Shown piece after piece: positions 1-56,648 of a stretch of DNA of 56,648 nucleotides (position 1 is the first letter of the stretch; each line of letters starts with the position of its first letter). A model generated the notes under the pieces. The model was not told the DNA's origin. It did no database searches and saw only the letters and a list, made by a program, of their open reading frames with translations. Origin of the DNA: a virus; the IMG/VR virus record IMGVR_UViG_3300038678_000070, positions 1 through 56,648 of that record. One strand, 5' to 3'. The position numbers were made by a program, and so were the translations under genes.

Positions 1-50
1 GCCGCGCAAATAGTCAGTATAATATTTCTAAACGATGGCGGAAGACATAA
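1..50 (+). CDS. Large terminase, C-terminal fragment (duplicate of 56522-56571)
   Basis: Codons from base 3 to the TAA at 48-50 encode the last 15 residues of the large terminase. They are a copy of 56522-56571, where the full gene is found. This is not a separate gene: it appears here because the circular genome was opened inside the terminase. The stop overlaps the next start by one base (TAATG). Confidence 0.93.
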   Translation, partial: RANSQYNISKRWRKT

Positions 51-127
51 TGGCTACTTGCAATTGCACAGGACAATGTAGAGATGGGAAAGGGTGCGGT
101 GGTACTAAATTTCAAGAGAAAGAGCCT
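1..127. repeat. Terminal direct repeat, left copy (assembly overlap)
   Basis: These 127 bases are identical to the last 127 bases of the window (56522-56648). The repeat cuts through the end of the terminase gene and the start of the next gene, and both genes read through intact when the ends are joined. That is what a circular contig with a k-mer-length overlap looks like; 127 is a common maximum assembly k-mer. I infer an assembly artefact of a circular or circularly permuted genome rather than a biological terminal repeat. Confidence 0.93.
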
Positions 128-199
128 ATCCGGATTATTGATGAATGGTTAAGAGAAATAGACGAAGAAGAAAGAGAAGCCCTTAACGACGATTTTTAA
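50..199 (+). CDS. Small Cys-rich protein (49 aa) after terminase
   Basis: A 49-residue ORF whose ATG (50-52) overlaps the terminase stop by one base, so it is probably translationally coupled to it. The N-terminal third carries four cysteines (C4, C6, C10, C16) in a glycine-rich setting, suggesting a small metal-binding or disulfide knot. The C-terminal half is highly acidic and helical (run of Glu/Asp/Arg). Small Cys-rich proteins next to terminase are common in phages but have no firm function. Its first 78 bases are duplicated at the window end. Confidence 0.7.
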   Translation: MATCNCTGQCRDGKGCGGTKFQEKEPIRIIDEWLREIDEEEREALNDDF

Positions 200-236
200 C
201 GGATACCTCTGTAACGACTGACGAAAGACAATCATA

Positions 237-770
237 ATGGATCTTATTGACAGATTTGAAGATAAGTATATCCCCGAGCCTAATAGCGGATGCTGGATAT
301 GGACGGCAAGTTGTAATAATGGTGGTTATGGAAGTTTTGGCGTAGGCAACAAAAAGCACATGTCAGCGCATAGGTTTTCCTATACATACCATAAAGGCCC
401 AATCCCAATCGGCCTAGAACTCGATCATCTATGTCGTGTCCGTTGTTGTGTAAATCCAGATCATCTTGAGCCTGTGACGCGCCGTGAAAACGTAAGGAGA
501 GGCATTAGCGGGGAAGTGACCGCCAGACGACAGAGGATGAAGACCCATTGCCCAAAAGGACACCCATATTCAGGGGCAAACCTGTATATAAGGAAAAACG
601 GAGGCCGGCTATGCAAGCGATGCAGAGCAGATGGCGAAGCTAAAGCCTTGATCGCAGACCCAGATCGGGTGCGTGCCAGAAAAAGAAAGGATGCACGAAA
701 ACATGCGCCAACCAGAAAAGCGCAACAAAAAAGATGGAGAGAAAGACAAGCACCCAACACATTGGGTTGA
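237..770 (+). CDS. HNH homing endonuclease (HNH_3 type)
   Basis: A 177-residue free-standing HNH nuclease. The N-terminal part has the GCWIWTA strand typical of the HNH_3 family, then a His near residue 45 (SAHRFSY), and the core LDHLCRVRCCVNPDHLEPV at residues about 62-80, with the HNH His/Asn/His residues and structural cysteines. A second Cys cluster (THCPKGHPY and GRLCKRCRAD) follows at about 104-130 and probably forms a zinc ribbon. The C-terminus is very basic, fitting DNA binding. Such genes nick DNA and spread by homing between related phages. It sits just downstream of terminase, a frequent location for HNH genes; a role in packaging is possible but not shown. Confidence 0.9.
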   Translation: MDLIDRFEDKYIPEPNSGCWIWTASCNNGGYGSFGVGNKKHMSAHRFSYTYHKGPIPIGLELDHLCRVRCCVNPDHLEPVTRRENVRRGISGEVTARRQRMKTHCPKGHPYSGANLYIRKNGGRLCKRCRADGEAKALIADPDRVRARKRKDARKHAPTRKAQQKRWRERQAPNTLG

Positions 771-936
771 ACCTAATGCACAAGAAATCGAGAATGGTTG
801 GAATTGGGTATCGTTAAATAGATACCTTGATGACCGCAAGAAGGCTCAACTCGTAAATGCTTCTAAACCACAGGAGCCGGAGCGTCCGTCTATGCAAAAT
901 AACCGATATAATCCTCACAAATTATGGGGGAGATGA
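703..936 (+). CDS. Hypothetical basic/hydrophilic protein (77 aa)
   Basis: The reading frame is open from a GTG at 673, but the ATG at 703 fits best because a GAAAGG Shine-Dalgarno lies 12 bases upstream. It overlaps the end of the HNH gene. The product is charged and hydrophilic, with Lys/Glu-rich N-terminus and a Trp-containing middle; no domain was recognised. Its TGA stop overlaps the next ATG (ATGA), indicating coupled translation. Confidence 0.55.
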   Translation: MRQPEKRNKKDGEKDKHPTHWVEPNAQEIENGWNWVSLNRYLDDRKKAQLVNASKPQEPERPSMQNNRYNPHKLWGR

Positions 937-1202
937 TGGCTTTAATGCTTGTATGCAGGAAATGCGATATTCCAAAGGACAAATGCTCATGTGATCCTAC
1001 GGTATGTTATAGATGTCTGGTAGATTTTGGGCAATGCACTTGCCCTTGGAGTATTATTGTGTCAGAGGGCTGGACGTTCGGCACGATAACGCATGAACAG
1101 CTAAAAAAAGCTCGTGTCGATAATAGACAAAGACTCTTGACTATCGGCGCGATTAAAGATGTCGCTAAGATGAAGCGAGAAGCAATGCTGGTGTCGCCGT
1201 GA
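933..1202 (+). CDS. Small zinc-ribbon-like protein (89 aa)
   Basis: The ATG at 933 overlaps the previous stop (ATGA) and has a GGGGGAG ribosome site just upstream; an in-frame ATG at 924 is less likely. The N-terminal 40 residues carry seven cysteines in pairs (CRKC, CSC, CYRC, CTC), so a double zinc knuckle is likely. The rest is helical and basic. Function unknown. It ends in a GTGA overlap with the next gene, so the three genes from 703 to 1576 form a coupled run. Confidence 0.6.
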   Translation: MMALMLVCRKCDIPKDKCSCDPTVCYRCLVDFGQCTCPWSIIVSEGWTFGTITHEQLKKARVDNRQRLLTIGAIKDVAKMKREAMLVSP

Positions 1203-1576
1203 TTGCCCTTGTTATTTTTCACGACAAAGACAGTTCGCACGTCTTTAGCTGGACGCTGAAAAAAGGCTTCAAGCACGTTCTCGTCTGCTTGCAGTCGGAT
1301 GACGTGTGGATTGAACTTGATTATCTTGGAGGTAAGCCGGAGGTCAGGACTATGGCTCCGAAATGCGAGGACATGAAGGAATATTATGAAAGTTACGGGT
1401 TCACGGTTGTAACCACTGTCCAAAAAAGATTAGATACTAAAGTGCGCTCGTTATTCAGGTTCCCGTTCCTTATAAATAACTGCGTTGGGTTAGCTCAATC
1501 CATTCTTGGTATCACAGGATTATTTATCACCCCGTGGAGCCTATATAAGCATATAACAAAAAAAGATACACCGTGA
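1199..1576 (+). CDS. Hypothetical protein, possible permuted papain/NlpC-like fold (125 aa)
   Basis: The GTG start overlaps the upstream TGA by four bases. The product has a beta-rich N-terminal part with a His in a strand (GFKHVLVCL, about residues 23-31), a Trp-Glu-Leu-Asp strand, and near residue 92 an NNCVGLAQSILGI segment in which a Cys begins a hydrophobic helix. A His followed much later by a Cys at a helix start is the order seen in circularly permuted NlpC/P60 or LRAT-like thiol hydrolases, and similar small proteins occur beside head genes in podoviruses. This assignment is an inference; no catalytic triad is proven. A strong hairpin follows immediately. Confidence 0.5.
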   Translation: MIALVIFHDKDSSHVFSWTLKKGFKHVLVCLQSDDVWIELDYLGGKPEVRTMAPKCEDMKEYYESYGFTVVTTVQKRLDTKVRSLFRFPFLINNCVGLAQSILGITGLFITPWSLYKHITKKDTP

Positions 1577-1594
1577 AAAAAAGTGTATCTTTTT
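1560..1594 (+). terminator. A/T-rich hairpin, likely intrinsic terminator
   Basis: A perfect 12-bp stem (1560-1571 with 1583-1594) with an 11-base loop ends in a run of five T and starts with a run of A, so it could stop transcription in either direction. It begins inside the end of the 1199-1576 gene and separates the terminase-side genes from the head genes. Confidence 0.6.
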
Positions 1595-1595
1595 G

Positions 1596-1615
1596 TTGAC
1601 ATACTGTGTTATGCT
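1596..1615 (+). promoter_or_regulatory. Possible extended -10 promoter before head genes
   Basis: Right after the terminator hairpin, TGTTATGCT (1607-1615) matches an extended -10 element. A TTGACA hexamer at 1596-1601 is present but only 8 bases upstream of that -10, so it cannot serve as its -35. If active, it would restart transcription for the genes from 1646. Weak evidence. Confidence 0.3.
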
Positions 1616-1645
1616 CCTCTGGTCTACTAATTTAAGGACGTAATT

Positions 1646-1888
1646 ATGAGCATATTCCCTGGATCGTCTTTGTTTTCATCACCTAAAAGGCCGGAGTTGC
1701 CACCAGCTCCACCGCCGACACCAACTCGGGATGACCCTGCTATTGCGCAGGCGGCTAGAGAGAAGGCTCGCAGGATACAAGCGCAGAAGCGTGGACTTGC
1801 AGCTACTATTCTTACAGGTAGTCGTGGGGATTTAGACCTTGGCACATCTGAGGCCACTGAATCTGGTCGAGCTAAACTATTAGGATAA
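1646..1888 (+). CDS. Small virion-associated protein, LLG-ending family (80 aa)
   Basis: An 80-residue protein with a proline-rich N-terminal linker, a charged helix (AREKARRIQAQKRG) and the terminal pattern ILTG...KLLG. Proteins with this proline-rich start, basic helix and Leu-Leu-Gly end lie next to the portal or tail genes of many podoviruses and siphoviruses and are usually listed as structural or hypothetical. It shares its first six residues (MSIFPG) and its last residues (KLLG) with the next gene, suggesting tandem duplication. A good ribosome site (AAGGACG) precedes the ATG. Confidence 0.65.
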   Translation: MSIFPGSSLFSSPKRPELPPAPPPTPTRDDPAIAQAAREKARRIQAQKRGLAATILTGSRGDLDLGTSEATESGRAKLLG

Positions 1889-1892
1889 AGAT

Positions 1893-2186
1893 ATGAGTAT
1901 ATTCCCAGGAAAATCGGCCTTATCTATCGCAAAGAAGGGTTTTACTGCTCCTATTAAGCTTTTTCAAGGTAAAAATCCATTTGGAAGTGGCAAAAGAAAT
2001 AAGGACACTCCTGCGCCGGTAATAGCATCCGGCCCTACGGAGACGCCAGCTGTGACGGGGGAAATTTTAAACACGGACATCAACACCATCAAACGTCGCC
2101 GTGCCACCGCATCAGCGAAAGCGTCGGCTCGGTCGGCACTTGGTACATCAGCAGGCGTCACGTCAAGTTCTAAACTCTTAGGATAA
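1893..2186 (+). CDS. Paralogue of the preceding small virion-associated protein (97 aa)
   Basis: This protein begins MSIFPG and ends SSKLLG like its upstream neighbour, and also has a basic Arg/Ala-rich helix (IKRRRATASAKASARSA) before a Gly-rich tail. The middle differs, so if they are duplicates they have diverged strongly. It starts four bases after the previous stop and ends three bases before the portal start. A role in head completion or portal assembly is plausible from position only. Confidence 0.6.
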   Translation: MSIFPGKSALSIAKKGFTAPIKLFQGKNPFGSGKRNKDTPAPVIASGPTETPAVTGEILNTDINTIKRRRATASAKASARSALGTSAGVTSSSKLLG

Positions 2187-2189
2187 GAT

Positions 2190-3860
2190 ATGCCAGAAGA
2201 CGATAAAGATCGGATATCAAAAATATGTAAGCGGTTTGATTCGGCTAAGTCAGGCCGAATGGAGCTTGATTCCCATCTTGAGGATATTACACGGGTTCTC
2301 AGCCCACGCAGACAAGGGTTCACGTCTGATCCTGAAGATGGAGATCGTCGGAATGACGAAATATTTGACGGAACCGGAATGCAGGGCAAGCGTAGCCTAG
2401 CAAATACACTTGGCTCAATGATACGCCCTGAAGGGGCGGTCTTCGCCAAGGTACAGATGGAAGACGACAGTCTTGCGAATGACGAGCAAGCCGCCTTTTG
2501 GCTGGCTGATACTACAGAGCGTCTTGACGCTGGAATCAGAAACCCGAAAGCTCGGTTAAGGCAGGCCGCAGGAGAGGTCGATGACGACCTTGTAGCGCTA
2601 GGAACAGGCGTGATGTCAATGGGCTTGAGCCGTACCGGGAATCATCTTATCTATCAGTCGCTCTGGCTAGGAAACTCTTATCCGTTGTGGGATGACGAGG
2701 GCAATCTTCATGGCATGTTCCGCACTAAAACATACCGAATTTGGCAAGCCATAGACCGATTTGGAAAAGAAAATCTGTCAAAGAAAACAAGGGAACTGAT
2801 TGATGCTGGCAAGCTAGATGAAAAGATAGAAGTGTTACACGCCACCCTGCCGAGAAATCAGATGAATCTTATTGGGGGTGTCTTCCGTAAAAATATGCCT
2901 TGGGCTGATCTCTGGATTGATAAACGCGAGAAGCATATCATCGAAGAGGGCGGCCACATGGAGATGCCGTTTATAGCTCCTCGGTGGGACACATCCTCCG
3001 GCGAAGATTACGGTCGTAGCCCAGGGATGGTGGCGTTGCCTGATGTGAACACATCTCAGGCCATGCAAGAAACAATGCTAGTGGCAGGACAAAGAAATAC
3101 CGACCCGCCTATTATGGCTCCGGGCGATGGTTCGTTTGAGGCGTTGAATACGTTCCCTGGCGGGATATCATATTATGACCCTGAGACAGCCGCTTTGGTT
3201 GGAGGCAACCCATTCTTCCCATTAGCGTCAGGGGCCAATCTGCCTCTGACAAGAGATATGCAACAGGACACGAGAGAGATGATCCTGGCGGCATTCTTTA
3301 AAAACATATTGAACCTCCCGGTTGACGGGCCGCAAATGACGGCTACCGAAATCATACAGCGTAAGGACGAGTTCATCCGTGAGGTAGGCGCGGTTTTCGG
3401 GCGACTAGAGGCCGATTACAACCAGCCTATTGCGGAGAGGTCGTTCAATATAATGTTAAGAGCTGGCGCATTTCTCCCCGTGCCGGAGGTTCTTCAAGGA
3501 CAGAATATTAAATTTGAGTTTGAGCTTCCTGTGACAAAGATCAGGAAGCAGGTTGAGGCCGCCGCTGGTCAAGAGTGGGCAAGAGGTATTTTTGAGATGT
3601 CAGCAGTTCTACCAGAGATGAAACATCTGGTGAACGGGGATGCTTTGGGTAGATTCTCTCACGACGCGCTTGGCTTGCCGCATGAGATCATCAATTCACC
3701 AGAATTCATACAAGAAAAAGTACAAGCAGAACAGGAAGCCGAAGCCGCGCAACAGGAGATGCTTCAGGCGGAACAGATGGCTAACGTGATAGACAAGGGC
3801 GCAGGAGCATTGAAGAAAGCTAATTTAGTTGAGGAGGGTCAACCGGCTCCAGCCGGGTAA
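2190..3860 (+). CDS. Portal (head-to-tail connector) protein
   Basis: A 556-residue protein of the podovirus head-to-tail connecting family (T7 gp8 type). The N-terminus has the family signature of a helical segment (ICKRFDSAKSGR) followed by ITRVLSPRRQGF, and then the GKRSLANTLGSMIRPEG region. Length is close to T7 gp8 (536 aa). The C-terminus has a long Gln/Glu/Ala-rich helix (about 510-540), as expected of the portal barrel. Twelve copies would form the ring through which DNA is packaged and ejected and to which the tail tube docks. It lies in the head gene order expected for podoviruses and is followed one base later by the next gene. Confidence 0.93.
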   Translation: MPEDDKDRISKICKRFDSAKSGRMELDSHLEDITRVLSPRRQGFTSDPEDGDRRNDEIFDGTGMQGKRSLANTLGSMIRPEGAVFAKVQMEDDSLANDEQAAFWLADTTERLDAGIRNPKARLRQAAGEVDDDLVALGTGVMSMGLSRTGNHLIYQSLWLGNSYPLWDDEGNLHGMFRTKTYRIWQAIDRFGKENLSKKTRELIDAGKLDEKIEVLHATLPRNQMNLIGGVFRKNMPWADLWIDKREKHIIEEGGHMEMPFIAPRWDTSSGEDYGRSPGMVALPDVNTSQAMQETMLVAGQRNTDPPIMAPGDGSFEALNTFPGGISYYDPETAALVGGNPFFPLASGANLPLTRDMQQDTREMILAAFFKNILNLPVDGPQMTATEIIQRKDEFIREVGAVFGRLEADYNQPIAERSFNIMLRAGAFLPVPEVLQGQNIKFEFELPVTKIRKQVEAAAGQEWARGIFEMSAVLPEMKHLVNGDALGRFSHDALGLPHEIINSPEFIQEKVQAEQEAEAAQQEMLQAEQMANVIDKGAGALKKANLVEEGQPAPAG

Positions 3861-3861
3861 T

Positions 3862-4584
3862 ATGAAGATCGCAATTCTTGGTTTTGGGCCATCGCAGAGT
3901 AAAGCCCCTTGGGAAGACAAATCCTGGGAGAAATGGGGACTCCCGTGGTGTCAGAGATGGGAGGAATATACTCGTTTATTTGAGATGCACTCTCAAGTTT
4001 TATTGAACCTCCAGAATGCTTTCATATTAAAAGAATTCTGGGACGGTGAGAAAATTTATAGCACCAAGAACCGTTCGACAGATTACGGGTCACGTTTACT
4101 CGGGCTTGCAAAAGACCCGAGTAAAAAACTGTATATGCAGGAACCCTTGGAGGGGGTTGATGTTTATCCTTACGATGAAATTATTCCTATGGTTGGTGAT
4201 TACTTCACATCTTCTATCTCTTATATGGTTGCACTTGCGATTCTTGAGATTAAAAAGAAGGGAGATCCAGAGAACACTATCGGGATCTGGGGCGTTGATC
4301 TAAAAGACGATCAGGAATGGTTTTACCAGCGTCCTAATTTAGAGTACCTAGTGGGATTTGCCAAAGGCATGGGGATAAAAACGATGATCCCTGACGAGTC
4401 AAGATTATTTGGGTTCCCTGAGCACGCCATCAGCTTTGGTGGAATCATGGTGACGTACAGCAAAAGATACGGGATGCTGGGAGATCAACCGCAGGAGTTC
4501 CAGAGGCGGGCTATGCCTCCGCAACTATATAATGGCGACATGGAAAAATATTTTAAAAGTGAAAAGGAGATAGGCGATGGCTAG
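3862..4584 (+). CDS. Rossmann-like protein, possible glycosyltransferase-related (240 aa)
   Basis: The ATG at 3862, one base after the portal stop, is preferred over an upstream in-frame start inside the portal gene. The first residues (MKIAILGFGPS) form a beta-strand plus glycine loop as in Rossmann folds. Further in, YFTSSISYMVALAI (about 118-131) and IGIWGVDLKDD (about 145-155) resemble blocks of phage proteins related to DUF115 or sialyltransferase-like folds. I infer a nucleotide- or sugar-binding enzyme, possibly modifying virion or host surface, but no catalytic residues can be assigned. Placement inside the head operon is unusual for an enzyme. Confidence 0.5.
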   Translation: MKIAILGFGPSQSKAPWEDKSWEKWGLPWCQRWEEYTRLFEMHSQVLLNLQNAFILKEFWDGEKIYSTKNRSTDYGSRLLGLAKDPSKKLYMQEPLEGVDVYPYDEIIPMVGDYFTSSISYMVALAILEIKKKGDPENTIGIWGVDLKDDQEWFYQRPNLEYLVGFAKGMGIKTMIPDESRLFGFPEHAISFGGIMVTYSKRYGMLGDQPQEFQRRAMPPQLYNGDMEKYFKSEKEIGDG

Positions 4585-4870
4585 CCTTCAATTAAGTGTT
4601 TTCAGCAACGCGAGTTCTACTGCGGCGGGGGATGTATTGCAAGAGGAAGTTGTTAATATCAGCAACTCGTCAGTCCAGTCTAATGTGATTGTCGGATCAA
4701 ACAACTACCGTGTTGTCCGAATGTATGCTGACGTTGACTGCTTTGTGACATGGGGGTCGGATCCAACGGCACTAAGCGATGGCACGGATGGCAGGTTTAT
4801 CGGCGCGAATAACCCTGAATATTTTCGATTGCAAGCCGGTGAAAAGGTCGCAACAATTGAGCGAGTATAA
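4577..4870 (+). CDS. Small beta-rich virion protein (97 aa)
   Basis: A 97-residue protein of short strands (YRVVRMYADVDCFVTWG, then a FRLQAGEKVATI end), with no charged helices. Small proteins of this kind, ending in a strand-loop-strand, are found between portal and tail genes in many phages and are probably minor virion or decoration proteins. It overlaps the previous gene by eight bases and has a strong AAAGGAGA site within it. Confidence 0.55.
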   Translation: MASLQLSVFSNASSTAAGDVLQEEVVNISNSSVQSNVIVGSNNYRVVRMYADVDCFVTWGSDPTALSDGTDGRFIGANNPEYFRLQAGEKVATIERV

Positions 4871-4888
4871 AAAGGAGAGGACTGTATT

Positions 4889-5455
4889 ATGTTGAGTACT
4901 ACCGGAAGTTTAAAGACACTGATCCGCCCATCTTCTGAAGCGATAGTCGAGGGTACACGGTTGCTCTCTGCTCTTGGTGGCGGAGATAAGGCGGTTAGAA
5001 AAGCCTTAAAAGAAATGCTTGACATACAGACCCATAATGAGGCTGTCGCAAAAGAAACAAAAGCACGGATTACTGATCTTAGCAAGCGCGAGCGGATCTT
5101 GTCTAAAGAACGAGACGAGCTTCAGATGAGTATTATCAGCGATGCAAAAGATAGGGCGAAGTCTTACTCGCATCTTAAGATGCTTCAGGGCAGGCTGACT
5201 ATCCGAGAAAAAGATTTTGAAAGCAACTGCTGGGAATACGACAAGAAACTCCATGCAGATCAAAAGATTGCTTTGGACATGAAAGAAGCAAACGAACAGC
5301 TCAAGGCAAAGATGGACGGGGAGATTTCAAGGCTGAGTGTCTCGATCACAAAGCACAATATGTCTGAAAAAGAATATATCAGGAAGAAGTCAAGACTAGA
5401 TCAAGCTATGGCTGGGATTAAAAAAGTTTTTGAGCGGTTAGACGGCAACTATTAG
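4889..5455 (+). CDS. Coiled-coil protein (188 aa)
   Basis: After about 45 residues the protein is almost wholly charged helix with heptad-like hydrophobic spacing (residues about 45-185), indicating a long coiled coil. No enzymatic motif is seen. A GGAGAGG site lies 9 bases before the ATG. Its place between portal and capsid-side genes suggests an assembly chaperone or structural rod, but the scaffold is better represented by the gene at 11017. Confidence 0.6.
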   Translation: MLSTTGSLKTLIRPSSEAIVEGTRLLSALGGGDKAVRKALKEMLDIQTHNEAVAKETKARITDLSKRERILSKERDELQMSIISDAKDRAKSYSHLKMLQGRLTIREKDFESNCWEYDKKLHADQKIALDMKEANEQLKAKMDGEISRLSVSITKHNMSEKEYIRKKSRLDQAMAGIKKVFERLDGNY

Positions 5456-5475
5456 TTAATAATGGAGGAGCTGTA

Positions 5476-5730
5476 ATGGCAGTTATATGGACAGTTGATA
5501 GTCATCACACCGCCGGGGCCAGGCGTTACGTGACGTTAAAAAGAATGGTTGATGGTAATGTGGATACTGCTCAAACCATCTCCGGGAGATTTCACGTAAA
5601 CGATACGAAACTTGAAATCAAAGCCAAATTTAAAGAGAATTATTTAGCGGAAAAGGCACGGAGAATCGCATTGAACTCAGTTATAAAAGATTCTGATCTC
5701 TCTAGTTTTGAATCTGAGGTAAATAGCTAA
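5476..5730 (+). CDS. Hypothetical small protein (84 aa)
   Basis: Short protein beginning MAVIWTVDSHH with a beta-strand N-terminal half and a Lys-rich helix near the C-terminus (KFKENYLAEKARRIAL). Not recognised. GGAGG precedes the ATG, and its TAA overlaps the next ATG by one base, so it is part of the virion operon. Confidence 0.55.
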   Translation: MAVIWTVDSHHTAGARRYVTLKRMVDGNVDTAQTISGRFHVNDTKLEIKAKFKENYLAEKARRIALNSVIKDSDLSSFESEVNS

Positions 5731-6221
5731 TGGCAAATTTAATACTTGGGACTACTGGAACCCCGGTTGCGTGGACAGATAGCACTGGTGACTTAGCTAT
5801 GACCCTTAATAACTTAGCGGCGGGTGCTGGCAGGCAAGGTGCAATTAAAAGTTTCGGGACAGCAGATAAAGCCAATCGGTATATGTGGAGAGCATTTGTT
5901 CAGTTCGCAACTGCTCCTGTCGTTGGAGAGAGCGTGGAGATTTACCTCAAGACTTCTGATGGAACCCACCCAGACAACGATGACGGGACAGGCGATATTG
6001 CTGTCAGCGCGGAGGATAAATTGAAAAATCTGATGTATATCGGATCAATTATTGTGGATGAGGCTGCCACTGGTGTAAAGATGGTAGCTCAGGGGTTTAT
6101 TGATAATTTGGATGTGGATAACGTGATGCCAATTTTCTTCAACCAAACGGCTGATAACCTTGTAGCCACAGATAATTTAAACGGTTTTATAATCACGCCG
6201 ATGCCTTTTGAAATTCAATAG
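5730..6221 (+). CDS. Beta-sandwich virion protein (163 aa)
   Basis: A 163-residue protein of alternating strands and loops, with few charged helices. It resembles small single-domain phage fibre or head-appendage proteins with a jelly-roll-like fold; strands such as ANRYMWRAFVQFAT and SVEIYLKTSDG support this. Function is inferred only from composition and from lying directly before a LamG-type protein. Confidence 0.5.
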   Translation: MANLILGTTGTPVAWTDSTGDLAMTLNNLAAGAGRQGAIKSFGTADKANRYMWRAFVQFATAPVVGESVEIYLKTSDGTHPDNDDGTGDIAVSAEDKLKNLMYIGSIIVDEAATGVKMVAQGFIDNLDVDNVMPIFFNQTADNLVATDNLNGFIITPMPFEIQ

Positions 6222-6223
6222 TC

Positions 6224-7057
6224 ATGAGTTTGATAATAAAGCCTCATAGTCCGTCTTTTCCGAGGTATGACCAGAATCATTCTCTGGCTAAGGGGCTGAT
6301 TTTCGCAACCACACCCGGAGGGCACCAGAGAACTAATCTGCTGAATGGGGACCAAGGGACTTTGCACGCTAGCGGGTCTTGGTCCGGACGAACTGAGATT
6401 GGATCAGCTCTTGAATCAGCTTCATCGACCGCAGGAGGTGCTTATTGGCCTTCAACACCAGCAGTTGAGAGTATTGGTCCTAATCACACTGTACTGGTTT
6501 GGGCAAATGTTATTACATCTGCAAAAGATTCTAACCTGTTGTGTGTGCCGTCCAGAAATGGAAGTTGGACCACTCCATTCGCGGGGATCAGGCTTGCCCG
6601 AAGGAATGATACGAATGGGCGGTTCACGAAAGATGTTGGGGGAGTAAATGACGCGGTTGAATCTGATGCTGGGTTTATAGATAGCAACGATGGGTTTAAT
6701 TTATATGGTGCAACCGCAGAAGGGCAAACAGTAACTTTTTATAGGAACGGTTTTCAACATGGGGGCACAAAGTCGTATGCTAGTGCTGGCGCGCCTGAGT
6801 TTATTGAAACAACAACGGTAAATTTAATGAATCGCTCTGATTCATCCCCTGCGGAGGGGCTTATTGGTTCATGCCCTATGGCGTTAATTTGGAATAGGGT
6901 ACTCACTCAACGTGAGATATATCAAGTCTATCTTGACCCTTGGGGGCTTATAAAGGTTTCCCGCCACCCTTTCGCCCGAGTACCAGTGATATTATCAAAT
7001 CCTAAAGGCCCACTTGGGCATCCACTGCACGGGCCATTTGGAGGGCCGATTTCATAA
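6224..7057 (+). CDS. LamG/concanavalin-like jelly-roll virion protein (277 aa)
   Basis: The central region fits a LamG-like jelly roll: a strand with HTVLVWANV (about 85-95), internal FRNG-type hairpins (VTFYRNGFQHGG), and the closing MALIWNRVLTQREIYQVYLDPW block at about 222-245, which is the hallmark of this fold in phage proteins. Such domains bind sugars, and in virions they sit on tail or head appendages to contact the host surface. A Pro/Gly-rich tail ends the protein. The stop overlaps the following HNH start (TAATG), so the homing gene has been placed at the boundary without disrupting the virion gene. Confidence 0.75.
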   Translation: MSLIIKPHSPSFPRYDQNHSLAKGLIFATTPGGHQRTNLLNGDQGTLHASGSWSGRTEIGSALESASSTAGGAYWPSTPAVESIGPNHTVLVWANVITSAKDSNLLCVPSRNGSWTTPFAGIRLARRNDTNGRFTKDVGGVNDAVESDAGFIDSNDGFNLYGATAEGQTVTFYRNGFQHGGTKSYASAGAPEFIETTTVNLMNRSDSSPAEGLIGSCPMALIWNRVLTQREIYQVYLDPWGLIKVSRHPFARVPVILSNPKGPLGHPLHGPFGGPIS

Positions 7058-7533
7058 TGCCTTATAAAAACCCAGAAGCAAGAGCGGATTGCAAGCGGAG
7101 ATGGGCCAAGGCAAACCCGGAAAAGGTTCTAGCAACCCAAAAGAAATACTATGAGGCCAATAAAGTGCAGGTGCTGACTTTGGCGCGGGATTATTACAAG
7201 GCTAACCCAGAAGTAAGGGCGGCCACCTGTAGAAAATATTATAAGGGCAATAAAGAAGAAATCCTCGCCCGTAACAAGAGATGGGCTAAAGCTAACCCCG
7301 GCAAGGTGAACGCTAGGGGGGCTAAATATCGCGCAGACAGGCTTCAAAGAACACCGTCGTGGGCTGACATGGAGGCCATAAAGCGCTTTTACGAGTGTTG
7401 CCCTAGCGGACACGAGGTAGACCATATCATTCCCTTAAAAGGGAAGAACATTAGCGGCCTTCACATTGCGGAAAATCTCCAATGGCTAACTGTATCAGAA
7501 AATCGGCAAAAAGGTAATAGGTGTAATCTATGA
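7057..7533 (+). CDS. HNH endonuclease with N-terminal repeat region (158 aa)
   Basis: The first 95 residues contain a repeated basic Tyr/Asn pattern (KKYYEANK, DYYKANPE, RKYYKGNKE, KRWAKANP), a DNA-binding-like repeat seen in HNH proteins. The catalytic core follows: GHEVDHIIPLKGK near 122-134 and HIAENLQWLTVSEN near 140-153, giving the His, Asn and downstream residues of the HNH motif. It overlaps both neighbours by one or four bases, typical of a mobile gene fitted exactly between two virion genes. Confidence 0.9.
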   Translation: MPYKNPEARADCKRRWAKANPEKVLATQKKYYEANKVQVLTLARDYYKANPEVRAATCRKYYKGNKEEILARNKRWAKANPGKVNARGAKYRADRLQRTPSWADMEAIKRFYECCPSGHEVDHIIPLKGKNISGLHIAENLQWLTVSENRQKGNRCNL

Positions 7534-10500
7534 TTAGTTATTTTGGAGATTTTGCTGAGGATGATACGGTTTTAATACCGTTTAACACCTTCAGCAGTGA
7601 CGATCCATCAGCCTCGGTTACTATCACAAACTTGGCTGACGCTGACATCAAGGTCCATAAGGATGCCAGTCTGACCCAGATAGTTACCGATGGGGCAACT
7701 GTGGTCATCAACTTTGACAGCATCACCGGTAATCACATGGTGACAATTGACACCAGTGCTGACGCCGCTTACGCTACCGGGTCTGAATACGCAGTCAGAG
7801 TTGAAGGGACAACGGTTGACGGTGGAACTATCAACGCATGGATCGGGGCATTCTCTATCGAACGAGCTGGAGGAGCCTTGGCTGTTACTAAGTTGATTCA
7901 AGCCGCTGTCATCACGAACGCCGCAGGAGATGATGTTGCCGCTGATATCATCGCTATCAAAGCTGAGACAGCTACTATTGTGGCGGATACGAATGAACTG
8001 CAAGGGGATGATGTGCCGGGCTTGATAGCGGCTGTGCAGTCAGACACCGATGATATTCAAACTCGCCTTCCGGCTGCTCTAGTTGGCGGTCTTATGTCAT
8101 CCGATGTGACGGCAATCAGCACAGACACAACTGCCGCAGACAATCTTGAGCTCCAATACGATACAACGGGTTTGACCGGGGATACTTTCCCTGCCACACA
8201 GAGCCAAGCCAACGCAACCAGCGCAAGTGCTGGAGGAAGTGTGAATATCGCGGCAACGCATGACAATACAATCACCGACACGATAGATAATGCGGGGGCT
8301 GTTGATAAGGGTTCCGGCCTTGTTGGTATCCCAGTTACAGGGCACGCCTTCATTGCGGGAAATGAGGTCACGATAGCCGGAACTACAAATTACAATGGCG
8401 TGGAGGATATTGTAAGTCAGACTACTAATGAAATTGTCATAACAGCGTCGTTCGTTTCAGAGACTTTTGGTGGCTCAGAAACAATAGTCTCATCCATCAA
8501 GGGTGTTGTATTCGTGGGTTCTGTCCAAAGTGGTACTTTCTCTGCCACTCAAGCTGTAGATGGCGTTTACCATGATATTGATGATGTTGGCAACGTGATT
8601 GATGTTGTATATGAGTACGCTGTTGGCGGTGGCCGGGCGGCGAATCAACTAATTCTTACAGGTTTTGCTCAAGGAAACGGAGACGTAATAACGACCCAGA
8701 TATACGATTTTGTTGGTGCTGATTGGGAGACTATTGGCGTTATCACCGGGGCAAACGGAACAGCCAATATAGTTGTTGATCCTAGAATTTTGTTGAAGCA
8801 TACGGGTACTGGTTCAGATTTAGGGAAAGTTTATATAAGACTCATATCGCTAGCCACAACCCCATCCAATCTCAGTGTTGATGGAAGTACTATTTCCGCA
8901 GTCAGCATAAATCAGACAGCGGGCTACCAGGATGGGCAAGTCTGGGTTAATACAGTTGGCGGAACAGCAGGAACTGAAATCAATGTTAATGGGGTGGCCG
9001 ATAACGCAGTTTTAAGCATTGGAGACGCTTTTACTATCGCGTCAGCTTTGACGCTCAGTGATTTCCACATCATAAATGGGTCAACCATAACGCTTACGGC
9101 ATCTACTGTAAATAAATCGTTCTTTGGCGATAACTGGACATTGGCTCTTGGTGGGCAAAATATAGCTGGGTCTTATTTTGAAGGCTCTAATGTGGTTACG
9201 GGGGTAGGTGTATCGGCGGCGGAAGTCCGTTTTGATAATTGTGAATTTGGGACTGCTTCTGTTCAGCTATTACACGCAGAATCCTGTAGCTTCACTAGCA
9301 CAGTAACAATGACTCTGGCAGGCGATTATCATATTATCAACAGTCAATCAGGAGTCGCGGGCGCCGGAGGGCCGACTTTTACAAAAACAGCAGGGCAAAC
9401 TATCACTACCGAGTGGAGAAGATGGTCGGGTACTCTTACAGTGTCAGGTTTAGAGGCAGGGGATGTGATTACCATCAGTGGTGAACTCGGAACCGTTACA
9501 TTAAACGGAGCCGATGCGTCCGTTGAGATTCGCGGAACCTATAAAGCGTTGGTAAATAACCTCACCGGAAGCCCAACAGTCAACACGGATGGGGCTATCA
9601 AAGGCGTTGATGTTGCGTCAACTCTCGCTGACACAGTAGACATACAATCCCGCCTCCCTGCCGCTCTTGTGAATAGCCGCATGGACAGCACGATTGATGC
9701 TACTGGGTTTGAAGATGCCGCAGTAGATAAAGTTTGGGATGAGGCTCTAACTGGAGCAACTCATGATGTGTCTAATTCGGCTGGTCGTCGTCTTCGCAAG
9801 TTAAATGAAGGATTGGTTTCGACAGATTCTGCTGTTGATGATCCTGGGGCCGCCGCTACAACGACAGTGTTTAATACAGATTTAACCGAGGTCGATGATT
9901 TCTGGAATGACGGTGTGGTGGTATTTACTTCTGGCGCATTAACTGGACAAGCGCGTCCGATTTTGGATTTTGCTAACACTAATGGGCAGATTACTTTGGA
10001 TGAAGTTTTAACATCAGCACCTAGCAACAACGATGGATTTCTTATTGTTGCTACACATATCCACCCAGTATCACAAATTGCTGACGGAGTGTGGGACGAG
10101 GCTACAAGCGGCCATACAACCGCAGGGACAACCGGGAAAGCTCTCAGCGATGTCCTTGTAGACACCAGCACCACATTACAGGGCGAGCTAGACGGGATTC
10201 AGGCTGACACAGAGGATATCCAATCTCGCCTGCCAGCGGCATTATCCAGCGGGAACATGAAGTCAGACTTGCTGGCAATCAGCACAAGTTCTACCGCCGC
10301 TGACAACCTTGAGAAGTCAGCATTGCAAATTATTCCTGGGATAGCAGCAGGAACGCCAAGCACCACAGTTATAAACACCGACCTTGCGGGTGGCGATGAT
10401 ATCTACATCGGCAGGACAGTTATTTTCACAAGTGGTGCGGCTATAAATGAAGCAACAGATATAACGGACTTTGCCGATACAGATGGCGTACTGACCGTGA

Positions 10501-10550
10501 CAGCGTTGTCAAACGCCCCATCATCGGGTGACACCTTTATCATTATATAA
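7530..10550 (+). CDS. Large repeat-containing tail/appendage protein (1006 aa)
   Basis: A long beta-rich protein, poor in Cys, dominated by Thr, Ala, Gly, Asp and Val. An N-terminal strand domain (about 1-110) is followed by a repeated segment, DxxDIQxRLPAAL, at about residues 172, 702 and 892. A second repeat of about 60 residues (TTVxNTDL...FTSGA...) occurs near 770 and 945. Repeats and composition match trimeric tail-fibre or appendage proteins that reach the host surface. The gene starts four bases before the HNH stop. Its C-terminal FIII ends without a recognisable enzyme domain. Confidence 0.75.
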   Translation: MISYFGDFAEDDTVLIPFNTFSSDDPSASVTITNLADADIKVHKDASLTQIVTDGATVVINFDSITGNHMVTIDTSADAAYATGSEYAVRVEGTTVDGGTINAWIGAFSIERAGGALAVTKLIQAAVITNAAGDDVAADIIAIKAETATIVADTNELQGDDVPGLIAAVQSDTDDIQTRLPAALVGGLMSSDVTAISTDTTAADNLELQYDTTGLTGDTFPATQSQANATSASAGGSVNIAATHDNTITDTIDNAGAVDKGSGLVGIPVTGHAFIAGNEVTIAGTTNYNGVEDIVSQTTNEIVITASFVSETFGGSETIVSSIKGVVFVGSVQSGTFSATQAVDGVYHDIDDVGNVIDVVYEYAVGGGRAANQLILTGFAQGNGDVITTQIYDFVGADWETIGVITGANGTANIVVDPRILLKHTGTGSDLGKVYIRLISLATTPSNLSVDGSTISAVSINQTAGYQDGQVWVNTVGGTAGTEINVNGVADNAVLSIGDAFTIASALTLSDFHIINGSTITLTASTVNKSFFGDNWTLALGGQNIAGSYFEGSNVVTGVGVSAAEVRFDNCEFGTASVQLLHAESCSFTSTVTMTLAGDYHIINSQSGVAGAGGPTFTKTAGQTITTEWRRWSGTLTVSGLEAGDVITISGELGTVTLNGADASVEIRGTYKALVNNLTGSPTVNTDGAIKGVDVASTLADTVDIQSRLPAALVNSRMDSTIDATGFEDAAVDKVWDEALTGATHDVSNSAGRRLRKLNEGLVSTDSAVDDPGAAATTTVFNTDLTEVDDFWNDGVVVFTSGALTGQARPILDFANTNGQITLDEVLTSAPSNNDGFLIVATHIHPVSQIADGVWDEATSGHTTAGTTGKALSDVLVDTSTTLQGELDGIQADTEDIQSRLPAALSSGNMKSDLLAISTSSTAADNLEKSALQIIPGIAAGTPSTTVINTDLAGGDDIYIGRTVIFTSGAAINEATDITDFADTDGVLTVTALSNAPSSGDTFIII

Positions 10551-10552
10551 CT

Positions 10553-10690
10553 ATGGCTATTACTCGATTAGGATTATATGGCGGCGCTAGGATACCTTAC
10601 GGTAGTTTCGCTGGGAAGGTAGAAGCTGTGCCGTCAGACCTTGTTTTGCATGAGGGATTTCGCCAAAACGTCGGAAAGATGATGAGATAG
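10553..10690 (+). CDS. Small conserved phage protein (45 aa)
   Basis: A 45-residue ORF two bases after the previous stop, starting MAITRLGLYGG with the pattern YGSFAGK near residue 17. I recall short proteins with this RLGLYGG...YGSFAGK pattern beside tail-fibre genes in many phages; they are presumed minor structural proteins. The ORF ends two bases before the next start, so it fills the gap exactly. Confidence 0.7.
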   Translation: MAITRLGLYGGARIPYGSFAGKVEAVPSDLVLHEGFRQNVGKMMR

Positions 10691-10691
10691 C

Positions 10692-11009
10692 ATGGATGAC
10701 ATCCAAGAGTTTATAGGGAGCCTCGCTGAAGGGTTTTACGGCAGGGGAGAATACACCAAGATGGATAGATACCGTGATTTCAGGCGGTTGTTTCTTGGTA
10801 CTGAGGAAGGTAAGCGTGTTCTTTATGAGCTGATGGGTTGGGGGAAATTGTACGGCGCAATCCCTGCCAACCGTGAACAGCAAGACCGAGATATATTTGT
10901 GATGCTCGGCGAAAGAAACCTTGTCTTGCAATTATTAAGGACAATCAATTTAGAACCAAAAATGAATCCACCTAAAAAAGCAGTCAGTAAAAAACCAAAG
11001 AAAAGGTAA
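10692..11009 (+). CDS. Bbp19-like phage protein (105 aa)
   Basis: The core pattern YRDFRRLFLGTEEGKRVLYE (about 28-47) followed by GERNLVLQLL (about 80-89) matches the Bbp19 family, found just upstream of scaffold/capsid genes in podoviruses related to Bordetella phage BPP-1. The C-terminus is a Lys/Pro-rich tail. Function is unknown, but conserved position suggests head assembly. It lies directly upstream of the scaffold gene, consistent with the family's usual neighbourhood. Confidence 0.75.
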   Translation: MDDIQEFIGSLAEGFYGRGEYTKMDRYRDFRRLFLGTEEGKRVLYELMGWGKLYGAIPANREQQDRDIFVMLGERNLVLQLLRTINLEPKMNPPKKAVSKKPKKR

Positions 11010-11016
11010 CGACGCA

Positions 11017-11913
11017 ATGACCGATGAGACTACAGAAGAAACTACGGAAGACACCACGGCAGAGACGAAAGAAGAAACTACGGAAGAGACTACCACTGAA
11101 ACCGAGAAAACTGAGGAGTCCCCGTTTAGCACTCTCAGGGCCAGCATTACGGATGATAAGATTCGTGCGAATGCAGAGCGTTTCAATAGCTTTGAGGACT
11201 TGGCTAAAGGACACTTGGAGCTACGTCAGAAACTTTCTAAGGGCGGACTGAAACCAGGGAAAGACGCCTCAGACGATGAAATGAAAACTTTCCGTAAAGC
11301 ATGGGATATCCCTGAATCTTCAGATAAGTACGACTTCGGGATTGAGGAAGGCCAGGAATTGTCGGAGACTCAGCAGGAGTCTTTCGACAAATGGGGCAAG
11401 GTCTTCCATGACAACAACATTAGTTCTTCCGCGGCTAAAGCCCTGATCGAAGGTTTTAAGGCTGATATGGTGCAAGAGGCGGATGCTGGTAAAATCATCC
11501 AAGAGGAGTTCGCGGAGCAGGCCTCTAAAGACCTAAAGGAAGACTGGGGCAAGGACTACGATAAGAACTTGAGCGCCGCTAATCGTGGTGCAGTCGAGAT
11601 GTTTGGAGAAGATTTTGAATCAGCTAAAACGATGGAGGTTGATGGCAAGTTCCTTTTGGACCACCCTACTATCGTCCGAATGTTTGCCAAGGTAGGTCGT
11701 GAAATGTCTGAGGCTGGACTCGGAGACTCTATGAGCGATAGCGAGAAAGGCGATGTCCGTGAGGAAATCGAGACTGCTATCACGAAGCGTAATGAAGCTC
11801 AAGCCGCAGGACGTAATAAAGAAGCACAGCGTTGGAGCGACAAAGAACAGGCGCTTTACGCCAAGATGAATGGTAGCGTCGATGTCGTTGGACGATCAGG
11901 GAGAAAAAGCTAA
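11017..11913 (+). CDS. Capsid scaffolding/assembly protein (298 aa)
   Basis: A highly acidic, mostly helical protein. Residues 1-35 are a Thr/Glu low-complexity repeat, followed by a folded region with FNSFEDLAKGHLELRQKL and a W-containing segment near 90, then long helices and a basic, Gln-rich C-terminus (about 250-298). T7 gp9-type scaffold proteins share the acidic N-terminus, helical middle and basic C-terminal helix that contacts the shell. It is located upstream of the capsid gene with only an HNH gene between. The scaffold would fill the procapsid and leave before DNA packaging. Confidence 0.82.
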   Translation: MTDETTEETTEDTTAETKEETTEETTTETEKTEESPFSTLRASITDDKIRANAERFNSFEDLAKGHLELRQKLSKGGLKPGKDASDDEMKTFRKAWDIPESSDKYDFGIEEGQELSETQQESFDKWGKVFHDNNISSSAAKALIEGFKADMVQEADAGKIIQEEFAEQASKDLKEDWGKDYDKNLSAANRGAVEMFGEDFESAKTMEVDGKFLLDHPTIVRMFAKVGREMSEAGLGDSMSDSEKGDVREEIETAITKRNEAQAAGRNKEAQRWSDKEQALYAKMNGSVDVVGRSGRKS

Positions 11914-12395
11914 TGCCGTATATTACTTTAACGCAAGGGAAACGTGCCTTAGTTGATTATGACGACTACCACATATTGAATGCTTTTAAGTGGTATTATT
12001 CAAACGGATATGCCGTGCGCAAGGTACAGAGATTCGGGCGCTCGAGAACCATCCTGATGCACAGGGTGATAAATGACACCCCTAAAGGGATGGAGACGGA
12101 CCATATTAACCGGAGCACGCTAGATAATAGACGGTTGAATTTGCGCTCTGTTACAAATACGCAAAATCATTATAATCGTCATGCTATCCCAAAATCTAAA
12201 TCAAAATACAAGGGGGTATGGTGGCATACTGAGCGGTCCAAATGGGCCGCCCAAATCACATTTGATGGCAAAAAGATCCTCTTGGGAAGGTTTGATAAGG
12301 AGGAAGACGCCGCTGAGACTTACAATGTTGCCGCATACCACCTTCATGGCAGTTACGCATGTTTTAATAAAATTCCGGAGAGTCGCTATGCCTAA
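11913..12395 (+). CDS. HNH-AP2 homing endonuclease (copy 1 of 5)
   Basis: The N-terminal half has the HNH core: LMHRVINDTPKGMETDHIN (about 49-67), RLNLRSVTNTQN with Asn and Arg, and the C-terminal half carries the AP2/ERF-like DNA-binding fold (SKYKGVWWHTERSKWAAQI, LGRFDKEEDAAETYNVAAYHLHG). Four further copies with the same two-domain layout lie on the minus strand. It is inserted between scaffold and capsid genes with a one-base overlap at its start (TAATG), so late expression continues around it. Confidence 0.93.
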   Translation: MPYITLTQGKRALVDYDDYHILNAFKWYYSNGYAVRKVQRFGRSRTILMHRVINDTPKGMETDHINRSTLDNRRLNLRSVTNTQNHYNRHAIPKSKSKYKGVWWHTERSKWAAQITFDGKKILLGRFDKEEDAAETYNVAAYHLHGSYACFNKIPESRYA

Positions 12396-12435
12396 GCACG
12401 GAAGCAAGCCGAAGCCGAAGAAACCTAGAAAATAG
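12388..12435 (+). CDS. Tiny basic peptide (15 aa), uncertain
   Basis: A 15-codon ORF (MPKHGSKPKPKKPRK) overlapping the end of the HNH gene, with GGAG eight bases upstream. It is almost purely Lys/Pro/Arg, like the C-terminal tail of the Bbp19-like protein. Very short basic ORFs before capsid genes occur in other phages. It may be real or a by-product of the HNH insertion. Confidence 0.35.
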   Translation: MPKHGSKPKPKKPRK

Positions 12436-12534
12436 GTCGGGAACTTCGCTACCGGACCAGCAGGTTTGGCCTCGGGTTCCTGTATAAAATAAAACCCTTG
12501 GACCATCTAACGAAGTGTATCTTTTTGTATACAC

Positions 12535-12563
12535 TTAAAAAAAATATGCGTATCTTTTATAAT
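12535..12563 (+). promoter_or_regulatory. Promoter upstream of capsid gene (distal)
   Basis: TTAAAA at 12535-12540, a 17-base spacer and a perfect TATAAT at 12558-12563 form a sigma70-type promoter. It lies beside an inverted repeat (12513-12520 with 12529-12536) that could be an operator or hairpin. It would give extra capsid transcription within the late operon. Confidence 0.6.
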
Positions 12564-12577
12564 ACAGTAAAAAAGTA

Positions 12578-12606
12578 TTGACAATATATCATACACCTGA
12601 TACAGA
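12578..12606 (+). promoter_or_regulatory. Promoter upstream of capsid gene (proximal)
   Basis: A perfect TTGACA (12578-12583), a 17-base spacer and TACAGA (12601-12606). The -10 is weak (three of six), the -35 ideal. With the promoter at 12535 this makes a tandem pair. The leader to the capsid ATG would be about 165 bases. Confidence 0.5.
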
Positions 12607-12608
12607 TA

Positions 12609-12738
12609 GGGTGTCGGATCACCCAATACGGCCCCGGCACCTTATTATAGCGTAACAACACATATCCGAAAAGCCCCGCACAAGCGACGAAACGGCCCCT
12701 GAAAAGGCTACCCCGTCAGCCGCTATTATCTAGCGGCT
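12609..12738 (+). promoter_or_regulatory. Structured 5' leader of the capsid gene
   Basis: The stretch 12436-12780 has no convincing gene besides promoters. Within it, GGGTG/CACCC (12609-12613 with 12620-12624) forms one hairpin, and a perfect 8-bp stem with a 5-base loop (12718-12725 with 12731-12738) forms another, 42 bases before the capsid ATG. A GAGG ribosome site precedes the ATG. The hairpins may stabilise the capsid mRNA or mark a processing site. Nothing else was recognised in the interval. Confidence 0.5.
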
Positions 12739-12780
12739 CCCTCGACGATGTGACCCTCTTAATTTCTTCACGAGGTAATC

Positions 12781-13683
12781 ATGTCAACTTCAATTGACAC
12801 AGCGTTTATTACCGCCTACGAGCGGAAAGTACACGACGTCTTCCAGCTAAACGGAGCAAAGCTCCGCCCAGCAGTACGAATGCAAACAGGCGTTATCGGC
12901 TCAACCGCCGTATTCCAAAAGATTGGTAAAGGCACGGCGACCACTAAGGCTCGTCACGGCACGATCACTCCCATGAACCAGACTCATACGGCACCTGTCG
13001 CAACTTTGGCTGACTTTTATGCCGGTGACTGGGTAGATCGTTTGGACTTGGCGAAAACCAACATCAACGAGCGTGATGCTATCGCCCGTGGTGGTGCTAT
13101 GGCTCTTGGCCGTAAGGTTGACAGTCAGATCCTCACCGCTCTTGACGGCACTTCTCAGACTGTTGTTACTGTCACTGTCACGAACTTTGTTGATGTCCGT
13201 GTTGGTATCACTCAGATGGTAGGTGACTTGGTTCGTCTTGACTCCTATGAGCCCGGCAGGATGTGGGGCGTGCTTTCTCCTGTTGGTTGGGAACGACTGA
13301 TGGGCGTTGAGCAGTTCCAGAATGCTGATTTCGTTGGTCCTAACGGGTTGGAGCATAACAAATCAGTGCCACTGGGAACTCCAATGTTTAAAGAATGGCT
13401 TGGCGTTAAGTGGATGGTTCATTCCGCAGTACCGGGAGTCGGCACCGCCACCTCCAAGTTCTTTGTTTGGAACGAGGATGCCATCGCCTATGCAACCGGT
13501 GAACACGCCGCTAATTTAGCTTCATCAGACAGTGAAGTTTCTGTTGGTGCTGATATTACTTGGCATGGCGACCGTGCGGCTCATTTCGTCAACCATGCTA
13601 TGTCGGGTGGTGCAGTTCTCATTGATGACACTGGTGTTATCGAGGGCAACTGGGCTGATACCACGGCTCCAGCACAGTCATAA
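12781..13683 (+). CDS. Major capsid protein (300 aa)
   Basis: This protein belongs to the podovirus capsid family seen downstream of Bbp19-like and scaffold genes. Recognisable features are the N-terminal helix (FITAYERKVHDVFQ), the early strand GSTAVFQKIGKG, the DRLDLAKTNINERDAIARGG helix (about 81-100) and the C-terminal beta domain. Length is typical for an HK97-fold shell protein without extra domain. It is preceded by two promoters and a structured leader, and followed by a decoration-like gene and terminator, consistent with the need for hundreds of copies per virion. Confidence 0.9.
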   Translation: MSTSIDTAFITAYERKVHDVFQLNGAKLRPAVRMQTGVIGSTAVFQKIGKGTATTKARHGTITPMNQTHTAPVATLADFYAGDWVDRLDLAKTNINERDAIARGGAMALGRKVDSQILTALDGTSQTVVTVTVTNFVDVRVGITQMVGDLVRLDSYEPGRMWGVLSPVGWERLMGVEQFQNADFVGPNGLEHNKSVPLGTPMFKEWLGVKWMVHSAVPGVGTATSKFFVWNEDAIAYATGEHAANLASSDSEVSVGADITWHGDRAAHFVNHAMSGGAVLIDDTGVIEGNWADTTAPAQS

Positions 13684-13696
13684 GGGAGGTTATACG

Positions 13697-13990
13697 ATGG
13701 CTTACACACCGGGTAATCTCACTCAGATCAGTTCAGTGAATGGCTTTTCGATCTATCGTTACGATGATCTTGATGCCAACTCGCTGGTTGATATCGCAGG
13801 TTATTTCAATAACTCTGACGATACCCTGAACATGGCTCCAGGGGACATTGTTCTAGCGGTTGATTGGGCTACGGCAGTCCGAAGCGGAACTATTTCTGGT
13901 TGGGGCATCCACATGGTCATGACCGTTTCAGCGGCAGGGGTAGTTGACTTGGCTGAAGCATTGGCTGGCAACGTTACTAACAGCGACTAA
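13697..13990 (+). CDS. Capsid-adjacent anchor-domain protein, minimal form (97 aa)
   Basis: The ATG at 13697 with an upstream GGGAGG is the true start; the open frame extends further upstream inside the capsid gene. The protein is a single domain with the pattern FSIYRYDDLD...VDIAGYFNNSDDTLNMAPGD. The same domain (Tyr-x-Tyr strand, AGYFNN, acidic turn, L..GD) begins the next two large proteins at 14046 and 14970. Its position right after the capsid gene suggests a head decoration protein or the base that holds head appendages. A terminator follows. Confidence 0.7.
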   Translation: MAYTPGNLTQISSVNGFSIYRYDDLDANSLVDIAGYFNNSDDTLNMAPGDIVLAVDWATAVRSGTISGWGIHMVMTVSAAGVVDLAEALAGNVTNSD

Positions 13991-13997
13991 TCAGGAG

Positions 13998-14033
13998 GGT
14001 GGTCCCTTAGCGGGGGCCACCAGCCTTTCTTTT
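13998..14033 (+). terminator. Intrinsic terminator after first anchor-domain gene
   Basis: A 9-bp GC-rich stem (13998-14006 with 14013-14021, one G-U pair) and 6-base loop, followed by a T-rich tract (TTTCTTTT). It would reduce transcription beyond the capsid and its partner, raising their relative dose. Confidence 0.75.
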
Positions 14034-14045
14034 GGAGTTTAAAAA

Positions 14046-14723
14046 ATGGCTTTTACTACAGCTAACTTATTGAACGTCTATAGCGGACCTCAAGGCTATG
14101 GGATCTATCTGTATAAATCAGATACCGATGCCCGTGCTGTCGTGGAAGCCGCTGGATACTTCAATAACGACGACGACAATCAGGTTTTGGCAGTTGATGA
14201 CATGGTTACGGTCATTGGCGACGAAGGCGGTTACAGCCTTTATGTTTCAAGTCTTTCCTCAGGCGCAGTTTCTACCGGGTCAGTTTCAGGGGCGAGCTCC
14301 GTTCCTTTGGCAGCAGGTAGCACGTTAACATTAACGAAGCTGGCGCACGATGGCAGAACTATCGCTTGGGATACGGCGGCAGGGTCAGTTGTGACTCTTC
14401 CGGCGGCTACTGGTACTGGGATGAAGTTTCGATTTGTGGTCACTACCTTAGCTACGTCCAACGGTCATGAAGTGAAATGTGTCGGTACTGACGAGTTCGT
14501 AGGTCACTGCTCTATTATCGACGTTGACACGGCTGACGCAACGATTTCGTTTGCGGCACAGGCCGCTGACGACTTTGACAGGATCTTGTTTGCTCGGTCT
14601 ACGACTGGACTTGCAACTCCGGGTGACTGGGTTGAAGTTGAAGATATCGTCACTGGATCATGGGCTATCAAGGGATCAGCAGTAGCTACCGGGACGGTAG
14701 CAACACCTTTCATTAGCACCTAA
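14046..14723 (+). CDS. Anchor-domain protein with C-terminal beta domain (225 aa)
   Basis: Residues 1-75 repeat the domain of the 97-aa protein upstream (GYGIYLYKSDTDARAVVEAAGYFNNDDDNQVLAVDD). A short Ser/Gly linker leads to a second beta domain of about 120 residues, starting LAAGSTLTLTK, with strands such as KFRFVVTTLA and EFVGHCSII. The second domain resembles the C-terminal part of the 14970 protein. I infer a head decoration or fibre made of an anchor plus display module. It lies between two strong terminators. Confidence 0.65.
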   Translation: MAFTTANLLNVYSGPQGYGIYLYKSDTDARAVVEAAGYFNNDDDNQVLAVDDMVTVIGDEGGYSLYVSSLSSGAVSTGSVSGASSVPLAAGSTLTLTKLAHDGRTIAWDTAAGSVVTLPAATGTGMKFRFVVTTLATSNGHEVKCVGTDEFVGHCSIIDVDTADATISFAAQAADDFDRILFARSTTGLATPGDWVEVEDIVTGSWAIKGSAVATGTVATPFIST

Positions 14724-14739
14724 GTTATAAATCAGCACA

Positions 14740-14768
14740 CTGGGGGTTTCACGACCCCCAGTTGTTTT
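14740..14768 (+). terminator. Intrinsic terminator after second anchor-domain gene
   Basis: A perfect 8-bp stem (14740-14747 with 14754-14761) with a 6-base loop, followed by TTGTTTT. Together with the hairpin at 13998 it brackets the 14046 gene, suggesting a stepwise fall in expression from capsid to later genes. Confidence 0.75.
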
Positions 14769-14778
14769 GAAGGTTTTT

Positions 14779-14970
14779 ATGTTCAATGATAACGGCACAA
14801 AAATGACTCTTTGCGGGATTTTGAAAAAGATTTCTGAGAGTACAGACGACGAAAAGATTCAAGGAATGCTAAAAGAAGCCACCAAAATAGCAAAGAAGAT
14901 AGATTTGCGATTAAAACACTATTCCCGTTGGTGCAGGCGGAGTGGACAATACCCGGATATGGAATCGTAA
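14779..14970 (+). CDS. Hypothetical small helical protein (63 aa)
   Basis: ATG at 14779 with GAAGG upstream; an in-frame TTG at 14767 is less likely. The product is Lys-rich and helical, with a basic C-terminus (RLKHYSRWCRRS). Its TAA overlaps the next ATG by one base, so it is coupled to the deacetylase gene and may control its translation. Confidence 0.6.
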   Translation: MFNDNGTKMTLCGILKKISESTDDEKIQGMLKEATKIAKKIDLRLKHYSRWCRRSGQYPDMES

Positions 14971-16733
14971 TGGCATTCAATAAAATTAATCTCTACAACC
15001 TGAACAGTATGCCGCCTGGGTTTGCGACATATAAGTACCAATCGGACGTGGATACCAGAGTGGATGTTTCCGATGCCGGATATTTCAACAACTCTGACGA
15101 CACCCAAAACCTTGCTGTCAACGATACTATAAATGTCGTTGGGACTGAAGGGGAGTATGCGTTAAAAGTTTCCTCTATCTCCAGTGGAGTAGTGACAACA
15201 TTTTCCACGACCCCTACGAATAATCCGGCGCTAATTCCCCCGCCAAAACTTCTAGAGACAAGAATTACCGATTTCAGTGGCTCGCATGGATTTGCTTTAT
15301 CCGGCAATGGCACAGTAGCTAATGATGCTGTAGTCCATCTAAACGGTACGCAAAGCCTAAAATACACCTCTCCTGGGGACAGCTCCTTTGGCGCGGCGAG
15401 GAGCGGTGCTTTCTCGCCAACCATTGACATGACCGGGAAGGGTTTTATTATACGGGTTTTATTGGCGGACATAGCAAATGTTGAGAGTGGCGACAACAAT
15501 CTTAATTTCTACGCATCCTCTGATACAAATTTTGCTAGCGATTGGTACACATGGGATTTCTTAAAAAACAGCAATGGGAAGCAATATGTTGTCGAGGGTG
15601 AGTGGGCGGTGATTTCTCTAGGGTTCGGTGACGCCACTACCTCTGGAACCCCGGATAGGACGGCCATCATTAAAGTCCAAATGGTCCTAGATGACGCCGG
15701 AACCGGAACTATAAAACTCAATTGGGCGACTCTCGGGACTTTTAAAGAACAACCGAGAGGCAAGGTTGTTCTTGCTTTTGACCAAGGGCATGACGATCAA
15801 TACGACCAAGGAAAAAAGAAAATGTCTGAATACGGATTCCCTGGCATGTCTTACATACGAACCGATCTGGTAGGTGTTAGCGGTAGAGTCACTTATGACG
15901 AGTTGCTTGAGTTGCAGGATTTGCATGGATGGGAGATAGCGCTCAGAACGCAGGGCACGCACCCGGATGATTCTGGGACAATTCAGGACAAGGAAGAACT
16001 GATTGATGCAGACATACAGATCATGAGCGAGGAAGGGTTCCCGAGTATCTACCATTTTGCCTATGCGAATACTGATTTTGACAAGCTATTGTATGACCTC
16101 ATTAAGAGAAAGTTTCGATCCGGCAGACACGGTGGAAATGAGACTATCCTAGAAACGTACCCGCCGGGTGATTGGAATGCCGTGCGATGCAATTCGGTTG
16201 GTCCGTCAACCTCAACCGCGACATTGGCAGGTTTTGTTGATCAAGCTGTTACCAATAAGCAGATGATTGTTATTCTGTTTCATCAAATTACGGCGGCTGG
16301 AACAGAAGAGAGTGCGATCTCAATTGCTAAATTCGGGACTTTCATAGATGATCTCCAAACTCATGTTGTGGCCGGGGATATTGATGTTGTCACGATGAGT
16401 CAAGCGATGGATGATGTTGTCACGGATATCGACATTTCTCAGTCACTTTCCGGGGCCGGTGCAGTTGATATTCTCTCAAGGATTACCGAATTCACAAGTA
16501 CCGGAGTTGCTGATGCGCTTACCCTCGCTGATGGTGCTTATATAGGGCAGAGAAAAACGGTTGCCCATGTGGTAGATGGGGGAAGTGGTGTTTTAACTCC
16601 TGCAAATGCTTTGGGATTTACGGATATAACATTCACTACAGCCGGAGAATCTGTAGAATTGGTTTTCCTTTTGGGCGGGTGGTTAGTCGTCGGGATTGGT
16701 GGTGTGTCCGCAACATTACCTGTCGTAGCATAG
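14970..16733 (+). CDS. Virion protein with NodB-type polysaccharide deacetylase domain (587 aa)
   Basis: Residues 1-70 are the anchor domain shared with the two upstream proteins (ATYKYQSDVDTRVDVSDAGY..FNNSDDTQNL). A carbohydrate-module-like beta region (about 95-260) follows. The segment KVVLAFDQGHDDQYDQG at about 264-280 corresponds to motif 1 of NodB/carbohydrate esterase 4 enzymes; the second Asp of the usual FDDG is Gln here. RTQGTHPDD near 326 fits the H-x-x-x-H/D metal motif region, and VILFHQIT near 434 matches the late His strand. The last 90 residues form another beta domain. Such an enzyme on the virion would remove acetyl groups from capsule or LPS glycans. The start at 14970 fits the TAATG overlap. 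Confidence 0.78.
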   Translation: MAFNKINLYNLNSMPPGFATYKYQSDVDTRVDVSDAGYFNNSDDTQNLAVNDTINVVGTEGEYALKVSSISSGVVTTFSTTPTNNPALIPPPKLLETRITDFSGSHGFALSGNGTVANDAVVHLNGTQSLKYTSPGDSSFGAARSGAFSPTIDMTGKGFIIRVLLADIANVESGDNNLNFYASSDTNFASDWYTWDFLKNSNGKQYVVEGEWAVISLGFGDATTSGTPDRTAIIKVQMVLDDAGTGTIKLNWATLGTFKEQPRGKVVLAFDQGHDDQYDQGKKKMSEYGFPGMSYIRTDLVGVSGRVTYDELLELQDLHGWEIALRTQGTHPDDSGTIQDKEELIDADIQIMSEEGFPSIYHFAYANTDFDKLLYDLIKRKFRSGRHGGNETILETYPPGDWNAVRCNSVGPSTSTATLAGFVDQAVTNKQMIVILFHQITAAGTEESAISIAKFGTFIDDLQTHVVAGDIDVVTMSQAMDDVVTDIDISQSLSGAGAVDILSRITEFTSTGVADALTLADGAYIGQRKTVAHVVDGGSGVLTPANALGFTDITFTTAGESVELVFLLGGWLVVGIGGVSATLPVVA

Positions 16734-16739
16734 AATAAA

Positions 16740-16931
16740 ATGACTAGAGCCGAATTCATGGAAGTCTGCAAGATACTAGAACAAATGGGCTTCGCCGTCT
16801 ATGCTGTAGGCGACCCTCGTGCCACAGACTTAGGTGAAGAGCGCCAGATGTCGCCAGAAAAAAAGAAAATCAGGAAACCCTTGGTGAATTGGGATCGTGA
16901 AATGAAGATCTTAATGAAGCAAGGCAAATAA
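16740..16931 (+). CDS. Hypothetical small protein (63 aa)
   Basis: Short helical, charged protein with a FMEVCKILEQMGFAVYAVG start and Lys-rich end. Not recognised. It sits six bases after the deacetylase gene in the late operon. Confidence 0.5.
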   Translation: MTRAEFMEVCKILEQMGFAVYAVGDPRATDLGEERQMSPEKKKIRKPLVNWDREMKILMKQGK

Positions 16932-16948
16932 AACACACAGGAGAACTT

Positions 16949-17473
16949 ATGTCTAGGGAAATCAGCATGGCAAATGCCACTAACTTAACGAAGCCTGAAG
17001 ATGGCACAACTGGCAAGCTGTACAACTATCTTTGCTACGGGCATCCGTTGGATGTCTGTTTTGACAAGGATTTTTTCCGTTCCATGCGCGGGAACTTCCT
17101 TCCGGGTGACAAGATTTGCTTGATGGAGTTCGATACGAAGAACCCGGAACTGAGAGAACAAGTATTGCGTTCTATGTGCGAGGGAATAGTCGTGTCCATC
17201 AGGAACGATACGGTAGACTTTAGACCTCTTGGCAATTCCATCACACGATTCAAAGACATCGACGAGACGGAAGAGGTTATCGAGCCGGGATTTGACGAGC
17301 CTGCTCCTGAGTTTATCAAGTCCGAAGATGCAAAAGTCAAGTGGATTGTAGGGTCCAGAAGCTACCATGTCATCGCTGATGGCCTTGTGGTAGCTGATGT
17401 GAAAGACAAAGCCGATGCGTACTCTATAGCCAGAGGCGATCTCCCGTTACCAGCCTTAACTGCCGAGGTTTAA
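16949..17473 (+). CDS. Hypothetical virion-region protein (174 aa)
   Basis: Preceded by AGGAGAAC at good spacing. Two parts are visible: an N-terminal half with strands and Cys residues (LYNYLCYGHPLDVCFDKDFF) and DKICLMEFDTKN, and a C-terminal half after an acidic linker (about 115-125) with KWIVGSRSYHVIADGLVVADV. No family recognised. Directly abuts the tail tube gene, so it is probably a minor structural or assembly protein. Confidence 0.5.
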   Translation: MSREISMANATNLTKPEDGTTGKLYNYLCYGHPLDVCFDKDFFRSMRGNFLPGDKICLMEFDTKNPELREQVLRSMCEGIVVSIRNDTVDFRPLGNSITRFKDIDETEEVIEPGFDEPAPEFIKSEDAKVKWIVGSRSYHVIADGLVVADVKDKADAYSIARGDLPLPALTAEV

Positions 17474-18091
17474 ATGCCAAGCAAGGTACAGGTGGCAAAC
17501 AGATCATTCCGAATGATTGGGTCCGGTGTCATCACATCGTTCGATCAGGGAACCAAACCAGCGAATGTTGTCAGTGATATCTATGATGAGGTTCTGAAGA
17601 CATTACTAGCGTCCGGCAAATGGAAATTTGCCAGCACGCGGGTACAGTTAGCCAAGTCTTCCACCGCCCCTGCCACTGAGTTTGACAATGCTTTTGTTCT
17701 GCCTGCTGACTGGATACGAACAATTTCAGTGTCAAATAACGACGTGACTATCGGGAACGTGATGTACAAACACGGCCAGGTCGGCTCTCAAAACGTGCTG
17801 GAGTCTAGCTCAGAGGATCTCTTCCTAAACTATGTCAGGTTTGAGGAAGACCCTAACCTAATGACAGCGTTGTTCAGGAATGCTTTTACGATTGCTTTAG
17901 CCAGAGACATGGCTGTTCCATTAGCCAACTCGAACACGCTGGAAGAGCAACTTGCGAAGAAAGCAAGAGTTGCACTAGGGCGTGCTATGGCTGTTGATTC
18001 TATGGGTTCCTTCCCGGTGAACAGACCGCGTGGATCATGGGTAACATCCAGATTCAGATCACATAATTCTGTTGGCGGACGGGAGTTTTAA
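17474..18091 (+). CDS. Tail tubular protein A-like adaptor (T7 gp11-like)
   Basis: A 205-residue protein with the gp11-like signature: an N-terminal helix (VQVANRSFRMIGSG), a helix with VVSDIYDEVLKTLLASGKWKFA (about 28-49), where the Trp region is conserved, then FVLPADWIRTISV, and a C-terminal helical pair ending in basic residues. Length and position before the large tube protein agree with T7 gp11 (196 aa). It would form a 12-fold ring between portal and nozzle. Confidence 0.85.
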   Translation: MPSKVQVANRSFRMIGSGVITSFDQGTKPANVVSDIYDEVLKTLLASGKWKFASTRVQLAKSSTAPATEFDNAFVLPADWIRTISVSNNDVTIGNVMYKHGQVGSQNVLESSSEDLFLNYVRFEEDPNLMTALFRNAFTIALARDMAVPLANSNTLEEQLAKKARVALGRAMAVDSMGSFPVNRPRGSWVTSRFRSHNSVGGREF

Positions 18092-20578
18092 TTGCCAAAA
18101 TTAAACCCTTTAAAAACATCTAGTAACGCAGGGGAACTCAGCCCAAGATTAGCGGCACGGGTGGACTTTGTAAAGTTCCCGAACGGCGTTGAAATACTGG
18201 AAAACATGGTGCCATTGTCGGAGGGTGGGGCTATGCGAAGATCAGGTACTAGGTTTATTAAGGAGACAACCGACTCTGCCGTTAAAAGCAGATTAAAGAG
18301 GTTCCAGTTTTCCACAACACAGGCGTATATAGTTGAGATGGGCGAGCAGAAGTTTCGATTCTACAGGAACCAAGCTCAGATTCAGACGAACGATGTGACC
18401 GCATCCATCACTAACAGCACGTTTGAATCGAATATTACTAACTGGACAGATCAGTCTGGTGCCGGTGGGTCTATCGCTCATGATGCGACTAATCGCAGGA
18501 TGACACTGACTTCAGACGGGAACGACGATGCCCATGCTGAACAGCAGGTCACGAACGCTTTGGTCGTGGAACACGTTCTTAGATTTAAAGTCATAGGTGC
18601 TCCGGGAGACAAAATCAAACTCAGGATCGGGACTTCCAGTAAAGGCACACAAATTGTTGATGATTTTGAGGCTGGGGTAGGCTGGCACAGTTATGCCTTC
18701 ACATCTACCGCGGCAGACTTCTATGTTCAATTCCTGCATACTATAGATAAGTTTTTGCAAATTGACGATGTATTCCTATTTGACAATGAGCCGCTGATGC
18801 TGGTCACTCCTTATACGGAGGGGCAACTCTATCAGGTTGACGGACCACAATCCGCCGACGTTCTATATTTATTCCATGCAGATCATCCTGTCTATAAGCT
18901 GGAAAGGCGAGGTCATACCACATGGTCGCTAGTCGAGGTTGCTTGGCAGGATGGTCCTTGGCTTGAGGACAACACGACAACCACGACGATCAATCCTGCC
19001 GCTGACACGGGCAATGAAATTGATTTTGTTGCCTCATCTACCGTTGGCATTAACGGTGGGCTTGGGTTCCAGACTACAGATATAGGGCGATCTATCAGAT
19101 ACACGCAGACCCCAACAAAATGGGGATGGGGTGTCATCACAAGTATTACATCTACCACTACAGCTGTTGTTGATATTAAAAGGGTGGTAGGCTCCACATC
19201 CGGGGCAGAAACAACGTGGGCGTTAGGCGCGTGGTCTTCGACAACCGGGTATCCATCTACAGGGGCTTTCTTTGAGCAAAGGCTGTTCGCCGCTAATACG
19301 GCGGACCAGCCGCAAACTTTCTGGGCCTCCCAAACTTCTGATATTGAGAATCAAGGACCAGATTCAGACCCGACTACAGGGGTTTTCGACGGCACAGTGG
19401 AAGATGACGATGCTATCACCGTCACAATCTCAGCCGATGATGTCAACGCTATCTTCTGGATGAGCGCAGGCGAGGATACCTTGGCTATGGGTACGGCAGG
19501 AGGAGAATGGATACCGTCGGCCACCAACGGCGGGGTACTCAAACCATCAGATATTGCTGTCAGGCGACAGATTACCCGCAAGTCAGCGGACATTGAACCA
19601 CTACGAGTAGACAATATAGTCCTGTTTGTCCAGCGGGGCTTGAGGAAAATCCTTGAATTTGGCTTTACTTTTGAGTCTGATGGGTATCAGGCGTTCGATA
19701 TGACAAGGCTTGCAGAGCATATCACACGTAACGGGACCGTGGAGATGGACTTCGCTGAAGAGCCGGACTCTCTTGTGTGGACAGTCAGATCCGATGGCGT
19801 AATGCCGGTAATGACGTTCCGGCGAAAAGAAGATGTGGTTGCTTGGGCAAGGTATATCCTTGGGGGTTCTTTTGGTTCTGGCGATGCAGTTGCCGAGAGT
19901 GTAGCGGTTATGCCCGGCACAAACGGATCAGGGCAGACACATGATTCTACTGATCGTGATGAGGTTTGGGTGATCGTGAAGCGCACAATCAACAGCGTAA
20001 CCAAGCGGTACGTGGAGATGTTTGAGCAGGACTACGAGGATAATGACGATCAGGAGGATGCGTACTACATTGATTCCTTATTGACCTATGATTCAACTTC
20101 AACTACAAGTATTACAGGGTTGAGCCATCTTGAGGGTGAGACGGTTAGGATATGGGCTGACGGAGCTATCCAGCCGGATAAGACGGTTTCTAGCGGGTCA
20201 ATCACTTTAGATATCGCCGCTTCCGTGGTGCAGGTAGGGCTTGGATATACGCACCAGTACAAGACATTGAGATTTGAGGGTGGCAACCCAGCAGGGACAG
20301 CGTTGAATAAAACGCAGAGAATCGTTGGGGTCGGGTTCATCTTAAAAGATAGCCATACTATTAAGTTCGGCCCTAACGCTGATACCCTAGAGACTCGGGC
20401 TTTCCGGCAGGCGTCTGACCCTATGGACACGGCGACCCCTCTGTTTACCGGGGATGTCTACTATGAGTTTGATGACGGCTGGACAACAGACAGCCGCATT
20501 GTGATTAAAAGCGACGATCCTGCCCCTTTTACGGTGCTGGCTATCGCTCCTGAAATTCAACTGAACGCGGTATCATGA
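18092..20578 (+). CDS. Tail tubular protein B-like nozzle (T7 gp12-like)
   Basis: Start is a TTG right after the gp11-like stop. The N-terminus has the family hallmark SNAGELSPRLAARVDFVKFPNG (residues about 11-32, conserved across podoviral nozzle proteins) and then the GGAMRRSGTRFI block. The 828-residue length is close to T7 gp12 (794). The protein is beta-rich with few Cys. Six copies would build the tail nozzle through which DNA leaves. An insert with strand-rich residues (about 105-230) looks like a carbohydrate-binding module. Confidence 0.87.
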   Translation: MPKLNPLKTSSNAGELSPRLAARVDFVKFPNGVEILENMVPLSEGGAMRRSGTRFIKETTDSAVKSRLKRFQFSTTQAYIVEMGEQKFRFYRNQAQIQTNDVTASITNSTFESNITNWTDQSGAGGSIAHDATNRRMTLTSDGNDDAHAEQQVTNALVVEHVLRFKVIGAPGDKIKLRIGTSSKGTQIVDDFEAGVGWHSYAFTSTAADFYVQFLHTIDKFLQIDDVFLFDNEPLMLVTPYTEGQLYQVDGPQSADVLYLFHADHPVYKLERRGHTTWSLVEVAWQDGPWLEDNTTTTTINPAADTGNEIDFVASSTVGINGGLGFQTTDIGRSIRYTQTPTKWGWGVITSITSTTTAVVDIKRVVGSTSGAETTWALGAWSSTTGYPSTGAFFEQRLFAANTADQPQTFWASQTSDIENQGPDSDPTTGVFDGTVEDDDAITVTISADDVNAIFWMSAGEDTLAMGTAGGEWIPSATNGGVLKPSDIAVRRQITRKSADIEPLRVDNIVLFVQRGLRKILEFGFTFESDGYQAFDMTRLAEHITRNGTVEMDFAEEPDSLVWTVRSDGVMPVMTFRRKEDVVAWARYILGGSFGSGDAVAESVAVMPGTNGSGQTHDSTDRDEVWVIVKRTINSVTKRYVEMFEQDYEDNDDQEDAYYIDSLLTYDSTSTTSITGLSHLEGETVRIWADGAIQPDKTVSSGSITLDIAASVVQVGLGYTHQYKTLRFEGGNPAGTALNKTQRIVGVGFILKDSHTIKFGPNADTLETRAFRQASDPMDTATPLFTGDVYYEFDDGWTTDSRIVIKSDDPAPFTVLAIAPEIQLNAVS

Positions 20579-21009
20579 GACATGACGACTGGGTAGAGAG
20601 ACTAGATGCTTATATTATCCAAGAATCGACACGCCCCTTCAAATGGGGGGGTGCGGACTGCGGGACATTCATCGCCGGGGCTATCAAAGTGATGAATGGG
20701 GTAGATATAACGCATTGGCGTGATCGCTACCATAGCAAGTTTGGGGCATGGCGGCTCGTGTCCGCCATGTCATGCAAGACATTTGGAGAGTTAGAAGCGA
20801 AGATTGTAGATGGAGTGGCACAGCGTATGCCCCTCTGCTCACAGCCGACCTACGGGAACATTGTTTTGGCAGATGCAAAAAAAACAGACCCCAATGATCT
20901 CGGTTTGACGCTTGGGTTGATTTCCAGGGCAGGGCAGTTCATCGCACCGGGGGATGCCGGTCTAATGATAACCTCCGAATTTAAACCGGAAATATTATGG
21001 AATGTGTGA
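20575..21009 (+). CDS. DUF6950-like papain/NlpC-fold tail protein (144 aa)
   Basis: The signature PFKWGGADCGTFIAGAI (about 20-36), with a Trp-Gly-x-x-Asp-Cys and a helix, matches a phage family with an NlpC/papain-like active-site Cys; a following Asp/His pattern is less clear. These proteins are common next to tail genes and may cut peptidoglycan peptides during entry or help tail assembly. It overlaps the nozzle gene by four bases (ATGA). Confidence 0.7.
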   Translation: MRHDDWVERLDAYIIQESTRPFKWGGADCGTFIAGAIKVMNGVDITHWRDRYHSKFGAWRLVSAMSCKTFGELEAKIVDGVAQRMPLCSQPTYGNIVLADAKKTDPNDLGLTLGLISRAGQFIAPGDAGLMITSEFKPEILWNV

Positions 21010-21022
21010 ATGGAGCGACGTC

Positions 21023-21571
21023 ATGATTGACGAGCGTATGCTGGATCAGGCTTGCGGGGTAAGCTCCGAGATCCCGCGACTACTAAAACACGCTAATTGC
21101 ATCAGCTTGGCGGCTGGGGCTTTGATTATGGGGGGTATTGGGACCGCTGTCAGCTTCCTTGGCTCTCTGCGACAAGGGGAGGCGGCTCAGAACCAAGCTG
21201 ATTTTCAAGCTGACGTTGCCGGTCAACAGGCGCAACGAGAGACAGAGAACGCTAAGATCAAGGCTTCTGATTTCGCAAGGCAGGCTTCACGAGCGCAGGC
21301 GACTAACCGTGCTGAGGCAGGGGCACTCGGAAAGGCATTCAGCGGTAGTGCTGTCGATGTTTCCGAAGACCTTGAGATAGAAAAGGAATTAAACATCCAA
21401 AAGCTCTTGAACCAAGGGGAAGTCAGTTCTACCCGGCTCCTGCAAAGTGCTGAGTTAACGAGGTCGGCTGGGCGTAGCGCCAAGTCCGCCTCGCAGATCA
21501 AAGCCGGGTCTACTTTGATATCAGGGGCGAGTTCTTTCTTAGTTGGCGGTCGCAAGGCCGGATTATTCTAA
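21023..21571 (+). CDS. Internal virion protein, T7 gp14-like (182 aa)
   Basis: ATG at 21023 with GGAGCG upstream is preferred to the ATG at 21002. An Ala/Gly-rich hydrophobic segment near residues 30-48 (AAGALIMGGIGTAVSFLG) is followed by a Gln/Ala-rich helical region with conserved-looking FSGSAVD, then SSTRLLQSAE and a Gly-rich end. Short ejection proteins of podoviruses such as gp14 have this layout: a membrane-active segment plus Ala/Gln-rich helices. It would insert in the outer membrane during DNA injection. Confidence 0.7.
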   Translation: MIDERMLDQACGVSSEIPRLLKHANCISLAAGALIMGGIGTAVSFLGSLRQGEAAQNQADFQADVAGQQAQRETENAKIKASDFARQASRAQATNRAEAGALGKAFSGSAVDVSEDLEIEKELNIQKLLNQGEVSSTRLLQSAELTRSAGRSAKSASQIKAGSTLISGASSFLVGGRKAGLF

Positions 21572-21590
21572 TTTAAATTATAGGTAAGCT

Positions 21591-24206
21591 ATGGCAACTC
21601 TCCCTAAGCGAGGAACATCAAGAAGCGCAAGACGCAGAAATTCACAGCAGACTACTGGCGGTGACATCACCCGAGTTGCACCTGTATCTGACCCTGGGAT
21701 TAACGCTCCAGCAGGCGCTTTTGGTGGGCTGGAAGGGCGAGCTCTTGAGAGTGCTGGGGCTAATGTGTCAAACACGTTCACTCAAATTGGCGCGCAACTT
21801 GGCAGGGAGGATGCTTTAGCTAAGGAACGTGCGGCTAAACTAGAAGATGACACCAGAAAAGCTAACGCCAGCGTCAAGCGGTCAGTTGCCATCAAGAATT
21901 ACGAGGATAATTTACACGAAACGATGAATACTTTCCGGCAGAATAGCTCTCTGACGGACCTAGATGAGCTTGCTGAGTTTGGGAAAGCGCTGGATAGCCA
22001 GATACAACTGACAGTGAACGAGCATCTTGATGTCACTGGCGATGAGGATAGCTCCGCCAAACTATTCCAGTCTCTTAGTAATCTTCGACGATCCGCCACA
22101 GCCGGACTGTCAAAAGAATCAAAAATTGAGATTGACAACATCCAACAAGACCAGAGAAACAAAGAGAAGGATGAGTTGCGTGTCCAAACAAGGTCTAACC
22201 CTATTAATTTCCGTGACGCCCTAGAGCAAGGGGAAAAAATAGTCGACAGAAATGTTGATGACCTCACCCCAGATCAGGAGCGTGCCGAGCGTATGGAGAT
22301 TAGAAACTTTGTAACGCTTGATACAATTGACGGGTTGATAGATTCAGGGAAGCTAGCGGATGCTCGGAGAATGCTAGAAGACGCGCACATCCAGAGAAAC
22401 ATCACCGATCAGTCTGACATCCGCAGGCTAGAAACTGAGATCACCACATTGCAGAACGAGCCTTTAGTTGAAGTAGAGGGTCCAGATGGCAATCCAATCC
22501 TTCTGCCGCGAAGTCTTGCCGCAGGGAAGAACGTAATCCCTAAGGAAACCAAAGCAGAGGAGCTTGCGAACAGTGCCGCCATAGGTGTCGCATTATTCAA
22601 GCAGTTTGAAGGCGACCCTGAGGCACAGGAGATGGTGCGGTCTGTGTTCGGGAACCGTGGCATCCAGATCAATACAGCCGGGAAAAGTGAAACCGCTTTC
22701 CAGGCGGCGCAAGGCGGAAACGACGCTGACAGGCTTCGATTGATGCAAGAAGATTCTTTAAGCTCCACAAAAGTCCTAAACTCTGTCAAGCAGATTAAAG
22801 CCGCGCTTGATTCTGGAGCTTTTAAGACGGGTACTTTAGGCGGTGCGCGTCAGGTAATTGCCCGTTTTGGGAATACCTTTGGGGTTGATCTGAATATTGA
22901 AGGTTTGACTGGCGCTGAAGCGGCAGATGCTCTGGAGAACGGAATTAACACAATAGCTCAGGAGTTTTTAGCGCAAATTAAGAAAGGTCGTTCCGGGCAA
23001 CCGCTCATTAATCTCATTCAGTCACGCTTACCTCAGTTGTTTAGGACTGAAGAGGGTAATAAAATTGTCGCTGATATTCTTGAAGGGCAGTCTCTCCGTG
23101 TTATCGAGATGGCGCAGATGGCGGATGATTTTGTTGCTGAGAACGGTGAGCTTTCTCCTCCCGGTAAGAACTCATTTTTCTCTGAATTCCAGAAGTTTGA
23201 GGAGAAGAACCCGGTGTTTTCTAAAGAGCTTGAGCAGAGGATTCGTGGGCTAGGCACAAAGAAGCCAAGAAAAATCAAAGAACTTCTGAACGAGACTCGC
23301 AAGAAAGTTTCAAAGATGACAGCTGAGGATATACCGTCCATGAGTCAGGAGGAGGCGCAGGTATTTCTTGATAAAACAGGCAAGGAAACGATCAAAGCGA
23401 CATTTACCTCTGAGCAGAAGCAGGCGTTGATTGACGCAATAGAAGGGAATACGCCGAAGCAGGCTGATGATTTCTCTGGATCATCCGTCAGCCAAGGGGC
23501 TGAGTTCTCATTTGAAGGCGTGGATGACGGTAAAAAAAAAATCCAAAATAGCGAAGAGAAAGAAGACTCAATAGTCCAAAAGGGAGTGACGCTAGATGAG
23601 ATTGGCAATGGCGCTGATGATGGTCTTAGTAGCTCTGGGGGAGTTGGTAGCGGTCGCATAGCTGAACAGGTCGCCACACCTGAAGGGGCCGCTAAATTTG
23701 GGGCTGTAAACTATAACGCCGCCGGAAAGCAAGAACAAGCAACATGGAACAAAAACGCCCAGCTCGGAATATCCCAAGAGAAAGCAGGTAAGCTTAATAA
23801 GCAAGAGCGGATTAATGTTACGCGCATGAAGTCTGTCTTGAATAAGGCTAAATCTGCTATTAAAGATGACCTGCAGTTTCTTGGATTGTCTCACGACAAG
23901 TTCCTGCAATTGATGGTTGGTGTTTACGCGGCAGAAACCCGCTTCGGGACGTCAAAAAGCAAAGTGTCTAAGACCGGAGTAGTAGGAGAACTTCAGATAA
24001 CCAGAGAAACCTTTCGAGATGCCATCAAACCACGCGGAGTGTTTGGGCCAAAGATGGCTAAAGCTTCAGGGTTTTCTATTGAAAAACTGAGAGCTATGAA
24101 AGACAGGGAGTTAAGGAAGTTGCTAGGTAGCAACAACGACTTTAACTACCTTGCGGGTGCCGCAGTTATGGTAGGGAAAATGATCAATAAACAGCAAGGC
24201 AAATAA
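21591..24206 (+). CDS. Large ejection protein with C-terminal lytic transglycosylase domain (871 aa)
   Basis: Most of the protein is charged helix, as in T7 gp15/gp16. Near residue 778 the segment VYAAETRFGTSKSKVSKTGVVG, followed by ELQITRETFRD, has the order of the soluble lytic transglycosylase fold: catalytic Glu (in AAETRFG), then the S-x-x-G-V-x-G loop and Q-I-T. It would open a hole in peptidoglycan during entry. The domain is at the C-terminus, unlike T7 gp16 where it is N-terminal. The stop overlaps the next start by one base. Confidence 0.8.
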   Translation: MATLPKRGTSRSARRRNSQQTTGGDITRVAPVSDPGINAPAGAFGGLEGRALESAGANVSNTFTQIGAQLGREDALAKERAAKLEDDTRKANASVKRSVAIKNYEDNLHETMNTFRQNSSLTDLDELAEFGKALDSQIQLTVNEHLDVTGDEDSSAKLFQSLSNLRRSATAGLSKESKIEIDNIQQDQRNKEKDELRVQTRSNPINFRDALEQGEKIVDRNVDDLTPDQERAERMEIRNFVTLDTIDGLIDSGKLADARRMLEDAHIQRNITDQSDIRRLETEITTLQNEPLVEVEGPDGNPILLPRSLAAGKNVIPKETKAEELANSAAIGVALFKQFEGDPEAQEMVRSVFGNRGIQINTAGKSETAFQAAQGGNDADRLRLMQEDSLSSTKVLNSVKQIKAALDSGAFKTGTLGGARQVIARFGNTFGVDLNIEGLTGAEAADALENGINTIAQEFLAQIKKGRSGQPLINLIQSRLPQLFRTEEGNKIVADILEGQSLRVIEMAQMADDFVAENGELSPPGKNSFFSEFQKFEEKNPVFSKELEQRIRGLGTKKPRKIKELLNETRKKVSKMTAEDIPSMSQEEAQVFLDKTGKETIKATFTSEQKQALIDAIEGNTPKQADDFSGSSVSQGAEFSFEGVDDGKKKIQNSEEKEDSIVQKGVTLDEIGNGADDGLSSSGGVGSGRIAEQVATPEGAAKFGAVNYNAAGKQEQATWNKNAQLGISQEKAGKLNKQERINVTRMKSVLNKAKSAIKDDLQFLGLSHDKFLQLMVGVYAAETRFGTSKSKVSKTGVVGELQITRETFRDAIKPRGVFGPKMAKASGFSIEKLRAMKDRELRKLLGSNNDFNYLAGAAVMVGKMINKQQGK

Positions 24207-26611
24207 TGGTTGAAAATACCGTACTCCCAGATCACACAAGCAAGGCTAAGTCCGAGCGCGTCCCTATACCTGAAAAGGAAGAGACTATATCAGACCAGCC
24301 GTTCTCCGTTTCAGAAGGCAAGGCTGATAATCTCGAGCGATCTGACGGCGAGAAAAAGTTCCTTGATTTTGTTGAAGGGATTCCTAGCTCTATAGCGGAG
24401 TCCGGGAAACAGGCTATTTCAGATTTGCGCGGTTTGTTTGCGGGTCCGCAACCTGAAGTTGCTGAAGTCAAGCCATTGTCAGATGAAGACTTGGACTCGA
24501 AAATCAATTCGCTCTTTGATGAGGATGCGTTCGGCGGAGATGACATGGACGCACGCCTTGAGGCATTGAGGACAGGCGAGCCTTTTGCTGAGAGAACTGT
24601 CGGGACGAAGATACTAGACCGTATTACAGGAGAAGATGTTGACGACCCAATGCCTTTTATCAGGATGGGGTCCACGATCACCAGTCAGCTCGGCGGGGCC
24701 GCCGCTGGCGCTAGATTTGGCGCTAGATTAGGGGCAAGGCTTCCTGTGGTTGGCCCGATTATTGGCACGGGTGTTGGCGCAGTTGCCGGAGCAATCGCGG
24801 GCACAGTAGTGGGCACAGCCTTGCCGGAAGGGGTGCTTGAGATGGGCGAATTCTTTAATGTAATCGACCCTGAAGGCCCGTTGGCGAGAGAGATCGCAGG
24901 ATTGTCTCCTCAAGATCTAAGGATAGTTCTTGAAGGAGAAATTCTCCTTGAGTTTGCCACAGCAGGAGGCTTGACGTTAGCACGAGCCGCAACCAAAGGA
25001 GCTACGAAGATATTTGTTGGTGCGGGTGGAGAGGAGATGGCTCTTGCCAAGCGCGCTAAAGCTAGAGGGATTGACTTGATCCCGGTCCAGCTAGGGACTC
25101 GGCTCATTCCTAGAGCATTCGTTGTCATTATGGGGAAGTTCCCATTGATCGCTGGGCCACTCAGAAAAGGTGCGGCGGCAGGAGAGAAGCAGATTGAGAA
25201 ATCTATCAAAGGATTATCCGCGAGGCTAGCTCCGTTCCAGAGGACAGCAGATGAGCTAGGGATTAGCATGTTCCGTGAGGCTAAAGGGCTGGCAAAGGCT
25301 ATCAGTAAAGACTTTAGTAGGAGATACGATGAGGTTTATAAACTAGCGGCAAAACATAACGTGAGAGTTGTCCCTGCAAACTTGAATCGTGTTGCGGCTC
25401 AAACCGCAAACCGATTGAAAAATAAAAGAACCAGGATAGTAGACCCGAAAACAGGAAAGGTCAAGCTGGGGCCATTAAGCCCTGTCAGACAGAAAGTGTC
25501 TGATTTCATCACCGCGAACTTTAAAGGATTGAAAAGAACCCCACAGACACTTGAACAGATGGACGAGTTGGTATCAAGTATTGACGAATTTATAGCCACC
25601 CTTGAGCCATCGCAAAAGAAATTCGCTATCAAATTAATGACTGGCCTGCGAACCGCTGCGCAAAGAGACATGGTGACAAATGCTCGCGGCGTCAATGCGG
25701 CTGAAATAGCCCAAAGGCTTAGGAACATAGATAAAGATTTTTCATTCATGCTGACTGATGTGATGGAAACTTCCATTGCCAAGCAGTTCGGATCATTCAG
25801 TAAGAAGGGACTACGTGGGGTCGTTTCCGATGAGGTAACACGTCTTCCAGTCGATACATTGACTAAGATCGTGAAACTTGAAAGCCCAGAGGCTATGGCT
25901 GATCTGTCGAAGCTACTGACCCCAAAACTATACAGAGAACTCACATCTCAGGTTCTAGACAATGCCGTTGTCGGATCAATGGATGACATCGCACAGGTCG
26001 GCAAGCGGTTTGATGTGCAGAAGTTTAAAAGAACTCTTGGCCTGGACAATGTAAAGTCCAGCAAATACCAGACATTAAAAACAATGCTAGAGAAGACCGG
26101 CGGCGTAACGATAAGGGAGCTAGAGGACATTGCTGACGCGGCAAAAGTGATTGAAGGTTTCCCGATTGAATCAGCATCCACTTTTGTCATGCGCCGAGCA
26201 GTCCTTGGCGGGACTAGCGCATTTATCGGAGCTTTGTTGCCAGGGATAACCGCTGGAACGGCGGCTGGCGGTGTTATAGCAGGATTTGGATTACAATCTC
26301 TTGTTATGGTCACTATGTTTTTAGGTGGAAGTAGAATGTTGGCGAATGCTATCGCAAACCCGAACACTGTACAGGCGCTAAGGCAGGTTATGGCGGCTGA
26401 GACAACGGACGTAATCAGACGTCAGGCGTACATTAAGATCGCAAGATTTGCGGTCGAGGGCGCTACTGGCGACCCGGGTGTTCTTCTTGAAAACCTCGGG
26501 GAAGGATTCTCTGAGCGTGATAGGCGTGAATTTAAGGACGGGATGGATGAATCGTGGGGCATAATACTCGATTCCCTTGATAACATAGGAACCGATGAGG
26601 AAGACCAATGA
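24206..26611 (+). CDS. Large ejection protein with glycine-rich membrane segments (801 aa)
   Basis: Two Gly/Ala-rich hydrophobic stretches stand out, at about residues 155-210 (glycine-zipper-like, e.g. GAVAGAIAGTVVGTALP) and about 665-715 (GGTSAFIGALLPGITAG). Between them lie long basic helices. Large ejection proteins with such segments form the trans-envelope channel in podovirus infection. A specific T7 counterpart (gp15 or gp16) cannot be told by eye. It overlaps both neighbours by one and four bases. Confidence 0.7.
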   Translation: MVENTVLPDHTSKAKSERVPIPEKEETISDQPFSVSEGKADNLERSDGEKKFLDFVEGIPSSIAESGKQAISDLRGLFAGPQPEVAEVKPLSDEDLDSKINSLFDEDAFGGDDMDARLEALRTGEPFAERTVGTKILDRITGEDVDDPMPFIRMGSTITSQLGGAAAGARFGARLGARLPVVGPIIGTGVGAVAGAIAGTVVGTALPEGVLEMGEFFNVIDPEGPLAREIAGLSPQDLRIVLEGEILLEFATAGGLTLARAATKGATKIFVGAGGEEMALAKRAKARGIDLIPVQLGTRLIPRAFVVIMGKFPLIAGPLRKGAAAGEKQIEKSIKGLSARLAPFQRTADELGISMFREAKGLAKAISKDFSRRYDEVYKLAAKHNVRVVPANLNRVAAQTANRLKNKRTRIVDPKTGKVKLGPLSPVRQKVSDFITANFKGLKRTPQTLEQMDELVSSIDEFIATLEPSQKKFAIKLMTGLRTAAQRDMVTNARGVNAAEIAQRLRNIDKDFSFMLTDVMETSIAKQFGSFSKKGLRGVVSDEVTRLPVDTLTKIVKLESPEAMADLSKLLTPKLYRELTSQVLDNAVVGSMDDIAQVGKRFDVQKFKRTLGLDNVKSSKYQTLKTMLEKTGGVTIRELEDIADAAKVIEGFPIESASTFVMRRAVLGGTSAFIGALLPGITAGTAAGGVIAGFGLQSLVMVTMFLGGSRMLANAIANPNTVQALRQVMAAETTDVIRRQAYIKIARFAVEGATGDPGVLLENLGEGFSERDRREFKDGMDESWGIILDSLDNIGTDEEDQ

Positions 26612-28032
26612 CGCTCACTAGCTCAGTAAACAAACTTTCATACGACGGCGATGATGCTACCGCGTCCTTCCCTATTACATTCATATTCTGGGATGAGACA
26701 GATATTAAGGCCATCCTGCGTGACTCCGCTGGCGTTGAGACGACCTGGGTGAACGGGACTCAGTACAACTTGAGTGGTGGTAACGGCACGACAGGGACGC
26801 TGACTGTTGACACTTCCCCGACTGACTACACCCCGGCTACAGGCGAAACTCTGATTATTAAAAGCATCCGCTCTGACACTCAGGACGTAGACTTAATAAC
26901 TGGCGATGCCTTCCCCTCTGTCAGCGTAGAGGAAGGGATGGATAAAATAGTGCGCTTGGTTCAACAGCGCGGGGAAGAGGTAGACAGGTCGTTAAAATTA
27001 GGAGAGTCTACACCTACTGACGGAACGTCTTTGACGGTGCCGGAGCCGTCAGCAGATAAGCTGATCGGCTGGAACAGCGCCGGGGATGACCTTGCTAATA
27101 TAGAGGTTGGAGATGTGACAGCGTTCGGGGATATCTTGTTCACCAGCAAGGCTACTGGTGACATGATCCGATTCGACGGCACAAACTGGGTCAACCGTAC
27201 TGCCGCCGAAACTGTATCAGACTTGAGCGTACCGTCTTTGACGGTCGCTAACACCTTCACGAAGACACAGACATTTACCAAGGGCTCCGATGTATCTAGT
27301 GCTAACCCGCTGGTCTTAGGAGACGGCAATCAATTCGACGTCACTGGCACGACTGGTTTCGCGTCCATAACGACTAAGGCAGCGGGAACGACTGTGGTAT
27401 TGCATTTTGACGCCGCTGTTATTATGACTCACAGCGCGGCAGACTTGGTATTGCCTGGGGCCGGTAATGTGACCACGGCGGCAGGCGATGAGTTCATCTT
27501 CCATGAATATGCTACTGGGGATTGGCGTTGTGTAGGGTACGCCCTGGCGACGGGTAAAGCCATCGTTGAAACAGCTTCTACGCCTGAAGTGGTCCAAATG
27601 GTCAACACCCAGGACGGGGCAGTAGCAACAGGGACAACTTCCATCCCGGTTGACGATACCATCCCGCAGAACACTGAGGGGGACGAGTACATGACGCTTG
27701 CGATCACGCCAACTAGCGCGACCAACAAGCTAAAGATTGAGGTTGTCCTTTTCTATGCTCATACGGTTGTAGATAACTTTACCGCGGCGCTCTTCCAAGA
27801 TTCCACCGCCGGGGCTTTAGCCGCTGGCGGAACAAACCCGAAGACAATTAACGTACTCAACACAATTGTATTCACACACTGGATGACATCCGGCACCACA
27901 TCCGCTACTACTTTTAAGGTCAGGGCAGGGGGCAACACAGGGGCGACTACCACAATCAACGGGCAAGCTGGTGCTAGAAGGTACGGTGGAGTCTCGGCTA
28001 GCTCTATTACTATTTCAGAAATTACAAATTAA
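26608..28032 (+). CDS. Tail fibre with T7-fibre-like N-terminal domain (474 aa)
   Basis: The N-terminal 140 residues match the virion-binding domain of podoviral tail fibres: SSVNKLSYDGDDATASFPIT (3-22), FIFWDETDIKAI, the LTVDTSPTDYTPATGETL block, and FPSVSVEEGMDKIVRLVQQ, the helix seen in the T7 gp17 domain. The rest is beta-rich and repetitive, ending in a compact beta domain (about 325-474) that likely binds the host receptor. Position at the end of the structural operon is typical. Confidence 0.85.
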   Translation: MTLTSSVNKLSYDGDDATASFPITFIFWDETDIKAILRDSAGVETTWVNGTQYNLSGGNGTTGTLTVDTSPTDYTPATGETLIIKSIRSDTQDVDLITGDAFPSVSVEEGMDKIVRLVQQRGEEVDRSLKLGESTPTDGTSLTVPEPSADKLIGWNSAGDDLANIEVGDVTAFGDILFTSKATGDMIRFDGTNWVNRTAAETVSDLSVPSLTVANTFTKTQTFTKGSDVSSANPLVLGDGNQFDVTGTTGFASITTKAAGTTVVLHFDAAVIMTHSAADLVLPGAGNVTTAAGDEFIFHEYATGDWRCVGYALATGKAIVETASTPEVVQMVNTQDGAVATGTTSIPVDDTIPQNTEGDEYMTLAITPTSATNKLKIEVVLFYAHTVVDNFTAALFQDSTAGALAAGGTNPKTINVLNTIVFTHWMTSGTTSATTFKVRAGGNTGATTTINGQAGARRYGGVSASSITISEITN

Positions 28033-28045
28033 TGTAGTATTTGTT

Positions 28046-28109
28046 CGGAGGCAATCGGAATAGGAGTCGGTTGTATTATTGTAGGTGTACTTGATCGGAG
28101 AATTGCCTC
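28046..28109 (+). promoter_or_regulatory. Stem closing directly on the start codon of the next gene
   Basis: A perfect 8-bp complement (28046-28053 with 28102-28109) encloses about 48 bases that include the CGGAG ribosome site (28095-28099). The right arm touches the ATG at 28110. Folding would place ribosome site and start in a closed loop, so it could limit translation of the 28110 gene. Confidence 0.5.
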
Positions 28110-28376
28110 ATGGGAGACGAAGTGGACAAAGCAGACTTTCACGAATTCAAAGATGATATGAAAGAGTTCATAACGGAACGGTTTGACTCGCACGAAGAGA
28201 AAGAACTGCTCATGATAAAGCCCTTGATTGACAAGGTTCAGGAGCATGATAAGATCTTACGTGGACGGTCAGGCCGAGGAGGGCTGGTCAAGGACGTGAA
28301 TATGTTCCAATGGGTAGCCAGTGGCGGTCTGTTAACCGCCGCTAGCAAGTGGATCTCTGACTTCTTTAGCCGGTAG
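28110..28376 (+). CDS. Small protein with XhlA-like layout, possible lysis accessory (88 aa)
   Basis: An acidic helical N-terminal half with coiled-coil spacing (about 5-55), then a Gly/Arg-rich hinge (RGRSGRGG) and a C-terminal amphipathic or membrane-touching helix (MFQWVASGGLLTAASKWI). Coiled coil plus C-terminal hydrophobic helix is the layout of XhlA-type holin partners. It is the last rightward gene before the converging leftward block. Function inferred from layout only. Confidence 0.5.
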   Translation: MGDEVDKADFHEFKDDMKEFITERFDSHEEKELLMIKPLIDKVQEHDKILRGRSGRGGLVKDVNMFQWVASGGLLTAASKWISDFFSR

Positions 28377-28389
28377 CTGTCCGTGCTAG

Positions 28390-28470
28390 CTAATGCATAC
28401 ATCCGTTGATTAATAAACCCCAAAATATGCACCAGCCCGCCACTGTGATTGCTTCTGCTAGCTCAGTCAT
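28390..28470 (-). CDS. Tiny single-span membrane protein (26 aa)
   Basis: ATG at 28470 overlaps the end of the upstream gene by eight bases, indicating coupling. The product is one hydrophobic helix (TVAGWCIFWGLLINGCM) with a short acidic N-terminus. The same frame stays open upstream, but the coupled start fits better. One of seven such mini membrane proteins in this genome. Confidence 0.5.
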   Translation of the reverse strand: MTELAEAITVAGWCIFWGLLINGCMH

Positions 28471-28819
28471 CGCATTTAATCCTTGAGAAGTCATTCTGAT
28501 TCGGCACACAGAAAGCCCCAAACTTCTCTTCAGGTTTCTTGAATGGTTCCTTTGGTATGACATACCCATAATCAAACTGGATCTTATACCTCGGGTCAAA
28601 CGGATGAGCGCAGGTAAAAGGTTCGTTCTCAATGAACCGAACCACAGGATACCTTTCCACGACTACAACGCCATCGACTATAAAGGTTATCACCAGCTCC
28701 CTTGTCGGGGTCAGCTTGGCTGACTGTACCTGATCGTAAGCCTCTGATTCTGCTATAAATAAAACCAGTACAAGCATTGCCGTAAACAACAACGCGACGA
28801 TAACATCTAATCTCTTCAT
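28463..28819 (-). CDS. Exported hypothetical protein (118 aa)
   Basis: A Lys/Arg start and hydrophobic run (VIVALLFTAMLVLVLFIAES, residues 6-25) form a signal or membrane anchor; the rest is soluble and beta-rich, with three Cys. The segment CAHPFDPRYKIQF (about 70-82) parallels CTHPLNPEYIVSY in the exported protein at 32867-33196, so the two are probably paralogues. Function unknown; perhaps a periplasmic protein. Confidence 0.6.
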   Translation of the reverse strand: MKRLDVIVALLFTAMLVLVLFIAESEAYDQVQSAKLTPTRELVITFIVDGVVVVERYPVVRFIENEPFTCAHPFDPRYKIQFDYGYVIPKEPFKKPEEKFGAFCVPNQNDFSRIKCDD

Positions 28820-28867
28820 TGTCTCCTCCCGGTGAAGTGAAAACCGTCTCTAATCCTAACAAACAAG

Positions 28868-28942
28868 AGCCGCAGGGAGGAATCGAACCCCCGACATACT
28901 GCTTACAAGGCAGTTGCTCTTCCAACTGAGCTACAACGGCTT
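28868..28942 (-). tRNA. tRNA-Thr (anticodon UGU)
   Basis: The minus strand folds into a full cloverleaf: acceptor stem (28942-28936 with 28875-28869, one G-U and one mismatch), a D-arm with TAGCTCAGTTGGAAGAGCA, an anticodon stem ACTGC/GCAGT with loop CTTGTAA giving anticodon UGU (plus-strand 28906-28908), and a T-arm with GGTTCGATTCC. CCA is not encoded. It reads ACA codons. It overlaps the end of the neighbouring gene by 12 bases and lies in the leftward transcript. Confidence 0.93.
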
Positions 28943-29302
28943 TTTCATCCTCTGCGCTTCATTGTATTTCTTGGCATAGACTTTCTGGTAAGCTCGTTTG
29001 TACTTCTTGTGACAAGCGTCACATCTGACCTTGGTAAGCATCCGCCTCTTCCCTTCTACCTTGCAGTCCTTGCAAGTAAAAGGCTTGTCTGCGCCTACAT
29101 TCCGGCTGTTGTAGTTGCATGAACCGTTGTCGTCTTCCCCCATGTCCTTAGCTTTGATAGTCTTGAAAAGATACTCCTCCCCTGTCCTCTTGTTGATCCT
29201 GAAAATCTTACAGTCGCCATAGCCCTTTGAACCCTCTTCTACCGTGGTCACTACGTTGCGATCTTGTCCGTAAGGCAAGGTAAGCGTGTACGTGTCATTC
29301 AT
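28931..29302 (-). CDS. Zinc-ribbon protein (123 aa)
   Basis: ATG at 29302 is preferred to a further upstream in-frame start that would overlap the next gene. The C-terminal half has FTCKDCKVEGKR and VRCDACHKKYK, two CxxC pairs forming a zinc ribbon, followed by a basic Tyr/Lys helix. The N-terminal half is a beta domain. This layout is seen in phage proteins related to HNH or recombination-associated ribbons, but no nuclease residues are present. Its stop overlaps the 5' end of tRNA-Thr. Confidence 0.6.
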   Translation of the reverse strand: MNDTYTLTLPYGQDRNVVTTVEEGSKGYGDCKIFRINKRTGEEYLFKTIKAKDMGEDDNGSCNYNSRNVGADKPFTCKDCKVEGKRRMLTKVRCDACHKKYKRAYQKVYAKKYNEAQRMKKPL

Positions 29303-29304
29303 TG

Positions 29305-29697
29305 TTACACTTTCTTTAGAAGTTCTAAGACAGCAAGGAGCAGAGCGTGTTGACGGGTTTTTGCGTGACCGTACTCTCGTGATAAAGGAAATTGGATAGT
29401 CACCTCCCAATCTCTTTGAACAGAATAATATTTGCAAGTGAACCATTGGGCTTCCCCCAACCGATCCATCACCGCACTCTGACCTTTGGGAGAGTAGAGG
29501 TATTCTCTTAAGAACCTGTCTGGTGTGACAATATGAGGGGAAACTTCATTCGTGTACCGCCCTATTTCTTCATAGAAAATAGTGTCCTGCTTCCCATCAC
29601 CACGAATACCAGAATCACCAAACTCGCACTTCTCTGACTTTACCCCCAACCACTCGGCAATCTCCACCGCCTGCTCTTGTGTTATTCGGTCATCCAT
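29305..29697 (-). CDS. Hypothetical protein, ABA-sandwich-like (130 aa)
   Basis: ATG at 29697 has AGGTGA at good spacing; a GTG at 29709 is possible. The N-terminus (RITQEQAVEIAEWLG) is a helix common to phage proteins with an ABA-sandwich domain, and the LREYLYSPKGQSAVMDRL block supports that family, which is of unknown function. It starts inside the end of the o-spanin gene. Confidence 0.55.
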   Translation of the reverse strand: MDDRITQEQAVEIAEWLGVKSEKCEFGDSGIRGDGKQDTIFYEEIGRYTNEVSPHIVTPDRFLREYLYSPKGQSAVMDRLGEAQWFTCKYYSVQRDWEVTIQFPLSREYGHAKTRQHALLLAVLELLKKV

Positions 29698-29944
29698 CAG
29701 GGCATTCACCTAGTCTTTCATTATTGTTCGAAATATTATCCAGAAAATCAACTACTGCGGGCGTGGCTTTGGGCCTCGCCGCCACAAACCAGTCCTTCAC
29801 TTCTTGTTTCATTGGAACCTTCTTGAAGATGATACAGTCGCGGGTAACGACCTGATACTTTGCAGCGCACCCGCTAGTCAGAATCAAACCGATCAATAGC
29901 ATCCCCAAGAGTCTTACTTTTCTTTCTGTTCTTATCCTCTTCAT
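29690..29944 (-). CDS. Outer-membrane spanin-like lipoprotein (Rz1-like, 84 aa)
   Basis: A basic start and hydrophobic run lead to a lipobox (ILTSGC, Cys at about residue 26), so the mature protein would be a small lipoprotein. The remainder has the Rz1-like spacing: Cys, Phe-Lys, a D, a conserved-like FLDNISNNN and a final Cys. It overlaps the inner spanin gene by 71 bases in another frame, the classic Rz/Rz1 arrangement. Together they would fuse inner and outer membranes at lysis, implying a Gram-negative host. Confidence 0.72.
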   Translation of the reverse strand: MKRIRTERKVRLLGMLLIGLILTSGCAAKYQVVTRDCIIFKKVPMKQEVKDWFVAARPKATPAVVDFLDNISNNNERLGECPDG

Positions 29945-30101
29945 CCAACCTCTTCCTTAGCTCAATGTTTTTCTTTAACCTCGCGTTCTCTGCGGCGATC
30001 TCAGCGGCCTTCTCGCGTGAACGATCAGACCGCCAAATGCGAAACGCACTGAATGCGGAATCCATGAAGCCTTTTACAATAGCACCCAGCCATGCAAACA
30101 T
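29874..30101 (-). CDS. Inner-membrane spanin-like protein (Rz-like, 75 aa)
   Basis: An N-terminal hydrophobic helix (MFAWLGAIVKGFMDSAFSAF) followed by a charged coiled coil (about 25-65), the layout of an i-spanin. Its 3' part overlaps the lipoprotein gene. It is shorter than lambda Rz, and the first helix is more amphipathic than usual, so assignment rests mostly on overlap and topology. Confidence 0.6.
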   Translation of the reverse strand: MFAWLGAIVKGFMDSAFSAFRIWRSDRSREKAAEIAAENARLKKNIELRKRLDEEDKNRKKSKTLGDAIDRFDSD

Positions 30102-30110
30102 AACGCTCTC

Positions 30111-30569
30111 CTAACTTTTTGCTCCTGCACGCATTTTTCCGAGTACCAAGGTACTGATGTGCGATTGCACAACCCCATATAAACTAGCAAGAGCCTTCTG
30201 CGTAACACCGCCAGCGGAGTACCGGGAGCGAATCTCTAATACTTGGCGATCGGACAGTTTTGCATACCCGTGGTTCTCCCCGCGCAATATAACTGTCCTT
30301 CCTTTGTTATCACGGTCCCGGTTGTTGTCTGCTCTTGTGCCAATAAATAGATGCTCTGGATTAACACATCTTCTGTTATCGCATTTATGCAGAACACACA
30401 TATCTTTTGGGATGGGACCGTTGGCCATTTCCCAGGATATTCTATGAGATGAGCTAACACCTCCATGCCAGAAAATATGACCATACCCTGAAGAGTCACG
30501 GGCGGCGATCCACTCCCAGCAATCGCCGCTCATGTCAACCTTGAGCCAGAACCGTAAAGCGTCACTCAT
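30111..30569 (-). CDS. HNH endonuclease (HNH_3 type, 152 aa)
   Basis: CWEWIAARDSSGYGHI opens the HNH_3 fold; SSHRISWEMANGPIP and VLHKCDNRRCVNPEHLFIGT (about 58-77) give the His, Asn and His residues and Cys ligands. A C-terminal helix-turn-helix (VTQKALASLYGVVQSHISTL) probably recognises DNA. It lies between the holin-like and spanin genes and overlaps the holin-like stop by four bases, so it splits the lysis cassette. Confidence 0.9.
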   Translation of the reverse strand: MSDALRFWLKVDMSGDCWEWIAARDSSGYGHIFWHGGVSSSHRISWEMANGPIPKDMCVLHKCDNRRCVNPEHLFIGTRADNNRDRDNKGRTVILRGENHGYAKLSDRQVLEIRSRYSAGGVTQKALASLYGVVQSHISTLVLGKMRAGAKS

Positions 30570-30754
30570 TTAGAGGCAACTCCCATGCGCAGGAATCCAA
30601 GCCCAAGACCCTCAAACATCATACGAGCCTCTTCACTCATCAGCAGGCCAAACACTCCCTGGACACTCATGTCGCTGGCTAGCATATTGACAGTGCCAAT
30701 AACAAACATCAATACTGCGACTATCAGGGTCTTTTTTCCTCGAAACCAATCCAT
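30566..30754 (-). CDS. Holin-like membrane protein (62 aa)
   Basis: A FRGKKT start, one clear transmembrane helix (LIVAVLMFVIGTVNMLA, about 10-26), a possible second amphipathic helix, and a Lys end. Phage holins often begin with such a GKKT motif. Position just upstream (transcript sense) of spanins supports a holin or holin-like role. An AAGGAGAAGC site precedes the ATG. Confidence 0.6.
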   Translation of the reverse strand: MDWFRGKKTLIVAVLMFVIGTVNMLASDMSVQGVFGLLMSEEARMMFEGLGLGFLRMGVASK

Positions 30755-30792
30755 ATTGCTTCTCCTTATAAGGTCAGATATATATCACAACC

Positions 30793-30821
30793 ATTGTAAC
30801 ACGGATTTGTCAACCATTAAA
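30793..30821 (-). promoter_or_regulatory. Possible leftward promoter before lysis genes
   Basis: On the minus strand an extended -10 (TGTTACAAT, hexamer at 30798-30793) has a weak -35 (TTTAAT) 17 bases upstream. A TTGACA hexamer (30813-30808) overlaps the spacer. The only gene-free gap here (30755-30870) holds this element, so a lysis promoter is plausible. Confidence 0.4.
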
Positions 30822-30870
30822 TCTTAATAATCCCAGGAGATAGATTGCCGTCTGGCCTCCGTCAAGTTTT

Positions 30871-31038
30871 TTATTCCTTTTCTTTTGGCAGTCTATAGCG
30901 AACCGCACCCACCGCATCTTTCCATCGCTCTACGTCTTCTAACCATATCCAGAAATGCCCACCAGTATTTGCATAGTAATTCGTGCACATTACCGGATAC
31001 CATGCAAACCATATATGCGTTTCGCTCCAACTTCTCAT
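30871..31038 (-). CDS. Small Trp/Tyr-rich protein (55 aa)
   Basis: An ORF of 55 codons with AGGAG upstream; its ATG overlaps the previous stop (TGATG). The product is very rich in Trp and Tyr (THIWFAWYPV, NYYANTGGHFWIWLEDVERW). Proteins with the FAWYPV..., FAWLEDV pattern are frequent in phage early regions and are uncharacterised. Coupled to the zinc-ribbon gene upstream. Confidence 0.72.
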   Translation of the reverse strand: MRSWSETHIWFAWYPVMCTNYYANTGGHFWIWLEDVERWKDAVGAVRYRLPKEKE

Positions 31039-31268
31039 CACTTCTCCTTTTCTTTCCAGTGGATACAGCCGAAGTCAGGCAAACGATTTTCGTGCAACTT
31101 TTCACAGTAAATATAACCCGCTCCGTATGGACCGGCACGCCGACAATCCCCGCAAGTGCCGATCAGGGTTTTGCCCATGCGTTTTATGATTTCTCGTATC
31201 TCAACATCCTGTCCTTGACAATTCTCGTCTCCGCAAATTGGGCATTCCCCTTCAAAATAATTCATCAC
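31038..31268 (-). CDS. Small zinc-ribbon protein, GKTLIGTC family copy 1 (76 aa)
   Basis: Two Cys clusters: an N-terminal CPICGDENC, then the repeated module GKTLIGTCGDCR (about 32-43) and the ending DFGCIHWKEKEK. The same module recurs in the proteins at 38841 and 46350, with near-identical DNA (31141-31165 matches 38971-38995 exactly). Small Cys-rich phage proteins ending in GC..W often bind zinc; role unknown. A structured leader precedes it. Confidence 0.65.
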   Translation of the reverse strand: MMNYFEGECPICGDENCQGQDVEIREIIKRMGKTLIGTCGDCRRAGPYGAGYIYCEKLHENRLPDFGCIHWKEKEK

Positions 31269-31468
31269 TCACTCCTATTTAATAGGCTGGCCCCTTGTGT
31301 AGAGGGACCAGCCCCGTTACCAGCACTTTCGTCTCTTCGCTCGCGTTTCTATGAACATGCCCCTTAAGCCTTGCCGCGCAAGCGTGCCACACCGCACATT
31401 GCAGAGACGACGTGATTACCCAGTCTGTGCCTATGGACCCTGGGAGAAGGATTGGCAGGCAGGGCGAA
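31269..31468 (-). other. Structured gene-free leader (region A)
   Basis: No convincing gene here; an apparent 70-codon frame lacks a ribosome site and its composition follows the hairpins. Helices include 31285-31290/31308-31313 extended by 31292-31295/31303-31306 just upstream of the next gene, and CGTCTCT/AGAGACG enclosing a CTTGC/GCAAG hairpin. The 9-mer GCGGTGTGG (minus strand) is shared with the leaders at 39.9 and 41.9 kb. Possibly an RNA regulator of the 31038 gene. Confidence 0.45.
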
Positions 31469-31576
31469 TTAGAAAAATATCCATTTAACAATGAAGCATC
31501 CAGTTACGAACCAAGCTAACCATTTTACTATCGAGATAGCCGTTACAACAAGCACCGCTTTGTCAACTGGGTTCAT
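31469..31576 (-). CDS. Tiny single-span membrane protein (35 aa)
   Basis: ATG at 31576 overlaps the nuclease stop (TGATG) and the ribosome site GGAAAG lies in the nuclease gene. The 35 residues contain a long hydrophobic stretch (AVLVVTAISIVKWLAWFVTG) and Phe-rich end, a likely transmembrane helix. Function unknown. Confidence 0.55.
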   Translation of the reverse strand: MNPVDKAVLVVTAISIVKWLAWFVTGCFIVKWIFF

Positions 31577-32091
31577 CACTTTCCCCTTTCATGGTCGTTC
31601 CAATAACTGTATTCGTTATTCAAAAGATGAGGCTTGATGCTATCAAGACCTAAATACCAAGATAACACATCAAATGCCTCGTCTTGCCCGCAACATATCT
31701 CAAACATCCAACCATTACGCCTCACAAAATCCCCAAACTCTTGCTGATCTTTGCTAGGCTTGTGGTAGCTGATTGATCCACGCACAGGAGAAATAGAGGG
31801 CGCTCTTTTGAGTTCTATGTAGAGGCCGGTGTATATGACAGGTGTGGTAGAATCATATAATTCTTGCCGCCACCGTGGAACCGGGTGGCATATATCAGAT
31901 ACGCCAGCCTTTAATCCTTCGGCAACCATTCTAACGCCTCTTCTTATGCCGTTCACCCCTGACCCTCCGGCATTCGGTATCGCATGAGTCCACCTGACCT
32001 CTGGATATTTAGGCAGGAGGATCGTGTTGATTCTCTGGAACAGAGCAATTTGTTCGTCGCTTTCACTCAGAACTAATTTATTTTTTGACAT
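31576..32091 (-). CDS. VRR-NUC domain nuclease (171 aa)
   Basis: A stand-alone VRR-NUC (PD-(D/E)XK-type) protein: an N-terminal E-x-x-Q helix (SDEQIALFQRI), HAIPNAGGSGVNG (about 35-47), GLKAGVSDI with the catalytic-type Asp (about 61-69), and YIELKRA with the E-x-K pair (about 91-97). A Q-containing helix (SKDQQEFGDFV) follows. Phage VRR-NUC enzymes are believed to cut branched or ss/ds junction DNA in replication and recombination. It lies upstream of a tiny membrane gene and downstream of an HNH gene. Confidence 0.85.
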   Translation of the reverse strand: MSKNKLVLSESDEQIALFQRINTILLPKYPEVRWTHAIPNAGGSGVNGIRRGVRMVAEGLKAGVSDICHPVPRWRQELYDSTTPVIYTGLYIELKRAPSISPVRGSISYHKPSKDQQEFGDFVRRNGWMFEICCGQDEAFDVLSWYLGLDSIKPHLLNNEYSYWNDHERGK

Positions 32092-32096
32092 GAGCG

Positions 32097-32567
32097 TTAT
32101 CCCGTAAAATTAGTGTATGCAAATTCTCCGTGCAGCTTGACCGCGTATACATCGTAGCACTTAGCTGCATCGGATTCGGAGTCAAAGAATCCTAGGAATA
32201 TTAGTTTCTTGTTAAACTGTATCTGCGCAACCCATTTGCCTGCGGCTGCACGAAAAGACACGCCCTTGTATTTTGAGGATGACGTTTTCCTTGCCCCGCA
32301 ATTCAACATATTTTCAGCATGAGTGACAGATCTTAAATTAGATCTACGATTGTCTAATCCATTGCGGTTCACATGGTCCGTAACCAAATGGTCTGGCGGC
32401 TCTAGGATCTTACGGTGCATAAAAACTGATTGCCGTCTCCCATCCGGCTGCATTATATTGCTTCTAGCATAGCCTAAGGCGTAATGCCAATTCCATTGAC
32501 TAAGCCAGGCATAATCGTCATCATCAACTAAAGCGACTTTTCCTTGGCTTAGCTTAATTTCTTTCAT
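32097..32567 (-). CDS. HNH-AP2 homing endonuclease (copy 2 of 5)
   Basis: The family start (MKEIKLSQGKVALVDDDDY), HNH core (FMHRKILEPPDHLVTDHVN, then NRRSNLRSVTHAEN) and AP2-like domain (SSKYKGVSFRAAAGKWVAQI, LGFFDSESDAAKCYDVYAVKLHG) are all present. It is closest in appearance to the copies at 35207 and 39391. Free-standing between VRR-NUC and small early genes. Confidence 0.93.
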   Translation of the reverse strand: MKEIKLSQGKVALVDDDDYAWLSQWNWHYALGYARSNIMQPDGRRQSVFMHRKILEPPDHLVTDHVNRNGLDNRRSNLRSVTHAENMLNCGARKTSSSKYKGVSFRAAAGKWVAQIQFNKKLIFLGFFDSESDAAKCYDVYAVKLHGEFAYTNFTG

Positions 32568-32591
32568 CGTGTTCGCTTGCTACAAGTTTAG

Positions 32592-32882
32592 TCATTTGCA
32601 CGCCATGCAATCGCAATATTTTGGGTCCGGGGCTGTTTCCCCACTCAATACTGAGATATAAACTTCTCTTATCGGGTAAGTTGTGCACCCGTCGTGGTAC
32701 TGGAATGAGTGAGTATCAAAACCCATTTCCTTTATTACTTCACCATAATAACTGATAGGATGGCGGTTAGGTCGCATTGCAATTAATTTTTCTAAAATTT
32801 GTTCTTTGTTCAATTTTCTTAGCATCGCTTTAATAGATTTGCCATATTCAGTGCCCTCAATGTTAATCATTCGCATGTCCAT
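32592..32882 (-). CDS. Hypothetical small protein with C-terminal Cys motif (96 aa)
   Basis: The start could be 32882 or 32876 (ATG codons six bases apart); AGGAAGG lies just upstream. The middle is helical (LRKLNKEQILEKLIAMRPNRH) and the end is KYCDCMACK, with a possible metal site. It begins inside the end of the 32867 gene. Not recognised. Confidence 0.5.
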   Translation of the reverse strand: MDMRMINIEGTEYGKSIKAMLRKLNKEQILEKLIAMRPNRHPISYYGEVIKEMGFDTHSFQYHDGCTTYPIREVYISVLSGETAPDPKYCDCMACK

Positions 32883-33196
32883 CCTTCCTCGCCTCTCAGC
32901 ACCGTCATATAGCCCGTGTTCACATCGAGTACCTCTCGGCTATCACCTGACCCTAAAGTGGCTTCAGCGTCATCTGAGGCCGGATAAGAGACAATGTACT
33001 CAGGATTAAGAGGGTGAGTGCAGACAATGATTTGAGATGGCTCAACGTCCCCTTGTATTGGGGCTAGTTTGATGACGATTCTGCCGTCGATTGGCTCTTC
33101 TTGGTGGTTCACCGCCCATATTGTTCCAGTAGCCACGAGAGCAAACGTCATAATCATCAGGAGCGTGATCCTGCCTGTATGATCTTTTTTATTCAT
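32867..33196 (-). CDS. Exported/anchored hypothetical protein (109 aa)
   Basis: An N-terminal hydrophobic helix after KKDHTGR (ITLLMIMTFALVATGTIWAV) anchors or exports it. The soluble part has VCTHPLNPEYIVSYP (about 58-72), paralleling CAHPFDPRYKIQF in the 28463 protein, and a final Cys. I infer a periplasmic protein pair of unknown role. Confidence 0.6.
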   Translation of the reverse strand: MNKKDHTGRITLLMIMTFALVATGTIWAVNHQEEPIDGRIVIKLAPIQGDVEPSQIIVCTHPLNPEYIVSYPASDDAEATLGSGDSREVLDVNTGYMTVLRGEEGWTCE

Positions 33197-33237
33197 TTTG
33201 AGTTTCCCTTAATGTGATGTTTACAGTTTACTAGTCT

Positions 33238-33435
33238 TTAGACCTCTTTGCCTTCAGCGACAATCTTTTTTACGCAATGCCGACATATTTCGCCAGAGTC
33301 CGGGTTGCCGTTTTGTCTGATGCTAATATCTGCTTTAAAATTCTTACCGTTTGCGTAGACCCAAGGGCGGTATCTATCTGATATGTAATTGCGGGTTATC
33401 TCTGTTTTGCACATATCGCAGAAGTATTTAATCAT
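33238..33435 (-). CDS. Small zinc-ribbon protein (65 aa)
   Basis: YFCDMCKTE near the start and EICRHCVKK near the end give two CxxC pairs spaced by about 45 residues, a zinc-ribbon layout like DksA-type or TraR-like small phage proteins, though no match can be claimed. It overlaps the next gene upstream by four bases. Confidence 0.6.
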   Translation of the reverse strand: MIKYFCDMCKTEITRNYISDRYRPWVYANGKNFKADISIRQNGNPDSGEICRHCVKKIVAEGKEV

Positions 33436-33788
33436 GGCGTTGCGTGCTCCACCTTGGCCTGGACAACAACATTAGCAAGCGCCTCTTGGAGCGCACTACC
33501 ATCCAGAGGGGTTTCGATATTAGTGGTTTCCGCCTTTAGCTGCGCATGAAGACCAGTAATGATAAGTTGACGTTCCGCGTAGTGCCTGTTCAAGGAACGC
33601 AGGCACTTCTTCCTGTTCCTCGCCTTGATTCTTAGCCTCTCGTATTTAACCAGAAGCTCGGCGTGGTCGTGCAGTAAAGTGGCGTAGTTGAGCGTCTCGC
33701 CCTCCTGTGTCTTCCACGGTGGAGTTTGCTTTGTGTTCCCGTTTCGGCATGGTCGTGCAGTAAATGGGTCATTGATCTTGGCTTTCAT
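33432..33788 (-). CDS. Hypothetical helical basic protein (118 aa)
   Basis: ATG at 33788 is favoured because GGAG lies eight bases upstream, too close to the other ATG at 33794. The central part is a charged helix (HAELLVKYERLRIKARNRKK...RQLIITGLHAQL split over about 40-90) with coiled-coil spacing. No family recognised. Confidence 0.55.
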   Translation of the reverse strand: MKAKINDPFTARPCRNGNTKQTPPWKTQEGETLNYATLLHDHAELLVKYERLRIKARNRKKCLRSLNRHYAERQLIITGLHAQLKAETTNIETPLDGSALQEALANVVVQAKVEHATP

Positions 33789-34002
33789 TGTCATTACTCC
33801 TTTTTAATTGGTTCATAGCTTTAATGTATGCCGCCGCCCCAGAATCAAACCCGCCACGCTCAATTTTCTCGTCACACTCCTTGTCGGACCAGATTTTTAC
33901 CGAATCCAAAGGGTCTTCCTCAACAGATTCATTTTGAATCCTCCTGTAATATTGCTCCGATAATGATTTTCTCTTAAAAATATTTTTGATCCAATCAATC
34001 AT
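33769..34002 (-). CDS. Hypothetical small protein (77 aa)
   Basis: Begins MIDWIKNIFKRK, a short amphipathic helix that may touch membrane, then acidic and Tyr-containing segments, with a Gln/Asp/Asn-rich end. Overlaps both neighbours. Not recognised. Confidence 0.5.
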   Translation of the reverse strand: MIDWIKNIFKRKSLSEQYYRRIQNESVEEDPLDSVKIWSDKECDEKIERGGFDSGAAAYIKAMNQLKRSNDNESQDQ

Positions 34003-34304
34003 TCAGTCTTCTCCTGTTTGTTATGGCTGGGGTTCTTTTTTGCCATGTTTCTGAAATTCTCTTTCTGCTTATCAGACATTCCTCTTTTAAACTTGTTCGG
34101 GTTGTATGGATGGCTGTCATACAATGGGCATTCTGGCGTCTTGCAGTCGGCAACGCCGTCAGCATAGCCCCCCATGCAATCATAGCAAAATGCTACTATC
34201 TGCTCCGATTTTGTTAGTCGGAGCCCGTCCAAAAACTTCTTGTACTGGGCCGCCCCTTTGACACCGGTCAGTCCGTTTTCATACACCGTTCTTTTGGGTT
34301 TCAT
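33999..34304 (-). CDS. Cys-rich phage protein (101 aa)
   Basis: The core CYDCMGGYADGVADC (about 40-54) with ECPLYDSHPY forms a compact Cys-rich, probably zinc-binding, unit. Proteins with CxGGYxDG..DC..CPL are widespread in phage early operons, mostly uncharacterised. The C-terminus is basic and Asn/Lys-rich. Confidence 0.65.
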   Translation of the reverse strand: MKPKRTVYENGLTGVKGAAQYKKFLDGLRLTKSEQIVAFCYDCMGGYADGVADCKTPECPLYDSHPYNPNKFKRGMSDKQKENFRNMAKKNPSHNKQEKTE

Positions 34305-34314
34305 TGTTTACCCT

Positions 34315-34575
34315 CTAGTTTACTGTTGGGTCAGGCTCGCTATCCATAATGCAGGCCCGCATCAAACGGTTAGCGTCTTCAGGGGACATACTGGAGACAA
34401 CGCGTACAAGGCCATCTGTTTCTGGATCTCCAACCGGGGCTACCATTAAAACGTAGGCGTACCCCGTCGTGCCTAGATGCCCGTCCACTTCAGGGTTTAA
34501 TGTTTCATCCAGCGTGTCCACTACACGCTCCATCATCTTCTCAATATCGTCGTTTGGCTCTTTTCTGGTATCCAT
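34315..34575 (-). CDS. Hypothetical acidic protein (86 aa)
   Basis: Acidic helical N-terminus followed by a strand-rich middle (TGYAYVLMVAPVG) and a helix (SPEDANRLMRACI). Not recognised. It is the first gene after the promoter at 34601-34629 and has AAAGGAGG immediately upstream. Confidence 0.55.
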   Translation of the reverse strand: MDTRKEPNDDIEKMMERVVDTLDETLNPEVDGHLGTTGYAYVLMVAPVGDPETDGLVRVVSSMSPEDANRLMRACIMDSEPDPTVN

Positions 34576-34600
34576 AATTTCCTCCTTTGGTTATTAATTC

Positions 34601-34629
34601 ATAATGACAAATGAAACTATACTTGTCAA
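34601..34629 (-). promoter_or_regulatory. Leftward sigma70-type promoter
   Basis: On the minus strand TTGACA (34629-34624), 17-base spacer, CATTAT (34606-34601). Located in the gene-free gap 34576-34637 and oriented to drive the 34315 gene and those beyond. Confidence 0.6.
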
Positions 34630-34637
34630 CTAGTGGG

Positions 34638-34853
34638 TCAGGCTTTTTTCATCATTTCATCGAAATCTTTTTTCATGATTTCTGCTGCGACCGCTTTTAT
34701 CTTCTCCGCCTCTGCCGGGTCCATAAATTGCAGAAACTCTGGCTCTGCGGGCGGTTCTGGGTACGGCGGGAGTGGCGGGAGGCCGCCCTGTTTTATAGCC
34801 CACTCCAACATTGTTATGGTTTGTTTGTAGTGTTCGCATTTTAAACAAGTCAT
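34638..34853 (-). CDS. Small protein with proline-rich hinge (71 aa)
   Basis: CLKCEH at the start is a possible half metal site; a proline-rich stretch (LPPLPPYPEPPAEPE) separates it from an acidic/Lys helix. Not recognised. Overlaps the upstream coiled-coil gene by four bases. Confidence 0.5.
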   Translation of the reverse strand: MTCLKCEHYKQTITMLEWAIKQGGLPPLPPYPEPPAEPEFLQFMDPAEAEKIKAVAAEIMKKDFDEMMKKA

Positions 34854-35206
34854 TGCTTTTCCCCCATTTCGTTATAAATAAATTTCTTGATTTCAGCTTT
34901 CAACTCAGCGTTTTCAGATTTTAAAGCAATTACATCGTCACTGAAATTAAAGTTAGCCTCTTCAAGTTTTCTTACGCCATCCCTTAGGAAACTGTTTCTG
35001 GCCTCCATCTCATCCCATTCATCTGCTTTACTTGCAATAGCCTTGTTTAATTTTATGGCCAGCTCCTCCCAATACTTCTCCGCTTCCCTTGCACGCTTGG
35101 CCTCAAACAATAACCTTGTATACGGGCTATGTTTTTTGGACGGTTTAATAGCATACAGTTCCCCGAACTGGCTCAAAAACTCCTTATCACTCATTCTTTG
35201 TTTCAT
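34850..35206 (-). CDS. Coiled-coil protein (118 aa)
   Basis: From about residue 30 on, heptad-like charged helix (EAKRAREAEKYWEELAIKLN, then LRDGVRKLEEANF and ALKSENAELKAEIKKF). No enzymatic features. Possibly an oligomeric regulator or host-interaction protein. Confidence 0.55.
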   Translation of the reverse strand: MKQRMSDKEFLSQFGELYAIKPSKKHSPYTRLLFEAKRAREAEKYWEELAIKLNKAIASKADEWDEMEARNSFLRDGVRKLEEANFNFSDDVIALKSENAELKAEIKKFIYNEMGEKQ

Positions 35207-35689
35207 TTATTTACCTCCAAGGTTGAAAACGGCGAACTCGCCGTGCAGATGATACGCCGCAACGTCATAAGTTTCAGCGGCGTCACGCTCACTGTCAAAG
35301 AGGCCTAAGTTTAAATGCGTTGCTCCAGCTTTAATCCTGGCCCTCCATTTCCTTTTCTGCTTAGACCAATCTACGCCCTTATACATCGAGGTTGCAATTT
35401 TATTGCCGCCGCGGTTAAACCCGTTCTGGCTGTTGGTCACTGTTCGCAGGTTATCAACCCTATTATCTAGCTTGTCTCCGTTAATATGGTCGGTATATTT
35501 TCCCTTGCCAGTACGGTTAATTTCTCTGTGCATATAAAGCATCACCCCATACGGTTTACTGGCGTCCTCATAAGAGCGACGCATGGCATATCCGCAACCA
35601 CTATAATGCCACTTCCACTGCGCCAGATTGTGGTATTCGTCGTCATCAACTAGTGCTACTTTTCCTTGGGTTAATTGAATTTCTTTCAT
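35207..35689 (-). CDS. HNH-AP2 homing endonuclease (copy 3 of 5)
   Basis: Same layout as the other copies: MKEIQLTQGKVALVDDDEY, HNH core (YMHREINRTGKGKYTDHIN, VDNLRTVTNSQN) and AP2-like domain (TSMYKGVDWSKQKRKWRARI, LGLFDSERDAAETYDVAAYHLHG). Placed four bases inside the end of the primase-helicase gene (ATGA), i.e. adjacent to a conserved replication gene, as homing genes often are. Confidence 0.93.
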   Translation of the reverse strand: MKEIQLTQGKVALVDDDEYHNLAQWKWHYSGCGYAMRRSYEDASKPYGVMLYMHREINRTGKGKYTDHINGDKLDNRVDNLRTVTNSQNGFNRGGNKIATSMYKGVDWSKQKRKWRARIKAGATHLNLGLFDSERDAAETYDVAAYHLHGEFAVFNLGGK

Positions 35690-37344
35690 TGGTCTAAATA
35701 CCTCCCAGTTTTATATTCAAAGTCTAATTTCACCATACCGTGCTTGCCAACTTCAGGCTGACATTTTATTTTTTGTACATGGACATGCACTTCAGGGCTG
35801 TAAAGATCGTCCATATCACGCCAAACACAAATAATACAATCCGCGCTATTATACCAGAAGCTAGACCCGCTGATATCGAACGGTTGTGGCACAGGTTGCT
35901 TCGCACCGGGCCTTTCCTTGCGTAGTTTTGTCGGGTGAGCAACAACCCAAATATGAATATTATGCTTTGTGGCAAACCGAACAATCTTTCCTAACATACG
36001 TCCTGTGTACTGATGTTCTGTCATCCCGTGATCAACCACATGGTCGCAAGCCCCCCAAGGGTCGAACACAAACCCATTCAATCCATGCCTAGCAACTAGT
36101 TTCTCAGCATAATTCAAGAGGGACATGATATCCATCTTATCTTCCGAAGGAGTGATAAAAAAGAAATGGTCCCTCACCCACTGCATTTCTGGTATTAATT
36201 CTGAGTCAGGGAGTCTGTCTGGCAAACCAAGCCTGACAGACTTGCCAGAATGCAAGCCGACGAAATTACGAACATGGCGAGCGGGTGGCCTTGTCTCTGG
36301 CGAGAACAAGGCGAATTTCCAATCTTCACCAGTAGCTAAGTTCACAAGCAAAGCGTCAAGGAACGTACTTTTCCCATGAGAAGGTATTCCGCAAAGTATA
36401 GTCAACTCGCCAAGTTTTACCGTATAATTTTCATCCAAGGAGTACCACCCTGTGCTTGCCCCTGGCGGCAGACCATTATGGAATATATCAACAACCTCGT
36501 CTGCAAAGTCGTCAACCGTTGACACCCCCTCCATAGGGGGCCATTTCGCGGTGTCAACAGCAACACGCAACCCTTCGACCCCGTATTTCATTAGGCACGC
36601 GTTCGCATCTTTGATCCCTTCAGGCCATGTTAATACCTTACATAGATCGGCAGGGAGCAACCGGAGTAGCGTCTCTTTGAGCTTCTCTCCAGCTTCGTCA
36701 TTGTCCAGCGCGAGTACATGGCAAGACGCATCTTTCCATTTGGTGCTGTCGGATAGAAATTCCAGCTTATCACTAGCCCCATTCGGGACGGATACACAGC
36801 TTTTGAAACCGGCAACTTCGAGTGAGAGCGCATCAATCTCACCCTCCGTCCAGAATAAAGGCTCTCCTGCAATAATGTCGTCATATTTGTATAGGGTCTT
36901 CTCAGCTTCCTTGACCATCTTGAAGTTTTTATTACCATCACGAAACTTTATATTAACGATTTCCCCGTCTTTGCAATAAGGGAACCTGATTGCGTTGACC
37001 GTCTCGCCCAACTGGGGCATGTGTTCAGGGCCATCAGTGATCTTGTTGCGGGCTAGCACTTCTCCGGTAATCCCGCGACCGGCAAACCAAGCCCTCGCTT
37101 TGTCTGATAGGCCATCGACCACTGAATATTTAGGCTTGACAATGCGTTTGATTTTTTCGTCGTAGTTCAAACCCAGGGAACCGGCGAACGAGCAATTGTG
37201 GCAATTCCATAGCCCTTGCTCTACGTTCACGCTTAAGCAGGCGTCCCTGCTGTTCCTGCGGGACGCAGAGCATTCAGGACAGGTCGTCTTAAACGAACCT
37301 GTCCGCCCCTCGACGTTTATGCCGACGTCTTGGAATGACTTCAC
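35686..37344 (-). CDS. DNA primase-helicase, T7 gp4-like (552 aa)
   Basis: N-terminal zinc-binding domain: CPEC (residues 22-25) and CHNC (48-51). A TOPRIM domain follows with TEGEIDAL (165-172) and DNDEAG (213-218). The C-terminal DnaB-type helicase has Walker A GIPSHGKST (about 318-326), the strand GFVFDPWGACDHV as Walker B region, and VVAHPTK with the arginine/lysine finger region. Length is close to T7 gp4 (566 aa). It would unwind DNA and make RNA primers at the fork. No phage DNA polymerase was found, so it may recruit the host's. Confidence 0.93.
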   Translation of the reverse strand: MKSFQDVGINVEGRTGSFKTTCPECSASRRNSRDACLSVNVEQGLWNCHNCSFAGSLGLNYDEKIKRIVKPKYSVVDGLSDKARAWFAGRGITGEVLARNKITDGPEHMPQLGETVNAIRFPYCKDGEIVNIKFRDGNKNFKMVKEAEKTLYKYDDIIAGEPLFWTEGEIDALSLEVAGFKSCVSVPNGASDKLEFLSDSTKWKDASCHVLALDNDEAGEKLKETLLRLLPADLCKVLTWPEGIKDANACLMKYGVEGLRVAVDTAKWPPMEGVSTVDDFADEVVDIFHNGLPPGASTGWYSLDENYTVKLGELTILCGIPSHGKSTFLDALLVNLATGEDWKFALFSPETRPPARHVRNFVGLHSGKSVRLGLPDRLPDSELIPEMQWVRDHFFFITPSEDKMDIMSLLNYAEKLVARHGLNGFVFDPWGACDHVVDHGMTEHQYTGRMLGKIVRFATKHNIHIWVVAHPTKLRKERPGAKQPVPQPFDISGSSFWYNSADCIICVWRDMDDLYSPEVHVHVQKIKCQPEVGKHGMVKLDFEYKTGRYLDQ

Positions 37345-37745
37345 GTTTCAAGTAATTCAGGGGACTCGTAAATATTGCCGATTACTTCAAATGAATCAAT
37401 CAAGTGATTGTGAAATAGTGTTTTCCCGGCCTGATTCTTCGTTGCAAATCCCCCAAACTCTTCAACAAAAACAACCTCGCCCTCGTGCGGCAGAATATCG
37501 TTTTGAGTGATCATTTTGCATTTAACAACGTCGCCTTCAAAAATCTCCTTACCGTTCTTGTCTTTCAGGCCGGTGAATTGCATTAAGATTGCCTGAATCC
37601 CGTGATCCAGTTCTGCATCTTCAACAGAGTTCAAGAATTCCGCTAAAGACCTATCTTCCATCATTGACATTATTTGAGAGTCAAAAGTCTTATGCTTGCC
37701 ATTAATAAACCAAGCGCGGAGTTTGATAGCCCTAGAATTGCTCAT
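37341..37745 (-). CDS. YopX-family protein (134 aa)
   Basis: The pattern IKLRAWFINGKHK at the start, MQFTGLKDKNGKEIFEGDVVK in the middle (written here in part) and FEVIGNIYESPELLE at the end is diagnostic of the YopX family of phage proteins. Its biochemical role is not known; the fold has an SH3-like barrel. Overlaps the primase-helicase start by four bases. Confidence 0.88.
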   Translation of the reverse strand: MSNSRAIKLRAWFINGKHKTFDSQIMSMMEDRSLAEFLNSVEDAELDHGIQAILMQFTGLKDKNGKEIFEGDVVKCKMITQNDILPHEGEVVFVEEFGGFATKNQAGKTLFHNHLIDSFEVIGNIYESPELLET

Positions 37746-37930
37746 TGTTCCCCCTCCGGTAAGTACGGCGGTTGTTTAGAGGTTTCATAGCACCCCGCCG
37801 CGATTAGTTCGTCTTCCAGCATCATTTGATTAGCGGTTGCTCTGCACTCTTTCAATGTCCCATCAAATACCTTCTGCGTGCTACCCAGTGTGTCGAGAGA
37901 CAACACCCAAAGGATTATTAAGATTTTCAT
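37742..37930 (-). CDS. Small exported protein (62 aa)
   Basis: ATG at 37930 overlaps the upstream tiny gene (ATGA); a start five codons earlier is possible. MKILIILWVLSLDTLGSTQ is a Sec-type signal peptide; the mature part has two Cys (KECRATANQ, AAGCYETS) that may form a disulfide. A short protein of similar plan lies at 53629. Probably periplasmic, unknown role. Confidence 0.55.
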   Translation of the reverse strand: MKILIILWVLSLDTLGSTQKVFDGTLKECRATANQMMLEDELIAAGCYETSKQPPYLPEGEQ

Positions 37931-38004
37931 TTGAAAATAGCCCAAGCGACAACCGATAACATTGCAAAGAAAGAGAAATAAGCAAAAGATTCAGGCCAAG
38001 TCAT
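37927..38004 (-). CDS. Tiny single-span membrane protein (25 aa)
   Basis: Nested between its neighbours with overlaps at both ends. The 25 residues (MTWPESFAYFSFFAMLSVVA plus WAIFK) form one hydrophobic helix with a Lys end. Coupled translation with the 37991 gene upstream and the 37742 gene downstream supports it. Confidence 0.5.
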   Translation of the reverse strand: MTWPESFAYFSFFAMLSVVAWAIFK

Positions 38005-38155
38005 TGAGTCGCTCCATTGGTTTTCGAGGTTTGGCGCTTTGAGGTTTAGCGCAAAGTGCCTTCACGCGAAGCCCAAGGCTGTCAACGTGAAGATTAAGCT
38101 CCAGGTTGGTCATGGTCTTGATCGTTCTCACTGCTTTCTTTGGCTTGAAGAACAT
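37991..38155 (-). CDS. Small basic protein (54 aa)
   Basis: Begins MFFKPKKAVRTIK, with an ideal AAGGAGG ribosome site upstream. Helical middle (TNLELNLHVDSLGLRVKAL) and Lys/Pro-rich end. Not recognised. It follows the cytochrome gene in the transcript. Confidence 0.6.
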   Translation of the reverse strand: MFFKPKKAVRTIKTMTNLELNLHVDSLGLRVKALCAKPQSAKPRKPMERLNDLA

Positions 38156-38175
38156 TATAGCCTCCTTCTTGCTGG

Positions 38176-38844
38176 TTAAAATACCCTCGTCATTTTATAC
38201 CCTTCCGTCTTCTTTAAATAATCAGGACAAGGGCTATTAAACCTTACAGTCACAAGCAAAGGAATTTTTTTATCTTGTAGCACCTTGAAATGTGTCCGTA
38301 TTGCTCGTTTTCTCTCTTTGAGCATTCTTTTCATCAACCCCCTGTAGTCATTTGTTGATATTGATAACAATGGCCCCTGTTCCATGATGAATAAGTCTTT
38401 AGAATGTGATTCGATGGAATATTGGCCATCTAGCATAGTCTCAAAGACAAATACCGCCCCCACACAGAGTTGCAAAAGGTACTGCTCTTCCGCAAGAAAA
38501 GATTGAACGTACTTTGTAAGCGAGATTGCCTGCTCATGCGTCAATGGTTCCCCATCCAATTTCGGAGAACCAAACGCAGGCATGGCTGTTCCTGGCACTC
38601 CATGTAAAATTGTGTGCACAATCGCATGAGTATCCCCGGAAAGATGCCGCATCTTGTTATAGTCTGTAAAGTCTCGCGGCTTTGGATTCAAATGCTCCGC
38701 TAAAACGCCTTGCCCATCACCATAAACTCCGTGGCAGGTCATACAACGCTCTTGGTACAAACGACCTACTTGGGAATCATCGGCCAGCACTACTTCAGCC
38801 ATAAAAAATGATAAACAAGCTAAAAGTAATAATTTAATTTTCAC
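38176..38844 (-). CDS. Phage-encoded c-type cytochrome with unknown C-terminal domain (222 aa)
   Basis: Residues 1-21 are a Sec signal peptide ending VVLA. The mature N-terminus is a class I cytochrome c domain (about 24-118): heme-attachment motif CMTCH at 34-38, GDGQG at 42-46, a PKPRDFTD segment, and GTAMPAFG with Met88 as the likely second heme ligand, then a closing helix (EQAISLTKYVQSFL). Residues 120-222 form a second region with strands (LCVGAVFVFETML, IPLLVTVRF) and a basic helix (RGLMKRMLKERKRAIRTHF) that I do not recognise. It starts with GTG overlapping the zinc-ribbon stop (GTGA), so it belongs to the early operon. It would be exported and matured by host cytochrome c machinery, and could feed electrons to or from the host respiratory chain during infection. 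Confidence 0.88.
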   Translation of the reverse strand: MKIKLLLLACLSFFMAEVVLADDSQVGRLYQERCMTCHGVYGDGQGVLAEHLNPKPRDFTDYNKMRHLSGDTHAIVHTILHGVPGTAMPAFGSPKLDGEPLTHEQAISLTKYVQSFLAEEQYLLQLCVGAVFVFETMLDGQYSIESHSKDLFIMEQGPLLSISTNDYRGLMKRMLKERKRAIRTHFKVLQDKKIPLLVTVRFNSPCPDYLKKTEGYKMTRVF

Positions 38845-39041
38845 TTATTATTCTCCTTTTCTTCCCAGTGGATACAGCCGAAATGCTCCCTAGTGGTTAA
38901 TTCGCTGGTTTCAATTATATCGCACTCCATACAATTCCCGAATTGATCCCCTTTGATCTCTTCCCAATGCCGACAATCCCCGCAAGTGCCGATCAAGGTT
39001 TTGCCTCTCACTGAAAAAGCCTTTTGGTGCCGGGAGGTCAT
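38841..39041 (-). CDS. Small zinc-ribbon protein, GKTLIGTC family copy 2 (66 aa)
   Basis: Contains the module GKTLIGTCGDCRHWEE (13-28), then GNCMECD and the ending FGCIHWEEKE. Two CxxC pairs plus a last Cys suggest zinc binding. DNA at its start and end closely matches the copy at 31038, including the end that supplies the ribosome site of the next gene, here the cytochrome. Likely a duplicated cassette. Confidence 0.65.
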   Translation of the reverse strand: MTSRHQKAFSVRGKTLIGTCGDCRHWEEIKGDQFGNCMECDIIETSELTTREHFGCIHWEEKENNK

Positions 39042-39390
39042 TCATGCCACCTCAAAGAATAAGTTAATGCAGTTACATAAAATTCTGAATATCCTGCCAT
39101 TATTAAACGATAGATGAACGTAGCATTGCTCGCTTCATATCTTGATATCACCCTTCTACCTCCGTTCACTGGGAAACATGAAGGTTCATGCTTCGCGTTT
39201 AAGTTTAGAACGTGGCCGGATTCCCCACCCGGCTCCGAGTACCCATGCTACTCCGACATCTCTGGTACAGGCAGTTACTGCTTTCAAAACGGGATTAGCT
39301 AGTTCCCTGTTCAGCGCTTCCCTCTAATCCCGGTATGAGCTACAGTCGCGCTCACGCCGCACGTCCATAATATTTAGTTCAGGTCGGGTC
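39042..39390 (-). other. Structured gene-free region D (349 bases)
   Basis: No gene with a ribosome site was found. Many complementary segments occur: a perfect 9-bp pair CGGGATTAG/CTAATCCCG (39290-39298 and 39326-39334), GAGTA/TACTC, GCCGG/CCGGC and CATGA/TCATG. It lies at the 3' end of an HNH-AP2 gene, whose 5' side also has a structured region. It could be an untranslated RNA, a degraded mobile intron or a leader for the 38841-cytochrome genes. Group I intron core sequences were not recognised. Confidence 0.4.
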
Positions 39391-39864
39391 TTAAAAATTC
39401 GTCCAAGCGAATTCACCAAAATACCGTCCCGCCGCTTCGTCGTAAGCGCGTGCCGCTTCAATTTCAGTTTTGTAATAACCAATGTGTTGGGTTTTATTTT
39501 TTTCAGTGTTTACTTGGACACGCCACAATTCCCGCTTCCACGCCTTGCATACTCCCTTGTATTTAGAGGTTGATCGTTTTGTGAGTTTCTTCGGTGAATT
39601 CATCTGGTTTTGAGAGTTAGTACAATTTCTTAAATTGGGTTTCTGGCAATCAAGCCTATCCCCATTTATGTGATCTGTCTGCATTCCCTTTGGCGTTTTA
39701 TTAACAATCCGGTGGATATAAATTGTTTTTATTTTTCCGGCTATACGTTCATTTCTAGCGGCATAACCATCAGAAACTAATTTCCAATTAAATTCATTCA
39801 AAAACTCGAAATCCCCATCGTCAACTAATGCAAACTTTCCTTGGGTTAATGGTATTTTTTTCAT
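39391..39864 (-). CDS. HNH-AP2 homing endonuclease (copy 4 of 5)
   Basis: MKKIPLTQGKFALVDDGDFEF start, HNH core (YIHRIVNKTPKGMQTDHIN, KPNLRNCTNSQN) and AP2-like domain (TSKYKGVCKAWKRELWRVQV, IGYYKTEIEAARAYDEAAG). Flanked on both sides by gene-free, highly structured sequence, unlike the other copies. Confidence 0.93.
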   Translation of the reverse strand: MKKIPLTQGKFALVDDGDFEFLNEFNWKLVSDGYAARNERIAGKIKTIYIHRIVNKTPKGMQTDHINGDRLDCQKPNLRNCTNSQNQMNSPKKLTKRSTSKYKGVCKAWKRELWRVQVNTEKNKTQHIGYYKTEIEAARAYDEAAGRYFGEFAWTNF

Positions 39865-39894
39865 AATTGACCTTATTGATTAAATGAAACCGGC

Positions 39895-40021
39895 TGTGAT
39901 TGGTGCGCATCCCTCGCGTCACCGCTTTTCCGCATGATCCTGTCCTGCGGCTAAGGGGCCAACCACACCGCCTTGCCATAGCACCTTATACTGCGATGGT
40001 ATTCAAGGTCGGTTGCCGGGT
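39895..40021 (-). ncRNA. Structured leader B, paired-helix motif
   Basis: Read on the minus strand: CCCGGCA (40020-40014), helix 1 closed by ACCG/CGGT and extended by CCTT/AAGG with one bulge (plus 39967-39974 with 40006-40013), then helix 2 of 9 bp (39959-39967 with 39895-39903, one G-U). Inside helix 2 are a CCGCA/TGCGG hairpin and a short hairpin with a GTGA loop. The same order occurs in leader C at 41.87-42.01 kb with different but still pairing bases. It precedes the HNH gene by about 30 bases. Class unknown; resembles in part the CGGCAACC...GGUG block of SAM riboswitches but lacks the rest. Confidence 0.5.
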
Positions 40022-40031
40022 TTTAAAAGTT

Positions 40032-40310
40032 TCATAGATTGCGTAACTCTTTGTCCCAGTCTGAATTTTTCGGCAAGCTATCAGATGTTTCAGGTTTCCA
40101 TGTCAACGGCTTCCACCGATCAGCCCCTATGTCTGCCAGAGGGGTTGTCCATTTTATAAAGCTATCAGTAACCACAACCCATTCACCTGATATGGAACTT
40201 TTCAGCCTACACACGACCCAAACGCTGGGAATCCATTGGTACTCATGCTTGCAATAAAGAATATAGTGCCAACCAAACAGATAGTGGGCTAGCTTTTGGA
40301 ATATGCTCAT
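40032..40310 (-). CDS. Hypothetical Trp-rich protein (92 aa)
   Basis: Begins MSIFQKLAHYLFGWHYILYCKHEYQ..., an aromatic, possibly membrane-touching start, then a strand-rich part (IPSVWVVCRLKSS, GEWVVVTDSFIKW). Acidic-basic mixed tail. Phage early proteins with a similar beginning exist but have no known function. Confidence 0.55.
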   Translation of the reverse strand: MSIFQKLAHYLFGWHYILYCKHEYQWIPSVWVVCRLKSSISGEWVVVTDSFIKWTTPLADIGADRWKPLTWKPETSDSLPKNSDWDKELRNL

Positions 40311-40347
40311 GATTCAATCCTCCTTTCACACTTTAGAAGGGTATTCA

Positions 40348-41205
40348 TCAGAACGGTATATCCGGCACATCTCCGTGGTCAGACTGGTCGCCGCCACCGT
40401 GAGGCCACTCCTTTTCAACATACGTGCATACCCTCTCATAATCTTTCCAGCCCAAGCCATCAATCCCATCCACCTTGTAATGTTCTTTCAGGTGAGCGTT
40501 CAAGTCTTCGATGGCGACTCCGGCGCCCATCGTAATAGCGTACAGGCGCTTGCCTTGTGCTTTGCTGATCGGGGTGCCACGGTCGCCCATGCCAGGGTGT
40601 TTATTCGGAGCAGACTTGGTGTATGTTTTCTTTGGCTGTTGAGTCGGAGCGTGGGCTTCTCTTTGAGAGAATTCCTGCCCACCAACCACTTCCTTGGCGA
40701 CCTTCATAACGTCACGCTCAGGGATTGCATCGCTACTCTCGCCAGTAACATATTTGTTACTATCCCATTGGCTACAAAAAACATCAGCTCCCGCCCCTAT
40801 GAAGCTGGCGGCCTTAGTAATTGCGTCCGTCAACGATTTCTTCGGGGCGTCCTCGTCAGTTACCCAGCCTCGGACTGCCTCTTTCCTGGTGAAGTACGTT
40901 TGCCCGTAGGCGGGGATTTCTTCTGACTTTACATCATTCTCTATGTACCAAAGGCCAATGCGAACAACATGAAGGATGGTCTTGTTGCCCTCGTCTCCAT
41001 GCCCGACATGGTAGCCCTCATCATGGACATTGTACCCCCACCCAATACCGCAAGGACCGAAACGCTCGGTCAGACTGTGGATAGTATAATACGCATTGAT
41101 AGCTGTCATAGCGTATCCCTTCCCGGTCACATCTTTCAATGCTTTAGGGTCAGTAGTTTTTAGCGCATTCCATATTTCTAAATTATCTGGTTTCTCTTCT
41201 TTCAA
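40348..41205 (-). CDS. ERF/Rad52-like single-strand annealing protein (285 aa)
   Basis: A TTG at 41205 has AAAGGAGAA at ideal spacing and is chosen over an upstream ATG. The pattern WNALKTTDPKALK...AINAYYTIHSLTERFGPCGIGWGY (in parts, about 8-60) and KKSLTDAITKAASFIGAGADVF (about 130-150) is that of phage ssDNA-annealing proteins of the ERF/Rad52-like group. The linker is rich in Pro/Gln/Thr, and the C-terminus has a helical domain and an acidic tail ending PDIPF, similar to SSB-binding tips. It would anneal strands in replication and recombination. Confidence 0.72.
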   Translation of the reverse strand: MKEEKPDNLEIWNALKTTDPKALKDVTGKGYAMTAINAYYTIHSLTERFGPCGIGWGYNVHDEGYHVGHGDEGNKTILHVVRIGLWYIENDVKSEEIPAYGQTYFTRKEAVRGWVTDEDAPKKSLTDAITKAASFIGAGADVFCSQWDSNKYVTGESSDAIPERDVMKVAKEVVGGQEFSQREAHAPTQQPKKTYTKSAPNKHPGMGDRGTPISKAQGKRLYAITMGAGVAIEDLNAHLKEHYKVDGIDGLGWKDYERVCTYVEKEWPHGGGDQSDHGDVPDIPF

Positions 41206-41269
41206 AACTGTTCTCCTTTGGTTTTTATTTACCTGGAAGCGATTACATCGCAACAGGCTAGTTTAAATT

Positions 41270-41740
41270 TTAGATCCGGGATTCTTCGTCAAACCGCTCC
41301 CAGCATTTAGATTTATCCTTAAAATGCTTGCAATCTGAGAAAGCTCCACATCCCGCACACTCATCCCAATTTGGTTTTTTATCGTAATCAGCGGATTGAT
41401 ACCACCAAGCTGGACAGGTGAATTTCCTGTTCTCACTCTTTTTAGGAAAGTTCTGTCCTTCATCCCAAAGTTCATAGGGCATGCCCCCAAAGTCCTTGAG
41501 AATATATCCGTTGCCTGTGCCGATTGTCATTCCAGGGTTAGCCTTATAAACTCGCTTGACCCCGGATTTCGCTTTTCTTTTCAAGAAATCATTGTATTTA
41601 TGAACCCGATGAACTTTCCCCGTTCCGTTGCAATGAAAACAGACGACAGCAGCTCCATCACGCTCACCAAGACCAATGTAAAGTCCTGTCGCTTTGCATG
41701 AAGTGCATTCGCAGTCATATTCAATTATAATATGCTCCAT
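41270..41740 (-). CDS. DnaJ-like zinc-finger protein (156 aa)
   Basis: ATG at 41740 with AAAGGAGATG upstream. CECTSCKATGLYIG and CFHCNGTGK (about 10-45) copy the DnaJ CxxCxG zinc-finger style found in many phage proteins. The C-terminal part has CAGCGAFSDCKHF, a second Cys cluster. Possibly a zinc protein of nucleic-acid metabolism. Preceded by the 260-base structured leader C. Confidence 0.6.
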   Translation of the reverse strand: MEHIIIEYDCECTSCKATGLYIGLGERDGAAVVCFHCNGTGKVHRVHKYNDFLKRKAKSGVKRVYKANPGMTIGTGNGYILKDFGGMPYELWDEGQNFPKKSENRKFTCPAWWYQSADYDKKPNWDECAGCGAFSDCKHFKDKSKCWERFDEESRI

Positions 41741-41769
41741 CTCATCTCCTTTGTATTTTAAATTTTTAA

Positions 41770-42010
41770 GCACCTCTAGGCCCGGCAGGTTTCGTCGCCA
41801 GAGTTCCGTCTGCCGTCACAATGAGGCCAGTCTCGCGTTGGCTGGCCTAAAGGTGCTCATTTATCCCCGACTGTGGCTGTCGTACGCCCCGAATTTATAA
41901 GCGAACTCGTTTAGACGTTAGGCCGTCTTTCGGGACAGCCACACCGCTAAGTGGATGCTTTTTTATACCCCAGCATAACCTGTAGGGGGCATTTTAAGCG
42001 GTTGCCGGGT
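41770..42010 (-). ncRNA. Structured leader C, paired-helix motif plus three-way junction
   Basis: On the minus strand: CCCGGCA (42009-42003), helix 1 ACCGCT/AGCGGT (42002-41997 with 41948-41943) holding a CCCC/GGGG hairpin, then helix 2, a perfect 10-bp pair TGTGGCTGTC/GACAGCCACA, that encloses CCGAA/TTCGG, AGACG/CGTCT and TAAACG/CGCTTA stems. Further downstream an outer GCACCT/AGGTGC pair (41851-41856 with 41770-41775) holds two hairpins (AGGCCAG/CTGGCCT and CGGCAG/CTGCCG). Helix 1 and helix 2 keep the same order as in leader B with changed base pairs, which argues for a functional RNA. It lies between genes 42018 and 41740. Confidence 0.55.
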
Positions 42011-42017
42011 TGGATTG

Positions 42018-42215
42018 TTAGTAGCCAGGATACTTGCGTTCCCGTCTAAATTGTCTCCTTCCAATCGGCTGGAAGTAGCCGTCACTCTCCCCTGGCTTCA
42101 GTTCGATGTGATGAGGTTTGTTGACAAAGTGAACCCGGCAAGATCCGGGCACACGGGATGGGGTTTTATCTCCCGGCTTAATCTTTAATTCCCATGTTTC
42201 AAAGCTATCCACCAT
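42018..42215 (-). CDS. Hypothetical small protein (65 aa)
   Basis: Basic, Pro/Gly-containing protein with strands (WELKIKPGDKT, VHFVNKPHHIELKPGE). Not recognised. Starts inside the end of the 42205 gene. Confidence 0.5.
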   Translation of the reverse strand: MVDSFETWELKIKPGDKTPSRVPGSCRVHFVNKPHHIELKPGESDGYFQPIGRRQFRRERKYPGY

Positions 42216-42372
42216 CGTTATCCGCCAACAGCCCTTCGGCTTCTAGTCTGTTATCGTTTATAGCGTCTAACCATTCCTTGTATTCTTCCTCCCATTTCTC
42301 CTGACATGATTCGCTACAGAACAAGTCGTTCTCTTTAGGCATTTCCGCTTGGCAATTATGGCATTGGTTCAT
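42205..42372 (-). CDS. Small zinc-finger protein (55 aa)
   Basis: NQCHNCQAEMP (2-12) and LFCSESCQEKWEEEY (18-32) give a CxxC...CxxxC metal site of the treble-clef/MYM-like kind often seen in tiny phage proteins. Overlaps both neighbouring genes. Acidic C-terminus. Confidence 0.65.
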   Translation of the reverse strand: MNQCHNCQAEMPKENDLFCSESCQEKWEEEYKEWLDAINDNRLEAEGLLADNDGG

Positions 42373-42595
42373 TTTCAACATCCTCCTCGATTAATTCATA
42401 GGTAACTTTGTACTGGGCAATGCGGTACTTTTCTGTGTCTTCAAAGATCCCATGGCAATTGGCGTGTCTGGCCTCTGATGCCGAATCAAAATCGTACTCA
42501 TTGCAGTAAGCCCGACTGTAACTCCCAACTGCCATGCCGGTTGCCCTATCTATTATCCTAAAAACAGTGGAAGGTTTTTTCTCTGCTGGTTTCAT
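42356..42595 (-). CDS. Hypothetical small protein (79 aa)
   Basis: ATG at 42595 with AAAGGAGCG upstream. Strand-rich (VFRIIDRATGMAVGSY) followed by a helix and an acidic tail. Not recognised. First gene after the promoter at 42628-42655. Confidence 0.55.
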   Translation of the reverse strand: MKPAEKKPSTVFRIIDRATGMAVGSYSRAYCNEYDFDSASEARHANCHGIFEDTEKYRIAQYKVTYELIEEDVENEPMP

Positions 42596-42627
42596 TCTAA
42601 ACGCTCCTTTTAATACCGCATACTTAT

Positions 42628-42655
42628 AAAATAGCAGATGAGACTGGTTTGTCAA
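42628..42655 (-). promoter_or_regulatory. Leftward sigma70-type promoter
   Basis: Minus strand TTGACA (42655-42650), 16-base spacer, TATTTT (42633-42628). Lies at the start of the gap between the 42659 and 42356 genes and drives leftward genes. Confidence 0.55.
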
Positions 42656-42658
42656 ATT

Positions 42659-42994
42659 TTAAATAGAATTAACCTGTTGCAATAGCAGCTCCTCTTCGTG
42701 GGTCAATAGTTCAGGGAAATTATCCGCAAGGTTTGCGAGGCGTTTAGACCCTTGGACGTCCCATATCTTCCTAACAATATCGTCTATAGTGAGTGATGAG
42801 CTTTGCTCTGGAGATAGCTTTTCTTGCATTATTGCTTGAGCTACCACCCACTCAATGAAGCTGGAAACAGTTCTTCTTTGTCTCCGTGAAGCCAGTTCAA
42901 GTGCAAACCTCAGCTTTGGATCAAATCGTACCGTCACCACTTCAGAGCGTGATAATTTACCTCCGCCATGCTTTGTGTCTGTTGTATGTTTCAT
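42659..42994 (-). CDS. Ribbon-helix-helix-type DNA-binding protein (111 aa)
   Basis: LSRSEVVTVRFDPKLRFALELASRRQRRTVSSFIEW (in parts, about 14-49) has the beta-strand followed by two helices of the CopG/Arc fold, with the Val/Arg/Phe alternation of the strand. The rest is acidic helix. Likely a transcriptional regulator of the early genes. Ends in VNSI, as does the next gene upstream. Confidence 0.65.
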   Translation of the reverse strand: MKHTTDTKHGGGKLSRSEVVTVRFDPKLRFALELASRRQRRTVSSFIEWVVAQAIMQEKLSPEQSSSLTIDDIVRKIWDVQGSKRLANLADNFPELLTHEEELLLQQVNSI

Positions 42995-43203
42995 ATAGAA
43001 TTAACCCATTTTATAAAAAGTTTATCGTCTTTCAGGTGAGCCAAGTCTTTTTTGGCGAGCTCTGACAGCGTTGGGGCTTCGACCTTTTCGAGCTTGCCGT
43101 GTTTATTGTAGGTGCGGCACTCAAAGAGTTGCTTGACGTGTGCCCCTGTCCTGATCTGGAAGTCTTCGCCCTCGTATATTTGTTTTAGTTGTGTGTAGTT
43201 CAT
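42991..43203 (-). CDS. Hypothetical small protein (70 aa)
   Basis: ATG at 43203 overlaps the upstream stop region; AGGG-type site upstream. Helix-strand mix with a Cys; ends KWVNSI. Not recognised. Confidence 0.5.
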   Translation of the reverse strand: MNYTQLKQIYEGEDFQIRTGAHVKQLFECRTYNKHGKLEKVEAPTLSELAKKDLAHLKDDKLFIKWVNSI

Positions 43204-43445
43204 GAGGATTCCCTCAGTTTGATTCTGCCTCGAATGTCGCATTCTAGCCCAATGAGTTGAGCTTGGTGTGAGCGGGTTAGCTCTCCACTAAGGGCGATAT
43301 TTAAGATATATTTTTTACTGCCTGATTCATCCCTGCCAACCAACCACATACCGGGTGGGTCGCCAGCCTCTAGCCAAAACTCGATAACGGGGTTACGGGT
43401 TTCTTTTTCTTCAGTTGCTGGGTTGTTTAAAATAATTGCTTTCAT
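43200..43445 (-). CDS. Hypothetical small protein (81 aa)
   Basis: Begins MKAIILNNPATEEKE and is mostly strands (VIEFWLEAGDPPGMWLVGRD). Shares its MKAIII-type start with the 44181 protein. Overlaps both neighbours by four bases. Not recognised. Confidence 0.5.
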   Translation of the reverse strand: MKAIILNNPATEEKETRNPVIEFWLEAGDPPGMWLVGRDESGSKKYILNIALSGELTRSHQAQLIGLECDIRGRIKLRESS

Positions 43446-43711
43446 GATTCAGTCTCCTTTGATTTAGGTTCGCTAGTAACTCTTTCAATTTCTTCCCAAT
43501 ACCCCGGGTCTTTCAGGTATTTTACAAACGCGGCGACCTCCATAGGAAAGCCCATGCTTAACGCCATAAGCTCGTCATTGTCGGCGAGGGACATAGCTTC
43601 AAACAGTGCGTTTGTGAATGGTCCATATTGATAGGTTTGCCATGAATAAATAAATGCTTGCTCCGCATCCAGCCCCCACCTGTCCATTGCCCCCTTGTAG
43701 TATGGTGTCAT
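43442..43711 (-). CDS. Hypothetical helical protein (89 aa)
   Basis: Tyr/Trp-containing helical protein (YYKGAMDRWGLDAEQAFIYS). Not recognised. Four-base overlaps on both sides show it is in a coupled chain. Confidence 0.5.
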   Translation of the reverse strand: MTPYYKGAMDRWGLDAEQAFIYSWQTYQYGPFTNALFEAMSLADNDELMALSMGFPMEVAAFVKYLKDPGYWEEIERVTSEPKSKETES

Positions 43712-43944
43712 TGTTCAGTTCCTTGCTTTGATTCGGCAATCATGTAATCTGCCCACTCGTAGCACTCTCTGACATCTACTGCTGTTGCAGGCTTGCCCGC
43801 CCGAGCCTGCATTGCCAAACCAGCCAGCCAGTTACGGCGGGTGATGCCATTTCTAGCTTCAGGCCAAGCATCTTCAAAAGGGTGCTTGGTCATTTCAAAA
43901 CTTGGCGGATATACATATCCACCTTCATCAATTTTATTAGTCAT
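43708..43944 (-). CDS. Hypothetical phage protein (78 aa)
   Basis: The RRNWLAGLAMQARAG and ECYEWADYMIAES blocks (about 38-70) are common in small phage proteins with an ITRRxWLAG...A..AD.ML pattern, widely found and uncharacterised. Acidic and soluble. Confidence 0.65.
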   Translation of the reverse strand: MTNKIDEGGYVYPPSFEMTKHPFEDAWPEARNGITRRNWLAGLAMQARAGKPATAVDVRECYEWADYMIAESKQGTEQ

Positions 43945-43964
43945 TGTTTCCCCTGTCTTAAGGT

Positions 43965-44174
43965 TTAGTTTTTCCCGGCAAGGCGTTCATTAAATTCACG
44001 CCCTGACCGGGGCAGTTGCTTTGCTAGCCGTGCCATTGCCATGAGTTGCAAGTCAGGAACAGCGCCCCTGTGTTGTTCAAGGTATGCTTTCATGACATCG
44101 ACAACACCGTGCCAGTCGAATATAGTCAAGCCGATGGTGAGCGTTTCTATTGGCCTGAATGGTGAGTTTTTCAT
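43965..44174 (-). CDS. Hypothetical small protein (69 aa)
   Basis: Contains LTIFDWHGVVDVMKAYL, then a helical basic end (REFNERLAGKN). Not recognised. Confidence 0.5.
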   Translation of the reverse strand: MKNSPFRPIETLTIGLTIFDWHGVVDVMKAYLEQHRGAVPDLQLMAMARLAKQLPRSGREFNERLAGKN

Positions 44175-44180
44175 AGGGTG

Positions 44181-44369
44181 TTATCCTTTTAAAATTGTTT
44201 CAGAATAGTAAGTTCCTGAATCCACGTCCAAGGTCAAGCCCAGATCACCCGCTTCCTCTTTGGTCCCGTAAATATCGGAAAAAACTTCCCTGACAACCAC
44301 AATCTGTCCGGGCTGGAGATTTTCGGCGCTGTTTCCTTCAGGCGTAATGTATATTATTATGGCTTTCAC
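44181..44369 (-). CDS. Hypothetical small protein (62 aa)
   Basis: Strand-rich with MKAIIIYITPEG start and GQIVVVREVFSD. Overlaps the upstream gene by four bases. Not recognised. Confidence 0.5.
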   Translation of the reverse strand: MKAIIIYITPEGNSAENLQPGQIVVVREVFSDIYGTKEEAGDLGLTLDVDSGTYYSETILKG

Positions 44370-44560
44370 GATTCCTTCTCCTCTAGGTTAAAGAAGGCCG
44401 GGTCACTGTGTTTATAATACGCGCCTCCTGTTACTGTCGATTCAGTCGTGGTGGCATGTATAAATTTACTTCCGATTGTCTTCCGAATAGCTTCTTCAAT
44501 CGTATCGGCTTCGTTAACAACTACTTCTTGTAGTTTTCGTGTAATGATCCATTTTTTCAT
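44366..44560 (-). CDS. Hypothetical small protein (64 aa)
   Basis: MKKWIITRKLQEVVVNEADTI start, an alpha-beta protein ending LEEKES. AAAGGAG lies upstream. Not recognised. Confidence 0.5.
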   Translation of the reverse strand: MKKWIITRKLQEVVVNEADTIEEAIRKTIGSKFIHATTTESTVTGGAYYKHSDPAFFNLEEKES

Positions 44561-44573
44561 TGTCTTCTCCTTT

Positions 44574-45053
44574 TTAGGTTGCTACGTTGTTGTCTGTGAT
44601 AATGATAGTCCCTATATCGTCCCATTCTTCACCGCGCCAATCTACTGACCCATTTAGCTTATAGCCAGATGGGGCAAGGAAGTTCTTGATAATATACTCA
44701 AGCCATTCCACGTAGGCGTAGAATTTTTCGCATCCATTCCACTCGATTCCTTCCCCGTCTTCAGTCGGAACCCATTGACACCATAGTCCCGGTTGGGTGG
44801 TTGGAGGAGTGTTGTAATCAACAATGTCTGATGAGCGAGTTTGCCCGCAAATGCCTCCAGCGTCCACATAAAATTCCCCTTCAACTTCAGTTCGCAAGGT
44901 TTCTTGACTCCATACCGTTTTCCTGTCTAGTATTTTTGCCGTGTCTCTCTTCATTCTTCTTGAGTCGGAGAATTTATTGAGGTAGTCGATGTGGTCTTGG
45001 CTAAGGGCTGGGGTTACTTGAAATGATCCTCTAAAGTCTGTTGTATATCCCAC
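44574..45053 (-). CDS. Conserved phage early protein (159 aa)
   Basis: GTG at 45053 has AGAGGATA upstream; a TTG at 45074 is the alternative. The ending WNGCEKFYAYVEWLEYIIKN and GYKLNGSVDWRGEEWDDIGT (about 105-155) is a pattern I know from many phage early proteins of unknown function. Mixed alpha-beta and acidic. Confidence 0.65.
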   Translation of the reverse strand: MGYTTDFRGSFQVTPALSQDHIDYLNKFSDSRRMKRDTAKILDRKTVWSQETLRTEVEGEFYVDAGGICGQTRSSDIVDYNTPPTTQPGLWCQWVPTEDGEGIEWNGCEKFYAYVEWLEYIIKNFLAPSGYKLNGSVDWRGEEWDDIGTIIITDNNVAT

Positions 45054-45064
45054 AATTTTATCCT

Positions 45065-45151
45065 CTAGTTGCAAAACATTAGTGTCACCAGGACACCGGA
45101 CATGAAAGCACCGGCTATTGATAGTGCTAGTATTTGGTGGAAGTATGGCAT
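45065..45151 (-). CDS. Tiny single-span membrane protein (28 aa)
   Basis: GAGG is ten bases upstream of the ATG. One hydrophobic helix (ILALSIAGAFMSGVLVTLMF). Lies between coupled genes; function unknown. Confidence 0.5.
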   Translation of the reverse strand: MPYFHQILALSIAGAFMSGVLVTLMFCN

Positions 45152-45152
45152 T

Positions 45153-45446
45153 TTAATGAACCTCGTGCTTTCTTATGCCTTCTTGGATGCCGTCAATGTA
45201 GGCGTTCAGGAGAGCCATTAGCTCTTTTTTCGGATAGAATCCCCCAATAACTTTACGCACACCGCCACCTTCTGACATCTGCGCAAGTCCATGTCCGCCG
45301 TAAGCAGAGTCAAGATGATAGTTGCCCGGGTTAGGCGTCACATGTAAATCTTTTTGTGTTGTGTATGGATCTGGCGGGTTGTTTGTCAGCTTATTCAACC
45401 AGTCTATCCTGCCTTGCAGATCCTTCTCTGTTATTCGCTGTGTCAT
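45153..45446 (-). CDS. Hypothetical protein (97 aa)
   Basis: ATG at 45446 overlaps the upstream stop (ATGA). Starts MTQRITEKDLQGRIDWLN, contains a Gly/Tyr-rich middle (LDSAYGGHGLAQMSEGGG) and a final helix (LLNAYIDGIQEGIRK). This order (helix, SAYGG, G..P...L) is familiar from small phage proteins of unknown role. Confidence 0.6.
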   Translation of the reverse strand: MTQRITEKDLQGRIDWLNKLTNNPPDPYTTQKDLHVTPNPGNYHLDSAYGGHGLAQMSEGGGVRKVIGGFYPKKELMALLNAYIDGIQEGIRKHEVH

Positions 45447-45613
45447 TGTACTGTCTCCTTTTTTAGATGGCGACACCAAATAGAGACAGTGTTCTCTGGG
45501 TGGTGAACGCCTGCCCTGCTGATCATAAGCTGGACAGCGGCTTTCCTGTTTATTTTACCTTTCTTCAGAAACCTGTAGATACAGGCAACTGTAATGCTTT
45601 GTTTATCTCTCAT
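45443..45613 (-). CDS. Small basic helical protein (56 aa)
   Basis: ORF with GGAGGATA upstream of the ATG. Helical and basic (SITVACIYRFLKKGKINRKA, VSIWCRHLKKE); may be a short DNA-binding helix-turn-helix. Overlaps the next gene by four bases, supporting its reality. Confidence 0.6.
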   Translation of the reverse strand: MRDKQSITVACIYRFLKKGKINRKAAVQLMISRAGVHHPENTVSIWCRHLKKETVQ

Positions 45614-45617
45614 AATT

Positions 45618-45815
45618 TTATCCTCCGTTTACAAATATTGTGTGATTGGGGTTGAGCGCGGCAATAGCCCTCTCAACTTCTATCCCTTTGGCGTGCCTGG
45701 TGAAAGCAGTTGCAATGGCCGGTATGTTCCCGTATCGGTCAGCGTGGTCAGAAAACTTAGCGAACCAGCCGTGCTGAGTCTTGAATAGGTCGATTATTTT
45801 TGATTGGTTCATCAT
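45618..45815 (-). CDS. Hypothetical small protein (65 aa)
   Basis: Helical, His-rich (DLFKTQHGWFAKFSDHADRY). Not recognised. Overlaps the gene upstream by four bases. Confidence 0.5.
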   Translation of the reverse strand: MMNQSKIIDLFKTQHGWFAKFSDHADRYGNIPAIATAFTRHAKGIEVERAIAALNPNHTIFVNGG

Positions 45816-46015
45816 ATTTCCTCTTTAAGGTAAAACTCTGTTTCGGCTCCATTAAGTGTTTTGCCATCGGTCCACGTCAGACCGATGCAACTACGGTTAT
45901 CAATACACTGAATTACGTAGCCATTATGGTAATCACCGATAACCTGATAAGCTTCATTTGCCCAGTGGACTATCTTGCCCCCATCAACCCTGGCTTTTAT
46001 CTGCTCTAATGTCAT
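45812..46015 (-). CDS. Hypothetical small protein (67 aa)
   Basis: Strong AGGAGGA site. N-terminal helix then strands (KIVHWANEAYQVIGD, GYVIQCIDNRS), a small SH3-like arrangement is possible. Not recognised. Confidence 0.5.
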   Translation of the reverse strand: MTLEQIKARVDGGKIVHWANEAYQVIGDYHNGYVIQCIDNRSCIGLTWTDGKTLNGAETEFYLKEEI

Positions 46016-46027
46016 TGCCTTGTCCTC

Positions 46028-46111
46028 CTATAATGTCATGAATAAAATGATTGTGATTATCAGCGTGGCGACCAGCACCAAGCAAGCTATGATGTTTTGG
46101 AATGTTTCCAT
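46028..46111 (-). CDS. Tiny single-span membrane protein (27 aa)
   Basis: Carries the repeated leader AGAGGATCAAGACA before its ATG. The product METFQNII... is one hydrophobic helix (IIACLVLVATLIITIILFM). Function unknown. Confidence 0.55.
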   Translation of the reverse strand: METFQNIIACLVLVATLIITIILFMTL

Positions 46112-46139
46112 TGTCTTGATCCTCTTGGTTAGTTAGTAT

Positions 46140-46172
46140 TTTGCATGGTTTTTAGTCTAAATTTCATGCAAA
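46140..46172 (-). other. Perfect 8-bp hairpin between small genes
   Basis: TTTGCATG (46140-46147) pairs with CATGCAAA (46165-46172) around a 17-base AT-rich loop. No T-run follows on either strand, so it is not a standard terminator. It lies upstream of the tiny membrane gene and may protect or process the transcript. Confidence 0.4.
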
Positions 46173-46179
46173 GGTTTGG

Positions 46180-46353
46180 TTATTCATTTGGTAGATATTC
46201 GCGGATGCGATAAACTCCGCCGAGTTCAGCGTATTTTCGCTCACGGTATTCTTTCCCCCATTTGGATTGTTCCTCAGTGTAGAATACCTCAGTTATTTCC
46301 CATTCAGGGTCGTCGTCATCCTGCCATTCAATAACCCATAAACATTTTTTCAT
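46180..46353 (-). CDS. Hypothetical acidic small protein (57 aa)
   Basis: ATG at 46353 with GGGAGGGG upstream, overlapping the previous stop (ATGA). Strand WVIEWQDDDDPEWEITEVF followed by a Tyr/Arg helix. Proteins with this short beta start and EE..KWY..R are seen in phages, function unknown. Confidence 0.6.
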   Translation of the reverse strand: MKKCLWVIEWQDDDDPEWEITEVFYTEEQSKWGKEYRERKYAELGGVYRIREYLPNE

Positions 46354-46595
46354 GGTTTCCCCTCCCACTTATTACATCCGTCATCGTCATCAAAATTGGC
46401 GCACTTGTCTTTCATGATAGGATTCCAGCAGACAAAAGCAATTCCTTCATTCATTCGCCTGCTTATACCGGCCCTTAGATACCATTTACATCCAAAGCAA
46501 GTGCCGATCAGGGTTTTGCCTTGGTGTTGTTCGCACCTGCCATTCTTAAATTTTTTAGTTAAATACCCACATATTTCACAGCTATCCGTTATCAT
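46350..46595 (-). CDS. Small zinc-ribbon protein, GKTLIGTC family copy 3 (81 aa)
   Basis: Two metal sites: SCEICGYLTK with RCEQH, then GKTLIGTCFGCKWY (26-39) and CWNPIMKDKC, ending GCNKWEGKP. The shared DNA (46497-46520) encodes the same GKTLIGTC module as copies at 31038 and 38841, but the flanks have diverged. Role unknown. Confidence 0.62.
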   Translation of the reverse strand: MITDSCEICGYLTKKFKNGRCEQHQGKTLIGTCFGCKWYLRAGISRRMNEGIAFVCWNPIMKDKCANFDDDDGCNKWEGKP

Positions 46596-46912
46596 GATAG
46601 GTCACTATCCTTCTTTGAGGTTCTATCTTCCCATCCATCAGCCCAAGGCCCATCTTCGTATCCTGGGCCTTCATTTGGTGGTCCGAATTTTGAGCCATGA
46701 TGAGGGAACCTTTTATAAAGTGAATGCCATTCAAACGGCAAGGATTCGGCGTAGCTTTCAGCCTCTTGGATAGTTTTGAACGGTCCAAAGTTTTCATGAC
46801 CCAGGTTGTTGCCAATGCACAGTCCTACAGTGTAGCAGCCTTCTTTTGACCGCTTAAACTTCGAGGCATTTGCTGATGATGGGTATGCGTAGCTAATATC
46901 TTTGTATGTCAT
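46592..46912 (-). CDS. Hypothetical small protein (106 aa)
   Basis: N-terminal strands resemble an AP2-like or short beta repeat (SKFKRSKEGCYTVGL, FGPFKTIQEAESYAESL), then a Gly/Pro/Asp-rich end. Not a nuclease. First gene from the promoter at 46989. Confidence 0.5.
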   Translation of the reverse strand: MTYKDISYAYPSSANASKFKRSKEGCYTVGLCIGNNLGHENFGPFKTIQEAESYAESLPFEWHSLYKRFPHHGSKFGPPNEGPGYEDGPWADGWEDRTSKKDSDLS

Positions 46913-46988
46913 TGTCTTGATCCTCTTTAGGGTTAGTTCCTTAATACTCTACTTGTCGGAGCGTGGCTCCTTCCCAGTTAACCTAACA

Positions 46989-47017
46989 AGTATACTATGT
47001 TTAGTCAATCCTTTCAA
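46989..47017 (-). promoter_or_regulatory. Leftward sigma70-type promoter (second early)
   Basis: Minus strand TTGAAA (47017-47012), 17-base spacer, TATACT (46994-46989). It overlaps the end of the 47001 gene and fires into the 46592 gene. The leader contains a GGAGC/GCTCC hairpin and the repeated AAAGAGGATCAAGACAATG translation start. Confidence 0.65.
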
Positions 47018-47306
47018 GGTATTCGTAAAGATATAGGGATTTATTTTCAGTCGAATTTACGAGTGCCCTTCTGACTACGATTAAACTGTAAACCCCGTCA
47101 ACTTTTGGCAGGCTGATAATTAGTTCATGCCCTTTTCGTGGCATTTTTTCAGCTAGTCTATAGTTGGTGTTTAATATTTCATTGACTTGATCTTTAGTGT
47201 AAAGGTTATAAAAACCTGATTTGTATAATCCTGATTTTAGGAAGCTATTCGCCTCCTTGATTATTTGCGGATTTATTTGTTGTTCGACTGGAGTGTTAAT
47301 TTTCAT
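47001..47306 (-). CDS. Hypothetical protein (101 aa)
   Basis: Alpha-beta protein: helical start (EQQINPQIIKEANSFLKSG), ELIISLPKVDGVYSLIVVRR strands, acidic end. Not recognised. Second leftward early gene. Confidence 0.5.
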   Translation of the reverse strand: MKINTPVEQQINPQIIKEANSFLKSGLYKSGFYNLYTKDQVNEILNTNYRLAEKMPRKGHELIISLPKVDGVYSLIVVRRALVNSTENKSLYLYEYLERID

Positions 47307-47336
47307 TGTCTTATCCTATTTGTTGGTTAGTAGTTA

Positions 47337-47528
47337 TTACATAGTTACTGAAATATACTTTCGGGTTTTGATGTTCTTAAAGTAATCCCTGTCATCCTTA
47401 CTGTACATATACATCCAGCTTCCAGCATAGTTATAATCTTCTGACTTATCCGGGTCAGAGTGAAAGGTTCCTTTATGAATTGCGTTATCAAATGCCCATT
47501 GTTCAAGGTTGACGTGGTAGCTTGTCAT
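47337..47528 (-). CDS. First leftward early protein (63 aa)
   Basis: Small Tyr/Asp-rich protein (DYNYAGSWMYMYSKDDRDYF). It is the first gene from the strong leftward promoter and carries the AAAGAGGACAAGACAATG start leader. First-expressed small phage proteins often target host functions; nothing specific can be said. Confidence 0.55.
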   Translation of the reverse strand: MTSYHVNLEQWAFDNAIHKGTFHSDPDKSEDYNYAGSWMYMYSKDDRDYFKNIKTRKYISVTM

Positions 47529-47577
47529 TGTCTTGTCCTCTTTAGTTTGGTTTGCTTTCGCTCCTTAACACTCTACA

Positions 47578-47605
47578 AGTATACTATCCTTTACGGCAGA
47601 GTCAA
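47578..47605 (-). promoter_or_regulatory. Main leftward early promoter
   Basis: Minus strand TTGACT (47605-47600), 16-base spacer, TATACT (47583-47578). Near-consensus, at the head of the entire leftward block. Faces away from the rightward promoter at 47665. Confidence 0.75.
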
Positions 47606-47614
47606 TAGGTTTAA

Positions 47615-47632
47615 TGTCACAATTGTGTCACA
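47615..47632. promoter_or_regulatory. Operator-like repeat between divergent promoters
   Basis: TGTCACA occurs twice, 11 bases apart (47615-47621, 47626-47632), and the centre is a perfect 10-bp palindrome CACAATTGTG (47618-47627). One helical turn spacing and placement just upstream of both divergent -35 elements suggest a regulator site, possibly for a host or phage protein. Confidence 0.45.
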
Positions 47633-47664
47633 GTTAGATTAAAATATTTTAATGTTGAAAGGTA

Positions 47665-47693
47665 TTGACAAGGCGTGTAGATTGCATTACATT
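47665..47693 (+). promoter_or_regulatory. Main rightward early promoter
   Basis: Perfect TTGACA (47665-47670), 17-base spacer, TACATT (47688-47693). Transcription would start near 47700, directly at the terminator leader. Confidence 0.75.
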
Positions 47694-47702
47694 ATTAGGT
47701 GA

Positions 47703-47796
47703 GAGTCAGAGTCGAAAGAATCTAAGATAGTTTAATGGCATCCACTGGTTTATAGGGCTTCGACTCCCTGACTCGCCAGTGGGTGTCATTTTTTTT
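47703..47796 (+). terminator. Early leader with two interleaved 14-bp helices (attenuator-like)
   Basis: Helix A pairs 47703-47709 with 47768-47774 and 47710-47716 with 47759-47765 (two-base bulge at 47766-47767). Helix T pairs 47735-47748 with 47776-47789 (14 bp, two G-U) and is followed by eight T (47789-47796), an intrinsic terminator. The arms alternate (A, T, A', T'), and only one base separates A' from T', so both full helices cannot easily coexist. That is the geometry of an antiterminator/terminator switch starting a few bases after the rightward promoter. Confidence 0.7.
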
Positions 47797-47807
47797 GAGG
47801 TTAAGTT

Positions 47808-47888
47808 ATGAGTGAAACTACAATGGTTGCTTTGGGGTTTGCGCTTGGCGTTGTAATAGGGTTTGTTGGCATATTGGTGGCGTTATGA
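47808..47888 (+). CDS. Tiny single-span membrane protein (26 aa)
   Basis: GAGG precedes the ATG at about 8 bases, and the stop overlaps the next ATG (ATGA). The product is one long hydrophobic helix (MVALGFALGVVIGFVGILVA). It is the first gene after the attenuator-like leader, so its dose may be controlled by that switch. Confidence 0.6.
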   Translation: MSETTMVALGFALGVVIGFVGILVAL

Positions 47889-48097
47889 GATTAAAGCATT
47901 GCAACGGCAAGATAAAGAAGGGTGGCAAGATTCACGAGGTATCGGAGTTTGCCGGGTATAAGGAAACGAAGTGCGGGATCAGGTTTGACGGGATTATATT
48001 CTCCCCTGGCAAGCTGGACTCTGAAAAAGTTTCTTGCAAGAATTGCTTTAGTTTGATATGGTCTACGAATAGCTTGGAAAAGTCACATATCTTTTAG
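47885..48097 (+). CDS. Small zinc-ribbon-like protein (70 aa)
   Basis: A His at the N-terminal strand (GKIHEVSEF), then TKCGIRFDG and VSCKNCFSL form the Cys/His set of a small zinc ribbon used in many short phage proteins. Coupled to the membrane peptide upstream. An intrinsic terminator lies 110 bases beyond its end. Confidence 0.6.
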   Translation: MRLKHCNGKIKKGGKIHEVSEFAGYKETKCGIRFDGIIFSPGKLDSEKVSCKNCFSLIWSTNSLEKSHIF

Positions 48098-48209
48098 CAG
48101 GATATCCACCCGTTGAGACTTTAAGGCCGTAAGGCCGGAACCGTCAATGGTAAGGGATAAGGGATTGCCGGGTAACTCTGTACGCGCCAGTCAACCGCCA
48201 ATCAGTTCA

Positions 48210-48243
48210 GATAGACACATTGCCGGGTGTCATATCTTTTTTT
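48210..48243 (+). terminator. Intrinsic terminator of first rightward early unit
   Basis: A 9-bp stem with one bulged A (48210-48218 with 48227-48236), an 8-base loop and a run of seven T (48237-48243). It ends the short unit of the 47808 and 47885 genes. Confidence 0.8.
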
Positions 48244-48246
48244 ATT

Positions 48247-48395
48247 CGCCCGGTCTATAAAGGGCGTGTTGTATCTAAAATCAGTGGAGCGTTAGCGTAA
48301 CTGACACCTTTGAAGCTTTCCGCTTTGCCTGTCGGCAGCGTCAAGCGTAAGCCGACTGAAGAAAGGCAACTCTAAAGGAAAGCGTATTAGGGTGT
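48247..48395 (+). ncRNA. Long nested hairpin in gene-free control region
   Basis: Nested perfect pairings occur in order: 48304-48308/48391-48395, 48315-48321/48377-48383, 48325-48330/48364-48369 and 48331-48336/48351-48356, 24 base pairs in all. Smaller hairpins precede it (CGCCC/GGGCG at 48247; TCAGT/ACTGA at 48281-48285/48300-48304). No gene was found in 48098-48848. This could be an untranslated RNA or part of a replication origin; the strand is not certain. Confidence 0.5.
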
Positions 48396-48549
48396 GATTA
48401 ACAGAATACAAAAGATAATGAACATGAGCAACTATCCTCTTGGCGAGGAAGTTGCCTCAATCAGTTAGTAGTCGTTTAAACATATAGATTTATATGCAAA
48501 TGTGTTGTTAAGGTATATGGTTAAGACTATTAGAATCATTCTCAAAATC

Positions 48550-48592
48550 ATATCCACAGTGTCTCCCTGAATGTTTCACACGATGTTTCACA
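48550..48592. other. Origin-like repeats: DnaA-box-like site and direct repeats
   Basis: ATATCCACA (48550-48558) matches the DnaA box TTATCCACA at eight of nine positions. ATGTTTCACA is repeated 12 bases apart (48571-48580, 48583-48592), iteron-like. The surrounding 48.4-48.7 kb is AT-rich and free of genes, between divergent units, where phage origins often lie. Inference only. Confidence 0.35.
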
Positions 48593-48719
48593 GAGCATTG
48601 GAAGTGTTCAACTCATTACCTTCGGCAATTCATTGAACTAAGAACTTAAGGTATGTTTGTATTAATGTTTGAGTATAGATTTGTAGGTGAGATTGGATGT
48701 AAAAAATGTGTATATGGGA

Positions 48720-48730
48720 GGGGGGGGGGG
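48720..48730 (+). repeat. Homopolymer tract of eleven G
   Basis: An uninterrupted run of 11 G (part of a 15-base tract with one A) in otherwise AT-rich sequence, about 85 bases before a strong promoter. A second run of nine G is at 53214-53222, also just before a promoter. May be length-variable or form G-quadruplex. Confidence 0.85.
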
Positions 48731-48813
48731 CTGGGATTGAGGTACCCCTGTAAGTTTGAGTCCAAACCCCGCATGTCATTTCTAATAAAAACCATATAAT
48801 ACTTCTAAACAAC

Positions 48814-48841
48814 TTGACAACGGCTGATGATGTGGTATACT
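48814..48841 (+). promoter_or_regulatory. Rightward promoter placed for a leaderless mRNA
   Basis: TTGACA (48814-48819), 16-base spacer, TATACT (48836-48841). The ATG of the next gene begins eight bases after the -10, so the transcript should start at or next to the start codon. No Shine-Dalgarno is present. Confidence 0.75.
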
Positions 48842-48848
48842 AGTATAT

Positions 48849-49274
48849 ATGATATCTACTACGTTTGACAACGCATGTACTTGCGACCGAACAACGACAG
48901 AGATATGCGAGGTGCATGACTACAGGCGCAGAGCTACAAGCTACGATGAGCATGCGTACACCTCAACGACAGCAGACGTCTATGACTACCAGAGTCCTGC
49001 TATACAGTGCTTGAGCAGACGTATGCGTCGTGTCAATGCCGTCTACGCAAGGCGTGAACTAAAATTAAAAAAAGGCTTCAACCACTGGAACAAATACCAC
49101 CGGCACTACCAGTTAGCTAGGGCTTGGTCTGAATACTGGAGAAAACTATTGCCTGTGTGTGTTGCAGGTTACTTGCCGCACATCTCCCTTGTCTCTACTT
49201 GCAGGACAGACCATTCCGGGGCTTACCGGGACCGCATGGTCAACAAGAGAAAAAGGTTCTTGCGATCACTTTGA
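48849..49274 (+). CDS. Hypothetical early protein, possibly leaderless (141 aa)
   Basis: Rich in Arg, Tyr, Thr and His. The N-terminus has CTCDRTTTEICEVHDY, which could be a small metal site; the rest is basic helix (RRMRRVNAVYARRELKLKKG) and ends in a very basic KRKRFLRSL. Nucleic-acid binding is plausible. The first gene of its own promoter. Not recognised. Confidence 0.55.
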   Translation: MISTTFDNACTCDRTTTEICEVHDYRRRATSYDEHAYTSTTADVYDYQSPAIQCLSRRMRRVNAVYARRELKLKKGFNHWNKYHRHYQLARAWSEYWRKLLPVCVAGYLPHISLVSTCRTDHSGAYRDRMVNKRKRFLRSL

Positions 49275-49332
49275 CTTCCCACATGTTCTTCATCATGTTT
49301 TCCAATGCTAACAAGATAGCTCAATAAAATAT

Positions 49333-49361
49333 TTGACAAAACAGAGAACAGGCAGTATACT
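49333..49361 (+). promoter_or_regulatory. Second rightward promoter placed for a leaderless mRNA
   Basis: TTGACA (49333-49338), 17-base spacer, TATACT (49356-49361), near-perfect consensus. The ATG of the next gene is at 49368, seven bases from the -10 end, the usual distance of a transcription start. Confidence 0.8.
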
Positions 49362-49367
49362 TGTACT

Positions 49368-49592
49368 ATGAATAATAAACCGCCAACATTACCAGACAGT
49401 GAGCTTATTAAGCTATACCAAGAGACACTACGTGAGGAGTACAGAATAAACAGTGCCCTGACAGAAGAGAATGAGGGTCTAAGGATAGAATTGCTTGACT
49501 TAAAGATACAGATAACCAATGGCGTCCCTGATACGGTGTACAAATTGATCGAGGAGAACATGAAGCTAAGGAATACAGATGAACGGCATTAA
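49368..49592 (+). CDS. Small coiled-coil protein, possibly leaderless (74 aa)
   Basis: Almost wholly acidic helix with heptad spacing (LIKLYQETLREEYRINSALT, LRIELLDLKIQI). No ribosome site upstream; translation probably starts on a leaderless transcript. Overlaps the next gene by 14 bases. Confidence 0.6.
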   Translation: MNNKPPTLPDSELIKLYQETLREEYRINSALTEENEGLRIELLDLKIQITNGVPDTVYKLIEENMKLRNTDERH

Positions 49593-49821
49593 AACAGGTT
49601 CACACGGACGCAGGAACACGCCCGGTGTTCATGCTGACGCCTGCGAGAAATGCGGCGCTCTCAAAGAGTACGACGTCTCTGGTTCTTTAGTTGTTATGAA
49701 TCAAGGGCACGGCAGGGTATGTCCTAAGTGCGATGTTGTATGGGACGAAGAGCTAGTTAAAATTTTTAAAAAACACAAAATACCACTGTACCCAGGAGAA
49801 AAGAATGCTGATGAGAGATGA
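49579..49821 (+). CDS. Small zinc-ribbon protein (80 aa)
   Basis: ACEKCGALKEY (20-30) and RVCPKCDVVWDEEL (44-57) are the two CxxC arms of a zinc ribbon. Basic N-terminus (GSHGRRNTPG). Role unknown; possibly a transcription modifier. Overlaps genes on both sides. Confidence 0.65.
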   Translation: MNGIKTGSHGRRNTPGVHADACEKCGALKEYDVSGSLVVMNQGHGRVCPKCDVVWDEELVKIFKKHKIPLYPGEKNADER

Positions 49822-50008
49822 ACGGTTCACTAAGGTCAACCTAGAACATCTAAAACAAGAGAAGAGAGAGTGGGAGACTTCTGGCCCTGTGGTGATCAGC
49901 AGTGACTTTGGATCGTTGGTCGGTCATGCAATACAGGAAATCGAGATGCACAGGAAGTTCCAGAAGAACTACCAAGACTACGTTAAGTTTGTTGTAGGTG
50001 GTGGATGA
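49805..50008 (+). CDS. Hypothetical small protein (67 aa)
   Basis: AGGAGAAAAG is upstream of the ATG. Helical protein with VISSDFGSLVGHAIQEIE; Gly end. Not recognised. Its stop overlaps the next ATG (ATGA). Confidence 0.55.
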   Translation: MLMRDERFTKVNLEHLKQEKREWETSGPVVISSDFGSLVGHAIQEIEMHRKFQKNYQDYVKFVVGGG

Positions 50009-50091
50009 TGGAAGACATACAACCGTGGGTCAATCTATTTATAATAATCTTGATACCAGCAGCTATTATCTTTCTACTATCACAGGACTAA
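50005..50091 (+). CDS. Tiny single-span membrane protein (28 aa)
   Basis: Coupled by ATGA to the gene upstream, with GTGGTGG before it. One hydrophobic helix (LFIIILIPAAIIFLL) after an acidic N-terminus. It overlaps the end of a converging gene by four bases. Function unknown. Confidence 0.5.
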   Translation: MMEDIQPWVNLFIIILIPAAIIFLLSQD

Positions 50092-50306
50092 CTACCTCCA
50101 ATCTCCTCAATGATCTTCCATTCCCATTCTTTCTGCTTGACAACCTTAGCCTTCGGCAAGTTTTTATAGGATAACCCGCAGTCAGAGCAGACGTAGCCGT
50201 CTAGCTCCTCTATGTCAGGGCCCCCGTCCTCGTCTTCAGTAATTGTCACCGTCTGGGCTACGAGTTTGCCAAAACACACAATGCAATGTATCTGTCGCTT
50301 GCTCAT
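50088..50306 (-). CDS. Small zinc-ribbon protein (72 aa)
   Basis: IHCIVCFGKL (6-15) and YVCSDCGLSYK (38-48) form a zinc ribbon around an acidic loop. C-terminal basic/acidic helix. Convergent with the rightward early genes. Confidence 0.6.
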   Translation of the reverse strand: MSKRQIHCIVCFGKLVAQTVTITEDEDGGPDIEELDGYVCSDCGLSYKNLPKAKVVKQKEWEWKIIEEIGGS

Positions 50307-50319
50307 GCCTCTACCTCCC

Positions 50320-50862
50320 TTAACAGCCAGCGTCCTTCTGTTCAGTTTTAATGCAGTCGTCTAACCACGGGTGACGCCCGTTTGCTGTGCCTTCTTGGTG
50401 AGTAAATCTATCTGTCTCGACAAAAGCCTTATCCCTAAACTCCCCGTTCTCATAGAAAATACCGTTCTTCCAGTAGCCAGGAACACCCGGTAGTCTTATA
50501 ATCCCGTCATATTTCATGCTATCAGGAGTCGGAGCGCCAGCGCTGAATCCTCCTGGAAGATCTCCTGAGCGCTCTTCCTCTTCATCCAATATTACCACGG
50601 CAAGTAAGCTGTAAACAGCTAGATCTATGAGACTGTCCCTGAAAGACTCGTTGACCAAGTTGCCTTTCTTCAAGAAACTCTCAATACGGCACATCTTGTC
50701 CTGAATCCTTGTGACTGTCCCGACAATAGGGTCAAGCCCTAACCTTGTGCAGTTCTTCAGGTTCGCCAACGGATCTTCGTCCGTGGCGTAGTCCTGATTT
50801 TTCTTGTCGTGCATCACCTTGATCTCATCTAACAGCTTGTCAAATGCTGGGTTACGAGCCAT
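50320..50862 (-). CDS. Nucleotide-modification-associated domain protein (180 aa)
   Basis: ATG at 50862 has GGAGG nine bases upstream. FDKLLDEIKVMHDKKNQDYA (7-26), DPLANLKNC and RIQDKMCRIESF, with a later DSLIDLAVYSLL helix, match the phage family of nucleotide-modification-associated (Nmad1/DUF1599-like) all-alpha proteins related to MazG-like folds. Members occur beside DNA modification or nucleotide genes. The last 70 residues are a separate, loop-rich part. Exact role unknown. Confidence 0.68.
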   Translation of the reverse strand: MARNPAFDKLLDEIKVMHDKKNQDYATDEDPLANLKNCTRLGLDPIVGTVTRIQDKMCRIESFLKKGNLVNESFRDSLIDLAVYSLLAVVILDEEEERSGDLPGGFSAGAPTPDSMKYDGIIRLPGVPGYWKNGIFYENGEFRDKAFVETDRFTHQEGTANGRHPWLDDCIKTEQKDAGC

Positions 50863-51040
50863 TGTCATCGTCCTCCCCTAAACGTCGTCCGTGCATCTCT
50901 GAAGGTTTTTCTAAATTTCCGTCCTCATCATGGATATCCCAGTAATGAGATGGTTTTCCGTCTAACACGTTCTGGAAGTCTTTCACGATATCCTTGATTT
51001 CCGCTTCCTCCAGCAACTCATCTTCTTTGTTTTTATCCAT
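50852..51040 (-). CDS. Hypothetical acidic protein (62 aa)
   Basis: Strongly acidic (runs of Glu and Asp), helical N-terminus. DNA-mimic or regulator roles are possible for such proteins but unsupported here. Overlaps both neighbours. Confidence 0.5.
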   Translation of the reverse strand: MDKNKEDELLEEAEIKDIVKDFQNVLDGKPSHYWDIHDEDGNLEKPSEMHGRRLGEDDDNGS

Positions 51041-51233
51041 TGTTTTTCCTCTTGTTTTCGTTTAAAGAAGTTTGGATGAACTTGAGCAACCGCTCTCCAC
51101 GACCTGACATAACCATCCTAAACGGCGATACCCCGCCTAAAAGCGGGTTATCCGCCATGTACCATTGGTTAGATTTATTATGGTCTTTGAAGAACTTGTT
51201 TACTGCTCTGATAGGTATCTCGTGGTCTGTCAT
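51033..51233 (-). CDS. Xre/MbcA/ParS antitoxin-like C-terminal domain protein (66 aa)
   Basis: The segment WYMADNPLLGGVSPFRMVMSG, then GRGERLLKFIQTSLNEN, matches the toxin-binding domain of Xre/MbcA/ParS antitoxins (W...NP.LGG.SP..M...G...LL..I). A helix-turn-helix is absent, so only the binding domain is present. No partner toxin was seen beside it; it may neutralise a host RES-type toxin or be a general adaptor. Confidence 0.6.
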   Translation of the reverse strand: MTDHEIPIRAVNKFFKDHNKSNQWYMADNPLLGGVSPFRMVMSGRGERLLKFIQTSLNENKRKNNG

Positions 51234-51418
51234 TCTATTCTATGTCCTTCAGTTAAAAATTTCGGCTCAACCCAATCGTAATAAGGGGAAGACTCGCCGC
51301 ACCAGTGGCAAACGTAGTAATACAAATAATGTCCGTAAGCATCTTCTTCGTTCTTAATTCTCTCAATGACGCCGTTCTTGCCGTTCACGTTATTGTAAAC
51401 TTTAGCTCCGATAATCAT
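51230..51418 (-). CDS. Hypothetical small protein (62 aa)
   Basis: Begins MIIGAKVYNNVNGKNGVIER, a small beta-barrel-like pattern, with YYVCHWCGESSPYYDW, a CxxC pair. Coupled by four-base overlaps on both sides. Not recognised. Confidence 0.55.
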   Translation of the reverse strand: MIIGAKVYNNVNGKNGVIERIKNEEDAYGHYLYYYVCHWCGESSPYYDWVEPKFLTEGHRIE

Positions 51419-51897
51419 TCTTCTACCTCGTTTAGGTTAGCGTATTCGCCAAAATATCGCTTCGCCATGACGTTATAAGCCAGACCAGCTCCCTCCTCTG
51501 TGAAGAACCACTTGATCAACGCTTTTTCTCCTTTTTTGCGAAGCTGGGCACACCATCTCCGCTTGCCAGCCGCCTTGTAGGTCACACCCTTGTATTTTGA
51601 TAGATTGCCATCAGATCGTTTCTTTTGATTTATGCAATTCTGAGATCTAGTCGCAACCCGCAGATTGCCTCGCCTGTTGTCCAGCTTATCTCGGTTGATG
51701 TGGTCTGTGTCGACCCCCTCTTCAGGGTTTAATACGGCACGGTGCATGTATATTTTACCTTGCTTCCCGTTGTCCTTCCGAAAATTTCTCAACGCGTACC
51801 CTTGATGGTGATAGTACCATTGATGCTTTGATAATTCATCAAAATCTTCATCGTCCACCAAAGCAAATTTACCCCTACTTAATTCTATTTTTTTCAT
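51415..51897 (-). CDS. HNH-AP2 homing endonuclease (copy 5 of 5)
   Basis: MKKIELSRGKFALVDDEDF start, HNH core (YMHRAVLNPEEGVDTDHIN, RRGNLRVATRSQN) and AP2-like domain (LSKYKGVTYKAAGKRRWCAQ, AGLAYNVMAKRYFGE). It lies next to the metallophosphoesterase gene, in a transcription unit separate from copies 2-4. Confidence 0.93.
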   Translation of the reverse strand: MKKIELSRGKFALVDDEDFDELSKHQWYYHHQGYALRNFRKDNGKQGKIYMHRAVLNPEEGVDTDHINRDKLDNRRGNLRVATRSQNCINQKKRSDGNLSKYKGVTYKAAGKRRWCAQLRKKGEKALIKWFFTEEGAGLAYNVMAKRYFGEYANLNEVEE

Positions 51898-51903
51898 ATT
51901 CTC

Positions 51904-53121
51904 CTATTCTGGGATTGAAACCCAATTTGTTGGCTTGCCTCTGTGTTTCTCCTCGTGGAGATGAACAGGCATTGATATTGTGATCCCACGGGTGGGGTGT
52001 GTTAGCCACAACGCTTGTTGTGGATGTTCAAAAGAAAAATTATTTGCCCAAGCGTAACAGTCGTATCCCTTCAATGAACCATTCACAATAACACGACTCA
52101 TCTGCATCAATTGATGGAAATGCCCAAGGAGAAGAGTATCGTAGGGCTGGTCTATTTGCCCTTGACGTGTCCTTTTCCTGTGATCGCCTCGAATAATAGG
52201 TCCGAGGCTTCCGATCATTCCGTCTCCACCCCGAAACTGATCTCCGTGGGACAACAAGTACCTATGGTTGTAAATTTTAAAATAGGCGTCACTGCCGTCT
52301 GATATCAAAAACGATACCCGCTTGTCATTTTTGTACCGCTTCTGTAACAAGCAGGCGATAAGCCAGTCGAGATTCGTGTAGACCCGGTTCTTATTTCTCG
52401 GCTTACGCGTCAAGCGGCCATGATTCCCAGTTACAGCAGGGACAAATACTTTAGGGAAGTGCAATAATAGTGTATCCACCATCCAAGACAGGCAATCGTA
52501 AAGCTCGACCACGGTTTGAAGGCCGGAAATCTCGTTTGTCTCGCTCAATTCCTCGTGGATGTCCCCAGAAGTCATGTCACCTCCTAAAATCAATACAATC
52601 CCCGGATAAACCGGGTCTGTCAGGTGATTTTTCAACAGGTTGACCGTATTTTCGACCAATCGGCGGATTCTGGCCTTCGCAATCTTCACGCTGTACGAAT
52701 TCTTCCCGGCAATCTGGTCTGGGTCGACGTATTCACCGAAATGCCAGTCAGAGCAGAACAAGGAAGGGATACCTGGCAAATGGTCGTGTTTCTTTGGAGC
52801 TTTGAGTATCCATGACGGAGGATCGGCCTCTAAAGCGCCGATCTTCATAATCCTATCTTTTATCATCTTGGCATCAAGGCTCTCCTTTTCTATCATGACT
52901 ACATGTTTCTTCAACTCCTTTACTTGGCGCTTCAAAGCCTGCAATTCAGACTCTACCTTGGATACTTGAGGCTTGAACCCTTTCTTTAGGCCAATGCGGT
53001 TCCTATCTCTGAGCGTCGCGGCGGGAACGCCGGACTCCCTCTCAGCATGATACGTCGTCCCGTATCTGTAAAGAAGATCAACGGCGCTCTGAAGGTCTTC
53101 GTCCTTATGTTTCATCGCCAT
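51904..53121 (-). CDS. Metallophosphoesterase with N-terminal helix-turn-helix (405 aa)
   Basis: Residues 1-50 look like a Psq/HTH-type DNA-binding unit (AVDLLYRYGTTYHAERESGV), then a coiled coil (about 55-90). The calcineurin-like phosphoesterase core follows: LFCSDWHFGE (about 121-130), LILGGDMTSGDIHEE (about 177-190), AVTGNHGR (about 228-235), LSHGDQFRGG (about 293-302) and LLGHFHQ (about 332-338), all five metal/catalytic motifs. Phage proteins of this type resemble SbcD/Mre11-like nucleases or DNA-end phosphatases. A near-consensus leftward promoter lies just upstream. Confidence 0.85.
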   Translation of the reverse strand: MAMKHKDEDLQSAVDLLYRYGTTYHAERESGVPAATLRDRNRIGLKKGFKPQVSKVESELQALKRQVKELKKHVVMIEKESLDAKMIKDRIMKIGALEADPPSWILKAPKKHDHLPGIPSLFCSDWHFGEYVDPDQIAGKNSYSVKIAKARIRRLVENTVNLLKNHLTDPVYPGIVLILGGDMTSGDIHEELSETNEISGLQTVVELYDCLSWMVDTLLLHFPKVFVPAVTGNHGRLTRKPRNKNRVYTNLDWLIACLLQKRYKNDKRVSFLISDGSDAYFKIYNHRYLLSHGDQFRGGDGMIGSLGPIIRGDHRKRTRQGQIDQPYDTLLLGHFHQLMQMSRVIVNGSLKGYDCYAWANNFSFEHPQQALWLTHPTRGITISMPVHLHEEKHRGKPTNWVSIPE

Positions 53122-53150
53122 GCCTAGCTCCGGGTTAAGTAGTTAAAATA

Positions 53151-53178
53151 TTATAAGCTATTTTGGGCGTACTTGCAA
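53151..53178 (-). promoter_or_regulatory. Leftward promoter for the metallophosphoesterase cluster
   Basis: Minus strand TTGCAA, 16-17-base spacer and a perfect TATAAT (53156-53151), 30 bases from the ATG at 53121. The gap 53122-53289 otherwise holds a nine-G tract and a divergent promoter. Confidence 0.65.
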
Positions 53179-53213
53179 TAGCTAACTTGTAGATTATTCT
53201 TATTAAGAATAAT

Positions 53214-53222
53214 GGGGGGGGG
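53214..53222 (+). repeat. Homopolymer tract of nine G
   Basis: Run of nine G between divergent promoters, 12 bases before a TTGACA. It parallels the 11-G run at 48720 and may be unstable in length. Confidence 0.85.
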
Positions 53223-53234
53223 TGTTATTTATAC

Positions 53235-53263
53235 TTGACACAATAGTAAAAACTATGTACAAA
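53235..53263 (+). promoter_or_regulatory. Rightward promoter of terminase-side block
   Basis: TTGACA (53235-53240), 17-base spacer, TACAAA (53258-53263). Positioned to start transcription of the 53290 gene and on through terminase and head genes. Confidence 0.65.
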
Positions 53264-53289
53264 ATTACTAGTAACGAAAAAGGAGCGAC

Positions 53290-53613
53290 ATGATTACGCA
53301 AGAAGTAGATGAAACTATCGCCGTGTATCATAGGCAGAGAAGCGCTTTGATTAATGTTATTAGGCGGAACAACGGGCAACTTCATCAGGATAATTTTGAC
53401 GAGATCTTTAGAGATCGAATGAAAGTGTACTCATTCTATCTTGGCAGAGGGCCGATTCCCCAAACTAGACAGACAGTGATCCTAGGCGCAATGTTACAGC
53501 AGTCAGATTGGCATAAATGGCTGTCTTTGTTGCAACACATGGTATCAATCAAAGATAGCGTGCGGTTGGAAGTGAAAGACAAGGAATGCGTGTACGTGTT
53601 AATGCGGGGCTGA
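53290..53613 (+). CDS. Hypothetical protein (107 aa)
   Basis: AAAAGGAGCG precedes the ATG. Helical, basic and Gln-rich (QRSALINVIRRNNGQLHQD). No family recognised. First gene of the rightward late-side unit, so possibly a regulator or assembly factor. Confidence 0.55.
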   Translation: MITQEVDETIAVYHRQRSALINVIRRNNGQLHQDNFDEIFRDRMKVYSFYLGRGPIPQTRQTVILGAMLQQSDWHKWLSLLQHMVSIKDSVRLEVKDKECVYVLMRG

Positions 53614-53628
53614 CCAAGGGATTGAGTT

Positions 53629-53829
53629 ATGTGGTTTATAGTGCTAATTATTCTGTTAGGCCCAGCGCAGGATACAGAGCGGGCCGAGATCTCATTCGGA
53701 AAGTTTAAAAATCTCGACGACTGCATATTCGCCAGGGACTTCTTGACCGACCCTATGTTCAATAAAAGCAAGAACCTTGAAAAAGTGCAGATATATTGTA
53801 AACGAGAAGAAGAGGAGAAAAAAGCGTAA
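53629..53829 (+). CDS. Small exported or membrane-anchored protein (66 aa)
   Basis: MWFIVLIILLGPAQD is a short signal or anchor. The mature part has two Cys (DDCIFARDF, IYCKREEEE) and a charged end. Similar in plan to the 37742 protein (signal, C...C). The stop overlaps the next ATG (TAATG). Confidence 0.55.
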   Translation: MWFIVLIILLGPAQDTERAEISFGKFKNLDDCIFARDFLTDPMFNKSKNLEKVQIYCKREEEEKKA

Positions 53830-54035
53830 TGAGTATTTGTCGCAAGGAATACATGAAAAATTATCAGCGAGAGCGCCGTAAAAAGCATAATGTCCGTCTT
53901 TTGTGTGTCGAATTATTCGGCCCAGAGGAACACGCTATTCTTGATGAGCTACGCTACCACGCAGAGAACCAGAACACGACTATACGTGACTTGGTTGTGA
54001 TGTCTCTGAAAGGGGCTTGCGCTCATGAGCAATGA
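53829..54035 (+). CDS. Small basic protein, possible ribbon-helix-helix (68 aa)
   Basis: Very basic N-terminus (KEYMKNYQRERRKKH), then a strand (VRLLCVELFGPEEHA) and two helices (LDELRYHAENQNTTIRDLVV), the order of a small RHH regulator. Lies just before TerS. Confidence 0.5.
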   Translation: MSICRKEYMKNYQRERRKKHNVRLLCVELFGPEEHAILDELRYHAENQNTTIRDLVVMSLKGACAHEQ

Positions 54036-54657
54036 GAAAAAAGAAAAGAGGGTCTTCCCGGTAAACGCAGACGGGGACAAGTACAACCCGGACACGGGTC
54101 GTATATATAAGAAGCAAAGCGCCTTGTCTACACGCGACCCTGAACGTGACAAGATCGTCATCAAGAAGAGAAAATCAAACGCAGGCAGGAAAGCGTTTAA
54201 AAATAAAAAGCTTGAAGTCACTGACGAGATGCGTGAGCAAGTTCGGGTCTGGGCTTCTAATAAAGGCACCAGCGTTCAAACTATAGCCAGATTGCTCGGC
54301 ACGGAGGTAAAGACGGTCAACCAGAAATTCACGCTGGAACTTAAGGAAGGCAAGGAAATGTGCGTGGCGAGAGTCCACGCTAAGATTTACGAGCAAGCCA
54401 TGTCTGAGAAGCGTGACAGCTTGACGGCTCAGAGCCAGAAAATGTTTATGCAGAACGTAGGTGACTGGAAGAATACCACTCAGATTATGGATTCTCAGCA
54501 CGGAGGGAATACTGAGAACATAATGAAAGGGATGACTGAGACAGAGAAGATGCAAAGGTGGTTATCAATCAACAAGGGCATCGCCGCGGAACATAAAGAA
54601 GACAATAAAAAAGCTAAGGTTGACAAAGTAAAACCTAAAAATATCGAGTTCAATTGA
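54025..54657 (+). CDS. Small terminase subunit (TerS)
   Basis: A 210-residue protein with basic N-terminal tail (1-60), a helix-turn-helix (REQVRVWASNKGTSVQTIAR LLGTEV, split here; about 72-97) and a helical oligomerisation part (ELKEGKEMCVARVHAKIYEQ, then NVGDWKN). Basic C-terminus. This matches TerS proteins, which bind the packaging site and recruit TerL. Located two genes before TerL with a small protein between. Confidence 0.78.
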   Translation: MSNEKKEKRVFPVNADGDKYNPDTGRIYKKQSALSTRDPERDKIVIKKRKSNAGRKAFKNKKLEVTDEMREQVRVWASNKGTSVQTIARLLGTEVKTVNQKFTLELKEGKEMCVARVHAKIYEQAMSEKRDSLTAQSQKMFMQNVGDWKNTTQIMDSQHGGNTENIMKGMTETEKMQRWLSINKGIAAEHKEDNKKAKVDKVKPKNIEFN

Positions 54658-54995
54658 TGAGAAAAAGTATAAACCACGGATCTATGTTGCCTTTTGGGTA
54701 CGGGGTGGCTTGGTTTGACGGTTGTAGGGCTGAATATATTTGTTACCCTTGGCCGTTTAATATTTCAATAAGTTTGGTCAGAAAGATCTGGTTGTTTTGT
54801 AGATACAGATATTTTAAATGGCAGTATGACCACATGATGTGCATATTTTTACCTCCATACGGAGAAGTTAGACTGATTAATAATGAGAGCAACCGGATGT
54901 TGCTATCGGAACTAAAAGGATATAAAGAAGCTTTTGATAAAATATACAAAGAAAGCCAAGATTTAAAAAAGACAATCAATGACAACAAAAGCTGA
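54657..54995 (+). CDS. Hypothetical protein between terminase subunits (112 aa)
   Basis: The ATG at 54657 overlaps the TerS stop (TTGATGA). The N-terminal half is aromatic and hydrophobic (GYGVAWFDGCRAEYICYPW, SISLVRKIWLFCRYRYF), the second half an acidic coiled coil (about 75-112). Not recognised; the location suggests a packaging accessory or an unrelated early gene. Confidence 0.5.
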   Translation: MRKSINHGSMLPFGYGVAWFDGCRAEYICYPWPFNISISLVRKIWLFCRYRYFKWQYDHMMCIFLPPYGEVRLINNESNRMLLSELKGYKEAFDKIYKESQDLKKTINDNKS

Positions 54996-56571
54996 GTTTT
55001 CAGCCTTCTACGAAGAGCTGTCGCCTAAAGAAAAGAAAGAGTTTGATGCGGTGATTGAGCAGGATGTGTCCAGATCTATCTGGATTCCGCTTGTCAACGA
55101 GAAAGACTCGGCCCAAAAGACCCCGCAACAATTGGCGGTAGATTCAGAAGCCGACATACTCCTGTATGGAGGCGCCGCCTTTGGGGGCAAGACAAACATG
55201 CTGTGCGGGCTTGCCCTGACAGCCCACAAAAGGACTTCTATCTTTCGTAGGAAGAAGGAAGACCTGATGCCGATATCAGAAGAACTGATTAAAATCAGAG
55301 GCACTAAAAAAGGGTACAACAGTCAACTCAAGAGGTTGAATACTGAAGATGGACGAAACATACGACTGGCGGGGATGCAGTACGAACAGGACAAGCAATC
55401 CTTTAAAGGGGATGCAAGGGATGGTTATTTTTTCGACGAGATCGTTGACTTCTCCGAGAGTCAGTTTCGATTCGTTATCACTTGGAACCGATCTGCTGAT
55501 CCCAAGCAAAGATGTCGAGTCATTTGCACAACGAATCCGCCGACCAATAATGATGGAGACTGGATTATCGGATTCTGGGGGCCGTGGTTGGACCCGGATT
55601 ACCCTAATCCCGCGCTCCCAGGAGAGTTAAGATGGTTTATTTCAGATGAAGAGGGAAAGGACAGAGAGGTTCCCGGCCCAGAACCAGTTCCCGTTAATGG
55701 GGAACCGGCCTATCCGAAAAGCAGGACTTTCATTCCATCGTCTATTGACGATAATCCTTTCGCGACAATCGCATACCGCGCAACGCTGCAATCATTACCG
55801 GAACCTCTCCGTTCTCAAATGCTCACAGGTGACTTCTTGGCAGGCAGAGAAGATGACCCGTGGCAGGTTATTCCTACCGAGTGGGTAGAAGCGGCGATGG
55901 ACCGCTGGCCTGAGAAGAAGCCTCCTCACTTGAAGATGGATACAATTGGGGTAGATACAGCCAGAGGCGGCAAGGACTTATTCGTCCTTGCGCCGAGATA
56001 TGACTGGTGGTTTGATGAGTTGGTAATAGTTAAAGGGGAGGACGTCCCTGATGGTCCTAAAGGTGCGGCTCTAGTCACACAACACGTCAGAAACGGGGCC
56101 AGTATCAACATTGATATCATTGGCGGGTCAGGGACTTCAGTATACGACCATCTTAAACAAGTTGGCGCAAATGTCAACCCTGTTGATGGTCGGCACGAAA
56201 GTCATGCCAGAGACATGACTGGCTCAATCGGGTTTTTTAATAAGCGCGCCGAGAACTACTGGAGGCTCAGAGAAGCTCTTGACCCAGACTCAGGAGAGAA
56301 CATCGCCCTGCCGTTTGACAGACTCCTAAAGTCTGATCTGACAACTCCGAGATGGAGGATGACGGCACGGGGCATACAGGTTGAAGGGAAATATTCTCAG
56401 ACCTCCGACGGCTTTGGTGACATCATAAAACGCATCGGCAGGTCAACGGATAGGGGTGACGCGATTGTCTATGCCTTTGTTGAGGGCAAGAAGAAATTCA
56501 CTCGATTTGCGCGTGGGCCAAGCCGCGCAAATAGTCAGTATAATATTTCTAAACGATGGCGGAAGACATAA
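54979..56571 (+). CDS. Large terminase subunit (TerL)
   Basis: ATPase motifs: Walker A GGAAFGGKT (64-72), Walker B YFFDE (about 150-154) and the coupling strand CRVICTTNPP (about 178-187). The nuclease domain has IGVDTARGGKD (about 318-328, first Asp), a second acidic strand SINIDIIGGSG and SDGFGDIIKRIGRSTDRGDA with the last Asp near residue 495. Length 530 is typical. It translocates and cuts DNA at the portal. The gene ends in the duplicated terminal repeat. Confidence 0.93.
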   Translation: MTTKAEFSAFYEELSPKEKKEFDAVIEQDVSRSIWIPLVNEKDSAQKTPQQLAVDSEADILLYGGAAFGGKTNMLCGLALTAHKRTSIFRRKKEDLMPISEELIKIRGTKKGYNSQLKRLNTEDGRNIRLAGMQYEQDKQSFKGDARDGYFFDEIVDFSESQFRFVITWNRSADPKQRCRVICTTNPPTNNDGDWIIGFWGPWLDPDYPNPALPGELRWFISDEEGKDREVPGPEPVPVNGEPAYPKSRTFIPSSIDDNPFATIAYRATLQSLPEPLRSQMLTGDFLAGREDDPWQVIPTEWVEAAMDRWPEKKPPHLKMDTIGVDTARGGKDLFVLAPRYDWWFDELVIVKGEDVPDGPKGAALVTQHVRNGASINIDIIGGSGTSVYDHLKQVGANVNPVDGRHESHARDMTGSIGFFNKRAENYWRLREALDPDSGENIALPFDRLLKSDLTTPRWRMTARGIQVEGKYSQTSDGFGDIIKRIGRSTDRGDAIVYAFVEGKKKFTRFARGPSRANSQYNISKRWRKT

Positions 56572-56648
56572 TGGCTACTTGCAATTGCACAGGACAATGT
56601 AGAGATGGGAAAGGGTGCGGTGGTACTAAATTTCAAGAGAAAGAGCCT
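56522..56648. repeat. Terminal direct repeat, right copy (assembly overlap)
   Basis: Exact copy of bases 1-127. Joining the copies gives continuous TerL and small Cys-rich genes. Confidence 0.93.
56571..56648 (+). CDS. Small Cys-rich protein, N-terminal fragment (duplicate of 50-127)
   Basis: The first 26 codons of the Cys-rich protein annotated at 50-199, cut by the window end. Present only because of the terminal overlap. Confidence 0.9.
   Translation, partial: MATCNCTGQCRDGKGCGGTKFQEKEP

Follow-up and report, generated by a model that had tools for sequence, protein, structure and literature searches.

A predicted exported cytochrome c of class I type encoded within a phage genome, and the recurrence of cytochromes c among uncultured phages

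The virus record IMGVR_UViG_3300038678_000070 raises the question of why a phage should carry a gene for a c-type cytochrome and what such a protein might do in the infected host. Control of host energy metabolism by phages is well known for photosynthesis, with plastocyanin and photosystem genes as examples; for respiration in heterotrophic bacteria such control is, to our knowledge, poorly documented. An initial annotation, made by reading the sequence, had assigned the open reading frame at 38176-38844 to the class I cytochromes c and had suggested that it might act as an auxiliary gene affecting the electron flow of the host.

We analysed the whole record, a complete-looking virus contig of 56,648 nt, which is referred to as the window. 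The following features define the surroundings of the cytochrome gene:

1..127, plus strand, direct repeat, equal to 56522-56648 (the first and the last 127 bases are identical)
35686..37344, minus strand, DNA primase/helicase (phrog_239, 5.9e-89)
37341..37745, minus strand, YopX-family protein (Pfam PF09643, 2.1e-23)
37742..37945, minus strand, 67-aa ORF downstream of the cytochrome gene, secreted-looking (MKILIILWVLSLDTLGS...), with two cysteines
38841..39041, minus strand, 66-aa Cys-rich (zinc-ribbon-like) ORF upstream of the cytochrome gene
40348..41253, minus strand, phage replication/recombination protein (phrog_7838, labelled exonuclease)

We take the length of the terminal repeat, 127 bp, to be that of a common assembler k-mer, which means that the contig is closed; the repeat marks the closed assembly path of the record. 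The same record encodes TerL, the head-tail adaptor (portal), the major head protein (MCP) and a T7-like tail tube B, with counterparts in Pelagibacter and Vibrio phages. The cytochrome gene is located about 18 kb from either contig end in a minus-strand replication block together with the primase-helicase, the YopX protein and recombination genes, and its GC and GC3 values resemble those of its neighbours. It is a metabolic gene inside a bona fide phage genome.

The 67-aa ORF has 32-35% identical relatives in the capsid-related contigs L003, L004 and L014, and these three records contain no cytochrome. The primase led to one short contig, also without a cytochrome, and no relatives of the gene at 40348-41253 were found. 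The upstream ORF, taken for a zinc-ribbon gene in the initial annotation, is indeed rich in cysteines, but it has no Pfam match above the cut-off. The window also contains four HNH endonuclease genes, all assigned to phrog_99, at 32097-32567, 35207-35689, 39391-39864 and 51415-51897; the copy at 39391-39864, the one of the four that was run against Pfam, contains an AP2 domain, and a further HNH_3 gene is present at 30111-30569. Judged from these sequences, the HNH genes are likely homing endonucleases dispersed through the genome. A scan of the window for promoters and terminators gave a number of sites not above that in shuffled sequences.

The cytochrome gene itself is composed of the following parts:

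38176..38844, minus strand, phage cytochrome c CDS, intact ORF of 222 aa with a GTG start and the stop codon at 38176-38178
38853..38857, minus strand, ribosome-binding site AGGAG, at a distance of 8 nt from the GTG start
38782..38844, minus strand, signal peptide read from the sequence, residues 1-21 (MKIKLLLLACLSFFMAEVVLA)
38491..38781, minus strand, cytochrome c domain of class I type (residues 22-118), supported by Pfam, PDB, Foldseek and alignments
38731..38745, minus strand, heme-binding motif C34-M-T-C37-H38, invariant in alignments
38581..38583, minus strand, Met88, the presumed sixth heme ligand, in GTAMPAFG (residues 85-92)
38179..38490, minus strand, C-terminal part, residues 119-222, with Cys127 and Cys206 and a tentative counterpart in T4-like viruses

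The coordinates, the strand, the length, the GTG start and both heme-ligand motifs were confirmed exactly, as was the GTGA in which the GTG start of the cytochrome gene overlaps the TGA of the 66-aa ORF. Residues 1-21 show by eye the typical features of a Sec signal, with K2 and K4, a hydrophobic run and a putative cleavage site after VLA21 ahead of DD. A Pfam search with the 222-aa protein gave matches above the cut-off for Cytochrome_CBB3 (PF13442; 35.2 bits versus a cut-off of 27, 1.5e-8) and for Cytochrom_C (PF00034; 31.7 bits versus 21.3, 4.1e-7), both within residues 25-115, and bore out the assignment to class I. The PDB cytochrome 6h5l was matched by phmmer at an E-value of 4e-12. Using an AlphaFold2 model as query, which was of moderate quality (pLDDT 60-73 within the cytochrome domain), Foldseek returned the c-type cytochromes 5mxy, 6lod and 6h5l as top matches with a probability of 1.00 and E-values from 3e-3 to 1e-2. 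In both alignments (A1 and A2) none of the residues C34, C37, H38 and Met88 varies among the bacterial and phage relatives. It is well supported by these comparisons that 38176-38844 encodes a class I-type c-type cytochrome with a predicted export signal.

The initial annotation had treated the complete ORF as a cytochrome. This is correct for residues 22-118, approximately; the other 104 residues are not cytochrome and had been overlooked. Residues 119-222 have no family match in Pfam and PHROG-type profile searches, and the AlphaFold model of this part, with a pLDDT of 40, was of insufficient quality for a fold assignment. The possibility that the C-terminal half derives from a separate gene joined by a frameshift was rejected, as stops break the other two frames across the C-terminal half. 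The protein was also compared with CcoP, subunit III of the cbb3 oxidase, and rejected as a member: the score with TIGR00782 was 20.7 versus 179.95 bits, there is one heme motif, and no anchor is present besides the signal.

Among the bacterial proteins sampled, those nearest to the phage domain belong to cytochrome c/FTR1 iron permeases encoded by plasmids of proteobacteria, the similarity being to their cytochrome domain, for example 43% identity over 88 aa to the FTR1 iron permease of Janthinobacterium (WP_070221987). The phage domain and the FTR1-permease domains have the signature CxxCHGxxGxGxG...PKPxxFTD...GVxGTxMPAF in common. The phage protein differs in being small and predicted to be exported, in lacking both the domain that follows in the permease and the FTR1 membrane part, and in having a C-terminal part of its own. 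Membership in the FTR1 iron permeases was rejected, as the protein ends at 222 aa and shows no FTR1 match in Pfam. In a maximum-likelihood tree of 93 columns, in which bacterial cytochromes were thinly sampled, the domain of the window was placed beside the FTR1-permease domains with a support of 91/91.

Relatives in viruses were sought by a scan of the IMG/VR viral contigs for CxxCHGxxGxGxG and by two stricter scans. Among the 120 IMG/VR stretches listed for this pattern at least about 90 are true cytochromes c belonging to several families, and representatives were confirmed by Pfam (Cytochrom_C/Cytochrome_CBB3). At least 75 of those listed form one family, whose proteins measure about 147 aa and carry a membrane segment at the N-terminus and the motifs GCAACHG...MSSTMWAQ plus C[TY]GxCY. 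In 33 of the 75 listed members of this membrane-anchored family nrdB is located on the same strand at most 600 bp upstream; 61 members have more than 1.2 kb of upstream sequence. In marine T4-like contigs (L099:4186-7933, L113, L118, L141 and others) the membrane-anchored cytochrome is located directly behind nrdA-nrdB. No match to this family among isolate phages and no published description of it in the open-access literature were found. A different case is a 132-aa cytochrome c at L092:7863-8261, which is located between the dUTPase gene and another phage gene and overlaps both; L092 is an independent phage with a PolIII-type DNA polymerase and a dUTPase. Intact cytochrome copies are present among core phage genes (gp23, gp41, dUTPase, nrdAB) in independent lineages.

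These viral cytochromes, namely the MSSTMWAQ family and those of L092, L163, L162/L167, L112/L147 and L125/L144, belong to subfamilies that differ from that of the window. The strict pattern CHGx2GxGxGx7PKPx2F was found in only eight other viral contigs, and an exact peptide scan of viral and genome contigs revealed no close relative of the window protein. A search for a second cytochrome (PF13442) within the phage group of the window was negative in 47 records, 46 of them related by MCP and one by the primase, many of which are fragments. The window protein and two family representatives had no convincing match among 50,697 isolate phage records. The initial statement that cytochromes c are rare in phages fits the isolates that were tested, but not the uncultured viruses: phage cytochromes c are not singular and are seen again and again in uncultured phages, most of which are unrelated to one another. 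This recurrence suggests that it is common for a phage to bring an electron carrier of its own.

Some of the contigs contain proteins with a layout similar to that of the window protein. In the marine T4-like contigs L187, L201, L224 and L226 a protein of 213-217 aa consists of a signal peptide, a cytochrome domain and a C-terminal part of about 97 aa; the copies in L133 and L107 are truncated. The cytochrome domain is about 40% identical to that of the window, and the total length is close to its 222 aa. Both kinds have exactly four cysteines in the mature protein, the heme pair included, with the third in an 'LC', ten residues beyond the SFL at the end of the cytochrome domain, and the fourth near the C-terminus. 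The T4-like cytochromes differ in coming from another phage type, with gp23, gp41 or UvsX as neighbours: in L224 the gene is preceded by gp23, which encodes the capsid protein, and by a thioredoxin-fold gene with a signal peptide, and in L226 by UvsX and the gp41 helicase. The thioredoxin-fold protein (Thioredoxin_2, DUF3721) is encoded at L224:6857-7456 between gp23 and the cytochrome gene. On the opposite strand of this T4-like contig a fatty acid desaturase is encoded at L224:8594-9511 (Pfam FA_desaturase, 6.9e-21). The dN/dS of the cytochrome domain, calculated from four T4-like copies only, was 0.08-0.26, which argues that the T4-like cytochrome is kept by selection.

Comparison of the C-terminal parts of the window and T4-like proteins gave a local score that was reached by 28-57 of 2000 shuffles. 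The semi-global z varied with the gap cost from 0.7 to 4, the shuffle significance likewise depended on it and lay between about 0.2 and 0.0014, and the probability assigned by hhalign was about 1%. Homology of the two C-terminal parts is suggested by these values but not proven, and a two-part design common to both proteins is likely but likewise unproven. A genome scan for the same C-terminal part in bacteria, using patterns within the cytochrome domain, yielded one MAG cytochrome, which lacks it. A Sphingobium cytochrome was dismissed as a relative of the T4 type, since it offered a 24%-identity stretch only. In the tree the window and T4-like domains were not grouped, although a forced pairing was not rejected (p-AU 0.066). 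A single clade of the compared phage cytochromes (L092, L163, L162, L205, L112 and the T4-like types) was weakly rejected with a p-AU of 0.03. The simplest reading of these sequences is that phages may have captured cytochromes repeatedly and independently.

For the function of the window protein we favour, with about as much belief as doubt, a soluble single-heme carrier that is exported by Sec, matured by the host in the periplasm and used to sustain or redirect respiration during infection. The phage gene would give rise to a soluble cytochrome c of class I type, extended at its C-terminus by a part of phage type. As the window contains no detectable Cytochrom_C_asm maturation gene, the heme would be attached in the periplasm by the Ccm machinery of the host. 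The cytochrome could then shuttle electrons from periplasmic donors, such as cytochrome bc1 or a dehydrogenase, to a terminal oxidase or another acceptor, and respiratory electron flow, hence the supply of ATP, would be kept or redirected. The C-terminal part contains two cysteines that would be able to form a pair in the periplasm, and it may serve to attach the carrier to one specific partner. Because the closest bacterial relatives sampled are iron-permease domains and not respiratory c551/c552 carriers, the electron partner may also be another one.

The same relationship is an argument for an unlikely alternative, a periplasmic cytochrome that serves iron or copper handling or exchanges electrons with thiol proteins. 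Presumably the cytochrome domain of FTR1 permeases serves iron/copper handling, and several of the nearest relatives, which the tree also places next to the window domain, are encoded beside metal-resistance genes on plasmids; the thioredoxin-fold gene preceding the L224 cytochrome and the additional pair of cysteines beyond the cytochrome domain would suit a thiol partner. Against this role, the window protein has no FTR1 permease domain, a Thioredoxin_2 gene is lacking in the window, and the identity to the permease domains is only about 40%. The unusual C-terminal extension, absent from the bacterial relatives sampled, could also indicate a decoy or inhibitor that competes for host maturation or for docking at the oxidase and in this way dampens respiration, influences the timing of lysis or blocks a redox-triggered defence. 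We regard this as rather improbable, as the heme and Met ligands are fully kept and nothing in the sequence demands inhibition.

That the gene might be a recently acquired host gene without any phage function is suggested by its sole occurrence in the phage group (0 of the 47 other records, many of them fragments). The translational overlap with a phage gene, the neighbour-like GC and GC3, the extra C-terminal part together with the lack of a close bacterial match, and the purifying selection on similar genes in other phages (the T4-like set) speak against such a passenger, which we consider distinctly doubtful. An assembly chimera or host contamination is highly improbable: the contig closes on itself via the 127-bp repeat, other viral contigs of independent origin contain comparable genes, and the gene is located well inside the contig, where it overlaps the short ORF next to it in the same orientation. 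The closed contig, the GTGA overlap and the internal position make host contamination unlikely, in agreement with the initial annotation. Both the passenger and the artefact readings are unlikely, and the host-matured respiratory carrier remains our preferred reading.

An auxiliary role of viral cytochromes in electron flow, which the initial annotation had regarded as new, has precedents. A table citing Trubl et al. lists ccoP as a viral auxiliary gene (PMC12713726), soxD has been annotated as such (PMC8190135), and subunit I of the cbb3 oxidase was found in viral-fraction reads (PMC3474794). Like the window protein, viral ccoP and soxD products are reported as cytochrome c-type electron-transfer proteins on viral contigs, but they are listed as subunits named after a pathway, and the window protein fails the ccoP model, the one of the two covered by the model comparison. 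The plastocyanin petE of cyanophages is a soluble carrier with a signal peptide, as predicted for the window cytochrome, and has been suggested to feed cytochrome c oxidase (review, PMC10452541); it differs in being a copper protein and in the cyanobacterial hosts. Electron-carrier cytochromes were not observed in the nitrogen-cycling phages of PMC8115048. No publication describing class I cytochromes c encoded by phages was found in the open-access literature, an absence that is not proof.

Taken together, the initial annotation was right in kind and is partly supported, with its claim of rarity corrected, and the auxiliary function that it proposed, in the electron flow of the host, is a plausible hypothesis. 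We suggest, somewhat tentatively, that several uncultured lineages repeatedly acquire and keep periplasmic c-type cytochromes, including a phage-specific two-part kind with a cysteine-bearing C-terminal module, and that this may represent a widespread unnamed strategy for the control of host electron flow. A phage cytochrome c that is small and expressible, and that has independent relatives in many viral contigs, provides a directly testable case for the question of whether an electron carrier made by a phage keeps the respiratory chain running during infection.
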